A DNA stretch of 64,000 bases, from the NCBI RefSeq assembly GCF_000143965.1, contig NC_014365.1, forward strand, positions 1,515,501 to 1,579,500. Direction: 5' to 3'. Positions 1-64,000 of the stretch are shown piece by piece. Numbering within the stretch: the stretch's first letter is position 1; every line of letters starts with the position of its first letter. The position numbers were made by a program, and so were the translations under genes. Under the pieces are notes generated by a model. The model worked only from the letters and a program-made list of their open reading frames with translations. It ran no database searches and was not told where the DNA came from. The stretch is from Desulfarculus baarsii DSM 2075 (GTDB taxonomy: Bacteria > Desulfobacterota > Desulfarculia > Desulfarculales > Desulfarculaceae).

Positions 1-1
1 G

Positions 2-748
2 GCGTTTCTGAAGGCGTTTGAAGGGCAAGTGGCAGGGTGGCAGCAAGAATTGCCAGAGGACGATTCGGCCGTCGAGCCCGACGCCATCGTTCAATATATC
101 TGCCAAAAGGCCCTGGGCGCGCCCCGGCTGGGCATCTGCGCCGGCGTGGCCATCATCAAGCCCCACTTTCCCTTTCACGTGGCCCACGACCTGGCCGAGG
201 AGCTGCTGCGTTCGGCCAAGCAGGTCAAGGCCAAGGCGCTGGGAAAGCCTTGCTCGGCGCTGGATTTTCACATCCTCCACGATTCGTCGTTCACCAGCCT
301 GGACGATCTGCGCCAACGCTTGCGGCCCGCGCCAGGCATGCTCCTCCACGCCAAGCCCTACGCCCTGGGCGCGGGCGTGGTGGCGGGCGATGGGGCCGAC
401 GACGCCGTTGCCCAGTGGCTGGCATGCCACGATTGGGAGCGCTTTTGCTGCGCCGCCCAAGCCCTGCAAACCAAGCTTCCCGACGCCAGTGGCGTGTATA
501 AACCGATTCTGCCGCCCAGCCAGGCTCACGCCGTGGTCGAAAACATCTGGGCCGTGGATAAGCATGCCGAGAGCGCCTTCCAATATGGGACCATGAAGCG
601 CTATGGCGATTTTGCCGATGCCTGGCGCGCGGCCACCGGCGACGACTGCCTCTTTTTTTGCGAGTGCGAGGAAAACAAAACCACGCGCTTGACCTATTTC
701 CTCGACGCCCTGGAGGCCAAGGGTTTCATGGGGGGCAATGATGAATAA
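2..748 (+). CDS. cas10: Cas10 (Csm1/Cmr2 family), C-terminal part, 5' end outside window
   Basis: Large subunit of a type III CRISPR effector; family members sense target RNA and make cyclic oligoadenylates with a GGDD palm domain. The frame is open from base 2, so the gene begins upstream. A GTG at 29 is not a credible start because the reading continues in-frame before it. The visible part matches the end of the second palm domain and what follows: a GVAIIKPHFPFHVAHDLAEELL stretch is the usual 'hydrophobic strand, then PxSRAxELAEELLxSAK helix' of Cas10, followed by LDFHIL. In the family the GGDD motif sits a few tens of residues before this, so it should lie just outside the window. The C-terminus is helical. 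It overlaps the next gene by 11 bases, so the genes are probably translationally coupled. Confidence 0.82.
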   Translation, partial: AFLKAFEGQVAGWQQELPEDDSAVEPDAIVQYICQKALGAPRLGICAGVAIIKPHFPFHVAHDLAEELLRSAKQVKAKALGKPCSALDFHILHDSSFTSLDDLRQRLRPAPGMLLHAKPYALGAGVVAGDGADDAVAQWLACHDWERFCCAAQALQTKLPDASGVYKPILPPSQAHAVVENIWAVDKHAESAFQYGTMKRYGDFADAWRAATGDDCLFFCECEENKTTRLTYFLDALEAKGFMGGNDE

Positions 749-3224
749 CGATTGCAAGCTGATCATCCGCATGGACTCCGACTGGCGCGTGGGCCTGGGC
801 GCGGGCGGCGAGGGCGGCGCGGACCGCCAGGTGCTGCGCGACCATGACGGCCTGCCCTATCTGCCGGCCAAGACCGTCACCGGCCTGTGGCGCGACGGCT
901 GCGAAATGGTGGCCCAGGCCCTGGACGACATCGCCAACCGCGCGTGCGGCGACGACGACGACAAGCAGACTGGCTGGCGCGGGGCGGTGGCCGATATCTT
1001 TGGCGCGCAGCCGCCCGACTGGGGCGACGTGGCGCAAGAATTGGACGCCCAAGCGGCCAGCCCGGCCCGCCTGAGCGTGCGGCCGGCCCGGTTTTCGCCG
1101 GAGCTGTGCGCGGCCGTGGCCCACAAGCCGGCCCTGCGCGCGGCCTTTTGCTTTTTGCAGCCTGGCGTCAAGATCGACAGCGACAGCGGCCGGGCCCAGG
1201 ATAATCACCTATATTTCAGCGAGACAGCCCGGGCCGGGGCCGAGCTGACGGCCAAGCTGGAGCTGGGCGAGGGTCTGGGCGAGAAGCATCTGGCCTTGCT
1301 CTGGGCCGGGGCCAAGGCCGTGCGGCGCATCGGCGGCGACCGCCGGCGGGGCAAGGGCCGGTGCCGGCTGGAGTTGCGCGGCGCTGTCTGGGATGACCCG
1401 AGCAAGCGGTGGCGAGACCTGCTCGACCCAGAAAATCCGCCCGAGCGCTTGATTCAGCACACACCAAAGCATCCAGACGATCGGCCGGCCGACGACGACG
1501 AACGCTGCCCCGAAGCCACGGCCCAGGCTGGCGGCTGGCAGGCCCTGGATTACCGACTGGAGGCCAACACGCCGCTGGTGGCCGTGCAAACCGTGGCCGG
1601 CAACGTGGTCAAGAGCCTGGATTACGTGCCCGGAACCATGCTGCTGGGCCATCTAGGCCAGGCCCTGCGCGCGGCCACGGGTCAAGACCCGGACAAAGGC
1701 GACATGGCCGTGCGCCGCTGGATCGCCGACGGCCGCGTGGCGCTGACCAACGCCTACCCGGAGGTGGACGGCCAGCCCTCCCTGCCCGCGCCCATGGCCT
1801 TTGAGCGGCCCACGGAAGACGCCGCTGATTGTGCAATAACCGTGCGCAACAGCCTGCTTGCCTCGTCAGGCGACGCGGGCGCGCGGGGCGAAGATGGCGG
1901 GACGCCAGGCGACGTGGTCAAGCAATACAAGGCCTTGCGCGGCGGCTATGTGGCCCAAGACGACGCGGGCGAGACGTTTTATCATCAGCCCAGCCTGGGT
2001 CTGAACATGCACAACACCATCGAGGACCAGCGCCAGCGGCCCAGCCAGCAGGTGGGTGGGCTCTACGCCTACCAGCATATCCGGGCCGGCGCGCGGCTGC
2101 GCGGCCAGATCCGCCTGGCCCCGGAGCTGGCCGATATCGCAACGGATCAAACCAAGCGGCAAAAACTGCGCGAGGCGCTGAACAAATCCATCCGCGTCGG
2201 CCGCTCGAAAAAAGACGACTATGGCCAGGCCCAGTTCACGCTGCTGGACGACGCGCCGTCCGAGGCAGTGGTCGGGCTGGGCGCGCCGAACGAATCCGCT
2301 GACGGCAAGCTTGTGGTCTGGCTGCTGTCGGACTTGCTGGCGCGCGACGAACTGCTGGCCTTTGGCGGCCACCCGGACGGCCTGGCCAAGGCCCTGGAGG
2401 CCGAACTCGGGGTGACGCTGGAGCTTGACGAAGCGGAGAAGACGCCATCTTGCCGGGGGCGTCATCAGCGGCGCGACGGCTTCCAGGTCAACTGGGGCCT
2501 GCCCGCGCCGTCGCTGGTGGGCCTGGCCGCGGGTAGCTGCTTTCGCTTCAAAAAAGTGGAAGGCCAGTGGCGACCAGAGGATCTCCAGCGCCTGGCCATG
2601 AGCGGCCTGGGCGCGCGGCGGGCCGAAGGCTTCGGCCAGGTGGCGTTAAACCCAAGCTTTTTGCGCGATGCCCCCCCGCAACTCAAGCGCGGGGAAAAGG
2701 CCGACGCGGCGGGCGGGTCGCCGGACGAAGCGTCCTCGCCTTTGGCCAAAAACGATCGTGACGACAAAGAGTTTGCCTATCTGCGCCAGGCGGAGGAGGC
2801 GGCCTGGCGGGCGGCGGTCAACCGGGCGGCCCTGGCCGTGGCCTATCAAAAAAAGCCGCTGGGCGAGTGCTGGCCGACAAAGGGCGTCTTGGGCGATCTG
2901 CGGGCCCACCTGGTGGCCGGCGCGGATGATAAGCCCTTGAAGCGCCTCTACTTGTGGCTGAACCACGAAGGCAAAGAGCCCAAATTACCTGACGGTGTGC
3001 TGAAAAAACTGCGCGGCTATCGCCAAAACGATGGGCCAATCTGGGGCGACCTGGGGCTGGGAGACGACGCGCTGGAAAAAATCACCGCCACCGCTGGCGG
3101 CGTGAACGAGCTGAAAAAACAACTGGGCCCATGGGCCGTGCGCGCGACATTGCTGTGCATCTGCCGGGTGCTCCAAGGGCGCGAGGACGCAAGCAAGGCG
3201 CAAAACAAAGGGGGGGCCCGATGA
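738..3224 (+). CDS. Cas7-Cas5-Cas11-like RAMP fusion, type III-D variant effector
   Basis: 828 residues, far longer than a single RAMP protein. Residues 1 to about 230 look like Csm3/Cas7: GGADRQVLRDHDGLPYLPAK at 26-45 matches the family pattern GG-x-D-x(2)-V-x-RD-x-x-GxPYxPG/A, with D29 at the position of the target-RNA-cleaving aspartate. A charged linker (about 230-265) leads to a second RAMP domain (about 267-650) of Csx10/Cas5 type, opening with VVKSLDYVPGTMLLGHLGQA and closing with a glycine loop, SGLGARRAEGFGQV. A second charged linker precedes an all-helical tail (about 674-828) that I read as a fused small subunit (Cas11). The same order is known in the type III-Dv complex of Synechocystis. 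Two ATGs (738, 741) follow a G-rich Shine-Dalgarno; either may be used. The Cas11 label rests on helicity and position only. Confidence 0.75.
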   Translation: MMNNDCKLIIRMDSDWRVGLGAGGEGGADRQVLRDHDGLPYLPAKTVTGLWRDGCEMVAQALDDIANRACGDDDDKQTGWRGAVADIFGAQPPDWGDVAQELDAQAASPARLSVRPARFSPELCAAVAHKPALRAAFCFLQPGVKIDSDSGRAQDNHLYFSETARAGAELTAKLELGEGLGEKHLALLWAGAKAVRRIGGDRRRGKGRCRLELRGAVWDDPSKRWRDLLDPENPPERLIQHTPKHPDDRPADDDERCPEATAQAGGWQALDYRLEANTPLVAVQTVAGNVVKSLDYVPGTMLLGHLGQALRAATGQDPDKGDMAVRRWIADGRVALTNAYPEVDGQPSLPAPMAFERPTEDAADCAITVRNSLLASSGDAGARGEDGGTPGDVVKQYKALRGGYVAQDDAGETFYHQPSLGLNMHNTIEDQRQRPSQQVGGLYAYQHIRAGARLRGQIRLAPELADIATDQTKRQKLREALNKSIRVGRSKKDDYGQAQFTLLDDAPSEAVVGLGAPNESADGKLVVWLLSDLLARDELLAFGGHPDGLAKALEAELGVTLELDEAEKTPSCRGRHQRRDGFQVNWGLPAPSLVGLAAGSCFRFKKVEGQWRPEDLQRLAMSGLGARRAEGFGQVALNPSFLRDAPPQLKRGEKADAAGGSPDEASSPLAKNDRDDKEFAYLRQAEEAAWRAAVNRAALAVAYQKKPLGECWPTKGVLGDLRAHLVAGADDKPLKRLYLWLNHEGKEPKLPDGVLKKLRGYRQNDGPIWGDLGLGDDALEKITATAGGVNELKKQLGPWAVRATLLCICRVLQGREDASKAQNKGGAR

Positions 3225-4864
3225 GTCGGCCGATCAGAGGCAAGGTGGTGGTCCGCGGGGAGCTTTGCTGCCGGGGGCCGCTGGCCGTGGGCGGCCTGGC
3301 CGTGGACGAGGCGGTGGACCTGACCTTGGCGCAAAATGGCCGAGGCAATTATTACGTGCCGGGCAGCAGCCTGGCCGGGCCCATGCGCGCCTTGCTGCGC
3401 GAGGCGCTGGGCGTCGACAAGGAAAACGAACCGCCCTGTGGGGCGTCGGATGTCGACGAGGAAAAAGCTCTTCTCTGCCTGCTCTTTGGCTTCCAGGATG
3501 ATCGCAAGCACAGCGAGCGGTCGGCCGGCAAGGGGAGCCCGGACAACGGCCAGGCCTCGCTGCTGATCGTCGACGACGCCGAGATAACGCCGCTTTGCGA
3601 CGCGCCCCGTTGGGAGCCCCGCGACGGCGTGGCCATCGACCGCGTCAGCGGCGCGGCCAGCCACGGCCTGCTCCACAGCCGGGCGGTGATCCCGCCTGAC
3701 TCGCGCATCCCCCTGCGTCTGGAGCTTGATCTGCCGCTGGATGACGGTTTGGCTCAAAAATGCCGCCACGCCCTGGGCTGGTTGTTGGGCCACATGCAAG
3801 AGCACGGCCTGCGCCTGGGCGGCGGCAAGACCAGAGGCCTGGGGCTGGTCACGTTGGAGTGCCCGGAATTTCGCGTCTATGACTTTTGTCGTGACGGCAA
3901 GAAAGAAAGCAAGGAAGACCTGTTCGCCTGGCTGACCGACGATGAAAAGCCGTCGAAAAAAACTAGTAACGATCCTAGCAAGTTGCTCGCGGCGCATCTC
4001 AAGAAAGACTTCAGCGCGCCGCCCTATGTGCGGGCCAGCATCGAGTGGCGGGCGCTGGGGCCGCTGATGGTCAAGTCTGGCCGCGAGGGCCAGGGTATCA
4101 AGGCCTTGCCGCTGATGGGGGCCACGGGTTGCGGCGATCTGGCGGCTGTTTTGCCCGGCAGCTCGATCAAGGGGGCGCTGCGGGCGCGGGCCGAACGCAT
4201 CATGCGCACGGTGCTGGACCCGAAGAAATTCCCGGAGAATGAACTCGCCGGATGCGCGGATTTTGCCAAGCAGATCAAAGTGCCGCTGCTGGATCAGATT
4301 AAAGTGCCACTGGTGAGGGAGCTTTTTGGCACGACCGCAAACGCCGGCCTGCTGACCGTGGAAGACGTCTACCACCAGCGCAAGGTCAAGGCCGAGGCAT
4401 GGCTGGCGGAGAAGTTTGACAAAAAAACGTTCGCCCAGCGCGACCACGTGGCCATCGACCGGTTCACGGGCGGCGCGGCCGATGGCCTGCTGTTCAGCGA
4501 GCTGAGCCCGCCGCCCGACCAGTGGTCGCCGCTGGTCATCCGCCTGGAGTTTCCCCGCCGGAGCGAGGCGGGCAAAGATCGCTCAGGCATGGCCATGTGC
4601 GCGCTTTTATTGCTTTTGTTGCGCGACATGCAAGATGGCCTGCTGCCCCTGGGCTATGGCGTCAACCGTGGCCTGGGCCAGATCGAGCTGACAAAAGTTA
4701 GCTGGAAAGCGGCGGGAGCGCTGCCGGATGGCGGCGGTGATTTGGGCGAGATATTCCACGGCCGTGCGGGCGCTAAGTTTCCGTTCGGCGTCGAGGTGAC
4801 GGAATTGAATGAAGCCTGGACGGCCTGGGTGACAAGCAATAATGGGGGCGGCAATGGGCGATAA
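3221..4864 (+). CDS. Double-Cas7 RAMP protein (Cas7-2x-like)
   Basis: 547 residues when started at the ATG that overlaps the upstream stop as ATGA. Two consecutive RAMP/Cas7 repeats are visible. Repeat 1 (about 1-255) has YYVPGSSLAGPMRALLREAL and the glycine-rich loop RLGGGKTRGLGLV; D29 and D33 are the candidates for the catalytic acidic position. Repeat 2 (about 270-547) has LPGSSIKGALRARAERI and LPLGYGVNRGLGQIEL. Each repeat also has a VAIDR motif (VAIDRVSGAASHGLL and VAIDRFTGGAADGLL), the thumb-region signature of Csm3/Cmr4-like proteins. In III-Dv complexes a protein of this build supplies two backbone segments that hold crRNA. Sits between the Cas7-5-11-like fusion and csx19 with overlapping ends, so one transcript is likely. 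Confidence 0.78.
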   Translation: MSRPIRGKVVVRGELCCRGPLAVGGLAVDEAVDLTLAQNGRGNYYVPGSSLAGPMRALLREALGVDKENEPPCGASDVDEEKALLCLLFGFQDDRKHSERSAGKGSPDNGQASLLIVDDAEITPLCDAPRWEPRDGVAIDRVSGAASHGLLHSRAVIPPDSRIPLRLELDLPLDDGLAQKCRHALGWLLGHMQEHGLRLGGGKTRGLGLVTLECPEFRVYDFCRDGKKESKEDLFAWLTDDEKPSKKTSNDPSKLLAAHLKKDFSAPPYVRASIEWRALGPLMVKSGREGQGIKALPLMGATGCGDLAAVLPGSSIKGALRARAERIMRTVLDPKKFPENELAGCADFAKQIKVPLLDQIKVPLVRELFGTTANAGLLTVEDVYHQRKVKAEAWLAEKFDKKTFAQRDHVAIDRFTGGAADGLLFSELSPPPDQWSPLVIRLEFPRRSEAGKDRSGMAMCALLLLLLRDMQDGLLPLGYGVNRGLGQIELTKVSWKAAGALPDGGGDLGEIFHGRAGAKFPFGVEVTELNEAWTAWVTSNNGGGNGR

Positions 4865-5468
4865 ACATCTCTATTATTACACGATCGATAACGTCAAGCT
4901 TCGGACGATAATCAGGCCGTTGGATAAAGACGTCGCGCTGCTTTATGGCGGATTCGGCTGCCAGTTCGCCATTGTCAGCAATGCAACCAAAGCAGGAAAC
5001 GATCAGTTTCGTTTTCGCGGCAAATCATTGTCTCCACAGCAATTTTACGAGGCGCGCATTTTTGGCCGAGGCTATGAGGTGCGTTGGCTATCCCACGGCC
5101 GTGGCGATCGTTGCGGCAAGGCGGTGTGGCTGTGCGATAATGAAGATGGTGGCCCACAAAGTGTAACAGGTAATGATTGGGGCGAGGCTGCCAAAAAGCT
5201 ATATCTGGAATGCTACGATCAAGATTATCTGCTCTGGGGCAAGCCGGCCGAAGAAGAACGCGACGATGTCACTGGCCAGAGGTGGACGCGGCTGCGAGAA
5301 TTTCGCATTGACGATCTGTGGGTTCCGTGCGCGCGCGAAGCAGACAAGCGCGTGTTTTTGCGGACCAAGGAATACCTGGGCGTTGAAGATGATTATGGCA
5401 ACGTCGGCGTGCTGGCCGAGTGCTTGGTTGAGCTGTGCTGCAAGCCAGAGAAGGCAGAGGATGAGTGA
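4854..5468 (+). CDS. csx19: Csx19 family protein (TIGR03984), type III-D accessory subunit
   Basis: About 204 residues. Opens MGDKHLYYYTIDNVKL and carries the family's FRGKSLSPQQFYEARIFG and GYEVRW blocks. Csx19 (TIGR03984) is found only in type III-D CRISPR loci and is a subunit of the III-Dv complex; its biochemical job is poorly defined. I chose the ATG at 4854 because GGGGGCGG lies at normal distance upstream; an in-frame ATG at 4842 lacks this and would deepen the overlap with the previous gene. Base composition is visibly more AT-rich than the housekeeping genes of the window, which fits a horizontally acquired defence locus. Confidence 0.75.
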   Translation: MGDKHLYYYTIDNVKLRTIIRPLDKDVALLYGGFGCQFAIVSNATKAGNDQFRFRGKSLSPQQFYEARIFGRGYEVRWLSHGRGDRCGKAVWLCDNEDGGPQSVTGNDWGEAAKKLYLECYDQDYLLWGKPAEEERDDVTGQRWTRLREFRIDDLWVPCAREADKRVFLRTKEYLGVEDDYGNVGVLAECLVELCCKPEKAEDE

Positions 5469-7177
5469 TGACGTTAGGCGCTTTCCACATTATCGTTAAA
5501 GGTAACAAGACGAAATATACATTCAATTATCCGGATAGAAATGGCGAAACAAGAAATATTATGCCAGACTTAACCAGCGTGGAGCCGTCATTACAGCCAA
5601 TTTCCGAGAAGATAAAAGAGGGCGATAAAGTCGAATTTGACATTGCCAACGGCAAGGCGTATAACGTTCGGCCGGTTGGTTCAGACTGGCGAGGGCCGGA
5701 GCCAGACGCCGGCAAGGATAAAATGGGCGATTTTCATAACCCCTATAATTTCATCCCCACGCCGTCCAGGGAAAATTATGTTGGCGATCTCGGCGACGGC
5801 AATCCGCGTGGCCATCATGTTTATCACGAGGATTGCTATTCCGGGCGCATCCGGGTGAAGATGACCACCGTCACGCCGCTGATCGTCCCTGACACCGCCA
5901 AGGTGGACCCAAATATCGAGCACAAAAAGTATGACCCATTGCTCGATGAAAAGGGCCTGCCCATCGTGCCGCCCACGTCGATAAAAGGCATGCTGCGCGC
6001 GGCCTTCGAGGCCGTCACCAACTCGCGCATGGGCGTGTTTGCTGGAAGTTATGAAATTAGGTCTAAAAGGGAACAACGAGAACGAAGACAAGAAAAAGAA
6101 GATGTGACAGCTCATATTGATGAATCATTGCTGCCCGCCACCGAAATGAGTCAGCTTTCGCCGGCTGACAGGGTGTTTGGTTGGGTGGGCCAGGAGGGCA
6201 AAGCAAAAAGCGCCTATCGCGGCAATCTGCGCGTTGGCCATGTGCGCTGCCTGGAAGATTGCCCGCAAAAAGCCCTCGACACGTTTGACGACGGCCTGCC
6301 CCTGGCCATACTTGGCCAGCCCAAGCCCCAGCAGGGCCGCTTTTATATGGCGCAAAACACCAATGGCGATCCGGTGGGCAAGGGCGTCGACAAAGAGAAA
6401 GCCGGCTATGGAGGAAAAAATTATCTGCGCGGCCGCAAGGTCTATCCTCATCACGGCCATCTCGTGGTGCTGGACGGATATTGGGATAACCCCATGGAAG
6501 ACCGCACGCAAAAGGCGATCAATGGCTTTTTCCAGGAATATCGCCAGCCGCGCGCGAACGATGAGGAGCAGCGGACCAGCCAGAACCGCAGCATCACCGG
6601 CTGGGTGCGGCCGAAGGTGGCGTTCGAGTTCGACTTGTGGGTCGATAACCTGAGCAAGTTTGAGCTGGGGGCCTTGCTCTGGCTGCTGTCGCTGAAAGAA
6701 AATCACTGCCACCGCCTGGGCGGGGCCAAGCCCCTGGGCCTGGGCAGCGTGCGGCTGGAAATTGACCGCGCCCAAACGCAGCTGGCCACCGGTCAGGACA
6801 TGAAAGCGCGCTATCAAAGCCTGACTGACCTCGATGGCGGGCTGTGGCCAAAAACAGCCGACGAAGAAAACGTTATTGACGGCGCGATAGAGGCCTATAA
6901 AAGCGCCATAGCGTCCACTAACGATAAGGAATTCGAAAAAGTTTCATACATCGCCGCTTTTCGGCGCGCGGCCAAGGGTTACGACAACAAACTGCCCGTG
7001 CATTACCCCCGCGCGCGTCAAAGCAACCAACAAGAAGGCAAACCAGCGCCGCCCAATCCCAACGGCGAGTCGTTCAAGTGGTTCGTGTTCAATGAAGGCG
7101 ACCCCAACAACCGCTATTGCCTGCCCGACATCAGGAAAGATGCGGGGTTGCCCATTCTGTCGCCGCCAAAAAAATAG
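5468..7177 (+). CDS. TIGR03986-type RAMP protein (Cas7 with insertion)
   Basis: 569 residues. The N-terminal ~110 residues are not RAMP-like (YTFNYPDRNGE, then a putative small beta domain). From about 120 a Cas7 core appears: GRIRVKMTTVTPLIVPD, then PPTSIKGMLRAAFEAVTNSR (the P-x-SxxKGxxR motif). A long charged insertion follows (about 195-330, with QERRQEKEDV). The C-terminal glycine loop is HRLGGAKPLGLGSVRLEI. TIGR03986 proteins accompany Csx10 and Csx19 in III-D loci and correspond to 'Cas7-insertion' of III-Dv. The ATG overlaps the csx19 stop (TGATG). This is the last gene of the cas operon; it ends 3 bases before the stop codon of the convergent ectC, and no terminator is visible between them. 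Confidence 0.78.
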   Translation: MTLGAFHIIVKGNKTKYTFNYPDRNGETRNIMPDLTSVEPSLQPISEKIKEGDKVEFDIANGKAYNVRPVGSDWRGPEPDAGKDKMGDFHNPYNFIPTPSRENYVGDLGDGNPRGHHVYHEDCYSGRIRVKMTTVTPLIVPDTAKVDPNIEHKKYDPLLDEKGLPIVPPTSIKGMLRAAFEAVTNSRMGVFAGSYEIRSKREQRERRQEKEDVTAHIDESLLPATEMSQLSPADRVFGWVGQEGKAKSAYRGNLRVGHVRCLEDCPQKALDTFDDGLPLAILGQPKPQQGRFYMAQNTNGDPVGKGVDKEKAGYGGKNYLRGRKVYPHHGHLVVLDGYWDNPMEDRTQKAINGFFQEYRQPRANDEEQRTSQNRSITGWVRPKVAFEFDLWVDNLSKFELGALLWLLSLKENHCHRLGGAKPLGLGSVRLEIDRAQTQLATGQDMKARYQSLTDLDGGLWPKTADEENVIDGAIEAYKSAIASTNDKEFEKVSYIAAFRRAAKGYDNKLPVHYPRARQSNQQEGKPAPPNPNGESFKWFVFNEGDPNNRYCLPDIRKDAGLPILSPPKK

Positions 7178-7180
7178 ACG

Positions 7181-7573
7181 CTAACCCTCGTCGTCGAGCA
7201 GGGGGTAGACGCCGTTTGCGTCGTGGGTCTCGTGGCCGGCCAGGGCCGGGTTGAACACGCAGGCCAGGCGCATGGTCGTGCGCGCCCGCAAAAGATGCTC
7301 GTCGTGGCGATCCAGGGCGTACATCACCCCCGGCGCGATGGCGTGGCGCTGGCCGTCGGCCAGGGTCCGCACCTCGCCCTCGCCCTCCAGGCAATAGACC
7401 GTCTCCAGGTGGTGCTTGTAGTGGATGTGGGTCTCGGTGCCGGGGTAAATCGTTGTTATGTGAAACGAATAGCCCATGCCGTCCTCGCGCAGCAACAGGC
7501 GCGTGCTCTCCCAGTTCGGGGCCGTCACGCGGCGGGGCGTTTTTTGGGCTTGCTCCAGGGTGCGAACCAACAT
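7181..7573 (-). CDS. ectC: L-ectoine synthase
   Basis: 130 residues, the normal EctC length. Cupin-fold enzyme closing N-gamma-acetyl-diaminobutyrate into ectoine, a cytoplasmic compatible solute. Recognisable blocks: MLVRTLEQ at the start, [23 protein letters not shown] (metal-binding cupin region) and [13 protein letters not shown]. Last gene of ectABC, 15 bases behind ectB, with GGAGCG before the ATG. Confidence 0.95.
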
Positions 7574-7588
7574 GGGCGCTCCTTTTTT

Positions 7589-9396
<1,808 letters not shown>

Positions 9397-9566
9397 GAGG
9401 CGAAGAGAAAGTCGACCTAACGGATCGATCATCAAGCAGGCGAAGCAAACAGAGCCAGGCAAAACAACGCGAAATGATTCGATCAAATTAATTAGCATGC
9501 AAAGTATTGTTTATAACTAACACCATCGGCCGGCCGTGTCAACCCACCATGGCCATGGGCAATTGT

Positions 9567-9595
9567 TTGACACCACGGCCGGGCCGGAATATCCT
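9567..9595 (+). promoter_or_regulatory. Predicted sigma70-type promoter of thrC
   Basis: TTGACA at 9567-9572 (consensus -35), a 17-base spacer and TATCCT at 9590-9595 (4 of 6). A transcript start near 9602 would leave a leader of about 60 bases. An upstream in-frame GTG at 9536 would place the coding start before this promoter, which supports ATG 9662 as the real thrC start. Confidence 0.5.
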
Positions 9596-9613
9596 TGTGG
9601 TTCCGGCAAGGTC

Positions 9614-9644
9614 GGGCCCGGCGGGCGGGCCTGTCGCTTTTTTT
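9614..9644 (+). other. GC hairpin followed by seven T in the thrC leader
   Basis: GGGCCCG (9614-9620) can pair with CGGGCCT (9626-9632), and a run of seven T lies at 9638-9644. A smaller stem, CCTTG/CAAGG (9593-9597 and 9606-9610), comes just before it. The five-base gap between the stem and the T run weakens it as an intrinsic terminator. It could act as an attenuator, but no threonine-rich leader peptide is evident. Confidence 0.3.
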
Positions 9645-9661
9645 CGCGCGGGGAGAACAAA

Positions 9662-11164
9662 ATGCGCCCAGAACAATTCGCGCCCCAGGATCAGGAGCGC
9701 CTGCTGCCCACGCCCGGCGGCCAGATGGCCTATCGCTGTCTGGGCTGCGGCGGCCATCACGGCATCGAAAAGCTGCTCTACACCTGCCCCAACTGCGGCC
9801 AGGTGCTGCTCATCGAAGACCGCGCCTTCGACCGCCTCAAGGCCCTGGACGGCCCTGGCTGGCGGCGGATCTTCGACCTGCGGCGCATGCTCAACATCCC
9901 CGCGCTCAAGGGCGTTTTCCGCTACGCCGAGTTGCTGGCCCCGGTCATCCCGCTGGATTCGGTGCTCTATCTGGGCGAGGGCCACACGCCCATCGTCGAG
10001 GCCAGCCCCTTGCTCAAGCAGACCCTGGGCCTGGATTTCGCCTTTAAAAACGATGGCCAGAACCCCAGCGCCTCGTTCAAGGACCGGGGCATGGCCGTGG
10101 CGCTGAGCTACATCAATTATCTGATCAAGCATCGTGGCGCGGGCCAGATCCTCAGCATCTGCGCCAGCACCGGCGACACTTCGGCGGCGGCGGCCCTTTA
10201 CGGGGCGTATCTGGCCCCGGCGGTCAAAAGCGCGGTGCTGCTGCCCCGGGGCAAGGTCACGCCCCAGCAACTCAGCCAGCCGCTGGGCGCGGGCGCGGCG
10301 GTGCTGGAGATCCCTGGCGTGTTCGACGATTGCATGAAGGTCGTCGAGCACCTGGCCGACAACTACCAGGTGGCCCTGCTCAATTCCAAAAACGCCTGGC
10401 GCATCCTGGGCCAGGAGTCCTACGCCTACGAACTGGCCCAAGACCTGGACTGGGACATGACCGGCCGGTTAGTGCTGGCGCCCATCGGCAACGCCGGCAA
10501 CATCAGCGCCATCATGAGCGGCTTCATGAAGCTGCTGGACCTGGGCGTGATCACGTCGCTGCCCAAGATCATCGGCGTGCAGAGCCACCATGCCGATCCA
10601 GTTTTTCAATATTATCAGCAATCTTCGCCCGAAAAACGCGTCTGGCGGCCGGTGACCGTGCAGGCTTCCACGGCCCAGGCGGCCATGATCGGCAACCCCG
10701 TGTCCATGCCCAGGGTGATCGAACTGGCCCGGCGCTACGACGATCTTTTTGGCGGCGGCGGTTTTTACGTGGTGCAGGTCAGCGAGCAGCAGATCATGGA
10801 CCACATGATCCTGGCCAATCGCCACGGCCACATCGTCTGCACCCAGGGCGGCGAATCCCTGGCCGGCCTGGCCCAGGCCCGGGCCGCCGGCCTGGTCGGA
10901 GCGAGCGAACGGGCCATCTGCGACGCCACCGCCCATCAACTCAAGTTCGCCGGCTTCCAGCAGATGTATTTCGAAAACAGCTTCCCGGCCGAGTTCGGCG
11001 TCAGCCCCCGGCCAGAGCTGGTCAACATGCCCCAACTCGTGGCGGCCCTGCCCGAGGAGCAACTGCCCGCGCCGGGCCGACCCCTGGAGCCACAGGCCTT
11101 CCGCCGTTTTGTCGAGGCCACCTCCGACGCCGTGGCCGCGCGGCTGGGGTTGGAGAAAAAATAA
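9662..11164 (+). CDS. thrC: Threonine synthase
   Basis: 500 residues. PLP enzyme converting O-phosphohomoserine to threonine. An N-terminal zinc ribbon (YRCLGCGG and YTCPNCG, about residues 22-44) precedes the fold-type II PLP domain; the Schiff-base lysine is in NPSASFKDRGMAVALSYIN (about 140) and the phosphate loop in CASTGDTSAAAALYGAY. GGGGAGAACAAA stands before the ATG. The next gene starts inside its stop codon (TAATG), so thrC, the thioesterase and rlmH form one unit. Confidence 0.93.
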   Translation: MRPEQFAPQDQERLLPTPGGQMAYRCLGCGGHHGIEKLLYTCPNCGQVLLIEDRAFDRLKALDGPGWRRIFDLRRMLNIPALKGVFRYAELLAPVIPLDSVLYLGEGHTPIVEASPLLKQTLGLDFAFKNDGQNPSASFKDRGMAVALSYINYLIKHRGAGQILSICASTGDTSAAAALYGAYLAPAVKSAVLLPRGKVTPQQLSQPLGAGAAVLEIPGVFDDCMKVVEHLADNYQVALLNSKNAWRILGQESYAYELAQDLDWDMTGRLVLAPIGNAGNISAIMSGFMKLLDLGVITSLPKIIGVQSHHADPVFQYYQQSSPEKRVWRPVTVQASTAQAAMIGNPVSMPRVIELARRYDDLFGGGGFYVVQVSEQQIMDHMILANRHGHIVCTQGGESLAGLAQARAAGLVGASERAICDATAHQLKFAGFQQMYFENSFPAEFGVSPRPELVNMPQLVAALPEEQLPAPGRPLEPQAFRRFVEATSDAVAARLGLEKK

Positions 11165-11586
11165 TGGGCGTCTTTGACGCGCCGCCGCTGAACGACGACG
11201 GCGGTTGCTTTGCTTGCGGCCGCAACAACCCGGTGGGCCTGGGCATGCGCGTGGGCTTCGAGGATGGCGCGGCCGTCTGCCGCATCGTCTTGCCGGCCCA
11301 CTATCAGGGCTGGCCGGGCATCGCCCACGGCGGGGTGGTGGCCACGCTGCTGGATGAAATCATGGCCCACGCCCTGATCAAATCGGGCAGCCATGGCGTG
11401 ACCACTGGCATGGAGATCGCCTACAAGGCCCCGCTGATGCTGGAACGTGAGGTCGTCGTGCTGGGCCGGGTGGTCGAGCTGAAATCGCGTCTGGCCGTCA
11501 CCCACGGCGAGGTGCGCCAGGCCGATGGCGACGTGCTCCTGGCCCAGGCCACGGCGCGCTTTTTGCTGCGCAAGGGCGGCCAGTGA
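11164..11586 (+). CDS. Hotdog-fold thioesterase (PaaI-like)
   Basis: 140 residues. Contains the PaaI/4HBT-type active-site region GWPGIAHGGVVATLLDEIMAHAL (the HGG-x(5)-DE pattern), typical of acyl-CoA thioesterases that use an aspartate or glutamate on the central helix. A short Cys-containing N-terminus (CFACGRNNPVGLGM) is common in this subgroup. Substrate cannot be told from sequence. Coupled to thrC by a TAATG overlap and to rlmH by a GTGA overlap. Confidence 0.85.
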   Translation: MGVFDAPPLNDDGGCFACGRNNPVGLGMRVGFEDGAAVCRIVLPAHYQGWPGIAHGGVVATLLDEIMAHALIKSGSHGVTTGMEIAYKAPLMLEREVVVLGRVVELKSRLAVTHGEVRQADGDVLLAQATARFLLRKGGQ

Positions 11587-12059
11587 CCGGCCTGGCCCTG
11601 TTGACGGTGGGTCGGCCCTCGGCCGGCTACATTGCCGACGGCCTGGCCGATTATGCCGGGCGCATGAAGGGTTACGGCGGGCTGGAGCTGCTGTGCGTCA
11701 GGGCGGCCAAGGCCGTCAAAAGCCGTCCGCCGGCCCAGCTCATGGACGAAGAAGCCGGGCGCATCTTGCAAAAGCTCGACCCGCGTGACATGGTCTGGGC
11801 CCTTGACGTGGCTGGCCGGCCGTGGTCCAGCCAGCGTTGGGCCGACGAACTGGCCGCGGCCCGTCTGGATGGCCGGCGGCGGGTGGTGTTGCTGGTGGGC
11901 GGGCATCTGGGCTTTGGCCCGGCGGCGCTGGCCCGGGCCGACAGGCGCGTCAGTCTGGGCGCCCAGACCATGGCCCACGAACTGGCCGCCCTGGTCGTCG
12001 CCGAACAAATCTACCGCGCCTGCGCCATCCTGGCCGGCGCGCCCTACCACCGCGCCTGA
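11583..12059 (+). CDS. rlmH: 23S rRNA (pseudouridine1915-N3)-methyltransferase RlmH
   Basis: 158 residues, the normal RlmH size. SPOUT-class methyltransferase acting on the 70S ribosome. The trefoil-knot SAM site is seen as VVLLVGGHLGFGP and the C-terminal knot as RVSLGAQTMAHELAALVVAEQ, ending AGAPYHRA, close to the family's terminal YH. Starts with GTG overlapping the previous stop as GTGA. Confidence 0.93.
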   Translation: MTGLALLTVGRPSAGYIADGLADYAGRMKGYGGLELLCVRAAKAVKSRPPAQLMDEEAGRILQKLDPRDMVWALDVAGRPWSSQRWADELAAARLDGRRRVVLLVGGHLGFGPAALARADRRVSLGAQTMAHELAALVVAEQIYRACAILAGAPYHRA

Positions 12060-12063
12060 ACCG

Positions 12064-12600
12064 TCACTGGCCCAGGATCAACTCGGCGGCTCGCGCTGGG
12101 GAGATTTCCAGGCGCTGGGCCATGCCCAGCAGGCGTTGTTCGGCCTGGGCCGGCGAAAAGCCAAAGGCCACCATAAGGCGGCCCTTGGCCCGCTCCATGG
12201 ATTTGTGTTGTTCGATCTCGCGGCGCAGGGCCGCGGCTCGCAGGGCCAGTTCGGCCAGGCGGCGGCGATTGCCGACGATCAGGCGCACCACCGCCCGCAG
12301 CAGCTCTGGCGCGGCCGGCGCGGGCAGCATGGCGTCGGCTTGGCACCGCTGGTGGGCGTTGGGGCCCAGGCAGATCACGGCCACGCTTTGCCGCAGGCGT
12401 TTGAGCTTTTCCGGCTCGCGGGGCAGGGCGCCATCGAGCACGGCCACCTCGGCGTCGCTTTGGCGGCAAAGGCGGCGGGCCAGACCAAAACCGCCGGCGC
12501 AGGCATCCACCAGGCAGCCATCGGCCGACAGCGCCTCGGCCCAGTGTTGCACCAAGCCGGGCTCACGCCCGACGACCACGACCCTGATCCCCCCGTTCAA
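12064..12600 (-). CDS. ANTAR-domain response regulator with degenerate receiver
   Basis: 178 residues from a TTG start preceded by GGAGGTGATC; no ATG nearby has a comparable site. Receiver-like domain (about 1-115) followed by a coiled segment (LRAAALRREIEQHKSMERAKG) and an ANTAR domain (about 120-178, RLMVAFGFSPAQAEQRLLGMA). ANTAR proteins bind paired RNA hairpins and prevent transcription termination. The receiver keeps an aspartate in VAVLDGALP. It lacks the N-terminal acidic pair (VVVVGREPG) and the conserved lysine (AMLPAP where x-K-P is usual). Paired with the histidine kinase upstream, like EutV with EutW. Confidence 0.85.
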   Translation of the reverse strand: MNGGIRVVVVGREPGLVQHWAEALSADGCLVDACAGGFGLARRLCRQSDAEVAVLDGALPREPEKLKRLRQSVAVICLGPNAHQRCQADAMLPAPAAPELLRAVVRLIVGNRRRLAELALRAAALRREIEQHKSMERAKGRLMVAFGFSPAQAEQRLLGMAQRLEISPARAAELILGQ

Positions 12601-12628
12601 GATCACCTCCGTCGCATCTTTTTCGCGG

Positions 12629-13294
12629 CTAGCGCCAAGCCTCGGTGGACAGCCGCCGGAATTCACGCTCGGGCACGCACAGCCTGGCCGTCACGCCCCC
12701 GCGTTCGGAGTGCAACGTCATGGCCCCGCCCAGATCGCGCTGGGCCACGGCCATGGCCAGACGCAGGCCCAGGCCGGCATGGGCTTCGATATCGAAGCGC
12801 GGCGGCAAGCCCGGCCCGGCGTCGCCGACGGCCAGCCAAGTCTCGTCATCGTCGCGGCCGGCCAGGAAGGCGAGCCTGGCCGCGCCGTCGGCCGCCCGGC
12901 CATGGCACACGGCGTTGTCGATGACCTCGCCCAGCCACAGGGCCAGCGGTGAGCACAGGCGCAGGCTCAACGGCAGCGGATCGCCTTCGGTGTTGATGGC
13001 CGGGGCCAGGCCATGACGGGCCAGCACCCGCCTGGCCACCTCGCGGGCCAGGGCCTGGGCCGTGGGCTGACGGCCCTCGTCGGCGATGAGCGTGTAGACC
13101 GCGCCCAGGGCCGAAAGGCGTTTTTGCACGGCCTCCGAGAGCTCCTGTGGCGTGCCGGCCCCGGCCTCGGCCAGGACCAGCAGGTTCATCAGCATCTGGA
13201 GGTCGTTTTTGACGCGGTGGCAGACCGTCCTGGCCACCGCCGCGCAGTCTGGCGGCCATTGGGGCGGCGGGCCGTCGAGATCGTGCTGGCTCAA
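12629..13294 (-). CDS. HisKA_2-family sensor histidine kinase
   Basis: 221 residues from a TTG start with AGGGGGAG upstream. The phospho-acceptor region is RTVCHRVKNDLQMLMNLL (HisKA_2 pattern HRxKN). The ATPase domain shows an N box (LGEVIDNAVCHG), a G1 box (VGDAGPGLPP) and a G2 box (AGLGLRLAMAV). No sensor or membrane segment is present, so it is a soluble kinase or one fed by another protein. Earlier in-frame starts would overlap the NifU-like gene and have no ribosome site. 28 bases separate it from the ANTAR regulator, its likely partner. Confidence 0.87.
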   Translation of the reverse strand: MSQHDLDGPPPQWPPDCAAVARTVCHRVKNDLQMLMNLLVLAEAGAGTPQELSEAVQKRLSALGAVYTLIADEGRQPTAQALAREVARRVLARHGLAPAINTEGDPLPLSLRLCSPLALWLGEVIDNAVCHGRAADGAARLAFLAGRDDDETWLAVGDAGPGLPPRFDIEAHAGLGLRLAMAVAQRDLGGAMTLHSERGGVTARLCVPEREFRRLSTEAWR

Positions 13295-13317
13295 GGCTCC
13301 CCCTGGCCGGTCTCGTT

Positions 13318-13539
13318 CTAGACCGACTCGACTTTCTGCACCTCGGGCACGTTTTGCTTCAGCACCTTTTCGATGCCCATCTTCAGCGTCATCTGGCTCA
13401 TGGGGCAGCCGTGGCAAGCCCCCTGGAGCTGCACCTTGACCACGCCGTCATCGCTGACGTCGACCAGTTTGACATCACCGCCGTCTTTTTGCAGGGCGGG
13501 GCGTATTTTGTCCAGCGCTTCTTGCACTCGTTGTTTCAT
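13318..13539 (-). CDS. NifU-like C-terminal domain protein (Fe-S carrier)
   Basis: 73 residues: only the NifU C-terminal (Nfu) domain, with the cluster-binding CHGCP motif. Stand-alone Nfu proteins carry and deliver [4Fe-4S] clusters in the cytoplasm. GGAG precedes the ATG. Located 25 bases behind purC. Confidence 0.9.
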   Translation of the reverse strand: MKQRVQEALDKIRPALQKDGGDVKLVDVSDDGVVKVQLQGACHGCPMSQMTLKMGIEKVLKQNVPEVQKVESV

Positions 13540-13564
13540 CGTCTTGGTTGCTCCAGAATATTGA

Positions 13565-14461
13565 TTACTTGAGCCCCTGACCGGTGATGCGGGTCAGGGC
13601 CTCCAGATAGCGGGCGCGGGTTCCCTCGATCACTTCGGCCGGCAGCTTGGGCGCGGGCGGCTTTTTGGCGAAGCCGATGCTTTCCAGGTAATCGCGCAGG
13701 AATTGTTTGTCAAAGCTCTTTTGGCCGCGGCCGGGGGCGTAGTCGTCGGCCGGCCAGAAGCGGCTGGAATCGGGGGTCAGCACCTCATCGATGAGGATCA
13801 GCTGGCCGTCGTGAAAGCCGAACTCGAACTTGGTGTCGGCGATGATGATGCCGCGACCGGCGGCGTAGTCCCTGGCCCGGCCGTAGATGGCCAGGGCCCG
13901 CTGGGCCACTTGCCGGGCGGTCTCGTCACCGACGATTTTGGCGGCCTGTTGCATGTCGATGTTTTCGTCGTGCAGGCCCAGGTCGGCCTTGGTGCTGGGG
14001 GTGAACAGGGGTTCGTCGAGCTTTTGGCTCTCTTGCAGGCCCTGGGGCAGCTTGTAGCCGCAGACCTGGCCGGTGGCCTGATAGTCCTTCCAGCCGGTGC
14101 CGGTGATGTAGCCGCGCACGATGGCCTCGATGGCCAGGGGCCGGGCCTTTTTGACCAGCATGGAACGCCCGGCGAGTTGGTCGGCGAATTTGTGCAGTTG
14201 TTTGGGAAAATCGGCCACTTCCCAGGCCACCAGATGGTTGGCGGTCAGGTCGGCCATCTGTTCGAACCAAAACAGCGATATCTGGGTGAGCACCTTGCCC
14301 TTGTCGGGGATGGGGTCGGGCATGATCACGTCGAAGGCGCTGACGCGGTCGGAGGCGACGATGAGCAGGTGCTCGCCCAGGTCGTAAATGTCGCGGACCT
14401 TGCCGCGGCCGACCAGGGGCACGCCTTCCAGGTTGGTCTGAATAACGGGCTTTTCAGGCAT
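13565..14461 (-). CDS. purC: SAICAR synthase
   Basis: 298 residues (phosphoribosylaminoimidazole-succinocarboxamide synthase). ATP-dependent ligation of aspartate to CAIR in purine synthesis. Signatures: [58 protein letters not shown] and [10 protein letters not shown]. The longer form with an extended C-terminus is the one usual outside the enterobacteria. GGAGCG stands before the ATG. Confidence 0.95.
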
Positions 14462-14509
14462 TTACGCGCTCCATGAACGAGCCCCGGCCAGCCGGCGGCC
14501 ATCGCGGCG

Positions 14510-14539
14510 TTGACTGGAGGGGCGGGTGGAGAGTATTCT
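14510..14539 (+). promoter_or_regulatory. Predicted sigma70-type promoter of mdh
   Basis: TTGACT at 14510-14515 and TATTCT at 14534-14539, 18 bases apart; both boxes match 4-5 of 6 consensus bases. The predicted start lies about 40 bases before the mdh ATG, which has AAGGAG at correct distance. Confidence 0.45.
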
Positions 14540-14588
14540 GCAATCGGCTGGCTAAACCTATCATAAAGATCGCCAAGGAGAAACCTAG

Positions 14589-15524
<936 letters not shown>

Positions 15525-15554
15525 CCCCGCGCTCGGCGCGCCTGCCGCCGGCCG

Positions 15555-15593
15555 ACGCCGCGCCCGGTCACTCGGGCCGCGGCGTTCTTTTTT
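15555..15593 (+). terminator. Intrinsic terminator of mdh
   Basis: ACGCCGCGCCCG pairs with CGGGCCGCGGCGT (one bulge) around a short loop, followed by TTCTTTTTT at 15585-15593. It overlaps the last codons of the convergent DHH gene. Confidence 0.75.
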
Positions 15594-16605
15594 GGGCGTT
15601 GGGAAACTGGATCATCTGGCGGATGCGCAGGCCCAGCTTGTCGTGGTCCAGGCCGGGGAACTGGCTCATGATGGCCGTCAAGGGCACCTCGGCCCGGGCC
15701 ATGGCGCGATGGCCGCCGGCCGCGCCCAGCCGGCCAAAGGCCTTTTGGGCCATCTTGCCGGCGTTGAGCCGAGGCGCGGCGTTGCGGAAGATCACCACCA
15801 CTTTTTGGCCCACCACCCCGCTGACCGCGCAGGCGTCGACCGTGGCCACGCGCAGGAAAAAGTCGGCGATCTGCACCAGGTTGTCGGCGCTGGCCACCTG
15901 GCCCAGATGGACGAACAACCTGTGGCCGCGCATGACAAAACTTTTCAGCGCGTCCTGGAGCGGTTGCAGGTCTTCGATGCGCATCTCGCTGAACTCGATC
16001 TTGCGCAGGGTCGACTGGCTGGCCTTGGCGTAGAGGAACTGGAAGGCCTTGATGTCTTCCTGCAGGGCGGGCCGGCCGAAGCTGTCGGTGTCGGTCTTGA
16101 TGCCGTAGAGCAGGGCCGTGGCCAGGCGCTGGGAGAGGTTGATCCGCGCCCCTTGCAGATATTCGGTGAGGATTGAGCTGGTGGCGCCGTAGGTCGGTCT
16201 GATATCCTCGTATTCGGCTTGTTGTTTGTCGATGGGGGGATGATGGTCGATGATCACGTCGTATGGCGGCTCGGGGAACCTTGGGCTGTGATGGGGCTGG
16301 CTGTCGACCATCACTTTTTTGGAAAAGGCGCGCGGGTCGATTTTCTCGATGGGCTCCATGGGTATCTGCAGCAGGCGGATCATGGCCTGATTGTCGGGGC
16401 GGGAGATCTCGCTGATGGAGGCGATGGTCACTCCGGCCACCCGCCGCCACAACAGGCGTTTGAAGGCCAGGGCCGAGCCCAGGGCGTCGGGGTCGGCGGC
16501 GATGAGGATGAGCACGTGGTCATCGCCATTGAACATGCCGAGAAGTTTTTTGACCCGAGCGGACAGGCCGCGTGGCTTGGCGGAACTGTTTTTGGGCGCG
16601 CTCAT
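15568..16605 (-). CDS. DHH-family phosphoesterase (NrnA/RecJ-like)
   Basis: 345 residues. The DHH domain shows HVLILIAADPDALGSALAF near residue 30-48, YDVIIDHHPPI (the DHH triad, about 118) and TALLYGIKTDTDSF. The C-terminal DHHA1 domain ends with the substrate motif GAAGGHRAMARAEVP. NrnA-like members degrade short oligoribonucleotides and pAp. This protein's substrate is not evident, and the N-terminal 20 residues are a basic extension. Convergent with mdh. Confidence 0.83.
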   Translation of the reverse strand: MSAPKNSSAKPRGLSARVKKLLGMFNGDDHVLILIAADPDALGSALAFKRLLWRRVAGVTIASISEISRPDNQAMIRLLQIPMEPIEKIDPRAFSKKVMVDSQPHHSPRFPEPPYDVIIDHHPPIDKQQAEYEDIRPTYGATSSILTEYLQGARINLSQRLATALLYGIKTDTDSFGRPALQEDIKAFQFLYAKASQSTLRKIEFSEMRIEDLQPLQDALKSFVMRGHRLFVHLGQVASADNLVQIADFFLRVATVDACAVSGVVGQKVVVIFRNAAPRLNAGKMAQKAFGRLGAAGGHRAMARAEVPLTAIMSQFPGLDHDKLGLRIRQMIQFPNAQKRTPRPE

Positions 16606-16709
16606 GATTTTGGCCGAATCGCTTTGTTATTGGTTTTGGCTGGTTGCGTATCAACAGGATACACGGGCAGGGCCGGGCCGGCAAGGGCCCTCTTGGCTTG
16701 CCACGGCCC

Positions 16710-16739
16710 TTGACGCAGCTCAAAAGATGGCGTTATATT
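16710..16739 (+). promoter_or_regulatory. Predicted sigma70-type promoter of the carboxyltransferase gene
   Basis: TTGACG at 16710-16715, an 18-base spacer and TATATT at 16734-16739 (5 of 6 each). An inverted repeat AAGGGCC/GGCCCTT (16683-16689, 16705-16711) overlaps the -35 box and could be an operator. The leader would be about 95 bases. Confidence 0.55.
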
Positions 16740-16840
16740 TATTGGCTAAAACGCCTTTTTGCCTGTCCGCCCCGGCCGGCCCGTTTAACACCCGCGGTGG
16801 CTCAGGCCCCTACACTACTAGCAACCGAGGAGAGTTACCG

Positions 16841-18349
16841 ATGAGCGATACCCTCGACTGGGGCGGCAACCCTACCCCACTTAAGGTTCAAGATCTCACC
16901 CTGCGCGACGGCACCCAGTCGCTTTTCGCCACCCGCATGCGCACCGAGGACATGATTCCCATCGCCGAGCAGATGGACGAGTGCGGTTTCTGGGCCATGG
17001 AGGTCTGGGGCGGGGCCACCTTCGACGCCATGAGCCGCTTCCTGGGCGAAGACCCCTGGGAGCGTCCGCGCACCCTGCGCAAATACGCCAAGAAAACGCC
17101 CTTCGCCATGCTGCTGCGCGGCCAGAACCTGGTGGGCTATCGCAACTACGCCGACGACGTGGCCCGCAAGTTCGTCGACCTGTCCTGCGAGGCCGGCGTC
17201 AACGTCTTCCGCACCTTCGACGCCCTCAACGACTACCGCAACTTCGAGGTCGTCGTCGAGCGCATCAAGGCCAACGGCCAGCACTTCCAGGGCACCATCT
17301 GCTACAGCCTCACCGAGCGCTTCATGGGCGGCGAGGTGTTCAACCTCGACTACTACCTGGACAAGGCCCGCCAGTTGGTGGCCATGGAGGCCGACTCCAT
17401 CTGCGTCAAGGACATGGCCGGCATCTTGGCCCCCTACGACGCCTACACCCTGGTGCGCGCCCTCAAGCAGGCCGTGGACGTGCCCATCCACCTGCACAGC
17501 CACTACACCTCGGGCATGGCCTCGATGACCATGCTCAAGGCCGCCGAGGCCGGCGTCGACATCATCGACACCTGCCTGGCCCCCTTTGCCCTGCGCACCA
17601 GCCACCCGGCCATCGAGCCGATCCTGGTCACCCTGGAAAACACCCCGCGTGACACCGGGCTTAGCCTGCGCAAACTGCTGGCCATCAACGAGCACCTGGA
17701 GAAGATCGCCCCCAAATACCGCGACTTCATGTCCAGCACCACCATGGCCCAGATCGACACCGGCGTGCTGGTGCACCAGGTGCCCGGCGGCATGATCAGC
17801 AACCTGGTCAATCAGCTCAAGGAAAACAAGGCCTTGCACCGCCTGCCCGAGGTCTACAAGGAAGTGGCCGTCACCCGCAAGGAACTGGGCACTCCGCCCC
17901 TGGTCACCCCCACCAGCCAGATTGTCGGCGTCCAGGCCGTGCTCAACGTGCTCTTTGGCAAATACAAGCTGGTGACCAACGAGACCAAGGGCCTGGTTTG
18001 GGGCCTCTACGGCAAGACGCCCACCCCGGTCGACCCCGAGGTGCGGGCCAAGGTGCTCAAGGGCTACGCCCGCGGCACGGAGCCCTTTGACGGCCGGCCC
18101 GCCGACGTGCTCGAGCCCGAGATGGATCAGGCCAAGGAGCGGGTCAAGGACATCCCCGGCGCCGACGACTTCGACGTCATGACCAGCGCCATCTACGACG
18201 TCACCGGCACCCAGTTCGTCAAGATCAAGCATGGCCTTTTGCCCATGCCCGCCAACATGAAGGGCAAGAGCCTCGACGACATCGCCGAGGAAGACAAGCT
18301 CATGGCCGAGTGCGCCAAAGAGGTCAAGCAGAAGCTGGCCAAGAAGTAA
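16841..18349 (+). CDS. pycB: Pyruvate carboxylase subunit B / oxaloacetate decarboxylase alpha-type carboxyltransferase
   Basis: 502 residues from an ATG with GAGGAGA upstream. TIM-barrel carboxyltransferase domain: LTLRDGTQSLFATRM, MEVWGGATFD, VNVFRTFDALND and the carboxylated lysine in SICVKDMAGILAPYDA (about 189). The post-barrel domain follows (VPGGMISNLVNQLKE). It stops at about 500 residues with no biotinyl domain and no M-K-M motif, so it needs a separate biotin carrier and biotin carboxylase, neither of which is in the window. It could run as pyruvate carboxylase (anaplerotic) or as an oxaloacetate decarboxylase subunit; sequence alone does not decide. Confidence 0.88.
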   Translation: MSDTLDWGGNPTPLKVQDLTLRDGTQSLFATRMRTEDMIPIAEQMDECGFWAMEVWGGATFDAMSRFLGEDPWERPRTLRKYAKKTPFAMLLRGQNLVGYRNYADDVARKFVDLSCEAGVNVFRTFDALNDYRNFEVVVERIKANGQHFQGTICYSLTERFMGGEVFNLDYYLDKARQLVAMEADSICVKDMAGILAPYDAYTLVRALKQAVDVPIHLHSHYTSGMASMTMLKAAEAGVDIIDTCLAPFALRTSHPAIEPILVTLENTPRDTGLSLRKLLAINEHLEKIAPKYRDFMSSTTMAQIDTGVLVHQVPGGMISNLVNQLKENKALHRLPEVYKEVAVTRKELGTPPLVTPTSQIVGVQAVLNVLFGKYKLVTNETKGLVWGLYGKTPTPVDPEVRAKVLKGYARGTEPFDGRPADVLEPEMDQAKERVKDIPGADDFDVMTSAIYDVTGTQFVKIKHGLLPMPANMKGKSLDDIAEEDKLMAECAKEVKQKLAKK

Positions 18350-18369
18350 CCGGGCCCGCCAAAAGATCG

Positions 18370-18404
18370 AAGGCCCCTCGCCCGGGTGGGCGGGGGGCCT
18401 TTTG
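18370..18404 (+). terminator. Intrinsic terminator after pycB
   Basis: AAGGCCCCTCGCCC pairs with GGGCGGGGGGCCTT around a GGGT loop, ending in TTTT. It stands 20 bases after the stop codon. Confidence 0.75.
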
Positions 18405-18475
18405 CTTCGTGTCGTTCGTTTTGTTGTCGGCCTGGCGCTCGCCCTTGTCCCAGGCGCGGGCCGCGCGGCGATCGC

Positions 18476-18853
18476 TTAGCGAACGCCGACTTTGCCCAGC
18501 ATCTCCAGCAACTCGGACTTGGTGCAAAAGCCGATGTGTCGGGTGAGCAGCTTGCCGTCGGCCCCAAAGATGAGTTGGGCCGGGGCGGCGTCGACTTCGT
18601 ATTTCTTGCGGAAGGCCACGTCGTGGAGCACATCCACGTAGCGCACGGCCAGGTTTTTCTTGAAGGCCTCGGCCACGTATTCGATGGAGCCTTCCATCAC
18701 CGTACAGAAACCACATCGTTCGTAGCCGGCCTGGATCAGGGTGACCATGCCCGGCACCGGCTCCGCGCCGTACTGCACCTTGGGCGTGGCTTCGGCCGCG
18801 TTTGACGTCAGCAAGGCCAAGAGCGCGATGACGACAAGACGAGCGAAAATCAT
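18476..18853 (-). CDS. Secreted thioredoxin-fold protein
   Basis: 125 residues starting at an ATG with AGAGG upstream. Signal peptide MIFARLVVIALLALLTSNAAEA, then a thioredoxin fold with the redox pair ERCGFCTVME and the cis-proline loop DAAPAQLIF. Likely a periplasmic disulfide reductase or isomerase-like protein. Its partner is unknown. The same-strand Fe-S/FAD module starts upstream (gap of 124 bases), so co-transcription is possible but not shown. Confidence 0.83.
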   Translation of the reverse strand: MIFARLVVIALLALLTSNAAEATPKVQYGAEPVPGMVTLIQAGYERCGFCTVMEGSIEYVAEAFKKNLAVRYVDVLHDVAFRKKYEVDAAPAQLIFGADGKLLTRHIGFCTKSELLEMLGKVGVR

Positions 18854-18977
18854 GAAGCGCCTCTCTTGCGTGTTGGGTTGGGACTGATTGTCTTTCCACG
18901 AATCATTGTCGCATAATTCGTCGCTCGCGGGCAATAGCCGCTTGAACAAAGTTCAGGCTGGCGACGACCGTCCGCGC

Positions 18978-20128
<1,151 letters not shown>

Positions 20129-20129
<1 letters not shown>

Positions 20130-21508
20130 CACATAGCCTCCCAGTTGCCCGGATTCATGATCCCGGCCGGATCGAGCATGGCCCGCACGCGGCCCATCAG
20201 GGCCAGCGCGCCCGGATCCATGCGCGCCATGATCTGTTTCTGGGCCGGCGCCTCGGCCTTCCAGGGGATGCCGCCCATGTCCAGGGCCGCCAGGTTGGTC
20301 TCCTCCAGGGCGGCCTGGGCCCGCGCGATGTCGGCCTGGTCGGCCCGGTTGAAGGCGTAGGCGTAGAAGAACATCATGGCGTGGCCCTGGCCGATGACCC
20401 GACAGCCCAGCGAATAGGCCACATCGTGGCGCTCGGCCACCTCCAGTCCGGTGCGATAGGCCTGGGCGAAGCGGTCGATGGGCATGATCGCCCCGACGTA
20501 TTCAAAACCGCCGCCTTTTTTGACGTCGGCGAACTTGGCCAGGTTACTGGCCGGCTCTTCCATGAAGTTTTTCTTCATCGGCGGCGGCAGCATCATGAAG
20601 CCGCCCACCCGCTGTTTGATGAGGTCGCCGACGGCCGCGCTGAGCAGTTCGCGCTTCCAGGTCAGTTCTTCCTTGCTGTTGGCCGAATAAACGGCGTTGA
20701 AGTTGATCAGGCCATTGGCCCAAGCCGGCACGGGGGTCATCCAGGCGGTCATGTCCTCGATCACGCCCACGCCGGTGAGCTTGTTGATCACCTGGGCCCC
20801 CAACTCGGCGTCCTCGCAGACAAAGATGCGCACGTCGTTGAACGGCCGGCGGGGGAACAACTTGATGGCCAGCTTGGTCACCACGCCGGTGGCGCCGGCC
20901 CAGCCCAGGAACAGCCCGGCCAGATCGGGCAGGGGGGCCCGGCCGAACCACTCCGGCGAGACGGCGCAGGTGCCCAGGCGGGCCAGTTCGCCGTCGGGCA
21001 GCACCACTTCCAGGCCGCCCAGTTGATCGGTGTGATAGCCAGCCCAGGCCGACATGTGGCCCGAGCCGTGGATGAGCATGTTGCCGCCGACGGTGGCGAT
21101 GGGCGGGGCGTCGGGCATGGAGTGCTTGAGGTCGGGATGATGCTTTTTGAGATAGGCCTGGAGCATGCCCTCGGAACAGCCGGCCTCGACCACGGCGTAA
21201 CGGCAGAGGGCGTTGACCTCCAGGACACGGTTCATGCGCTTGAGATCCAAGACCAGCCCGCCCTTGAGCGGCCTGGTCAGGCCGGAAAGCACCAGCCCCC
21301 CGCCCATGGGCACCACCGGCACTTTATGTTGGCCGGCCAGGCGCACGATGGCCTGGATTTGGGCCGCGTCGGCGGGCATGGCCACCACGTCGGGGTCCGA
21401 GGGCGGCATGGTGCCCTGGTCGCGGGAATAGATGAAGCGCTCCTCGGCCGCGTCGGAGACAAAGGCCTCGCCGACGATCCGTTTCAATTGCTCGATGAAT
21501 TGCCGCAT
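20129..21508 (-). CDS. FAD-binding oxidoreductase (GlcD family)
   Basis: 459 residues. PCMH/VAO-type FAD domain at the N-terminus (VPVVPMGGGLVLSGLTRPLKG and IATVGGNMLIHGSGHMSA), then a GlcD-type C-terminal domain ending AGIMNPGNWEAM. The family oxidises 2-hydroxy acids (glycolate, D-lactate) or similar. This protein lacks an Fe-S domain of its own and lies between two CCG-type Fe-S genes, which suggests a three-subunit dehydrogenase. Substrate unknown. Confidence 0.86.
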
Positions 21509-21514
21509 GTCGTT

Positions 21515-22555
21515 CTAGCCTCCCATCACCAGCATTTGTTCGCCCAGGGCCATCTGGCACAGCTCGCTCATCAAGATGGGAATCACGCCGGCCTCGAAGA
21601 CGTCGTGGCCCATGGTCATCAGGCAGGCCGGGCAGTTGAACACGCAGAACTGGGCCCCCACGGCCTTCATGTCGTCGATGTTCCTGCGCAGAAGATCGTC
21701 GGCCAACTGATCGCGCTGGTGCAGGCGGGGCACTCCGCCGCAGCACAGGGCGTTGTCGCGGTCGTATTGGCGCTGGGGCCGTTGCGCGCCGATCAGCGCG
21801 AAGATGTCGTCGACCAGCGGCTGCATCTGGGGACTCAAGCGGCTGGAGCAGGGCTGCTGATAGGCCACGGTCAGGCCCAGGGGCTTGATCTTGTCCTTGA
21901 GGCCGGTCAGGCGCTCCAGCAGATACTCGTAGAGGTGGATCGACTTCCACGGCACGTCGATGTTGAAGGCCGGGGCCAACTGGGTGTAGGTGCCATAGCA
22001 TTCGTCGTGGTAGCAGACGATCTCGGTTATGCCGTTGGGCTCCAGGTGTTCTTTCCAGATCGTCTCGATGACCTTGGGCAGGCGTTGGCGGATGGTCGAA
22101 TTGCCGGCGGTGTGCAGCCACATGACGTTGCAAAAAATATCCGAGCCGACAAAATACGAAGCGCCCTTGAACAGGTCGCCGCGCACCATGCGCGTGAGCA
22201 TGGGGAAAAAGCACATGTTGATCACTGGATCGTGCAGAGGGCCGGGCTCGCGCACGCGGCGCGGGGCCATCATGGCCTCTTGCTGATGAATCAGCGGCAG
22301 CGGCGCGGGCCAGAGGCCCAGTTGCTCCTGTCGCTCGACCATCAGGTAAAACGGGTGGTTGCCGTTGGGACATCGCTGTTCGCAGGCGTAGCAGGTCAGG
22401 CAGTCCTCCAGGGCCTTGGCCTTTTGCCCGGCCAGGATCAGCCGCCGCTGTTCCTTGGCCGAGTCCAGGTCGAAGTCCATGTATTGGCAGCGCGTCAGGC
22501 AATCGATGGTCGGGCACGCGGCGCAGATGGCCGGGTCGTAGTTCAGGTCGTACAC
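21515..22555 (-). CDS. Fe-S protein with CCG domains (heterodisulfide reductase-like)
   Basis: 346 residues; GTG start with GGGGAGGA upstream. N-terminal clusters PAICAACPTIDCLTRCQY and EDCLTCYACEQRCPNG, then CCG-like modules: CYHDECYGTYTQ with NALCCGGVPRLHQ, and VFNCPACLMTMG. First gene of the three-gene redox module and six bases before the FAD gene. It resembles the HdrB/HdrD-like Fe-S proteins that pass electrons between quinone or thiol carriers and a flavoprotein. Confidence 0.84.
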   Translation of the reverse strand: MYDLNYDPAICAACPTIDCLTRCQYMDFDLDSAKEQRRLILAGQKAKALEDCLTCYACEQRCPNGNHPFYLMVERQEQLGLWPAPLPLIHQQEAMMAPRRVREPGPLHDPVINMCFFPMLTRMVRGDLFKGASYFVGSDIFCNVMWLHTAGNSTIRQRLPKVIETIWKEHLEPNGITEIVCYHDECYGTYTQLAPAFNIDVPWKSIHLYEYLLERLTGLKDKIKPLGLTVAYQQPCSSRLSPQMQPLVDDIFALIGAQRPQRQYDRDNALCCGGVPRLHQRDQLADDLLRRNIDDMKAVGAQFCVFNCPACLMTMGHDVFEAGVIPILMSELCQMALGEQMLVMGG

Positions 22556-22663
22556 CGGATTCCTCCCCAGTTTTTGGTGATGGATATGTTGTCACGTGGG
22601 CAATCCGGCGGTCAATGGGAAAAACAACCATATGCACTAGTGGATGACATGAATATTGGCCAA

Positions 22664-22688
22664 AGAAAAAGCCCCGCTTTGGCGGGGC
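22664..22688 (-). terminator. Intrinsic terminator downstream of the HsdR-N gene
   Basis: Read on the minus strand, GCCCCGCC-AAA-GCGGGGC is followed by TTTTTCTTT. Positioned 25 bases past the stop codon. Confidence 0.7.
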
Positions 22689-22713
22689 CTTGCAAAAAGG
22701 CGGCGGCGGCGGC

Positions 22714-23232
22714 TCAGACCGTGCACTGGCCCGGGCACTGGATGAAACCATAGGCGTCGTGGATGCGCAGGGCCTTTTCGCGCTGGGCCGGCGTCGAGCG
22801 GCGCGGCGTGGCCTCCGCGACCAGTCGGCCCAGGCGCTCCGGGCCGGGGATGGCCGCCAGCCCCGTGTCCACGACCTTGCCCGTGGCCACGTCCAACAGC
22901 TCGGCGTCCTGGCCGTTGGTGACCACGGCCAGGGGCAGCCAGGCGTCATCGCTGAGCAGGCGGGCGGTGGCCAGGGCCTCTTGCTCGCGGCTGACCAGCG
23001 AGCCCCGCGCGCAACGTATGATCATCGCCGGCCGCCCGGCGTGCTTGACCAACAGATCGGCGCTGACGCAGAGCGTGCGGCCCCGATGTTCGACCAGCCG
23101 GCCAAAGCCCACCTCCACCTCGCCGCGCTCGTAGCCCAATTCCAGCAGCAGCTTTTCCACGGCCTGGCGCACGTATTCGTCGTCACAGTAGGGCAGGAGG
23201 CGTCCGGTTATCAAATCTCTTTGCTGGCTCAT
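22714..23232 (-). CDS. Stand-alone type I restriction HsdR N-terminal-like nuclease domain
   Basis: 172 residues from an ATG with AGGAGG directly upstream. Matches the HSDR_N_2 family: VRQAVEKLLLELGYERGEVEVGFG, then LVKHAGRPAMIIRCARGSL (a PD-(D/E)xK-like fold region) and VVTNGQDAELLDVATGKV. In full HsdR this domain is the nuclease; here there is no helicase and no HsdM/HsdS nearby. Small free-standing versions are common in Desulfobacterota and their role is unknown. Divergent from the phosphoesterase gene. Confidence 0.75.
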   Translation of the reverse strand: MSQQRDLITGRLLPYCDDEYVRQAVEKLLLELGYERGEVEVGFGRLVEHRGRTLCVSADLLVKHAGRPAMIIRCARGSLVSREQEALATARLLSDDAWLPLAVVTNGQDAELLDVATGKVVDTGLAAIPGPERLGRLVAEATPRRSTPAQREKALRIHDAYGFIQCPGQCTV

Positions 23233-23271
23233 TTTTATCCTCCTCGCCTCGGCTGGCCGGGGGATGCTAGA

Positions 23272-24003
23272 ATGCTTCATATGAAGCTGGCGATCGTTTC
23301 CGACATCCACGGCAACCTGGAGGCGTTCCAGGCGGTTTTGGCCGATATCGCCGACCAAGGCGTCGAAGAGCGTTTTTGTCTGGGCGACCTGGTGGGCTAC
23401 GGCCCCGACCCGCTGGCGGTCATCGATCTGGCGCGGCGGGAGGGCTTTGCCTGCGTGATGGGCAACCACGACCAAGCCGTTGTCGAGCCGGCCAGCCTGA
23501 GTTGGTTCAACCCCTTGGCCCGGCGCTCGCTGGAGCTTATCGCCAACCTCATCGACGAGCCCGCGCGGCGTTTCCTGGCCGGCCTGCCTATGTTTATTGT
23601 TAAGCATGGCTGCCGGTTCGTGCACGGTTTCCCGCCCGATAGCGCGCGGACTTATTTCTTCGAGGTGACCGGCCCGCGCCTGCGCCGCGCCCTGGAAGGC
23701 CTGGCCGAGGATATTTGTTTCGTGGGCCACACCCACGAACTGGAGATCGCCAGCCTGGTCGACGGCTGGGTGACGCCCTGCGGCCTGATCCAGGGCGCTT
23801 ACGACCTGGGTCGCGGCAAGCACATCATCAACATTGGCAGCGTCGGCCAGCCCCGCGACGGCGATCGCAGCGCCAAATACGTTTTGTGGGACGTGGAGCG
23901 CCGCCGGCTGGAGGTGCGCTTCGTGGCCTACGACCCCGCGCCCACCGTGGCCAAGATCCTGGCCCTGGGCCTGCCCGAGCATCACGCCTCGCGGTTGCTG
24001 TGA
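23272..24003 (+). CDS. Calcineurin-like metallophosphoesterase (YfcE/MJ0936-like)
   Basis: 243 residues. Metal-binding motifs of the family in order: IVSDIHGN, LGDLVGYGPDP, MGNHDQAVV, GHTHE and NIGSVGQPRDGDRSA. Members hydrolyse phosphodiesters or phosphomonoesters with two metal ions; substrate unknown. The start is either ATG 23272 (GGGGG at 8 bases) or ATG 23281 (the usual family N-terminus MKLAIVSD). The kinase gene begins 13 bases after the stop, so both probably share a transcript. Confidence 0.88.
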   Translation: MLHMKLAIVSDIHGNLEAFQAVLADIADQGVEERFCLGDLVGYGPDPLAVIDLARREGFACVMGNHDQAVVEPASLSWFNPLARRSLELIANLIDEPARRFLAGLPMFIVKHGCRFVHGFPPDSARTYFFEVTGPRLRRALEGLAEDICFVGHTHELEIASLVDGWVTPCGLIQGAYDLGRGKHIINIGSVGQPRDGDRSAKYVLWDVERRRLEVRFVAYDPAPTVAKILALGLPEHHASRLL

Positions 24004-24016
24004 TGGGCGCTTCTCA

Positions 24017-25360
24017 TTGAAATTGATCGGCAAATATCAAGTGCTGGGGCTGTTGGGCCGTGGCGGCATGGGCGTGGTCCACAAAGTCGCCGCGCCGGGC
24101 GGCTGGCCCTTGCTGGCCTTGAAGCTCTTGCGGCCGAGCGATCTGTTGGCCAGGCTGTGGGGCCGGGCCGAGTTGCGCCGCCGCTTCGCGCGGGAGGCTC
24201 GGCTGCTGGCCGGCCTGCGCCACCCCAATCTGGTGGCCGTGCTGGACATGGATCTGGTGGCCAACCCGCCCTATTATGTTATGGAATACCTCTGCGACAA
24301 CCTGGGCCAGCTCATCGGCGAGGGCTACGACCCCCAAACGCCCAGCCGCGTCCTGCGGCCCGAACGGGCCCTGGCGCTGACGCGCCAAGCCCTGGCCGGC
24401 CTGGCGGCCCTGCATCGGGCGGGGGTGGTCCACCGTGATTTCAAGCCCTACAATCTGTTGCTCGACGACCAAGGCCGGGCGCGGCTGGCCGATCTGGGCC
24501 TTTCGCGGCTGCGCGGCGAGCGCCGGCCCGGCCCGGCCAACCTGAAGGTTGGCTCGCCCCACTACGCCGCGCCCGAGCAGGTGGCCGACCCCGAATCGGC
24601 CGGCCCGGCCGCGGACCTCTACGCCGTGGCGGTCTGCCTGCATCGCCTGGTGACGGGCCTGTTGCCCGGGGCCTTGCCGGCCAGCGCCCTGGCCCCCGGC
24701 CTGGACAGCGCGTGGGATGATTTTTTTGGCCGGGCGTTGGCCGCCGATCCGGCCAGGCGACCGGCCAGCGCCGGGCGCATGATCGACGACTTGAGCGCCC
24801 TTGGCCGCCGCTGGGCCGTCCGGCGTGGCGAACTCTGCGCCCTGGCCCAGCCCTGGCCCGGCGTCGCGCAACGCGAGGCCTCACCCGCCCCCTTGCCCGC
24901 GCGCCCGGCCAAGTTCGGGCCCAAGCAGGCTCGCCAGCGCCTGGGCCTGGATGAGCTCTGGCGGCCGCTGGCCCGGCCGGCCCGCCTGGCGGCGATCGAC
25001 GATCGGTTGGCGCGCGACCTGGACCGCGGCCTGATCTGGCAGCGCGGCGGCTCGGGCCGACCCATGGACTGGCCCAGCGCCCAGGCTTGGGCGGCCGAGT
25101 TGGCCCAGAGTGGCTTTGCCGGCCGTCACGACTGGCGCTTGCCCACCGCCGCCGAGGCGGCCACGCTGATCGGCCCGCCACCGGCCCAGGGCGGCCTGTG
25201 CCTGGAGTCGATCTTCGATCAGGCCCAGAGCCGCCTGTGGACCAGCGACCGCGCTTCGTTTCGCGCCGCCTGGATGGTCGGTTTGCGCACGGGCTTCGTG
25301 GGCCGCCAGGACTTCACCTGCCGCAACCACGTCCGCGCCGTTGGCGGCCCGATCCTATAG
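24017..25360 (+). CDS. Ser/Thr protein kinase with DUF1566-like C-terminal domain
   Basis: About 447 residues; no ATG is available and the start is probably TTG 24017 (or 24023). Hanks-type kinase at about 1-275: GRGGMGVV (glycine loop), LALKLL (lysine), [12 protein letters not shown] (catalytic loop), LADLGLSR (in place of DFG) and YAAPEQ. A linker follows, then a C-terminal domain (about 335-447) with [23 protein letters not shown] and LWTSDRAS, the pattern of DUF1566/Lcl_C lectin-like domains. No transmembrane segment, so both parts are cytoplasmic. Possibly a sensor kinase reading a ligand through the C-terminal domain; that is inference. Confidence 0.82.
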
Positions 25361-25981
25361 CCCGCCCCGGCCCCGCGCCAATTGGCCGGCGATGCGCGCC
25401 ACGTGACGGCCCTGGAAGCGGGCGATGGACAGCTCGTTTTTGCTGGGTTGGCGCGAACCATCGTTGGCGGCGATGGTGGTGGCCCCATAGGGCGTGCCGC
25501 CGCTGATCTCGCCCATCTCCAAAAGCCCCGGCTCGGTGAAGGGCACGCCGACGAGGATCATGCCGTGGTGCAAAAGCGTGGTGTGAAAGCTGAGGATGGT
25601 CGATTCCTGACCACCGTGCTGGGTGCCGGTGCTGGCGAAGACGCTGCCCAGCTTGCCGACAAGCTCGCCGCGCACCCAAAGCTGCGAGGTGCGGTCGAGG
25701 AAGTTGCGCATCTGCGAGCACATCATGCCAAAGCGGGTGGGCGTGCCAAAGATGATGGCGTCGGCCTGGGCCAGCTCGGCCGGCTCGGCCACGGGCACGT
25801 GGGCGAAGGCCCGCCTGGTCTTGTCGGCGCCGCTTTGGGCCAAGGCCGCCTCGGGCACCAGCTCGGGCACCTGATAGAGGGCCACCTCGGCCCCCGGCTC
25901 GCGCCTGGCCCCTTCGGCCACGGCCTCGGCCAACTTATACACGTGGCCGTACATGCTGTAGAAAACGATATGAACGCGCAT
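25355..25981 (-). CDS. wrbA: NAD(P)H:quinone oxidoreductase, WrbA family
   Basis: 208 residues from an ATG with AGGGGG upstream. Flavodoxin-like fold: [20 protein letters not shown] (FMN phosphate loop), [34 protein letters not shown] and [11 protein letters not shown], all WrbA hallmarks. Two-electron quinone reductase that limits redox cycling. Its stop overlaps the end of the convergent kinase gene by six bases. Confidence 0.93.
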
Positions 25982-26104
25982 CAAAAAACCCCCTTGGCTG
26001 TGGGACAAACCACCGGCCGCGCGCATGACGGTTGCATCGCCGCGCGCGGGCCGTTATGTTGATTGTAACCCGTCGCCAACGGCCAACCAACAAGGAAAGC
26101 GCCG

Positions 26105-26881
26105 ATGGAAAAGCCGCACTCAGACCTCGACTGGATCGAAAAGCTGCTGATCGCCGCCGGGCTGGTGACGCTTTCCACTTTTTTGTACGTGGCCCACTAT
26201 TTTTTGTTCGACAGCGCCCACGGCCCGGCCTACTACGCCGACAAGGTTTTTTCGCACATCGCCTTCTTGCCCATACACGCCCTGGTGCTGGGCGTGATCA
26301 TTGACGGCATGATCACTTTCCGCGAGCGCCAGGGGCGCAAGCGGCGACTGAACATGTTCCTGGGCATCTTTTTCCGCCAACTGGGGGCCGACATCCTGGC
26401 CATGGCCAGCGGCCTGTGCCAGAACCGCGACGAGCTCGACGCCATCACCGTGGTGCATCAGCAATGGGGCGCCCGCGATTTTCGCCGCGCCCGCCAGGGC
26501 CTGGCCGCCTTTCGGCCACGCATGGCCGCCGACGAAAAACAGGTGCTGGCCCTGCTGGATTATCTGCGCCAGCGCGAGGGCGATATCCTGGAGATGACCC
26601 GCAACCCCCTGGTGCTGGAATTCGAGGATCTTTACCACGGGTTGATCTCGCTTTTTCACCTCATCGAGGAGATCCACTACCGCAACTCCGACCAGGCCTT
26701 TTCGCCGGGCGAATTGACCCACCTGGCCAAGGACGTGGGCAAGTCGCTCAAGCAACTTTCGCATCTCTGGCTGATTTATCTGGAGCACCTCAAGGCCGAG
26801 CACCCGGTGTTGTTCCACTGCCAGGTGGGCGTGTGCAGCACCATCGGGACCATGCTGCTGGAGGACCGCTACGACGATTGA
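26105..26881 (+). CDS. Membrane protein of unknown function
   Basis: 258 residues, family not recognised. Two hydrophobic segments near the N-terminus (about 13-33, IEKLLIAAGLVTLSTFLYVA; about 48-66, HIAFLPIHALVLGVIIDGM) form a hairpin, followed by a basic stop-transfer region (RERQGRKRRL) and a soluble alpha-helical domain of about 180 residues, predicted cytoplasmic by the positive-inside rule. Histidine-containing helices (FHLIEEIHYRN; HPVLFHCQVG) are notable. ATG with AAGGAAAGCGCC upstream. Monocistronic between wrbA and a bidirectional terminator. Confidence 0.75.
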   Translation: MEKPHSDLDWIEKLLIAAGLVTLSTFLYVAHYFLFDSAHGPAYYADKVFSHIAFLPIHALVLGVIIDGMITFRERQGRKRRLNMFLGIFFRQLGADILAMASGLCQNRDELDAITVVHQQWGARDFRRARQGLAAFRPRMAADEKQVLALLDYLRQREGDILEMTRNPLVLEFEDLYHGLISLFHLIEEIHYRNSDQAFSPGELTHLAKDVGKSLKQLSHLWLIYLEHLKAEHPVLFHCQVGVCSTIGTMLLEDRYDD

Positions 26882-26897
26882 AGGACGCGGCGGCCCC

Positions 26898-26929
26898 AAA
26901 AAAGCAAACCCCCGGCGCGAGGCCGGGGG
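26898..26929. terminator. Bidirectional intrinsic terminator
   Basis: Perfect 8-bp stem CCCCCGGC/GCCGGGGG (26909-26916, 26922-26929) with a five-base loop. On the minus strand it is followed by TTTGCTTTTTT, a good T tract serving the 30-codon gene and ackA; on the plus strand only by CTTT. Confidence 0.7.
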
Positions 26930-26952
26930 CTTTGGCCGATCGGGCCGGCGCT

Positions 26953-27045
26953 CTAGCGGTCGTTCTTGGTGCCGAAATAGACCAGCGACGTCACGCACGA
27001 CCAGAAAAAGGCCGCGCCCAGAGCGCCGAGAATCACGTCGAACAT
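26953..27045 (-). CDS. Small single-span membrane protein, 30 residues
   Basis: Begins MFDVILGALG and ends YFGTKNDR, with an uninterrupted hydrophobic middle (about residues 4-24) that suits one membrane helix and a charged C-terminus. GGAGG lies six bases before the ATG, among the best ribosome sites of the window, and an intrinsic terminator lies 24 bases after the stop. It follows ackA by 94 bases on the same strand, so it may be the last gene of pta-ackA or have its own transcript. The layout resembles small accessory subunits of transporters or oxidases, but no such partner is adjacent. Function unknown. Confidence 0.65.
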   Translation of the reverse strand: MFDVILGALGAAFFWSCVTSLVYFGTKNDR

Positions 27046-27139
27046 TTTTGTCCTCCATCCGTGCAAGGGGCCTTGTCGCCAGGTTTTTGGGGCATATTAA
27101 TACACCCCGGCCCGGCGGGAAAGTCTTTTCGCGCGCCTG

Positions 27140-28351
27140 TCAGCGCCCGCCGTTCAAGAGCTTTCGCGTCTCCTGGGCGATCTTGAGCTCCTCGTTGGTG
27201 GGCGTGACCAGCACCTGCACCAACGCGCCCTCGGGGCTGATCAGGCGCGGGCCGTGGTTGGGGGCCAGGTTGCGCGCCGGGTCGATGGCGATCCCCAAGC
27301 CCTCCAGGCCCCGGCAGCACAGCTCGCGCACCTGGGGCGCGTTTTCGCCGATGCCGGCGGTGAAGACCAGGGCGTCGAGCCGGCCCAGGGCGGCCAGGTA
27401 GGCGCCGATGTATTTTTTGATGCGGTAGGCGTAGACGGCCAGGGCCGTGGCGGCCTTTTCGTCGCCGTTGTGGCTGGCCTCGATGACCTGGCGCATGTCG
27501 TTGTGGCCGCAGAGGCCCTTGAGGCCGCTTTCCTTGTTGAGCAGGCGGTCGATGTCCTTCAGGCCCAGGCCCAACTGGTCGGCCAGAAAAAAGGGCAGGG
27601 CCGGGTCCACGTCGCCACTGCGCGTGCCCATGACCAGGCCCTCCAGGGGCGTCAGGCCCATGGTGGTGTCGATGCATCTGCCGCCGCGCACGGCGGCCAT
27701 GCTGGCCCCGTTGCCCAGGTGGACGGTGATGATGTCGAGTTCCTCGACTGGCCGGCCCAGAAACAGCGCGGTCTGCTCGGTGACGTACCAGTGGGAGGTG
27801 CCGTGGAAGCCGTAGCGCCGCACACGGTGCTTTTGGTAAAGCTCGTAGGGCAGGGCGTAGAGGAACGCCTCGGCCGGGATGGTCTGGTGAAAGGCCGTGT
27901 CAAATACGGCCACCTGGGCGGCCTGGGGGAAGATCTGCCGGGCCACGCGCACGCCCACCAGGTTTGGCGGGTTGTGCAGAGGGGCCAGGGCGGCGTTTTC
28001 CTCGATGGCGGCGATGACCGCCTCGTCGATGAGGCAGGGGGCCTTGAAGCGCTCGCCGCCGTGGACGACGCGGTGGCCCACGGCGTCGATGTCGGACTTG
28101 TGGGTGATGACGCCCACGCCGGGGGCGGTGAGCAGCTCGACGATCAGATCGAGGCCCTGGTGGTGGTCGGCGATGGCCCGGTCGTATTGGCCGAGCCTTT
28201 CCTGGCCGTCGATGAAGGCCTTGTGGCGCAGGGAGCTTTGCTCCTCGCCGATGCGTTCGGCCAGGCCCGAGGCCAGAATGACCGCGCGCTCCATGTCGAA
28301 GAGCTGATACTTGATCGATGAACTGCCGGTGTTGATGACCAGGATGCGCAT
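27140..28351 (-). CDS. ackA: Acetate kinase
   Basis: 403 residues. Interconverts acetyl phosphate + ADP and acetate + ATP. ASKHA-fold motifs: VINTGSSSIKYQLFD (phosphate 1), FDTAFHQTIP, RRYGFHGTSH, VHLGNGASM and FTAGIGENAP. The ATG overlaps the pta stop (TAATG on the minus strand), so the two steps of acetate activation or substrate-level phosphorylation are coupled. Confidence 0.95.
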   Translation of the reverse strand: MRILVINTGSSSIKYQLFDMERAVILASGLAERIGEEQSSLRHKAFIDGQERLGQYDRAIADHHQGLDLIVELLTAPGVGVITHKSDIDAVGHRVVHGGERFKAPCLIDEAVIAAIEENAALAPLHNPPNLVGVRVARQIFPQAAQVAVFDTAFHQTIPAEAFLYALPYELYQKHRVRRYGFHGTSHWYVTEQTALFLGRPVEELDIITVHLGNGASMAAVRGGRCIDTTMGLTPLEGLVMGTRSGDVDPALPFFLADQLGLGLKDIDRLLNKESGLKGLCGHNDMRQVIEASHNGDEKAATALAVYAYRIKKYIGAYLAALGRLDALVFTAGIGENAPQVRELCCRGLEGLGIAIDPARNLAPNHGPRLISPEGALVQVLVTPTNEELKIAQETRKLLNGGR

Positions 28352-30477
28352 TACTTGAGCCCCTTGACCGCCTGGGCCTGGATGGCGGTGATGGCGATGG
28401 TGTTGAGCACGTCGGAGATGGTGCAGCCGCGGCTGAGGTCGTTGACGGGCTTGTTGAGGCCCTGCAAAACCGGCCCGATGGCCAGGGCCTTGGCCGAACG
28501 CTGCACGGCCTTGTAGGTGTTGTTGCCGGTGTTCAGGTCGGGGAAAATGAACACCGTGGCGTGGCCGGCCACCTCGGAGCCGGGCATCTTGGCCTGGGCC
28601 ACGGCCGAATCCACGGCGGCGTCGTATTGGATGGGCCCTTCGATCTTCAGGTCGAGCCCGCGGGCGACGGCCTTTTCCTTGGCCATGGCGGTGGCCTCGC
28701 GCACCTTGTCGACGTCCAGGCCCGCGCCGCTGTCGCCGGTGGAGTAGGAGAGCATGGCCACCCTGGGCTCGATGCCAAAGGTCTTGGCGGTCAGGGCGCT
28801 GTCGAGGGCGATCTCGGAGAGCTGGACGGCGGTGGGATTGGGGTTGACGGCGCAGTCGCCGTAGACCAGCACCCGCTCGGCCAGGCACATGAAAAAGACG
28901 CTGGAGACGACGGTGGTGCCGGGCTTGGTCTTGATGATCTCGAAGGCCGGGCGCACGGTGGCGGCGGTGGTGTGCACCGCGCCGGAGACCATGCCGTCGG
29001 CGTCGCCGACGTGGACCATCATCGTGCCGAAATAGCTGGCGTCGCTGACGGCGTCGCGGGCGTTTTCGGGGGTGATGCCCTTGTGCTTGCGCAGCTCGTA
29101 GAACTGCTGGGCGTAGTCTTCGAGCTTGTCCGAGCGCTGGGGATCAATGACCGGGACGTCTTCCAGGCGCAGGGAAAACTCGCGAATGCGGTCGCGGACG
29201 CGGCTTTCGTTGCCCAGCAGGGTGATGTCGACGACGTCACGGCTGAGCAGTATCTCGGCCGCCCGCAGGATGCGCTCGTCCTCGCCCTCGGGCAGGACGA
29301 TGTGCTGCTTGTGCTTGCGCGCCCTTTGCAGCAGGCGATACTCGAACATCTTGGGCGTCATCATCGAGGTCTCGGAGGTGACGATCTTGCCGGCCAGGGC
29401 CTCGTCGTCGACGCTCTTTTCAAAGACGGCCAGGGCCCTGGCGATCTTGCGGTCGTCGTGGGGCGAGAGCTTGGCGCAGACGGCCTCGACCTTGATGGCG
29501 GTGGGGTAGGTGTTTTCGGCCACGCTAAGCACCGGGACCATGCGCGAAAAGCCGGTGATCAGCTCGCGGATGGGCTCCTCGGGCAACAGCCCCCCGGTGA
29601 GGATGATGCCGGCGATCTTGGGCATGGACTGGGAGCTGAGCGAGGCCAGGCTGGCCACCAGCACGTCGGCCCGGTCGCCGGAGGTGATGACCAGGGTTCC
29701 GTGGTTGATGCGTTGCAGGAAGTTGTGCATCTGCATGGCCGCCACGGTGAAGCTGTGGACGTTGCGGTTCAAGTGCTCGTGGCCGTAGAGCACCTTGGCC
29801 CCCAGGCTCTTGGCCACCTCGCCCACGGTGGGCAGCGACAGGGTGCGGCGGTTGGGCACGGCGTAGACGAGCTGGTTCTTGGCGAAGCGCATTTGCTTGA
29901 TGGTCTTGATGATGACGTCCTGCTCGCCGGGGCGGACCCGGTTGACGATGGTGGCCACCACCTCGCAGCCGCGGGTGCGCAGCGAATCGAACGACAGCTC
30001 CACGGCCCGGGCGGTCTCGTCGACGCTCTTGTTGTGGGCGTTGGCCACCAGAAGGACGGGGGCCTGGAAGAGCTTGGCCAGCTCGGAGTTGATGTCGAAC
30101 TCGAAGGCGCTGGTGGAGTGGACGAAATCGGTGCCCTCGTAGAGCACGAAGTCGAAGTTTTCCTCCAGCTTGCTGTTCTTGGCCAGAATCTGCTCGACCA
30201 ACTCGGAGCGACGGCCCATCGACCACATCATCTCCGATTCGGCGGCGGTGAAGGCGTACATGTCGTGGATGGGGATGCCCAGCTTGAAGTGCTCGGCGAT
30301 CAAGTTGATGTCGTGATCGATGACGCAGGGGTCGGCGGCGCAGCCGTTACTCTGGATGATCGGTCGGAAAAAGGCCACCTTGTCGATCATGCGCATGAGC
30401 ATCTCCATGACGCCCAGGCAGATGACCGACTTGCCACTGTAGGCTTCGGTCGAGGTGATATAGAGGCTGTTGGCCAT
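28351..30477 (-). CDS. pta: Phosphate acetyltransferase, long form
   Basis: 708 residues from the ATG with GGAGAG. Three parts: an N-terminal BioD-like P-loop domain (NSLYITSTEAYSGKSVICLG, about 1-200), a DRTGG domain (about 210-340, VITSGDRADVLVA) and the C-terminal catalytic PTA domain (from about 375; VVLPEGEDERILRAAEILL, GVVHTTA-like GAVHTTAATVRPA, YSTGDSGAG). This is the E. coli-type long Pta, whose N-terminal domain is regulatory. Makes or uses acetyl-CoA via acetyl phosphate, paired with ackA. Confidence 0.95.
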   Translation of the reverse strand: MANSLYITSTEAYSGKSVICLGVMEMLMRMIDKVAFFRPIIQSNGCAADPCVIDHDINLIAEHFKLGIPIHDMYAFTAAESEMMWSMGRRSELVEQILAKNSKLEENFDFVLYEGTDFVHSTSAFEFDINSELAKLFQAPVLLVANAHNKSVDETARAVELSFDSLRTRGCEVVATIVNRVRPGEQDVIIKTIKQMRFAKNQLVYAVPNRRTLSLPTVGEVAKSLGAKVLYGHEHLNRNVHSFTVAAMQMHNFLQRINHGTLVITSGDRADVLVASLASLSSQSMPKIAGIILTGGLLPEEPIRELITGFSRMVPVLSVAENTYPTAIKVEAVCAKLSPHDDRKIARALAVFEKSVDDEALAGKIVTSETSMMTPKMFEYRLLQRARKHKQHIVLPEGEDERILRAAEILLSRDVVDITLLGNESRVRDRIREFSLRLEDVPVIDPQRSDKLEDYAQQFYELRKHKGITPENARDAVSDASYFGTMMVHVGDADGMVSGAVHTTAATVRPAFEIIKTKPGTTVVSSVFFMCLAERVLVYGDCAVNPNPTAVQLSEIALDSALTAKTFGIEPRVAMLSYSTGDSGAGLDVDKVREATAMAKEKAVARGLDLKIEGPIQYDAAVDSAVAQAKMPGSEVAGHATVFIFPDLNTGNNTYKAVQRSAKALAIGPVLQGLNKPVNDLSRGCTISDVLNTIAITAIQAQAVKGLK

Positions 30478-30621
30478 GGTTTCTCTCCGGTTTTTCGTCG
30501 CGGGCGCGTTGGCGTCGCGAGCGCGTTGGCCTTGGAAGATGCTTGCCCTGATGGTCGTTGCGTGGGCGCGGCGCGCGGCCGGCCCGGCCTTGGCCCTTAT
30601 CGGCTCCGTCCTAACCGAAAT

Positions 30622-30637
30622 TGTGACGCAAATCACA
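30622..30637. promoter_or_regulatory. CRP/FNR-family operator, TGTGA-N6-TCACA
   Basis: TGTGACGCAAATCACA is an exact copy of the CRP-type half-site arrangement TGTGA-N6-TCACA. Its centre (30629.5) is about 40.5 bases upstream of the pta start predicted from GATAAG at 30596-30601 (minus strand), the class II activator position. Desulfobacterota have CRP/FNR relatives (for example HcpR) with similar sites. Which regulator binds here is not known. Confidence 0.6.
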
Positions 30638-30727
30638 GATTGCGTAAATGGCGTATCTCGCCTGCAACTTCATTATGAAGGGCCGGCCGGTGGAGTCAAT
30701 GCCTTGCGCGCATGGCCCCGCCTCGCC

Positions 30728-30756
30728 TTGACACCGGCCCATTGCTGAGATAACTT
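30728..30756 (+). promoter_or_regulatory. Predicted promoter of the aminotransferase-hom operon
   Basis: Consensus TTGACA at 30728-30733, a 17-base spacer and a weak -10 TAACTT at 30751-30756. A start near 30763 would leave a leader of about 75 bases. Confidence 0.4.
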
Positions 30757-30839
30757 CCTTTATTCGGCCGCTTTTTCGCAAAAAAAGGGGAACAAGGCCA
30801 AACGCAATTTTTCGTTTCAAAGCAATGGGGAAAAGGCAA

Positions 30840-32009
30840 ATGCAAGAGTTTCGTAGGATGAAAAGGCTTCCCCCTTATGTCTTCGCGGTGGTCACCGAGC
30901 TGAAAATGGCCGCCCGTCGCCGCGGCGAGGACATCATCGACCTGGGCATGGGCAACCCCGACCTGCCCACCCCCGATCATATCGTGGAGAAGTTGGTGGA
31001 AGCCGCCCGCAAGGGCGCCAACCACCGCTACTCCGCTAGCAAGGGCATCACCAAGCTGCGCCACGCCATCGCCGCCTGGTACAAGCGGCGCTATGACGTC
31101 GACATAGATCCCGAGACCGAGGCCGTGGCCACCATCGGCGTCAAGGAAGGCCTCAGCCACCTGGTGCTGGCCACCATCAGCCCCGGCGACGTGGTGCTGG
31201 CCCCCAGCCCGACCTACCCGATCCATCCCTACAGCGTGGTCATCGCCGGCGGCGACCTGCGCAACGTGCCCATTTTGCCCGACCGCGACTTTTTCGAGGA
31301 TCTGCAAACGGCCCTGCGTCAGACCTGGCCCCAGCCCAAGATGCTCATCACCAGCTTCCCCCACAACCCCACCACCGTCTGCGTGGATTTGGCGTTCATG
31401 ACCAAGCTGGTGGAATTCTGTAAGGAAAACCAGATCTGGCTGGTGCACGACTTCGCCTACGCCGACCTGACCTTCGACGGCTACGAAGCGCCCAGCGTTT
31501 TGCAGGTGCCGGGGGCCAAGGACATCGCCGTGGAGTTTTTCAGCGCCAGCAAGAGCTACTCCATGGCCGGCTGGCGGCTGGGCTTCTGCGTGGGCAACCG
31601 CGAGATGGTCAACGCCCTCACGCGCATCAAGAGCTACCTGGACTACGGCGTCTTCCAGCCCATCCAGATCGCCGGCATCATCGCCCTCAACGAAGACCAG
31701 GAGTGCGTCAAGCAGATCGTCGAGGTCTATCGCAGCCGCCGCGACGTGCTGATCAACGGCCTGGAGCGCATCGGCTGGCATGTGCCCTCGCCCAAGGGCA
31801 CCATGTTCGTCTGGGCCAAGATCCCCGAACCATACCGCGCCGCCGGCTCGGTGGAGTTCTGCAAAAAGCTGGTGGAAGAGGCCAAGGTGGCCGTGAGCCC
31901 CGGCATCGGCTTTGGCGAATACGGCGACGAATACGTGCGGTTCGCCCTGGTCGAAAACGAGCAGCGCATCAACCAGGCCATCCGCGGCCTGCGCAAGTTC
32001 CTGTGCTGA
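30840..32009 (+). CDS. alaC: Alanine/glutamate-pyruvate class I aminotransferase (AlaC-like)
   Basis: 389 residues. Fold-type I PLP enzyme; best match by motif to AlaC (pyruvate + glutamate to alanine + 2-oxoglutarate). Seen: [15 protein letters not shown] at the N-terminus, [40 protein letters not shown] and the PLP lysine in [20 protein letters not shown] 30840 is preferred over ATG 30825 because GGGGAAAAGG precedes it and homologues begin with a short [14 protein letters not shown]. First gene of alaC-hom-apgM-ybgC; in this setting an aspartate-family role is also conceivable. Confidence 0.87.
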
Positions 32010-32035
32010 AACGGCCGGGCGGCGAAGGAGGCTCC

Positions 32036-33343
32036 ATGACGCGAAAACGCATCAACGTCGGCCTGATCGGCCTGGGCACGGTGGGCGGCGGCGTGGCCCG
32101 TCTGCTTTTGGAGCAACAGCGCCGCCTGTCCGATTATCTGGGCGCCGAATTGACCCTGGCCAGGGCCGCCGATCGTGATCCGGCCCTGGCCCAGGGCCTC
32201 GACTTGCCCGCCGGCGTCCTGGTCGCCGATGGCGCGGCCGTGGTCGCCGACCCCCAGGTCGACATCGTCGTCGAGCTGATCGGCGGCCTGGAGCCGGCCC
32301 GGGCGTTCGTGCTGGCGGCCATTGCCGGCGGCAAACACGTGGCCACGGCCAACAAGGCCCTGCTGGCCCACCACGGCCGCGAGATCTTCCTGGCCGCCCG
32401 GCAAAAGGGCGTGGGCGTGGCCTTCGAGGCCTCGGTGGGCGGCGGCATCCCGCTCATCCGCAGCCTGCGCGAGGGCCTGGCCGCCAACGACATCAGCCAC
32501 TGCCTGGGCATCCTGAACGGCACCTGCAACTTCATCCTCAGCAAGATGACCGCCGAGGGCGCGGCCTACGCCGACGTGCTGGCCCAGGCCCAGCAAGAAG
32601 GCTACGCCGAGGCCGACCCCACCTTCGACGTGGCCGGCACCGACACCGCCCACAAGCTGGCCATCATCGCCGCCCTGGTCACCGGACGTCAGCCCGAGCT
32701 CAACGACATCTCCACCGAGGGCATCACCAAGATCGCCCCGCTGGACATCCAACTGGCCGGCGAGTTCGGCTTCAAGGTCAAGCTGCTGGCCGTGCTGCGC
32801 AAGGTCGGCCAGGCGGTGGAGCTGCGCGTGCACCCCACGCTGGTGCCGCTGGGCCATCCCATGGCCAGCGTGGATGGGCCCTTCAACGCCCTGTTCGTCG
32901 AGGGCGACTGGGTGGGCGAGGTGTTGCTCTATGGCCGGGGGGCCGGCCGGCGGCCCACGGCCTCGGCCGTGGTCGGCGACGTGCTCGACCTGGCCCGCGA
33001 CGTGCTTTGCGGCTGCCCCGGCCGGGTGCCGCCGCTGGGCTCGGCCGCCGAGCCCGAGGGTCCGCTGGCCCTGGCCCCGCTGGATCAGACGGTGTGCAAG
33101 TATTATTTCCGTTTTGCCGCCCAAGATAAACCCGGCGTGCTGGCGGCCATCAGCGCGGTGCTGGCCGAGCACCGGATTTCCATCGAGGCCGTGATCCAGA
33201 AAGGCCGCGAGGAGGCCGGGCCGGTGCCCATCGTCATGCTGACCCACGAGGCCAACGAGGCGGCGGTGCAACGGGCCCTGGCGCGCATCAACGCCTTGCC
33301 CTTCATCGCCGAGGACACCATGTTTATCCGCGTGGCCGGCTAG
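32036..33343 (+). CDS. hom: Homoserine dehydrogenase with ACT domain
   Basis: 435 residues; AAGGAGG seven bases before the ATG. NAD(P) Rossmann motif GLIGLGTVGGGVARLL, catalytic region ATANKALLAHHG, GILNGTCNFILSKM and EADPTFDVAGTDTAHKLAI. A C-terminal ACT domain (about 350-435, YYFRFAAQDKPGVLAAISAVL) is the usual site of threonine feedback. Reduces aspartate semialdehyde to homoserine. Confidence 0.95.
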   Translation: MTRKRINVGLIGLGTVGGGVARLLLEQQRRLSDYLGAELTLARAADRDPALAQGLDLPAGVLVADGAAVVADPQVDIVVELIGGLEPARAFVLAAIAGGKHVATANKALLAHHGREIFLAARQKGVGVAFEASVGGGIPLIRSLREGLAANDISHCLGILNGTCNFILSKMTAEGAAYADVLAQAQQEGYAEADPTFDVAGTDTAHKLAIIAALVTGRQPELNDISTEGITKIAPLDIQLAGEFGFKVKLLAVLRKVGQAVELRVHPTLVPLGHPMASVDGPFNALFVEGDWVGEVLLYGRGAGRRPTASAVVGDVLDLARDVLCGCPGRVPPLGSAAEPEGPLALAPLDQTVCKYYFRFAAQDKPGVLAAISAVLAEHRISIEAVIQKGREEAGPVPIVMLTHEANEAAVQRALARINALPFIAEDTMFIRVAG

Positions 33344-33369
33344 ACCCGGCGGGAGCGGTTTCAAGGATC

Positions 33370-34566
33370 ATGAAATACATCGTTTTGGTGGGCGACGGCA
33401 TGGGCGATCTGCCCGTGGACGAACTGGGCGGCCAGACCGTCCTGCAAGCGGCCCACACCCCCAACATGGATCGTCTGGCCGCCAGCGGCCTGCTGGGCCT
33501 GACCAAGACCATCCCCGAGGGCATGGAGCCGGGCTCGGACGTGGCCAACATGTCGCTGATGGGCTATGATCCGGCCCGCTATCACACGGGCCGCTCGCCC
33601 ATCGAGGCCGCCTCCATGGGCGTGGACCTGGGGCCGGAGGAGATCGCCTTTCGCTGCAATCTGGTCACGCTCGACTACGGCCCGCCCGCGCTGATGATCG
33701 ACTATTCGGCCGGCCACATCGATAGCGAAACCGCCGCCGGGCTGGTGGGCGCCCTGCAACGGGCCCTGGGCCGCGACGGCCTGACCTTCCACCCCGGCGT
33801 GAGTTATCGGCACTTGTTGGTCTGGCGCGGCGGACCCCTGGACGCGGCCACCGTGCCGCCCCACGACCGCACCGGCCAACGGGTCGATGACGCCCTCGAC
33901 GGGCCCGGCCCGGCCCGGGCCGTGGCCGAACTGATCCGCGCCAGTTGGCCCGTGCTGCGGGATCACCCGATCAACGCCGAGCGCCTGGCCAAGGGCCTGC
34001 GGCCGGCCAACAGCATCTGGCTGTGGGGCCAGGGCACCAAGCCGGCCCTGCCCACGGTGGGCCAGCGCTTCGGCCTGAGCGGCCGGACGATCTCGGCGGT
34101 GGACTTGGTCAAGGGCCTGGGCGTGCTGGCCGGTCTGCCGCCGGTGGACGTGCCGGGGGCCACGGGCTGGCTGGACACCAACTACGCCGGCAAGATCGCC
34201 GCCGCCCTGGCGGCCCTGGCCGAGGGCGACATGGCCTTCGTGCACGTGGAGGCCCCCGACGAGGCCGGCCACGGCGGGGATTATCGCAAAAAGCTCCAGG
34301 CCATCGAGGATTTCGACGCCAAGGTTGTCGGGCCCATCGTCAAGGGCGCGGCCGACCTGGGGCGCTATCGAGTGTTGCTCATGCCCGATCACTACACGCC
34401 GCTGTGCACCAAGACCCACGGCCGTCAGGCGGTGCCGTTCGTGATCTGGGATTCGGCCCGGGCGGCGGCCGGCGGGGCCGGCTTCAACGAGCCGGCGGCG
34501 GCGGCCACGGGCCTGGTGGTCGAAAGGGCCCACGAGCTGTTGCCCATGCTGGTGGAGGTCAAGTGA
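33370..34566 (+). CDS. apgM: Cofactor-independent phosphoglycerate mutase, archaeal type (or homoserine kinase analogue)
   Basis: 398 residues, alkaline phosphatase superfamily. Metal and active-site motifs: KYIVLVGDGMGDLP, the nucleophile serine region EPGSDVANMSLMGYDP, VHVEAPDEAGHGGD and LMPDHYTPLCTKTH. By family it interconverts 3- and 2-phosphoglycerate. Members encoded next to hom in bacteria without thrB have been proposed to phosphorylate homoserine instead. Here it lies 26 bases after hom, and no thrB is seen in the window although thrC is present. Confidence 0.85.
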   Translation: MKYIVLVGDGMGDLPVDELGGQTVLQAAHTPNMDRLAASGLLGLTKTIPEGMEPGSDVANMSLMGYDPARYHTGRSPIEAASMGVDLGPEEIAFRCNLVTLDYGPPALMIDYSAGHIDSETAAGLVGALQRALGRDGLTFHPGVSYRHLLVWRGGPLDAATVPPHDRTGQRVDDALDGPGPARAVAELIRASWPVLRDHPINAERLAKGLRPANSIWLWGQGTKPALPTVGQRFGLSGRTISAVDLVKGLGVLAGLPPVDVPGATGWLDTNYAGKIAAALAALAEGDMAFVHVEAPDEAGHGGDYRKKLQAIEDFDAKVVGPIVKGAADLGRYRVLLMPDHYTPLCTKTHGRQAVPFVIWDSARAAAGGAGFNEPAAAATGLVVERAHELLPMLVEVK

Positions 34567-34973
34567 TCCACCGCTGGCGGATGCGCCCGCTTTTTGGCGA
34601 CACCGACTCGATGGGCGTGGTCTATCACGGCAATTATCTGCGCTATTTCGAGCGTGGACGGGCCGAACTGATGCGCGCGGCCGGCCGGGCCTACACCGAG
34701 TTGATGGACCTGGGCCTGCATCTGCCGGTCAGCGAGGCCTGGGTCAAGTATCACCGGCCGGCGCGCTACGACGACGATCTGGTCATCGAAACCAGCGTGG
34801 ATTGGATCAAGAAGGCCTCGCTGCGCTTCGAGTACAAGATTGTCCGCGCGGCGGGCGACGATGAGGTTTTGTTGGTCAGCGGGGCCACGGTCCACGCCTG
34901 CGTCGACGGCCAGGGCCGCGTGCGGCCGCTGCCCCAATGGTTGACCGGGTTGACTAAACGCTCGGACGAGTGA
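34563..34973 (+). CDS. Acyl-CoA thioesterase, YbgC family
   Basis: 136 residues; GTG start overlapping the apgM stop (GTGA). 4HBT hotdog fold with the YbgC active-site motif FGDTDSMGVVYHGNYLRYFE (catalytic aspartate in GDTDxxGVVYH). Hydrolyses acyl-CoA thioesters; substrate not known. Last gene of the alaC operon. Confidence 0.9.
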   Translation: MIHRWRMRPLFGDTDSMGVVYHGNYLRYFERGRAELMRAAGRAYTELMDLGLHLPVSEAWVKYHRPARYDDDLVIETSVDWIKKASLRFEYKIVRAAGDDEVLLVSGATVHACVDGQGRVRPLPQWLTGLTKRSDE

Positions 34974-35146
34974 AGTGAAACGCCGGCCTGGCGGTCGCCC
35001 AAAGCGGCCGCCTTGCCGTTTGTATACACACTTTACTTGCGCGGGCAAAACAGGAATGCTAAAGAAAGTGGGTTTGAAAACCACGTCAACTATATCAGGC
35101 GCGACGGCCCGCGATTGGGCCGCGCCACGCCTTAGGGAGGTTTGAA

Positions 35147-37831
<2,685 letters not shown>

Positions 37832-37850
37832 CCCAGCTTCCGCCAATAAA

Positions 37851-37888
37851 GGGCCGCGCTCTCGATCAGGGGGCGCGGCCCTTTTGTT
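37851..37888 (+). terminator. Intrinsic terminator of ppdK
   Basis: GGGCCGCGC pairs with GCGCGGCCC across a 13-base loop, followed by TTTTGTTT, 20 bases after the stop. Confidence 0.8.
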
Positions 37889-38018
37889 TGCGAGGGATGT
37901 TTTGTTGCGCTAGGGTGTAAAATAACGATACCGGCGGCATTTGGTTTGGCTGATCGTGCAAAGCGTCAGGCCGCCTTTATTGACCAGGCCACATCAATTT
38001 CAATGGAGCCAGGCTTTC

Positions 38019-39005
38019 ATGAGCGGCATTCGGTTGATCGGTTCGGGTTATTACCTGCCGGAAAAGATTCTCAGCAACTTCGACCTGGAAAAATCCCTGG
38101 ACACCACCGATGAGTGGATCGTCAAACGCACTGGCATAAAAGAGCGGCGCATCGCCAGGGCCGATCAGGCCACCAGCGATCTGGCCCTGGAGGCCAGCCG
38201 CATGGCCATGCAAAAGGCCGGCGTGGGCCCCGACGATCTGGACATGATCATCGTGGCCACCGTCACCCCGGACATGTGCTGCCCTTCGGCGGCCAACTTT
38301 CTGCAAGCCAAGTTGCGGGCCATGCGGGCGGTCAGCTTCGACGTGACGGCCGCCTGCTCGGGCTTTTGTTTCGTGCTGGACGTGGCCCGGCAATACCTGC
38401 TCACCGGCGCGGCCAAAACCGTGCTGGTGGTCGGCGCGGAGGTGATGTCGCGCGTGCAGGACTGGACCGACCGGGCCAACTGCGTGCTCTGGGGCGACGG
38501 CTCGGGCGCGGTGGTGCTGCAAGCCGGCGACGGCGCGCCGCGCCTGGTGGACACCTACGTGGGCGCCGACGGCTTCAACGGCCAGGACTTGCAGGTGCCC
38601 GGCGGCGGCTCGCTGACCACGCCCATCAGCCACGAGTCGGTCGACGCCAAGAAGCACACCCTGCGCCTTTTCAACGCGGCCAACTCCATGCGCATAGCCG
38701 TGCAGCAGTTTGTCCACTCGGTGGACGTGATCCTGGGGCGCAACGGGTTGGCTTACCAGGACGTGGCCCATTTCGTGCCCCACCAGGCCAACATCCGCAT
38801 GATCCAGCAGGTGGCCAAGCGCATGGACGTGGACATGGAGCGCTTTGTCATCACCATCCACAAATACGCCAACATCTCGGCGGCCAGTTCGGCCATCGCC
38901 CTGGCCGAGGCCATCGACCAAGGCCGGATCAAACCCGGCGACGTGGTCTGCCTGTTGGTCTTTGGCGGCGGCCTGACCTGGGGCAGCGCCTTGTTCCAGT
39001 TCTGA
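38019..39005 (+). CDS. 3-oxoacyl-ACP synthase III (FabH-like)
   Basis: 328 residues from the ATG with GGAG upstream. KAS III triad: Cys113 in VTAACSGFCFVLD, His in FVPHQANIRMI (about 254) and Asn in HKYANISAASSAIAL (about 284). The N-terminus reads GIRLIGSGYYLPEKILSN. KAS III starts fatty acid synthesis by condensing acetyl-CoA with malonyl-ACP. No fab, acpP or plsX genes flank it, so it may be a paralogue with another acyl substrate. Confidence 0.87.
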   Translation: MSGIRLIGSGYYLPEKILSNFDLEKSLDTTDEWIVKRTGIKERRIARADQATSDLALEASRMAMQKAGVGPDDLDMIIVATVTPDMCCPSAANFLQAKLRAMRAVSFDVTAACSGFCFVLDVARQYLLTGAAKTVLVVGAEVMSRVQDWTDRANCVLWGDGSGAVVLQAGDGAPRLVDTYVGADGFNGQDLQVPGGGSLTTPISHESVDAKKHTLRLFNAANSMRIAVQQFVHSVDVILGRNGLAYQDVAHFVPHQANIRMIQQVAKRMDVDMERFVITIHKYANISAASSAIALAEAIDQGRIKPGDVVCLLVFGGGLTWGSALFQF

Positions 39006-39015
39006 GAGACGCGGC

Positions 39016-39624
39016 GTGAGGGCGCGGCGCTTGGCGATGCTGGCGGTGGTCGTGGCGGCGGTGGCCGCGCTGATCATGGCCGGGCCCGCGCCGGCCCGGG
39101 CCCAGCTCGACGATCCGCTGGTGATCCACGACGGCGTGGACTGCTTCAACTGGCCGGGCGCGCCCCAGCGCCTCTGCGCCCAGTGGCGGCTGATCGCCGC
39201 GGCCAAGGGCGGCGTGAAGTGGACGATGTTCGTCTCGGGCGTGGGCATGCAAGAGCATTTGTTCGCCCAGGAGCAATCCTTCAGCGCCGCCGAAAAGGCC
39301 GGTCTTATCGCCGCCCTGCGCAAGGGCCTGCGCTGGTCGCGCACGGCCGCGCGCGAAAAAATCGACGTCGTGCGGCGCATCGGCGTGGTCGGCGGCCGGC
39401 TGACGGTGGATTTTCTCTCCACTGGCGGCGGCCGCGAATGCGTGGTGCGCCTGCAAATGCAAGACTGGCTAAAGGACAAGCCCGTGCCGATGTTCGTGGC
39501 CTACGGCCGCCAGCAAGACGCCCGGCACGGCCTGGGCGCGTTGATCAAGGCCTTGGAAGGCTCGGAGGCGGCCCACGCCGATCGGCAAAAGGAGCGGGCG
39601 CGACGGATGCGCCTGCTCAAGTAA
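39016..39624 (+). CDS. Secreted protein of unknown function
   Basis: 202 residues; GTG start ten bases after the fabH-like stop. Clear signal peptide (MRARRLAMLAVVVAAVAALIMAGPAPARA), so exported or periplasmic. The mature part has the conserved-looking LVIHDGVDCFNWPGAPQRLCAQWR, VDFLSTGGGRECVVRLQ and a charged tail. No family recognised. Probably co-transcribed with the fabH-like gene. Confidence 0.72.
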   Translation: MRARRLAMLAVVVAAVAALIMAGPAPARAQLDDPLVIHDGVDCFNWPGAPQRLCAQWRLIAAAKGGVKWTMFVSGVGMQEHLFAQEQSFSAAEKAGLIAALRKGLRWSRTAAREKIDVVRRIGVVGGRLTVDFLSTGGGRECVVRLQMQDWLKDKPVPMFVAYGRQQDARHGLGALIKALEGSEAAHADRQKERARRMRLLK

Positions 39625-39635
39625 GCCGGCCCGCC

Positions 39636-40229
39636 CTAGAACTCCTCGACCTCGCCGCCGCCGGCGATGGGCCGCCTTTGCCGCGTATTGAGGTCGAAGG
39701 TCCAGCCCGGCTCGATCTGGCCCGAGCGGCTGTAGCCACGGTCTTCCCAATAGCCGCCGCGCATGCGATCTTCAAAGACGATTTTCGCCAACCATTTGGC
39801 GCTCTTGTAGCCATAGAGGCACGGCACGATCATGCGCAGCGGCCCGCCGTAAACGCGCTCCAGCGCTTGGCCCTCCACCGCCAGGCACAACAGCGTTCGC
39901 GGCCGGGCCAGGTCGGCCAGGCTGACGGTGGTCTGATAGACCCCGCCCCACGAGACAAACGTGGCGTGGCTGGCCTGGGCCGTGGGCCGGGCGATGGCTA
40001 GGAAGTCGGGCCACGACACGCCCTGCCACAACGCCCGCAGCGAAAAGCCGCTGACCGATGTCAGCCGGGCGTCAACCTGGCTCTGGGGCCAGGCGGCCAC
40101 CTGGGCCAGGGTGTAAACGGCCGGCGACTCGCACAGGCCGGCCACTTCCAGCCGCCAATCCTCGTCGGCGATGGCGGGCACGCCGCCGGCCTTGAAGGCC
40201 GGCATGCCCAGTCGGGCCAGCACGCTCAT
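39636..40229 (-). CDS. Sulfite oxidase-fold (YedY/MsrP-like) protein without the Mo-binding cysteine
   Basis: 197 residues. Aligns by eye to the molybdopterin domain of MsrP (YedY): SLRALWQGVSWPDFLAIARPT and GGPLRMIVPCLYGYKSAKWL correspond to the E. coli segments around WIGFPLHKLLALAEPT and GAPVRLIVPWKYGFKGIKS. The Mo ligand cysteine of the RxRCVEAWS motif is Ser here (ARLTSVSGFS). No Tat or Sec signal, so cytoplasmic. It may bind pterin differently or be a non-catalytic relative. Follows the MBL gene by 24 bases. Confidence 0.75.
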   Translation of the reverse strand: MSVLARLGMPAFKAGGVPAIADEDWRLEVAGLCESPAVYTLAQVAAWPQSQVDARLTSVSGFSLRALWQGVSWPDFLAIARPTAQASHATFVSWGGVYQTTVSLADLARPRTLLCLAVEGQALERVYGGPLRMIVPCLYGYKSAKWLAKIVFEDRMRGGYWEDRGYSRSGQIEPGWTFDLNTRQRRPIAGGGEVEEF

Positions 40230-40253
40230 ATCAGGCTCCTTTCGCGACGGCGG

Positions 40254-41159
40254 TCAGAAGCCGGCCGCCTTGGCCAGGCAGGCCACCTTGGCCCGCAGGT
40301 TGAGCAGATAGGGCAGCTCCTCTTGCTTGGGGCCGGTCAGGGGGTCGTATTCTCGCTGTTTGACCAACTCGACCACCCGCGCCTGATCGCCGCCTTCCTG
40401 GCGCAGCAGGCCGAGCACCTGGTCGCGGAAGGCGTGGGCGGTGTCCACCGCCGCGTCCAGGCGGCGGCGCACTTCGTCGCGGCCGACGAAAAACAAGCCG
40501 TGGCCCTGGCAGAATATCTCGATGTCGAGTTGCCTGATGCGCTGGATCGAGGCGATGTATTGGTCGAAATCGACCAGGAATTCGGCGAAGATCTGCCCGC
40601 CCTGATAGGCGATGCCCGCCGCCTCCGAGCACATCAAGGCCTTGCGCTGGGGCAGGTAGTAGCTGATGCAGTCGCGGGTGTGGCCGGGCGTGGCCAGACA
40701 GAGCACCTCGAGCCCATCGCCCAGATCGATCGTCTGGCCGTCGTCGACGACAAGCTCCACGTCAAAGGGCGTCCAGGGCTCCAGGTTCAGCGACTCGTCG
40801 GTCAGGTGGCCCATTTCCTGGATTACCATGGCGTTGAGTTCGGCGATAAGCTTCTGGGCCGATGGCTTGCGCCAAACCTCCACGGCCCTGGCGGCGGCGG
40901 CGGCCTTGAGGCCGGGGAAGGCCTTTTTGAGGTATGGCGCGGCCCCGCAGTGATCGAAATGCGAGTGGGTGATGAATAGATATTCGGGATGACGTTGGCC
41001 TAAAACAGCCGTTATCTCGCGCTGATAGATCGGGCCGGTCGCCGAAAAGCCGGCGTCGAACAGGGCCGGCCGTGGCGCGTCGATCAAAACGGTGGGGATC
41101 CAGGCCGGGCCCAGGACGTGAACGCCCGGGGCCAGGGTTCCGCTGGTGGAGACAATCAT
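40254..41159 (-). CDS. Metallo-beta-lactamase-fold hydrolase
   Basis: 301 residues. Metal site LFITHSHFDHCGAAPYL (HxHxDH), further ligands in CLATPGHTRDCISYY and the final histidine in IFCQGHGLFF. The dimetal core is followed by a helical C-terminal extension of about 70 residues. It lacks a flavodoxin domain, so it is not a flavo-diiron protein. Glyoxalase II-like hydrolysis is the general expectation; substrate unknown. The ATG lies 5 bases after the phosphatase gene's stop. Confidence 0.83.
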   Translation of the reverse strand: MIVSTSGTLAPGVHVLGPAWIPTVLIDAPRPALFDAGFSATGPIYQREITAVLGQRHPEYLFITHSHFDHCGAAPYLKKAFPGLKAAAAARAVEVWRKPSAQKLIAELNAMVIQEMGHLTDESLNLEPWTPFDVELVVDDGQTIDLGDGLEVLCLATPGHTRDCISYYLPQRKALMCSEAAGIAYQGGQIFAEFLVDFDQYIASIQRIRQLDIEIFCQGHGLFFVGRDEVRRRLDAAVDTAHAFRDQVLGLLRQEGGDQARVVELVKQREYDPLTGPKQEELPYLLNLRAKVACLAKAAGF

Positions 41160-41164
41160 GATCG

Positions 41165-42826
41165 CTATCCAATGCTGGGGTTTTGCTCGGTGGCCGCGCG
41201 GCGCAGCAACATGATCGTCACGTCGTCGAAGCGCTCGCCGGCCTGAAACTGGTTGGCCGCCTCCACGACCAGCCGGCAGATGTCCTCGACATCGCGGTCG
41301 GCGTTGGCCGTGAGCAGTTGCTCGAATCTGTCCATGCCGAATTCGCGGCCATCGGGCGAGGGGGCCTCGGTGATGCCGTCGGTGTAGAGCGCCAGCGTCT
41401 CGCCGGGGGCCAGGTCCAGCCAGCCGGCGGCGTAGCTTTGGCCGGCCAACGCGCCCAGGGCCACGTCGCCCATGCGGCCGAAGCAGCGGGCCGCGCCGTC
41501 GGCGGCGATGACGCAGGGGTCGTTGTGACCGGCGTTGGCGTAGACCATCCGGCCGGAGTCTATTTCGTAATAGGCCAAAAACAGCGTGACGAACATGCTG
41601 GCGTCGTTGTCCTGGCACAAAAGCTCGTTGGCCTTGGCCAGGGCCCGGGCCGGGTCGGGCTCGTCGGGGCAGATGTTGCGCAGCAGGGTGCGGGTCATGG
41701 TCATGAACAGGGCCGCCGGCACGCCCTTGCCCGAGACGTCGCCCATGACCAGGGCCAGCCGCTCGGGGCCGACCAGGAAAAAATCGTAGAAGTCGCCGGC
41801 CACATCCTTGGCCGGCTGGTTGATGGCGTAGAGGCGCAGCTCCCGTTTTTCGGGGAAGGGCGGGAAGGTGCTGGGCAAGAGCGACTCCTGGATCTGGCGG
41901 GCCACTTTCATCTCGCTGGCCACGGCCAGGCGGGCGGCGGTTTCGGCCTTGAGCCGCTCGATGTGGGCGACCAGTTCGCCGCCCAGGCGGTTGAAGGCCT
42001 GGGCCAGAGCCTTGATCTCGCGGGCTCCATCGGCGCGCACGGCCACCGAAAAATCGCCGCCGCCCAGGGCGGCCACGCCTTGGGCCAGGTGCCGCACCGG
42101 CTGGCTGATGCGCTGGGCGAAAAACAGGGCGCAGGCCAGGCCGATGAGCATGGCGGCGGCCAGGCCGGCCAGGATGTGGCCCCAGACCTGGTCGAGGGCC
42201 TGATCCTTGATGCGTTGGCCTTCCGCGGCGATGCGCGCCTGGACGGGCTTGAAGTAGGAGTCGATGTCCACCGCCGCCACGACGATGAGCTTGGTGCGCG
42301 GCACGTGGACCATGGCCATGAATTTCTTGCGCGGGGCGTTGTTTTTGTCGATGAAGTCATAATAGCCCTGGGACACGGGCGTGTGGAGCGAGTTGCGCAC
42401 CAACTCCCACATCTGGGGGAATTTTTCGCGCCATTCGGCGAAGTTGCGGCCTTCGACCGTTTTGTTGGGATGCAGGACGGCCAGGCCGGTCTGATCATAG
42501 ACGTCCGTGTAGCCGGCCGGGCCGAACTGGCTGCGGATATCCTGGGTGGCGATGGCCCGCAGGGCTTGATCGCGGCGCAGGGCGGCGTAATCGGCGCTGT
42601 CGCGTCCGGCCAGCAGACGGGCCAATTCCTGGGCCACGGCCTGGGCCTGGGCCATGACCAGCCGCTCGCCGCTTTTGGTCAGCACCGTTTCGCTCAAGCG
42701 GTGGTTGGCCAGGCTGAGTTGATCGACGGCCCGGTCCACGCTGAGCCGGGCCACGATGACCATGGCCACGGCGGCCACGGCCACCACCGCCAGGTGCGAA
42801 AGCAGTAGCTGCCAACGGATGCTCAT
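41165..42826 (-). CDS. Membrane-anchored SpoIIE/RsbU-type protein phosphatase
   Basis: 553 residues. An N-terminal membrane segment (about 6-28) and a second at about 215-240 (ILAGLAAAMLIGLACALFFA) enclose an extracytoplasmic Cache-like sensor (SQFGPAGYTDVYDQTGLAVLHP, then KKFMAMVHVP). HAMP follows (RISQPVRHLAQGV), then a coiled linker and a PP2C/SpoIIE domain (QPAKDVAGDFYDFFLV, LVMGDVSGKGVPAALFM, YANAGHNDP, LALYTDGITEA). Such phosphatases act on anti-sigma-factor antagonists. No STAS or RsbW gene is nearby. The ATG overlaps the stop of the preceding gene. Confidence 0.9.
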   Translation of the reverse strand: MSIRWQLLLSHLAVVAVAAVAMVIVARLSVDRAVDQLSLANHRLSETVLTKSGERLVMAQAQAVAQELARLLAGRDSADYAALRRDQALRAIATQDIRSQFGPAGYTDVYDQTGLAVLHPNKTVEGRNFAEWREKFPQMWELVRNSLHTPVSQGYYDFIDKNNAPRKKFMAMVHVPRTKLIVVAAVDIDSYFKPVQARIAAEGQRIKDQALDQVWGHILAGLAAAMLIGLACALFFAQRISQPVRHLAQGVAALGGGDFSVAVRADGAREIKALAQAFNRLGGELVAHIERLKAETAARLAVASEMKVARQIQESLLPSTFPPFPEKRELRLYAINQPAKDVAGDFYDFFLVGPERLALVMGDVSGKGVPAALFMTMTRTLLRNICPDEPDPARALAKANELLCQDNDASMFVTLFLAYYEIDSGRMVYANAGHNDPCVIAADGAARCFGRMGDVALGALAGQSYAAGWLDLAPGETLALYTDGITEAPSPDGREFGMDRFEQLLTANADRDVEDICRLVVEAANQFQAGERFDDVTIMLLRRAATEQNPSIG

Positions 42827-43323
42827 TGTTTTTCCGATATCGGGCCGGCCGGGGCGAATTTGCCCGGCACGGCCCCGCAGACGGGGCAGCGCTCCGGCGG
42901 CGCGTCGGGCTGGACAAAGCCGCAGACCTGGCAGACTTGGTAGGCCTGGCCCGTCACCGCCGGGTGACGGGCCAGGGCGCGTAAGGCCTCGGCGACCTGG
43001 CGGCAGTTGGTCAGGGCCCGGGCGGCCACGGCCTGGCCGTCGTCTTGGGCCGCCGTGGCCAGGGCGGACAAGTCGGCCATCAGTCGCTCCAGGGCCGGGC
43101 CAAAGGCCTCGGCCTTGTTTTGCTCGGCGGGGCCGATCTTGCCGCGCAGCAGCAGGCGCAAGCGCCCCGCCTGCGTTTCCTGGGAGGCAGCCAGGGCCTC
43201 CAGCAGGCGGGCGTCGGCTTCATGGCCGTCCTGGGCGGCCTTTTGGGCGAAGGCCCTGGCGCGCGTGGCGGCCTGGGAGATCAGGACGAAGGCTTGAGCA
43301 AGTTCGGCAAGGGGCATGGCCAA
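42823..43323 (-). CDS. Rubrerythrin-like protein with rubredoxin tail, di-iron ligands not evident
   Basis: 166 residues. A helical N-terminal domain of about 120 residues (ferritin-like in length and amphipathy) is followed by a rubredoxin-like knuckle pair, YQVCQVCGFVQPDAPPERCPVCGAV, which should bind one Fe or Zn through four cysteines. The helices lack the ExxH pairs that hold the di-iron site in true rubrerythrins (ASQETQAGRL stands where AENEKEHA is usual). It may be an electron carrier or a structural relative. First gene of a four-gene unit with the phosphatase, MBL protein and sulfite oxidase-fold protein. Confidence 0.72.
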   Translation of the reverse strand: MAMPLAELAQAFVLISQAATRARAFAQKAAQDGHEADARLLEALAASQETQAGRLRLLLRGKIGPAEQNKAEAFGPALERLMADLSALATAAQDDGQAVAARALTNCRQVAEALRALARHPAVTGQAYQVCQVCGFVQPDAPPERCPVCGAVPGKFAPAGPISEKQ

Positions 43324-43529
43324 TCCTCATTGCGGCGGCGCTGGGCGGCTTTTTCGGGCCGGGCCGCCCACGTGCGCGGCGCGGGATTATATAATGTATT
43401 TAGCCGACGCGGCGGCATTGCACAAGAGGCCATTGCGCGGCGCTGGCCTTTGGCCCCATTTGTGGGTAATGTGATTATTGTTCGCCAAAAGCATCGGTTG
43501 CTTTGCCATAATTAGTCGAGGTGACGATC

Positions 43530-44579
43530 ATGCGGTTGTGGAGCCGTCCCGTGGATTTTCGCAAAATCAAATTTCTGCTCGCCGGGCCGGACCCCGCCAT
43601 GCGCGAGGGCGTGGCGCTGATGCTCAAGGGCATGGGCTTCGAGGACATCGCCGAGGTGCACAACGGCAGCCTGGCCTGGAGCCACTTGAAGTATCGCGGG
43701 GCCCACGCGGTGGTGGCCAGTTGGGACATGCCCGAAATGAACGGCATGGCCCTGCTGAAGGTCATGCGCTCCGACCCCGACCTGGCCAACGTGCATATCA
43801 TTTTGGTGGCTGATTCGCTGACCAAGGCCCAGGTCATCGAGGCCGGCGAGGCCGGTGTCAGCGATATCGTGATCACGCCGATCAATTCGCCGACCTTTGT
43901 CAAAAAAATCCAGACCCTCTTGGAGCTTGGCCGCGACCCGCAGGCCTTCGAGGCCCAGCGGCTCTACGCCAAGGGTCTGCAACTCATGGAGGAGAAGCGC
44001 TGGGAAGAGGCCCTGGAGTCGTTCCGCCGCATCCTGGGCATCTACGAAAGCGCCGAAATCTATTACAACATGGGCTACATCAGCACCGCCCGAGGCTCCT
44101 ACGAAGAGGCCATCCATTATTTTCGCAAGGCCACCCAGATCAACAACGCCTTCGCCCAGGCCCACGAGAAAATGGGCGAGTGCTACCGTCAACTGGCGCG
44201 GCCCAAGCTGGCCCAGAAGCATTTCGAACTGGCCGCCGACATCTACATGGAGCGGCGCATGGACTCCAACGCCGAACAGGTGCTCAACCAGGTGCTGGAG
44301 CTAAACCCCAACACGATCAACGTCTACAACTCGTTGGGCATCCTCTACCGTCGCCAGGGCCGCTACGAGCTGGCCATCAAGCAATATAAAAAGGCCCTCA
44401 AGGTCAACCCCGAGGCCGTCAACATTCACTACAACCTGGCCCGCATCTATTACGAAACCAAGGACTACCAGCGCGCGCTGATCCTTTTGGAGCAGGCGCT
44501 CAAGATCAACCCCGACTTCGCCGACGCCCAGGACATGCTGGGCACGGTCAATCTGCGCCTGGGCAAGGACAAGGAATGA
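43530..44579 (+). CDS. Response-regulator receiver protein with TPR repeats
   Basis: 349 residues from ATG 43530 (GAGGTG upstream). The CheY-like receiver (about 8-130) has the phospho-acceptor D66 in VVASWDMPEMNGM; the usual switch lysine is replaced (VITPINSP). From about 145 there are at least five TPR units (for example YNMGYISTARGSYEEAIHYF, YNSLGILYRRQGRYELAIKQ, YNLARIYYETKDYQRALILL). No output DNA-binding domain, so it probably acts by protein contacts. Similar receiver-TPR proteins are frequent in Desulfobacterota. Confidence 0.88.
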   Translation: MRLWSRPVDFRKIKFLLAGPDPAMREGVALMLKGMGFEDIAEVHNGSLAWSHLKYRGAHAVVASWDMPEMNGMALLKVMRSDPDLANVHIILVADSLTKAQVIEAGEAGVSDIVITPINSPTFVKKIQTLLELGRDPQAFEAQRLYAKGLQLMEEKRWEEALESFRRILGIYESAEIYYNMGYISTARGSYEEAIHYFRKATQINNAFAQAHEKMGECYRQLARPKLAQKHFELAADIYMERRMDSNAEQVLNQVLELNPNTINVYNSLGILYRRQGRYELAIKQYKKALKVNPEAVNIHYNLARIYYETKDYQRALILLEQALKINPDFADAQDMLGTVNLRLGKDKE

Positions 44580-44586
44580 CCCGGCC

Positions 44587-44997
44587 CTAGAATTCCTTGA
44601 AGACCTTGGCCAGGGCCGGTCCGGCCGCGTGCAGCCGCCACTCGTTGAGGTAGCCGAAGGGCGTTTGCTGGACCGTCAGGCCCACCGCGGCCAGGCGCTG
44701 GGCGGCGGCCTCCATCAGGGCCTGGGCCGCCTGGGGCGGGGCCTTGCTGGCCGATAGGTGATTGAACGAATGCAAGACCACGGCCCCGGCCTGGAACTTA
44801 CGGGACAACCATTTGATGTTCTTTATTGTTTTGTTTATGGTGGCCGTTTGATCATCGACGTCGTGGGCCTCGACCTGATAAAAGACGACCACGGCGTGTT
44901 CCACGGTTTGTTCGATATCGGCCTCGGGCGCTTCGGCCAGGGCTTTTTCGTGGGTCTTGAACCAAAACGACGGCGCGTAAAACATCAACAACTTCAT
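44587..44997 (-). CDS. Free-standing archaeal-type threonyl-tRNA synthetase editing domain homologue
   Basis: 136 residues. By eye it matches the N-terminal editing domain of archaeal ThrRS (a D-aminoacyl-tRNA deacylase-like fold that removes serine from tRNA-Thr): MKLLMFYAPSFWF at the start, VVFYQVEAHD, VLHSFNHLSASKAPP (archaeal FAHLSS region) and TPFGYLNEWRLHAAGPALAK (archaeal PFGYYKAFKISCKGHPLA). The histidine of HLS is kept; the lysine after GYY is Asn here. It may be a trans-editing factor or a relative with another role. Its ATG overlaps the thioesterase stop (ATGA). Confidence 0.78.
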   Translation of the reverse strand: MKLLMFYAPSFWFKTHEKALAEAPEADIEQTVEHAVVVFYQVEAHDVDDQTATINKTIKNIKWLSRKFQAGAVVLHSFNHLSASKAPPQAAQALMEAAAQRLAAVGLTVQQTPFGYLNEWRLHAAGPALAKVFKEF

Positions 44998-45497
44998 TGG
45001 CCGGGCCTGCCGGCGCGGTCCATGGCCGCCTCGTTGCGGCGTTCGGCCAGGCGCAGCCCGCGGCGCTGGGCGGCCTGGGCGTTGCGCCGTGTCTGCTCGG
45101 GGCCTTGCAGGGTCAAGGGCGGCACGGCGGTGGGCCGGCCGTCGGCGTCCAAGGCCACGTAGGTCAAGTAGGCCGAGGCGGCGTGGCGCACCTGGCCGGT
45201 GATGGGGTTTTCGGCCTCGACCCGGCAGCCCACCTCCATGGACGAGCTGCCCACCAGGTTAAGGCTGGCCTTGAGGATGAGGATGTCGCCGACAAAGGCC
45301 GGTTGCAGGAAATCCAGCCGGTCGATGGAGGCGGTGACCACGTTGCGGCCGGCGTGACGCAGGGCCACCACGCCGCCGGTGGTGTCGATGAGCTTGACGA
45401 TGACGCCGCCGTGGACGTTGCCGTAGGGGTTGGCGTCGTGGGGCATCATCTGCTGGGCCATGACGATCTGGGTTTCGTCGACGGTCTTGGCGTTCAT
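44994..45497 (-). CDS. Acyl-CoA thioesterase (YciA/BACH-type hotdog)
   Basis: 167 residues from the ATG with GAGGAAA. Hotdog fold with MMPHDANPYGNVHGGVIVKLIDTTGG, the acyl-CoA hydrolase (BFIT/BACH, YciA) active-site pattern N-x-x-G-x-x-x-G-G-x-x-x-x-x-D, and SIDRLDFLQPAFVGDIL. Hydrolyses acyl-CoAs of medium to long chain in characterised relatives. Divergent from pyk. Confidence 0.88.
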   Translation of the reverse strand: MNAKTVDETQIVMAQQMMPHDANPYGNVHGGVIVKLIDTTGGVVALRHAGRNVVTASIDRLDFLQPAFVGDILILKASLNLVGSSSMEVGCRVEAENPITGQVRHAASAYLTYVALDADGRPTAVPPLTLQGPEQTRRNAQAAQRRGLRLAERRNEAAMDRAGRPGQ

Positions 45498-45628
45498 TTT
45501 CGTTTTCCTCGCCAACAATTTGGTTAAATCGCCTTGCCGATCGCGCCGGGCGGCGATTTTTGGGTATGATGAAGGCACGGCCCGCCTCGCGCGGCCGCCG
45601 GAAAACATACTAAACCACGGGGACCGTC

Positions 45629-47053
45629 ATGAACAGCCTGAGAGACTGCCGCAAGACCAAAATCGTGGCCACCATCGGCCCGGTCACCGCCAGCCCCGCG
45701 ATGATCGGCCACCTGGTCGACGCCGGCCTGGACGTGGCCCGGCTCAATTTCTCCCACGGCGACCACGATGGCCACCGCCAGGTCATCTCGGCGGTGCGGC
45801 GGGCGGCGGCGGCGGCTGGTCGGCCGGTGGGCGTGCTGATGGACCTGGCCGGGCCAAAGATCAGGCTGGGCGTCTTGCCGCTGGAGCGGCGGCTGCGCAC
45901 GGGCCAGGCCGTGACGCTGGTCCAGGGCGAGAGCGCCGAGGGCGAGGCCATCCCGGTCAATTACCCCCACCTGCTGGAGGACGTGGAGATCGGCGGGCGC
46001 ATCCTGATGGCCGACGGCCTGGTGGAGCTGGTGGTCACCGGCAAAAAGGACGGCCAACTGCTTTGCTCGGTGATCACCGGCGGCGAGGTCTCCTCGCGCA
46101 AGGGCGTCAACCTGCCCACCAGCGTGCTGCGCATTCCGGCCTTCACCGAAAAAGACCGCGCCGACCTGGAGATGGGCCTGGCCGAAGACGTGGACTTCGT
46201 GGCCCTTTCCTTCGTGCGCCACGAACAAGACCTGGCCCCCGTGCGCGAGATCCTCGCGCGGCGCGAGCAGCCGCCGCTGTTGATCGCCAAGATCGAAAAG
46301 CCCCAGGCCGTCGAGCGCCTGGACGAGATTCTGGAGGCCGTCGACGGCGTGATGGTGGCCCGGGGCGATCTGGGCGTGGAGATGCCCCTGGAAGAGGTGC
46401 CCATCGTGCAAAAGCGCATCATCGACCACGCCAGGCGTGCGGGCAAGCTGGTCATCACCGCCACCCAGATGCTGCGCTCGATGATGACCAGCCCCCGGCC
46501 CACTCGGGCCGAGGCCACCGACGTGGCCAACGCCGTTTTTGACGGCACCGACGCGGTGATGCTCTCCGACGAGACCGCCGCCGGCAACTATCCCCTGGAT
46601 TCGGTCAAGGTCATGGACCGCATCTGCCGCGCGGCCGAGCGCGAGCTGGACACGGCCCACTACCTGCGCCAGGAGCTTTCCAGCCTGCTGCCGGCCACCG
46701 AGGCGGCCCTCAGCCGGGCGGCGGTCTACCTGGCCCGCGACCTGAACGCCGCCGGCATCGTGGCCTCCACCGCCAGCGGCGGCACGGCCCGGCTCATCGC
46801 CCGTTTCCGGCCGCGCCAGCCGGTCATCGGCCTGACCCCCCATCAGCATACCCTGCGCCAGTTGACCATGTCGTGGGGCGTGATTCCGGCGGAGGTCGCG
46901 CCCTTTGGCTCCATCGAGGAAATGCTGGCCGCCACCGCCCGCTGGTGCAAGGAACACGGCCTGGCCGACAAGGGCGACAAACTCATCGTCACCGCCGGCC
47001 TGCCCTTGCAGGTGCGGGGCTCGACCAACATGGCCAAGGTCATGGAGCTTTAG
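45629..47053 (+). CDS. pyk: Pyruvate kinase
   Basis: 474 residues. PEP + ADP to pyruvate + ATP. Motifs: RKTKIVATIGPVTASPAM, ARLNFSHGDHDGH, LIAKIEKPQAVERLDEIL (the catalytic lysine region), VMVARGDLGVEMPLEEV, ATQMLRSMMTSPRPTRAEA and a C-terminal allosteric domain (AAGIVASTASGGTARLIARF). Opposes PPDK at the PEP/pyruvate step. Confidence 0.96.
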   Translation: MNSLRDCRKTKIVATIGPVTASPAMIGHLVDAGLDVARLNFSHGDHDGHRQVISAVRRAAAAAGRPVGVLMDLAGPKIRLGVLPLERRLRTGQAVTLVQGESAEGEAIPVNYPHLLEDVEIGGRILMADGLVELVVTGKKDGQLLCSVITGGEVSSRKGVNLPTSVLRIPAFTEKDRADLEMGLAEDVDFVALSFVRHEQDLAPVREILARREQPPLLIAKIEKPQAVERLDEILEAVDGVMVARGDLGVEMPLEEVPIVQKRIIDHARRAGKLVITATQMLRSMMTSPRPTRAEATDVANAVFDGTDAVMLSDETAAGNYPLDSVKVMDRICRAAERELDTAHYLRQELSSLLPATEAALSRAAVYLARDLNAAGIVASTASGGTARLIARFRPRQPVIGLTPHQHTLRQLTMSWGVIPAEVAPFGSIEEMLAATARWCKEHGLADKGDKLIVTAGLPLQVRGSTNMAKVMEL

Positions 47054-47187
47054 CCGGCCCGCACGGCGCGCCGCGTGGTCAAACAAACTGCGCGGCGGCC
47101 GAACTTGTGGTAAATTTCCCAATCGCGGATAACCAGCGCTCGCGCCAGGCGCGAACACCTCTTGCCCGCAAACGGAGATTTCCCACC

Positions 47188-47583
47188 ATGAAAAGCGATC
47201 AGTTCAGCGACATCTTTTCGCCCAAGGCGATGGACGAGCTTTTGCCGCCAGGACTGGCGGACCGCTTTTTCGACGCCCTCTACGGCGACGCCAGGGAAGG
47301 GGCCTGGGACGTGACCATGCGCTACGCCGGCAGCGGCGAGGGCAGGCTCCTGTTCGAGTTCCAACTGCATCAACGGCCCGGCAAGTGCTTGGCCTGCAAT
47401 CTGACCTACGGCCTGCCCGACGTGTTTTCGCGCCATCCCGTGATCAACGTCAAGGGCCTGGTCAAAAAGATCGACGAGATGCTGGCCGGCCGGGCCAACT
47501 GCGGCCAGTGGCAGGTGGGCCGCACTAGGGAGCTTTCGCGGGAGCTGCACGTCATCCCCCTGGCCATCGCCATCAACGGCTAG
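47188..47583 (+). CDS. Conserved protein of unknown function
   Basis: 131 residues, ATG with GGAGATTT upstream. Reads as a compact soluble protein: FSPKAMDELLPPGLADRFFD, ALYGDAREGAWDV, FEFQLHQRPGKCLACNLTYG and a C-terminal helix pair ending PLAIAING. A CLAC motif is the only cysteine cluster of note. I have seen close relatives in Desulfobacterota and Geobacter-like genomes, but know of no function. Downstream of pyk by 134 bases; may share its transcript. Confidence 0.78.
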   Translation: MKSDQFSDIFSPKAMDELLPPGLADRFFDALYGDAREGAWDVTMRYAGSGEGRLLFEFQLHQRPGKCLACNLTYGLPDVFSRHPVINVKGLVKKIDEMLAGRANCGQWQVGRTRELSRELHVIPLAIAING

Positions 47584-47670
47584 CCGGGCAAGGCCGGCGG
47601 GCGCTCCGGCCACGGCGTGACCGGCGGGTGATCCGTGCAAAGGGTCGGGCCTGGACTGCTCGACGACCTG

Positions 47671-48768
47671 CTAGATGAATTTTTGCAGATAGACCACGCC
47701 GAAATCCTGGCCGTGCTTGCGGCCGACCCGTTGCAACTCGCCGCGCCGCTCGAAGCCGTTTTGCTGGTGGAAGCGGATGCTGCCCTGGTTGAGCGACGAG
47801 ACGTGGGCCAAGAGCGTGTCCACGCCGCGCTGGCGGGCGCTGGCGACGAGGCTTTGCAGTAGTAGTCGGCCCAGGCCCTTGCCGGTGTGCTCCGGGGCGA
47901 TGAAGTACGTGACCTGGGCCGTGCGGCGCAGGGTCTCGGCCGGCAGAAACGGCGTCAAAAAACCCAGGCCGATCACCTGGCCGTCCTCCTCGGCCACCAC
48001 AAAGCTGCCATCCAGGCAGATGTTTAGCAGATGCTCGAAGGCTTGCGGCGGGTGCGGGGTTTCGGGATAGGCGGCGAAGCTGTTGGCCACGTAGTGGTTG
48101 AAGATGGCCATCACCGCCGGCCCGTCTTGCGCGTCGGCCGGCCGCAGAACGATCTCGCCTGAATGCTTCATTTCTGTTTCCCCCTCGTTCATGCTGAATA
48201 AATGCCTGGCCGGCCGGATCAACGCGCCAACTCGGCCGCGTGGCGTCTGGAACGGCTCGATGCGCCAGTCTGGATCCTTGACAAAGGGCTCCAGGTGCAG
48301 GCTGTTGTAATAGACCACCCGCAGGCGATCCAGATGGGGCAGGGCCATCAGCCGGGCCGAAAGCCGCCGCACCACGAACTCGGCAAAAGGATTGTATAGG
48401 TAAAACAACGTGCCGTCCTCGGGCAGGGCGGCGCTGGCGTCGGCGCAGACGATGCTCACGTTGGCGTGGGGGGCCAGGCGGGCGGCCGTGTCGGCGGCCA
48501 CCTCCGGATCCAGCTCCAGGCCGATGACGCGGTTTGGCGCGCCCAGCGACAGCAGGTAATTGATCACCCGGCCCCAGCCGCAGCCGATATCGACGATGAC
48601 GTCGTTTTCGGCGATGGGCGCGACGTGCGTGAAAACGTGCTCCAGCACGTGATAGGGCGTGTCCTCGGTGTTGTAGGCCCCCTTGTGGGCCAGGCGCGTC
48701 TTGCGCGGCTTGCCCAGCACCCGACCGCCCCAGCGCAGGTCGCGGGCCATGTCCTTGCTGCGTCCCAT
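47671..48768 (-). CDS. Methyltransferase-GNAT acetyltransferase fusion
   Basis: 365 residues. Residues 1 to about 195 are a class I SAM methyltransferase-like domain (NDVIVDIGCGWGRVINYLLSL, VIGLELDPEVA, VSIVCADASAAL). Residues about 200-365 are a GNAT acetyltransferase (VLRPADAQDGPAVMAIFNHY, TYFIAPEHTGKGLGRLLLQS, LNQGSIRFHQQNGFERRG), similar to phosphinothricin acetyltransferases. The join (NEGETEMKHSG) holds an internal ATG at 48171 with GAGGGGG nine bases upstream, so a separate acetyltransferase may also be translated. Ten bases after chlI on the same strand. Confidence 0.82.
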   Translation of the reverse strand: MGRSKDMARDLRWGGRVLGKPRKTRLAHKGAYNTEDTPYHVLEHVFTHVAPIAENDVIVDIGCGWGRVINYLLSLGAPNRVIGLELDPEVAADTAARLAPHANVSIVCADASAALPEDGTLFYLYNPFAEFVVRRLSARLMALPHLDRLRVVYYNSLHLEPFVKDPDWRIEPFQTPRGRVGALIRPARHLFSMNEGETEMKHSGEIVLRPADAQDGPAVMAIFNHYVANSFAAYPETPHPPQAFEHLLNICLDGSFVVAEEDGQVIGLGFLTPFLPAETLRRTAQVTYFIAPEHTGKGLGRLLLQSLVASARQRGVDTLLAHVSSLNQGSIRFHQQNGFERRGELQRVGRKHGQDFGVVYLQKFI

Positions 48769-48777
48769 TTTTTGGCC

Positions 48778-49815
48778 CTAGATGCGCCTGATGCGCGCGG
48801 CGATGTCAAAATCCATCTCGGCCAGGGGCCGGCGGCGCAGGCGGTGGGGCAGGGCCAGCAGGGCGGCGGCGTCCACGTCGGAGCGCAGGACCGCGCGGCG
48901 GCCGTCGAGGGCGGCCATGGTCATGGCGCACTTGAGCAGGGTCAGATCGCCGCGGTGGCCGTCCACGCCCAGGCCCAGGGTCAGTTGCACCACGCGGTCG
49001 AGGATCTCCGGGCCGGCCTGGACCTTGGGCAGCAGGCGGCGGGCGGCGGCGATGGCGCGGGCGATGGCCCGGCCGGCGGCGGCGTGGGCCTTGACGAAGC
49101 GGGCCGGGTCTTTTTCAAAGGCCAGGCGATTGGCGATGACGGCCACGCGCTGGGCCGGGTCGCTCAGGCCGCCGACCTGCACGCACAGGCCGAAGCGGTC
49201 GGTGAGCTGGGGCCGCAGTTCGCCCTCCTCGGGGTTCATGGTGCCCACCAGCGTGAAGCGCGAGGGATGGCTGACGCTGATCGATTCGCGTTCGACGGTG
49301 TTTACGCCCATGGCCGCGGCGTCGAGCAGGGCGTCGACCAGGTGGTCGTCTAGCAGGTTGACCTCGTCGACATAGAGGATCTGGCGGTTGGCCGCGGCCA
49401 GAATGCCCGGCTGAAAGCGCGTCTGCCCCTCGCCGATGGCGCTTTCCATGTCCAGCGAGCCCAGCAGGCGGTCCTCGGTGGCGCCCACGGGCAGCTCGAC
49501 CACCCGCACGCGGCGCGTGGCCACGGGCAGTTCCTGTCCGGCGCTCAAGCGGGCGCGGCAAGCGGCGCACATGGCCGCCGCGTCCCGGGGATCGCAGGCG
49601 TAGGGGCAGTCGGCCACGGCCTTTTGCTGGGGCATCAGCTCGGCCAGGGCCCGCACGGCGGTGGATTTGGCCGTGCCCTTTTCGCCGCGGATGAGCACGC
49701 CGCCCACCCGGGGGTTGACCACGTTGATGATCAGGGCCAGCTTCATCTGGTCTTGGCCGACCAGGGCCGCGAAGGGGTAGAGGGGCTGGGCGTTTTGCGT
49801 GGGGGCGTGATTCAT
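48778..49815 (-). CDS. Magnesium-chelatase ChlI/BchI-type AAA+ ATPase
   Basis: 345 residues. AAA+ motor: Walker A RGEKGTAKSTAVRAL, Walker B LYVDEVNLLDDHLVD, the MxCxxC-type cysteine insert (DPRDAAAMCAACRARL) and sensor GTMNPEEGELRPQLTDRFGL. ChlI with ChlD drives metal insertion into tetrapyrroles by the large BchH/CobN subunit. No BchH or CobN gene lies in the window. GAGG precedes the ATG; chlD ends five bases upstream. Confidence 0.87.
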   Translation of the reverse strand: MNHAPTQNAQPLYPFAALVGQDQMKLALIINVVNPRVGGVLIRGEKGTAKSTAVRALAELMPQQKAVADCPYACDPRDAAAMCAACRARLSAGQELPVATRRVRVVELPVGATEDRLLGSLDMESAIGEGQTRFQPGILAAANRQILYVDEVNLLDDHLVDALLDAAAMGVNTVERESISVSHPSRFTLVGTMNPEEGELRPQLTDRFGLCVQVGGLSDPAQRVAVIANRLAFEKDPARFVKAHAAAGRAIARAIAAARRLLPKVQAGPEILDRVVQLTLGLGVDGHRGDLTLLKCAMTMAALDGRRAVLRSDVDAAALLALPHRLRRRPLAEMDFDIAARIRRI

Positions 49816-49820
49816 GATCC

Positions 49821-51863
<2,043 letters not shown>

Positions 51864-52233
51864 GAACCGTGCTCTACGCTCTATGGGGCCGAAACAACAA
51901 ATATATTGTCGGCGGCGCGCCTTGTAAACACCGACGAGGGCACAAACTGAACCGCCACTCATATCTTATAGGAAAGAACTATCGATATCGATCGTCATTT
52001 CATATTTGACCCTGAAAGTTTCAAAACGAGATGATAATCTCGAAGGTAACGTAGTTATTGTGCTTTTTTGTGCAATTTGCAAGTTCCCCGCACCCTGTTA
52101 GCGCGGCAATCCCGAGCTAGCCCATCATTTTGATCCGCATGCGCCTTCAGGGCTTCCACCGGCCGCGACCAAGCCTTCCCGGCAAGGGGCTTGGCCCACT
52201 GGCCACGCAATGAGGACCGAGCAGGAGGGCCAG
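51864..52233. other. AT-rich intergenic region between chlD and the hydrogenase operon
   Basis: 370 bases with no credible gene, clearly more AT-rich than either flank between about 51960 and 52090. It holds TTGACC at 52006-52011 with GATGAT 18 bases further and GATAAT at 52033-52038 (possible hydrogenase promoter), the palindrome CGAGAT-GATA-ATCTCG at 52027-52042 over that -10 area, and ATCGATATCGAT at 51981-51992. A GG/GC pair near 52190-52205 has the wrong spacing for sigma54. Confidence 0.5.
52027..52042. promoter_or_regulatory. Palindrome, possible operator of the hydrogenase promoter
   Basis: Perfect 6-bp inverted repeat CGAGAT/ATCTCG separated by GATA, placed over the likely -10 region and about 190 bases before the small-subunit ATG. 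The binding protein is unknown. Confidence 0.35.
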
Positions 52234-53175
52234 ATGGACAAATTGGATCATGTCCTTGAGCACATCGATTCAAAGGGCATAAATCGGCGCGACTTCATCA
52301 AGTTGACCACGCTGGTCACCTCGGTGCTGGGCCTGGCGCCGGCGATGATTCCCAAGGTGGCCCAGGCCATGACGGCCAAGGAGCGACCCACGGTGATCTG
52401 GCTGCATTTCGCCGAGTGCACGGGCTGTTCGGAGGCCTTCATCCGCTCGTCCTATCCGTGGATCGACGAGCTGGTGTTGGAGGTGCTCAACGTGGCCTAT
52501 CACGAGACGATCATGGCCCCGGCGGGCCATGCGGCCGAAAAATCGCTGCACGAGGCCATGGAGAGGTACAAGGGCAAGTATATCCTCGTCTGCGAGGGCG
52601 GCATCCCCACCGCCGACGGCGGGGTGTGGGGCAAGGTGGCCGGCCGGCCCATGATCGAGATCGCCAAGGAGGCGGCCAAGGGCGCGGTGGCGGTCATGGC
52701 CATGGGCACCTGCGCCTGTTACGGTGGGGTGCAGGCGGCCAAGCCCAACCCGACCAAAGCCATGGGCGTGGGCGAGGCCCTGGGCATCCAGACGATCAAC
52801 TTGGCGGGCTGCCCGCCCAACCCGGTCAACGCCGTATCGGCGGTGGTGCAGTTTCTGCTGCTGGGCCGCACGCCGGCCCTGGACGATTACGGCCGGCCCA
52901 AGTTCGCCTATGGCGCGACCATCCACGACAAATGCCCCCGCCGGGCCCACTTCGAGGAGGCCGAGTTCGTCAAGCGTTTCGGCGACGAGGGGGCCATCAA
53001 CGGCTGGTGTCTGTTCGAGATGGGCTGCAAGGGCCCCGACACCCACAACAACTGTTCGCTGGTCAAGTTCAACGACGGCACCAACTGGCCGGTGGGCGCC
53101 GGCCACCCCTGTCTTGGCTGCTCCGAACCACAGTTCTGGGACAACATGGCCCCGTTTTACACTTCCAAGCCCTGA
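52234..53175 (+). CDS. hynB: Periplasmic [NiFe] hydrogenase small subunit
   Basis: 313 residues from ATG 52234 (AGGAGGG upstream; ATG 52210 has none). Tat signal GINRRDFIKLTTLVTSVLG near residues 16-35, so the folded dimer is exported. The N-terminal flavodoxin-like domain carries proximal cluster ligands (ECTGCSEAF, GTCACYGG, NLAGCPPNP); the C-terminal part carries the medial and distal ones (HDKCPRRAHFEE, WCLFEMGCKGP, PCLGCSEPQFWD). It passes electrons from the Ni-Fe site to periplasmic cytochromes. No cytochrome b subunit follows. Symbol follows Desulfovibrio usage. Confidence 0.94.
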   Translation: MDKLDHVLEHIDSKGINRRDFIKLTTLVTSVLGLAPAMIPKVAQAMTAKERPTVIWLHFAECTGCSEAFIRSSYPWIDELVLEVLNVAYHETIMAPAGHAAEKSLHEAMERYKGKYILVCEGGIPTADGGVWGKVAGRPMIEIAKEAAKGAVAVMAMGTCACYGGVQAAKPNPTKAMGVGEALGIQTINLAGCPPNPVNAVSAVVQFLLLGRTPALDDYGRPKFAYGATIHDKCPRRAHFEEAEFVKRFGDEGAINGWCLFEMGCKGPDTHNNCSLVKFNDGTNWPVGAGHPCLGCSEPQFWDNMAPFYTSKP

Positions 53176-53237
53176 TGGGCGGCACGGGGCCACGACCGAT
53201 TTGATTTGAATTTGTCCCCAGAAGGAGGACGGACAAG

Positions 53238-54887
53238 ATGGCGAAGCTGACCATTGACCCCATTACGCGCATCGAGGGGCATCTGCGCATCGACGTCGAG
53301 ATCGAAAACGGCAAGGTGAAGGACGCCTGGAGCTCGGCCCAGCTTTTCCGTGGCCTGGAGATCATCCTCAAAGGCCGCGACCCCCGCGACGCCCCGCACA
53401 TCACCCAACGCGCCTGCGGCGTGTGCACCGAGGTCCACGCCCTGGCCTCCATCCGCGCCCTGGACGACGCCGCCGGCGTGAAGATCCCGGACCTGGCCCG
53501 CCTGACGCGCAACCTCTTGCACGGCGTCCAGTTCATCCACGATCACATCACCCATTTTTACGTGCTGCACGCCCTGGACTGGGTCGACGTCGTCAACGCC
53601 CTCCAGGCCGACCCCAAAAAGACCGCCGCGTTGGCCGACAGTCTGGGCAACTACCCCAACAGCGGCGTCAACGACTTCAGGGACGTCAAGGCCCGGCTGC
53701 AAAAGTTCGTCGACAGCGGTCAACTTGGCCCCTTTGCCAACGGCTATTGGGGCCACCCGGACTACCGCCTGCCGGCCGAGGCCAACCTGCTGGCGGCGGC
53801 CCACTACATCGAGTGGCTGCGCATGCAGACCCGCGCCGCGCGCATGATGGCCATGCTCGGTGGCAAAAATCCCCATGTGCAGGTGCATGTCACCGGCGGC
53901 GTATCGTGCGTGCAGGACGTGATGGACGTCGAGCGCCTGTCGGAATTTCTGTGGTATTTGCAGGCCATGCGCCGCTTCATCGACAATGTCTATCTCCCCG
54001 ACCTTTTGGCCGTGGCTTCGTTCTACAAGGACTGGGGCGGCATCGGCGGCACGACCAACTTCCTGGCCTATGGCAATTTTCCGCAAAAGTCGGGCCCCTA
54101 TGGCCAGGAGGATATGTGGCTGCCCGGCGGCGTGATTTTTGACCGCGACATAGCCAAGCCCCAGCCCGTCGATCCGGCCAGGATCACCGAGGAAGTCAAG
54201 CGGGCCTGGTACGCCGACGGCGAGCCCCGGCATCCCTACCAGGGCGTCACCGAGCCGATTTTGCCCGACTACGACTATGAAGGCAAATACAGCTTCTTCA
54301 AGGCCCCGCGCTACGAAGGCCGGCCCATGGAGGTGGGCCCTCTGGCCCAGATGCTCATGGCCTACGCCGGCGGCGTCGCCCCGGTCAAGGCCTCGGTGGA
54401 GGCGGTGCTCAAGCATTTGGACATCCCGGTGACGGCCCTGTTCAGCACCCTGGGCCGCACCGCCGCCCGGGCCATCCAGACCAAGGTCATCACCGACGAG
54501 ATGGAGCTGTGGGTCAACCAGATCGTCGAGCGCCTGCGCGTCGGCGACACCGAGACCGTGGCCCGCTGGCAGTGGCCGGGCGAGGCCATGGGCATGGGCC
54601 TGATCGACGTGCCCCGGGGCGCGTTGGGCCACTGGGTGAAGCAAAACGCCCAGAACCGCATTGACAACTACCAGTTGGTGGTGCCCAGCACCTGGAACCT
54701 GGGCCCCCGCGACGCCAAGGGTCAATTGGGGCCGGTGGAGGAATCGCTGGTGGGCACGCCGGTGGCCGACCCCAAGCGGCCGGTGGAGATCCTGCGCACG
54801 GTTCACTCCTTCGACCCGTGCATCGCCTGCGGCGTGCACGTGATCGACCCGCACACCAACGAGGTGTACAAATTCAAGGTGCTTTAG
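53238..54887 (+). CDS. hynA: [NiFe] hydrogenase large subunit
   Basis: 549 residues. Ni-Fe ligand motifs: L1 RACGVCTEVH (C60, C63, H67) and L2 DPCIACGVH (C528, C531, H534). A 15-residue tail (VIDPHTNEVYKFKVL) after H534 is the piece removed by the maturation protease. Both L2 cysteines are ordinary Cys, so this is not a [NiFeSe] enzyme. The start PITRIEGHL block is typical. Co-transcribed with the small subunit (62-base gap, GGAGG upstream). Confidence 0.97.
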   Translation: MAKLTIDPITRIEGHLRIDVEIENGKVKDAWSSAQLFRGLEIILKGRDPRDAPHITQRACGVCTEVHALASIRALDDAAGVKIPDLARLTRNLLHGVQFIHDHITHFYVLHALDWVDVVNALQADPKKTAALADSLGNYPNSGVNDFRDVKARLQKFVDSGQLGPFANGYWGHPDYRLPAEANLLAAAHYIEWLRMQTRAARMMAMLGGKNPHVQVHVTGGVSCVQDVMDVERLSEFLWYLQAMRRFIDNVYLPDLLAVASFYKDWGGIGGTTNFLAYGNFPQKSGPYGQEDMWLPGGVIFDRDIAKPQPVDPARITEEVKRAWYADGEPRHPYQGVTEPILPDYDYEGKYSFFKAPRYEGRPMEVGPLAQMLMAYAGGVAPVKASVEAVLKHLDIPVTALFSTLGRTAARAIQTKVITDEMELWVNQIVERLRVGDTETVARWQWPGEAMGMGLIDVPRGALGHWVKQNAQNRIDNYQLVVPSTWNLGPRDAKGQLGPVEESLVGTPVADPKRPVEILRTVHSFDPCIACGVHVIDPHTNEVYKFKVL

Positions 54888-54910
54888 GCCTTGGAGGCGG
54901 GCCGGTCATC

Positions 54911-54950
54911 GCGGCGGGGCGGCGGTATTTTTGGCCGCTCCGCCGCCTTT
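54911..54950 (+). terminator. Possible weak terminator after the large-subunit gene
   Basis: GCGGCGGGGCGG (54911-54922) pairs with CCGCTCCGCCGC (54935-54946, one G-T pair), followed only by CTTT. It may give partial termination or mRNA stability between hynA and the maturation genes. Confidence 0.45.
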
Positions 54951-54960
54951 CTGTTATAAT
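54931..54960 (+). promoter_or_regulatory. Predicted internal promoter for the maturation genes
   Basis: Consensus -10 TATAAT at 54955-54960 with TTGGCC at 54931-54936 (18-base spacer). The start would fall at about 54966-54969, at or next to the ATG at 54969, implying a leaderless or near-leaderless mRNA. Confidence 0.45.
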
Positions 54961-54968
54961 TTTCAATA

Positions 54969-55514
54969 ATGAGCGATTCTGACAAGATGCGTATCCTTGT
55001 GCTGGGCGTGGGCAACGTGTTGCTGCGCGACGAGGGTGTGGGCGTGCGGGTGCTGGGCGAGTTGGCGCGCCGTTTCGCCTTTCCCGAAAACGTCCGCCTG
55101 GTCGATGGCGGGGTGCTGGGCCTGTCGCTGACGGGCACGATCATGGACGCCGACCACGTTGTCGTCATCGATGCGGTGCGCGGCGGTAAGCCGCCGGGCA
55201 CGGTGTTTCGTTTCGACTGGGAGGCCAGGCCCGATCACATCCACTACAAAGATTCGCTGCATCAGATCGACCTGATGGAGACCATGGCCATCCTGCCGCT
55301 TTTGGGCGATGCGCCCAAGGTGACGGTGGTGGGCGTGGAGTACGAGGACATCGACGGCTGGGGCCTCTATCTGACGCCCAAGGTGGAGGCGGCCGTCGAA
55401 AAGATGATCGCGGCGGTGCTGGCCGAGTTGGACGCCCTGGGCGTACGGCCGCTGGCCCGAAGCCGCTGGGAGAAGGCCCCCGATGTGTTTGGCGGCGCCA
55501 GCCAAGGTAATTGA
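54969..55514 (+). CDS. hynD: Hydrogenase maturation protease (HyaD/HybD family)
   Basis: 181 residues. The endopeptidase removes the C-terminal tail of the large subunit after nickel insertion. Ni-sensing residues are seen in GNVLLRDEGVGVRVL (Glu), IDAVRGGKPPGT (Asp) and the HQIDLMETM region (His). No Shine-Dalgarno precedes ATG 54969 or the internal ATG 54987 (MRILVLGVGN). A consensus -10 box nine bases before 54969 suggests a leaderless transcript. Overlaps hypC by 32 bases. Confidence 0.92.
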   Translation: MSDSDKMRILVLGVGNVLLRDEGVGVRVLGELARRFAFPENVRLVDGGVLGLSLTGTIMDADHVVVIDAVRGGKPPGTVFRFDWEARPDHIHYKDSLHQIDLMETMAILPLLGDAPKVTVVGVEYEDIDGWGLYLTPKVEAAVEKMIAAVLAELDALGVRPLARSRWEKAPDVFGGASQGN

Positions 55515-55731
55515 GCTCGACGAGGGCATGGCCACGGTGGACGTGGGCGGGGTCTTGCGCCGGGTGAGCACCGTGCTGGCCCCACCGCTGAAGGTGGGCG
55601 ATTATGTCATCATGCACGCCGGATTCGCCATGCACCGCCTGGATGAAAGCGAGGCCCTGGCCTCGCTGGCGTTGTTGCGCGAGATGGTCGAAGCGGTTGA
55701 CCGGCAAGGCGGCGGAGAAAAACAATCATGA
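55483..55731 (+). CDS. hypC: Hydrogenase assembly chaperone HypC/HybG
   Basis: 82 residues beginning MCLAAPAKVIEL, the invariant HypC start whose Cys2 binds the Fe(CN)2CO unit; GDYVIMHAGFAMHRLD is the second family block. It carries the iron group from HypD to the large subunit. HypD, HypE, HypF and HypAB are not in this window. GGGAGAAGG precedes the ATG. Confidence 0.94.
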   Translation: MCLAAPAKVIELDEGMATVDVGGVLRRVSTVLAPPLKVGDYVIMHAGFAMHRLDESEALASLALLREMVEAVDRQGGGEKQS

Positions 55732-55949
55732 GCGAAAAGATTGCCCGCAAGGAAAAGGTCTGCCAAGAGGAGGCCTGCGCGGAAAATTGGGAGCAACTGG
55801 GCGAGGATTGGGCGGCCAAATGCGCCAGCTTCGTCTTCTGCCCCTTTTGCGCCAACGAGATGATCACCCGGTGTTCGGCCTGCGGCGAGGCCATCCACGA
55901 CATCGGTTTCAAGTTCTGCCCCTGGTGCGGGGCTCAGTTCGAGCAATAG
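55728..55949 (+). CDS. Small zinc-ribbon protein
   Basis: 73 residues; ATG overlaps the hypC stop (ATGA). Cysteine pairs CPFC, CSAC and CPWC with another Cys near the N-terminus form one or two zinc ribbons; the N-terminal half is charged and helical. No family assigned. Its tight coupling to hypC suggests a link to hydrogenase maturation, which is inference. Confidence 0.72.
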   Translation: MSEKIARKEKVCQEEACAENWEQLGEDWAAKCASFVFCPFCANEMITRCSACGEAIHDIGFKFCPWCGAQFEQ

Positions 55950-56151
55950 CCGCGCCCCGGCCGACAACCAGCGGTAGCGGCGCGCACGGCCTGGCCCTTG
56001 GCCGGATGGTTGCATCGATAAGCGTTTTACGTTACATTGGAACAACCTGCCTCTAATCATAAAAGCAGCGCTAGCGCCGGCGTCTTGAACAATACCGCTT
56101 GACCCGACTTTCGACTCCGGGGCGCATTTTTGCCGTCAGGCGGGGCTATCC

Positions 56152-57624
<1,473 letters not shown>

Positions 57625-57625
57625 G

Positions 57626-57976
57626 TCAGTCCAGTTCGGCCAGGGCTTCTTCCAGCTCCATGAACAGCTCGTCCATGCGCGCCAGGTCTTGCTCGGCGGC
57701 GGCCAGCAGCCAACTGGCGATGTTGTTTTGCGCCTGGCGCTCCAGGGCCTCCAGGCGGCCGGCCCAGCGGCTGGCGATCTGGCGCGTTTTCGGTTCGACG
57801 TGAGGGTCGAGGCCCAGGCGGGCCACCACGGGAACCAACTCCATCAGCGGCGGTTCGTGTTGCAGATAGCGGTTGTCGAGCTTGCAGATGCGCCCATGCA
57901 GGGCCGGAAAGTCCTTGGCCAGGCTTTTGGCGTAGTGGGCCTCCACGCGCACCCTGATCTGCTGGAACCTGCTCAT
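57626..57976 (-). CDS. Small helical protein of unknown function
   Basis: 116 residues from ATG 57976 (GGGAGAG upstream). Mostly alpha-helical, with an acidic C-terminal helix (DLARMDELFMELEEALAELD) and a basic N-terminal half (VRVEAHYAKSLAKDFPALHGR). No cysteine motif or membrane segment. Ends one base after the convergent regulator gene. Family not recognised. Confidence 0.68.
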   Translation of the reverse strand: MSRFQQIRVRVEAHYAKSLAKDFPALHGRICKLDNRYLQHEPPLMELVPVVARLGLDPHVEPKTRQIASRWAGRLEALERQAQNNIASWLLAAAEQDLARMDELFMELEEALAELD

Positions 57977-58036
57977 GACGCTCTCCCGTCGATGACGTTG
58001 GGCGTGGCCAACGGCGTGTCTGGCGGATAGGCCCAA

Positions 58037-58412
58037 GGGCGGAGTCGGTCTGTAAGCCGAGTTCTGTTCCCGGCCAAAAAGGCCGGGCGGCGGTCATTCC
58101 TCTAGGACGCCGGTTGCCCGGCGCCTCAAGCAACCTACCCGGAGGCCTCGGGCGGGCCGCCCTCCAACGCCTCCCTATTTGGTCTTGCACCGGGTGGGGT
58201 TTGCCTAGCCGGAGGCGTCACCGCCCCCGCTGGTGAGCTCTTGCCTCACCGTTTCACCCTTACCGCCGGCGCGCCGGCGGCGGTTTGCTTTCTGTGGCGC
58301 TATCCGTGGGGTTTCCCCCCCTGGCCGTTAGCCAGCACCCTGCCCTGTGGTGCTCGGACTTTCCTCCCGCCCCCGCAAAGGGGGCCGGCGACCGCCCGAC
58401 CGGCTCCGTCCC
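58037..58412 (-). ncRNA. rnpB: RNase P RNA (bacterial type A)
   Basis: About 376 nt. The minus strand has the conserved cores: GAGGAAAGTCCGAGC followed by CAGGGCAGGGTGCTGGCTAA near the 5' part, GGTAAGGGTGAAACGGTG and GGTGCAAGACCAAATAGGGA in the middle, and CAGAACTCGGCTTACAGACC at the 3' end. The terminal helix P1 can form between GGAGCCGGTC near the 5' end and GACCGACTCC at the 3' end, which sets the limits to within a few bases. Catalytic RNA that trims tRNA 5' leaders. Confidence 0.95.
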
Positions 58413-58441
58413 GGGCCTTTTTTTCTTGGGCGGCGCGCGCC

Positions 58442-59050
58442 TCAGTTGGCGCGGCGGTCCATGGCCTGGTTGGCCAGGCCGTCGGCCACGCCGTTTTGCT
58501 CGCGCCTGACATGCACTATATGCGCGCCGGTGAATTGTTGCAACAGCGCCTTGGCCTTTTGAAACAGCGGCTTGAGGTGGGGGGCCTTGACCTGATATTG
58601 GCCGCCAAGCTGCTTGACCAGAAGCTCGCTGTCCAGACGCACATCGATCTGGCCCACGCCCAGCTCCAACGCCGCCTCCAGGCCCATGAGCAGCGCCTGG
58701 TATTCGGCCACATTGTTGGTGGCCTGGCCCAGATAGCGGCTGAGCGCGGCGATTTGCGCGCCGCTTTGGTCGTAGATCACCGCGCCGGCCCCGGCCGGGC
58801 CGGGGTTGCCCCTGGCCCCGCCATCGGCGTAGAGCGTGGCCGCGAAGGCCTGGGGCCTCGCCAGATCGGCGGGTCGCGACGGCGGCGCTTGCGTGGGCTC
58901 CGGGGCCAGCAGGGCGGCCGCCCGGCGCAGGCAACGGGCCATGGTCGCCTCGTCGGCCGGCAAATCAAGCCCCTGGCCCCGCTCCAGGGCCTGGGCCAGG
59001 GCGGTCAGCAGGGCCGCGCAACCGGCGTCGTCGGGGGCCGAATGGCTCAC
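58442..59050 (-). CDS. rnhA: Ribonuclease HI family protein
   Basis: 202 residues; GTG start overlapping the cdsZ stop (GTGA). The RNase H fold occupies about 70-202: ATLYADGGARGNPGPAGAGA (first Asp), NNVAEYQALLMGLEAAL (Glu), VRLDSELLVKQLGG (Asp) and RREQNGVADGLANQAMD (Asp), so the DEDD set is complete. The N-terminal ~65 residues are an alanine-rich helical extension of unknown role. Cleaves RNA in RNA-DNA hybrids. Directly upstream of rnpB. Confidence 0.9.
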   Translation of the reverse strand: MSHSAPDDAGCAALLTALAQALERGQGLDLPADEATMARCLRRAAALLAPEPTQAPPSRPADLARPQAFAATLYADGGARGNPGPAGAGAVIYDQSGAQIAALSRYLGQATNNVAEYQALLMGLEAALELGVGQIDVRLDSELLVKQLGGQYQVKAPHLKPLFQKAKALLQQFTGAHIVHVRREQNGVADGLANQAMDRRAN

Positions 59051-59772
59051 AGGTCGTTGAACTGGTCGGAGTCGGCCCAGTAGACCAGGCGTTGGCACGA
59101 CGAACAGCGCATGATCTTGTCCATGCGCTGCAACTCGTTGTATTGCTGTGGCGGCATGTTCATGTGGCAGACGCCGCAACTGCCGCCGCTGACCGGGGCC
59201 ACGGCCACGCCTTGCCGACGGGGGCGGATGAAGTCGTACTCGGACAAAAGCTGCGCGTCGATGCCGCAGGTCATGGTCTTGCGTTGGCCCTGCAACTGCT
59301 GGATCTGACCCTCCAGATGGGCCTTGCGTTGGGCCAGGTTGGCGCGTTCCTCCTCGGCCCCGGCCACCGCGGCGGCCAGTTTTTCGCCCAGCGCGCCGGC
59401 CTTGGCCGCTAGGGCCTCGTGGCGCTCCATGGCCTCGATCAGCAGGTCGTCGGTCTCTTTGATCGAGTCCTTGGCCTCGTCGATCTCGGCGGTGGCGGCC
59501 TGGTATTCTTTCTGGGCCTTGGCGCCCATCAGGCGGCTTTCGGCCTTGCGCTGGCGGGCGCGCAACTCCTCGGCGCGGCGTTCGAGCTCCTTGCGGATCT
59601 TGGCGGCCTGGTCCAGTTCGGCCTGGACGATGTTTTGTTCCGAATGCAGGGATTGCTCGATCTGGTCCAACTCGGCCAGGCGGGCGGGGATGCGGCCCAG
59701 TTCCTGTTCAAGTTCGTAGGCGGTTTTATCGACGGTCTGCAATTTTACCAGTAGGCGCAGTTGTTCGATCAA
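59047..59772 (-). CDS. Coiled-coil zinc-ribbon protein (CdsZ / DUF164 family)
   Basis: 241 residues; TTG start preceded by GGAGGTGATATC, much better than any upstream alternative. A long antiparallel coiled coil (about 1-170) is followed by a C-terminal zinc ribbon (CGVCHMNMPPQQYNEL and CSSCQRLVYW). The family is almost always encoded with nif3 and rnhA/rnpB in Gram-negative bacteria, as here. Its cellular role is not settled. Confidence 0.88.
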   Translation of the reverse strand: MIEQLRLLVKLQTVDKTAYELEQELGRIPARLAELDQIEQSLHSEQNIVQAELDQAAKIRKELERRAEELRARQRKAESRLMGAKAQKEYQAATAEIDEAKDSIKETDDLLIEAMERHEALAAKAGALGEKLAAAVAGAEEERANLAQRKAHLEGQIQQLQGQRKTMTCGIDAQLLSEYDFIRPRRQGVAVAPVSGGSCGVCHMNMPPQQYNELQRMDKIMRCSSCQRLVYWADSDQFNDL

Positions 59773-59821
59773 GATATCACCTCCGGTCGCCAGGCGACCA
59801 TATATTGTGCCGCGAATGGGC

Positions 59822-60976
59822 CTAGGGCCTGGCCCCTGGTCCATCCGCCGGGCGCCATGGGCCTTGGCCCTGGGCGCTTGCCGTTATCTCGCAATCAAAC
59901 CCGGCCTCGGCCAGCATGGCCGCCAGCCGCTTGGCCCAGGGTTCGACAATGACCACTTCGGTTTGATAATGTCCCAGGCAGCACAGCAGCAGGCCCAGGT
60001 CTTGCGCCTGTTCGGCGCTGTGGTGGCCGGCCTCGCCGGTGACAAAGGCCTGGGCGCCCATGGCCGCGGCTTGGGCCAGGTATTCGGCCCCCGAGCCGCC
60101 CAGCACGGCCACGCGGTGGACGATGTCGGGCGCGGGGCCGGCAATCATGGCCGTGCTCGCCCCCAACCGCCGCGCGGCCCAGGCGGCGAAACGTTCGCCG
60201 GCCATGGGCTCGGCCAACTGGCCCACGCGGCCCAGGCCAAAGCCGCTGGGCCCCTGACGCAAGGGATAGATGTCGAAGGCTGGCTCCTCGTAGGGATGGG
60301 CCCGCAGCATGGCCCGCACCGCCGCGCCGGCCTCCCGCGCCGGCACGACGACCTCCAGGCGGATTTCCTCGACCGTGACGGCTTGGCCGGCCTGGCCCAC
60401 TAAGGGGCGGCCCTGGTCCGGGGCCAAAAAATGCCCCCGACCGGGGGCGCTGAAGGAGCATTGGGCGTAGTCGCCGATGACGCCGGCGCCCGCGGCGAAC
60501 AGGGCCTGGGCGATCTGTTCGGCGTGGGACTGGGGCGCGAAGCAGACCAGCTTTTGCAGGCCTCCCATACCGGCCGGGGCCAGCGGTTTGGCCTCGACCA
60601 GATCCAGGCGCGCGGCCAGGGCGTCGTTGACGCCGCCGGGGGCCGCGTCCAGGTTGGTGTGGGCGGCGAACAGGGCCACCCCGGCGTTGGCGGCCCGCAG
60701 CAGGCGAGCCGTGGCCGGGTTGTCCTGGCGCAGATTTTTCAGGGGACGGAAAAGTGGCGGGTGGTGGGTGAGGATCATGTCGACGCGGGCGGCGATGGCC
60801 CGCTCCAGCAACTCGGGCGAAAGCTCCAAAGCCACCCAGGCTCGGCGCACCGCCGCGTTCGGGTCGCCCAGCAACAGCCCGACGTTGTCCCAGTCCTCGG
60901 CCGTCCAGGACGGAGCCCAACGCTCCATCAGTCCGACGATATCCCGCGCCTTGGGGGTTTGCAGGCTGCTGGCCAT
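59822..60976 (-). CDS. Nif3-like dinuclear metal centre hexameric protein
   Basis: 384 residues from ATG 60976 (a TTG at 60988 is the alternative). The Nif3/YbgI fold is split by an inserted PII-like (NGG1p/YqfO) domain at about 130-240 (KLVCFAPQSHAEQIAQALFAAG, HPYEEPAFDIYPL). Metal ligands: MILTHHPPLFRP, LFAAHTNLDAAPGG and VTGEAGHHSAEQAQ. Proposed as a GTP cyclohydrolase I-like or hydrolase fold; the physiological function is unknown. First gene of nif3-cdsZ-rnhA-rnpB. Confidence 0.9.
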   Translation of the reverse strand: MASSLQTPKARDIVGLMERWAPSWTAEDWDNVGLLLGDPNAAVRRAWVALELSPELLERAIAARVDMILTHHPPLFRPLKNLRQDNPATARLLRAANAGVALFAAHTNLDAAPGGVNDALAARLDLVEAKPLAPAGMGGLQKLVCFAPQSHAEQIAQALFAAGAGVIGDYAQCSFSAPGRGHFLAPDQGRPLVGQAGQAVTVEEIRLEVVVPAREAGAAVRAMLRAHPYEEPAFDIYPLRQGPSGFGLGRVGQLAEPMAGERFAAWAARRLGASTAMIAGPAPDIVHRVAVLGGSGAEYLAQAAAMGAQAFVTGEAGHHSAEQAQDLGLLLCCLGHYQTEVVIVEPWAKRLAAMLAEAGFDCEITASAQGQGPWRPADGPGARP

Positions 60977-60991
60977 GCCGTCAAACAAGCA

Positions 60992-61012
60992 GGCACCCCT
61001 TGAAGGGGCGCC
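60992..61012 (-). terminator. Hairpin between tRNA(CAT) and nif3, possible terminator
   Basis: On the minus strand GGCGCCCCTT-CA-AGGGGTGCC forms a near-perfect stem followed by TGCTTGTTT. The T tract is weak, so it may terminate the tRNA transcript partially or act in the nif3 leader. Confidence 0.4.
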
Positions 61013-61105
61013 CAGTCCTCGGCCGTTTGGGACGGCTAGGTTCGATTATATGTCGCGCTTGGCGGCGCCTTGCGGCGTCCATCGGCCTGCTCCGCCACGA
61101 AAATA

Positions 61106-61181
61106 TGGTGGGCCCACCTGGCCTCGAACCAGGGACGAACCGGTTATGAGCCGGTGGCTCTACCAACTGAGCTATGGGCCC
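61106..61181 (-). tRNA. tRNA with CAT anticodon (Met, possibly Ile2)
   Basis: 76 nt with encoded CCA. Acceptor GGGCCCA/TGGGCCC, D arm AGCTCAGTTGGTAGAGC, anticodon loop CTCATAA on a CCGG(C)/(A)CCGG stem, T arm CCTGGTTCGAGGCCAGG. It is not an initiator tRNA (paired 1-72). The CAT anticodon could be elongator Met or, after lysidine modification, Ile; the sequence does not decide. Confidence 0.95.
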
Positions 61182-61246
61182 CGGGAATCACGAAGATTTC
61201 ATTATGGCCGCCAGCCAAGCGGCTGTCAAGCCCGGCGCGGGAATTG

Positions 61247-62110
61247 TCAGGCCCCGCCCGCCAGCAAATCGCGCATTGTCCCGCCCAGGATCATCTCGCG
61301 TTCGCCGGCCGTCAGCGGCAGGCCCATGAACCACTCCAGATATGGCCCGGGGCTGCGGAAGGGGGCGTCGGAGCCGTAGACCACCCGCTCGGCCCCCTTG
61401 CCCCGGACGATGGCCACCACCTGCTCGGGCGGGATCAGGTAGCCGATCCACGAAAGGTCGTAATAGACGTTGTCGAGGCGGTTGAGCTGGTCGATCTGGT
61501 CCCAGCCGTAGCAACTGCCGCCGTGGGCGGCGATGAATCTGGTGCGCGGGTGGGCCGCGGCCACGGCGCATAGCTCGTGGGCCTGGCAGCCGTGCAGGTT
61601 GAAGGCCTCGACCAGGCCGGTCATATGCGGCTTGGCCGCCAGCAGACCATCGTCTTGCAGGGTGTCGATGAGCACCGGCAGGCCGGAATCATCGATCTGG
61701 TCGAACATGCGCAGAACCAACGGGTCATCCAGGCGAAACCGCTGCAAAAACGGATGCAGCTTGATGCCGCGCAGGCCCAACTCGGCCATCAGGGCCAGTT
61801 CGGCGCTCACGTCGCAGCCGGGCAGCAGCGTGCCAAAAGGGATGATCGCGTCGTGTTCGCGGGCCGCCTGGGCCGCCCAACGGTTCATGGCCGTCACGCG
61901 CTCGGGCCGGCTGGTCACCGGCAGCAAGACGAATTCATCCACGCCGCAGGCGTCCTGGGCCGCCAACACGTCCTCCAGCGCGCCGCCCATGTCCAGCCGC
62001 CATTTGTGAGGATTGTCATCGGGTAGTTGATGATCCAAAATTGTGAGTTTCTGAACTAGTGCTTCAAGATCCTCGGGTAAAAAGGCATGGCAGTGCGCGT
62101 CGATAATCAT
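61247..62110 (-). CDS. Amidohydrolase family protein (amidohydrolase_2)
   Basis: 287 residues from ATG 62110; no clear ribosome site. TIM-barrel metal-dependent hydrolase of the ACMSD/6-MSA decarboxylase-like group: MIIDAHCHAFLPEDL (HxH), GLRGIKLHPFLQRF, RFIAAHGGSCYGWDQ and VVYGSDAPFRSPGPYLEW (terminal Asp). Could be a decarboxylase or hydrolase of a small carboxylic acid; substrate unknown. Lies alone between the tRNA and the chemoreceptor gene. Confidence 0.84.
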   Translation of the reverse strand: MIIDAHCHAFLPEDLEALVQKLTILDHQLPDDNPHKWRLDMGGALEDVLAAQDACGVDEFVLLPVTSRPERVTAMNRWAAQAAREHDAIIPFGTLLPGCDVSAELALMAELGLRGIKLHPFLQRFRLDDPLVLRMFDQIDDSGLPVLIDTLQDDGLLAAKPHMTGLVEAFNLHGCQAHELCAVAAAHPRTRFIAAHGGSCYGWDQIDQLNRLDNVYYDLSWIGYLIPPEQVVAIVRGKGAERVVYGSDAPFRSPGPYLEWFMGLPLTAGEREMILGGTMRDLLAGGA

Positions 62111-62275
62111 TTCTATAACGACCCCGTAATATCTGGGTGGCAATCGCTTTCTGCGATGTAGTAAGCTCGTTCAGGGCGCGAGTCAACTATGGCCAAATCG
62201 GGACCCGCTGTCAATTGGGGGAGTTCGTTCCGGTTTGACCTAGAGTTTGTCCATCTGGGCAAGGGGGTGCATGCT

Positions 62276-64000
62276 ATGGCTCTTCGCATCGGCATAAGCG
62301 GCAAGATTCTCAGCGGAGTGTTGGCCTCGTTGGCGCCAATGGCCTTGGTGATACTACTCTTGAGCTACCTGGCCGCCAGCGATATCCAGAAAAGCGCGCA
62401 GCAGGATCTGGAGCACATCACCACCAACCTGCGGGCCATATGTCAGTCCCAGGAAGAACTATTGCAGAAAAAGGTCGACAGCGACCTGAAGGTGGCCGTC
62501 AACGTGCTCAACCAGTTTTCCTGGGAAGCGCCCATGGCCATCAGCCCCGACCAGACCACCAAGTGGACCGTGACCAACCAGGACACCAAGCAGAGCCAGG
62601 AGCTGGAGCTGCCCCTGTTGCAGGCCGGCGACCACATCATTTCCAAGAATTTCGAGGCCGTCGATCGCATCAAAAGCCTGGTGGGCTCGGAGGCGGCCTT
62701 TTTTCAGCGCATGAACGACCAGGGTGACCTACTCAACGTCTCGACCACCGTGGCCATGGGCGACAAGCGCGCCATCGGCACCTACATGCCCGCCTCCTCG
62801 CCCGTGGCCCAGGCCCTGCTGGCCAACAAGGAATATCGCGGCCGGGCCTTCGTGGTCGACGGCTGGTACATCACCGCCTACAAACCCATGATCGACGTCA
62901 ACGCCAAGGTGGTCGGCGGGCTCTACGTGGGCGTGCCCGAGCTTTCGACCAAAAGCCTGCTGGACGCCTTTCGCAAGATCAAGGTCTACGACTCGGGCTT
63001 TGCCTTCGTCTTCAACCGCCAGGGCGACATGATCGTCCACCCCAAGCTGGCCGGGACCAACGTGTTGGGTCAGGGCGAGCAAAAGGCCATGTTCGGCCAG
63101 ATGGTCCAGGCCCTGGACGACAAGGGCGCGGCCGGCCAGGTGCGCTCGATCAAGCTTGACGACGCCGACGGCCGGGCCATGGAGCTGTGCTACGCCACCT
63201 TCCAGCCGTGGGACTGGGTCATCGGCGTGGCGGTCTACGAAGATGAAATGATGGCCGGCGTGCGCAAGATGAACCTGACCGCCTGGCTGGTGCTGGGGTT
63301 GACGGTATTGGTGATGGCGCCCTTTGGTCTGGTGCTCAGCCGCAGCCTGGCCAAGCCCCTCAAGCGCTCCATCAGCGCCCTGACCGAGGGGGCCCAGCGC
63401 ATGAGCCAGTCGGCGGCCACGCTCAGTTCCTCGTCCCAGAGCCTGGCCGAGGGCTCCAGCCAGCAGGCCGCGGCCCTGGAGGAAACGTCGGCTTCGCTGG
63501 AGGAAATGTCGTCGATGACCAAAAAGACGGCCGTCGACGCCAACCAGGCCGACGGCAGCATGGGCCAGGCCCGCAAGATGGTCGACCAGGCCGGCCAGGA
63601 TATGGAGCTGATGGCCGGCTCCATGGGCCAGATCGCCGACGCCGGCCGCGAGATCGGCAAGATCATCAAGACCATCGACGAGATCGCCTTCCAGACCAAC
63701 ATCCTGGCCCTCAACGCCGCCGTGGAGGCCGCCCGGGCCGGCGAGGCCGGGGCCGGTTTCGCCGTGGTGGCCGGCGAGGTGCGCAATCTGGCCATGCGTT
63801 CGGCCGACGCGGCCCGCAACACGCAAAAGCTCATCGACGAGGTGGTCGGGCGCATCAACCAGGGGGCCGAGCTGGTCGGCCGCAGCAAGGACAGCTTCCA
63901 GGCCGTGGCCGGCGCTTCGCAAAAGGCCGCCGGCCTGATCAGCGAGATCTCGGTGGCCAGCGGCGAGCAGGCCCAGGGCATCGAGCAGGTCAGCAAGGCT
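62276..64000 (+). CDS. Methyl-accepting chemotaxis protein, 3' end outside window
   Basis: 575 codons are visible and the frame is still open. N-terminal membrane segment (about 8-32, ILSGVLASLAPMALVILLLSYL), a periplasmic Cache-type sensor (Cache_3/Cache_2; GEAAFFQRMND-like GSEAAFFQRMNDQGD, YITAYKPMID, GFAFVFNRQGDMIVHP), a second membrane segment at about 335-358 (LTAWLVLGLTVLVMAPFGLVL), then a short linker that looks shorter than a full HAMP. The signalling hairpin EIAFQTNILALNAAVEAARA and FAVVAGEVRNLA is present. AAGGGGG stands nine bases before ATG 62276. Confidence 0.93.
   Translation, partial: MALRIGISGKILSGVLASLAPMALVILLLSYLAASDIQKSAQQDLEHITTNLRAICQSQEELLQKKVDSDLKVAVNVLNQFSWEAPMAISPDQTTKWTVTNQDTKQSQELELPLLQAGDHIISKNFEAVDRIKSLVGSEAAFFQRMNDQGDLLNVSTTVAMGDKRAIGTYMPASSPVAQALLANKEYRGRAFVVDGWYITAYKPMIDVNAKVVGGLYVGVPELSTKSLLDAFRKIKVYDSGFAFVFNRQGDMIVHPKLAGTNVLGQGEQKAMFGQMVQALDDKGAAGQVRSIKLDDADGRAMELCYATFQPWDWVIGVAVYEDEMMAGVRKMNLTAWLVLGLTVLVMAPFGLVLSRSLAKPLKRSISALTEGAQRMSQSAATLSSSSQSLAEGSSQQAAALEETSASLEEMSSMTKKTAVDANQADGSMGQARKMVDQAGQDMELMAGSMGQIADAGREIGKIIKTIDEIAFQTNILALNAAVEAARAGEAGAGFAVVAGEVRNLAMRSADAARNTQKLIDEVVGRINQGAELVGRSKDSFQAVAGASQKAAGLISEISVASGEQAQGIEQVSKA

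Follow-up and report, generated by a model that had tools for sequence, protein, structure and literature searches.

The window, that is the whole 64-kb stretch of DNA that was analysed, contains on its minus strand a short frame that begins with ATG, comprises 30 codons with the translation MFDVILGALGAAFFWSCVTSLVYFGTKNDR, and ends with TAG (Table 1). An in-frame TTG at position 27066 could add 7 residues to the N-terminus. No sign of an extension of this type was present among the homologues described below, and the ATG at 27045 is therefore the preferred start. The gene lies between ackA, which is upstream, and a convergent frame of 258 residues (positions 26105–26881, plus strand). The latter frame has hydrophobic N-terminal stretches and no Pfam match, and its NCBIfam match is at chance level (E 0.23).

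Table 1. Features of the peptide locus, in window positions.
Feature	Positions	Strand	Basis or remark
Gene for a 30-residue one-helix membrane peptide	26953–27045, stop codon included	minus	Frame, homologues, conservation, predicted helix
Ribosome site, GGAGGA	27051–27056	minus	11 nt before the ATG
−10-like box TATTAATAT, of a putative own promoter	27094–27102	minus	TAYTA in 7/7 copies
Putative A-rich upstream promoter region	27103–27132	minus	AAAA run upstream of TAYTA
Intrinsic-terminator-like hairpin with T-rich tail	26896–26932	minus	Scan and folding
ackA, upstream; adjoins the peptide gene only in the window's genome and is not in the unit of relatives	27140–28351	minus	PF00871, E 2.9e-155

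Among ATG frames of 20–45 codons with GGAGG or AGGAG 5–15 nt before the start, the peptide frame is the only one in the window. Thirty block shuffles of the window contained a mean of 6.8 such frames when hydrophobicity was ignored, more than the real window, and a mean of 0.07 frames with a 19-residue Kyte–Doolittle mean of at least 1.6; the corresponding value for the peptide is 2.0. AlphaFold2, supplied with a seven-row alignment, predicted a single helix comprising residues 2–29 (mean pLDDT 87), a model that does not bear on partners. A coding frame with one membrane helix marks small single-span membrane proteins in general, and the peptide fits this kind, insertion into the membrane being suggested by hydrophobicity. 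The preliminary description, of a short membrane-peptide frame preceded by a good ribosome site and followed by a terminator-like hairpin, was thus borne out, and the frame is kept in relatives.

Besides self, a single-sequence search of 60 genomes, including the peptide's own, returned six nearly full-length matches, all in the same bacterial family (E 1.7e-6 to 0.015). Its four remaining matches, short and in other families, appear to be chance hits. Intact homologues of 29–31 residues are present in 7 of the 20 genomes of the family, own genome included (G000, G003, G004, G006, G009, G011 and G015), and the other six are 48–53% identical to the window's peptide. G006, G011 and G015 are near relatives, so the independent samples are fewer than seven. 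The non-carriers are ten genomes in three other genera, and G008, G013 and G016 of the carriers' genera (54–71% complete). A seven-sequence profile recovered the same seven from the 20 family genomes (E 3.8e-18 to 6.8e-16), which is partly circular because these seven rows built the profile. In the family search, 16 of the 20 genomes gave a match at E 1; nine non-carriers, matching over 7–18 positions only (E 0.026–0.6), were rejected, as were second, weaker matches within carriers, and the convincing copies amount to one per carrier genome.

Searches of phylum genomes, contigs, phage, plasmids, the PDB and family libraries did not reveal any convincing homologue outside the family. When 395 genomes of the phylum were searched with the profile, 32 matched at E ≤0.1, including four family carriers; the other 28 matches (E 0.0047–0.096, over 9–23 of 29 positions) were not accepted. 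The phylum and family loci that were inspected had the match inside a long frame, had it in a frame that was interrupted by stops or looked antisense, or were missing half of the peptide. This inspection comprised translation of the loci with full flanks (part of L022–L054) and a loose motif check of L024, L029, L037, L042, L043, L045 and L055–L063; for L029, L042, L043 and L045 it did not reach the matched stretch itself, and five phylum matches had no assigned locus. A degenerate DNA pattern that matches all seven copies was found in nine stretches of GTDB contigs, six of which were attributed to known carriers. The remaining three (a Woesearchaeota MAG, a Methylocystaceae MAG and Leuconostoc lactis) were judged to be chance, because they have no upstream stop in the 33 codons shown and diverge after FW. 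The window's peptide gave no tblastn match at E 10 in 50,697 phage records, and none in plasmids, and the PDB profile search gave a single match (E 1.8), which was rejected. A limited literature search for small transmembrane proteins in Desulfarculus found no paper, which is a weak negative. The peptide family looks restricted to part of one bacterial family.

Comparison of the seven copies indicates that the frame very probably codes for protein. Its mean BLOSUM62 score over all pairs was 2.69, compared with 0.78–1.91 in the five alternative frames; two of these are likewise stop-free. None of 2000 column shuffles reached the score of the peptide frame. Frame-disrupting differences in relatives had been named beforehand as evidence against the gene, and none occurs in any of the seven copies. 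Differences by codon position, summed over pairs, were 216, 171 and 271. The synonymous bias that had also been proposed as a check is present but modest, with a pooled pN/pS of 0.71 by a crude count. More telling for coding than pN/pS is the dependence of conservation on helix angle: the conservation moment of residues 3–26 peaks at 100 degrees per residue, and was equalled in 31 of 20,000 shuffles.

The sequences flanking the frame are partly conserved as well. GGAGG is present 10–11 nt before the start in all seven copies, and a TAYTA box 41–57 nt before the start, likewise in all seven; 2–4% of background 100-nt stretches contain TAYTA, although the motif was picked post hoc from the viewed alignment, and the near relatives have the whole upstream stretch in common. 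An AAAA run is located about 24–30 nt upstream of TAYTA in six of the copies, the exception being G003. The sequence immediately 3′ of the box is GCGCC in four copies (G006, G009, G011 and G015, at loci L018, L015, L017 and L016, respectively). GC-rich discriminators are a feature of growth-rate-controlled promoters, and GCGCC after the box, as in TAGTATGGCGCC, is reminiscent of these. In the window, a near-perfect palindrome, GGGGTGTATTAATATGCCCC, at positions 27089–27108 spans the −10-like box, and by eye is not evident upstream in relatives.

The hairpin in the window contains 11 pairs, starts 20 bases past the stop, and has a folding energy of −26.5 kcal/mol (z −2.44). A GC-rich hairpin 3′ of the stop is present in five of the seven copies (the window, G003, G006, G009 and G015). 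Its T tail is good in three of these (the window, G003 and G006); that of G009 is weak, and that of G015 amounts to just TTT. Folding z-scores were −5.19 for G015, −2.00 for G003 and an unremarkable −1.13 for G009; the G006 hairpin was judged by eye, as the folded stretch stopped short of it. In G004, no hairpin was seen in the bases shown after the stop, and in G011 the contig does not extend past it. The peptide gene appears to be a self-contained unit, consisting of a promoter-like block, a strong ribosome site, 29–31 codons and usually a hairpin. The promoter-like block and the terminator-like hairpin would also suit a conserved small RNA in which the frame is a chance ORF. We regard this as extremely improbable, because column shuffles do not reach the frame score, the stretch 26953–27090 folds no better than shuffles (z 0.23), there is no Rfam match, and conservation tracks helix geometry.

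The preliminary description had linked the peptide to acetate metabolism, and this link was not upheld. About 95 bp separate the peptide gene from ackA, which precedes it in the same orientation, and no terminator was seen in this gap by the scan, so that read-through is possible and the peptide could be the last gene of a pta-ackA operon, functionally part of acetate metabolism. However, ackA adjoins the peptide gene in the window's genome only. In G004, the neighbour encodes a protein like those of Fe–S biosynthesis (E 4.7e-5, which does not reach the Pfam cut-off). In G003, a rhodanese gene lies upstream and an ABM-domain protein is encoded convergently, and G009 has a divergent FMN dehydrogenase, with an ABC ATPase further downstream. 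In G006, the neighbour is a carboxymuconolactone decarboxylase-family protein, with an enoyl-CoA hydratase before that; the decarboxylase-family protein has a 96%-identical copy in G011 and the hydratase a 75%-identical copy in G015, and neighbours are partly common to three of four carriers in one genus. No adjacent gene common to different genera was seen among the seven carriers, and the sole neighbourhood match between genera in a first comparison, which was incomplete because antisense frames had been called at several loci, was a distant ABC ATPase pair (29% identity) that does not adjoin the peptide. The neighbours given here were re-read from ORF lists.

Acetate kinase was matched in 6 of the 20 family genomes: the window's, G004, where it is on a contig other than the peptide's, and four non-carriers. 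The other five of the seven carriers, G003, G006, G009, G011 and G015 (98%, 99%, 97%, 85% and 71% complete, respectively), gave no match. Because the neighbours differ between genera, and acetate kinase was either not matched or located on another contig in the six other carriers, the position behind ackA looks accidental. Considering also that the peptide gene has its own promoter-like block, membership of a pta-ackA operon is scarcely credible.

An unlinked position and a patchy presence are also expected for a type I toxin-like hydrophobic peptide, which would depolarise the membrane and be checked by an antisense RNA. TisB and Ldr are type I toxin peptides, short and hydrophobic, and the peptide described here resembles them in these properties and in its standalone gene; its size, single helix and strong ribosome site point in the same direction. 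We nevertheless consider a toxin unlikely. There is one convincing copy per carrier genome and no multicopy pattern was seen, the leader and the promoter-like block are kept across about 50% protein divergence, the leader is short, and no Rfam family was found in 25900–28400. A strict sigma-70 scan of 26850–27250 showed no promoter-like site on either strand, and no antisense promoter, although the scan likewise fails to detect the promoter proposed for the peptide gene itself and is blind to divergent promoters.

The invariant residues in the seven-sequence alignment are V4, G7, A11, A12, F14 and W15. The conserved face of the helix is centred on V4, A11, W15 and A22, with G7, A8, V18 and T19 beside the centre; F14 and A12, although invariant, sit at the edges of the face, about 80 degrees off its centre. 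All seven sequences have K or R at position 27. We lean, with some reserve, towards an accessory single-span peptide, which would pack its conserved face on a larger membrane protein or on itself, and stabilise or tune it. The peptide would insert as one span with its C-terminus in the cytoplasm, as the K or R at position 27 suggests. The face around V4, A11, W15 and A22 may then pack on a transmembrane helix of a larger protein, or on itself, and this packing may stabilise or tune the larger protein. The partner would be encoded elsewhere, and would not be specific to acetate metabolism. Limits on this packing model are the pooled pN/pS, which is just 0.71, and the conserved face, which homodimer, partner and toxin readings predict alike.

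The one-sided conservation makes stabilisation of a membrane complex, as first suggested for this peptide, plausible, but none of the four candidates tried emerged as a partner. Across the 20 family genomes, cytochrome bd was present in 18, SSS in 20, KdpA in 3 and COX1 in 9 (5 over the cut-off), and none of the four tracks the 7/20 pattern of the peptide; of the seven carriers, two have KdpA and four have COX1 over the cut-off. A more specific proposal, that a membrane energy complex has the peptide as a dedicated subunit under separate control, is unlikely. Given the resemblance of GCGCC after the −10-like box to growth-rate-controlled promoters, the quantity or activity of such a complex could then depend on how much peptide is made.

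AcrZ, KdpF and CcoQ are one-span accessory peptides, and the AcrZ gene is not known to lie beside the gene of its partner. The preferred accessory peptide is alike in architecture, and like AcrZ would be encoded apart from its partner, but has no convincing Pfam or NCBIfam match. Adjacency to kdpA, expected for KdpF, fails, there being no KdpA match in the window's genome. A small accessory protein of an SSS symporter was also rejected: in the window's genome the SSS match is at 2.12 Mb and the peptide at 1.54 Mb, and none of the seven members gave an NCBIfam match of this kind.

A small cytochrome bd oxidase subunit of the CydX/CydY/CydZ type would be comparable in size, with a single helix and a ribosome site, and the report of CydY from epsilon- and deltaproteobacteria in excerpts of PMC4325964 counts in favour of this assignment. 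However, the same excerpts place CydX in the cydAB operon and give its motif as YxxWxxGx15E/D (PMC4325964), whereas the peptide gene is standalone, the motif is absent from the seven-sequence alignment, and the likely orientation is opposite to that described there for CydX. In the window's genome, cydA is about 230 kb from the peptide gene, and the interval from cydB (identified by eye) to the gene that follows holds no complete minus-strand frame of at least 25 codons. In one genus, cydA occurs in eight genomes that lack the peptide. Searches of Pfam and NCBIfam at E 10 gave no match to a CydX-type model for any of the seven members. Taken together, a cytochrome bd subunit is very unlikely.

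Pfam and NCBIfam searches with the seven members gave no match good enough to inform function. PF22868 (YmiA-like) was matched by one of the seven at a chance-level E of 0.11, the window's own peptide being unmatched, and a match of one member to NCBIfam PRK09984 (ATP-binding protein, E 0.033) was taken as chance. Three of the seven weakly matched PHROG 35694, a family of phage proteins without an assigned function (best E 0.0007; the window's peptide, E 0.0025 over residues 3–25), a similarity that could be generic helix likeness.

Judged from sequence, this is a real, conserved orphan gene for a small membrane protein, ordinary in kind and belonging to no named family in the libraries searched. 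It adds to the lineage a well-supported orphan small-protein family with a signature of one-face conservation, and corrects a tempting link to acetate metabolism as unsupported. The six invariant positions provide a direct handle for partner pull-downs.
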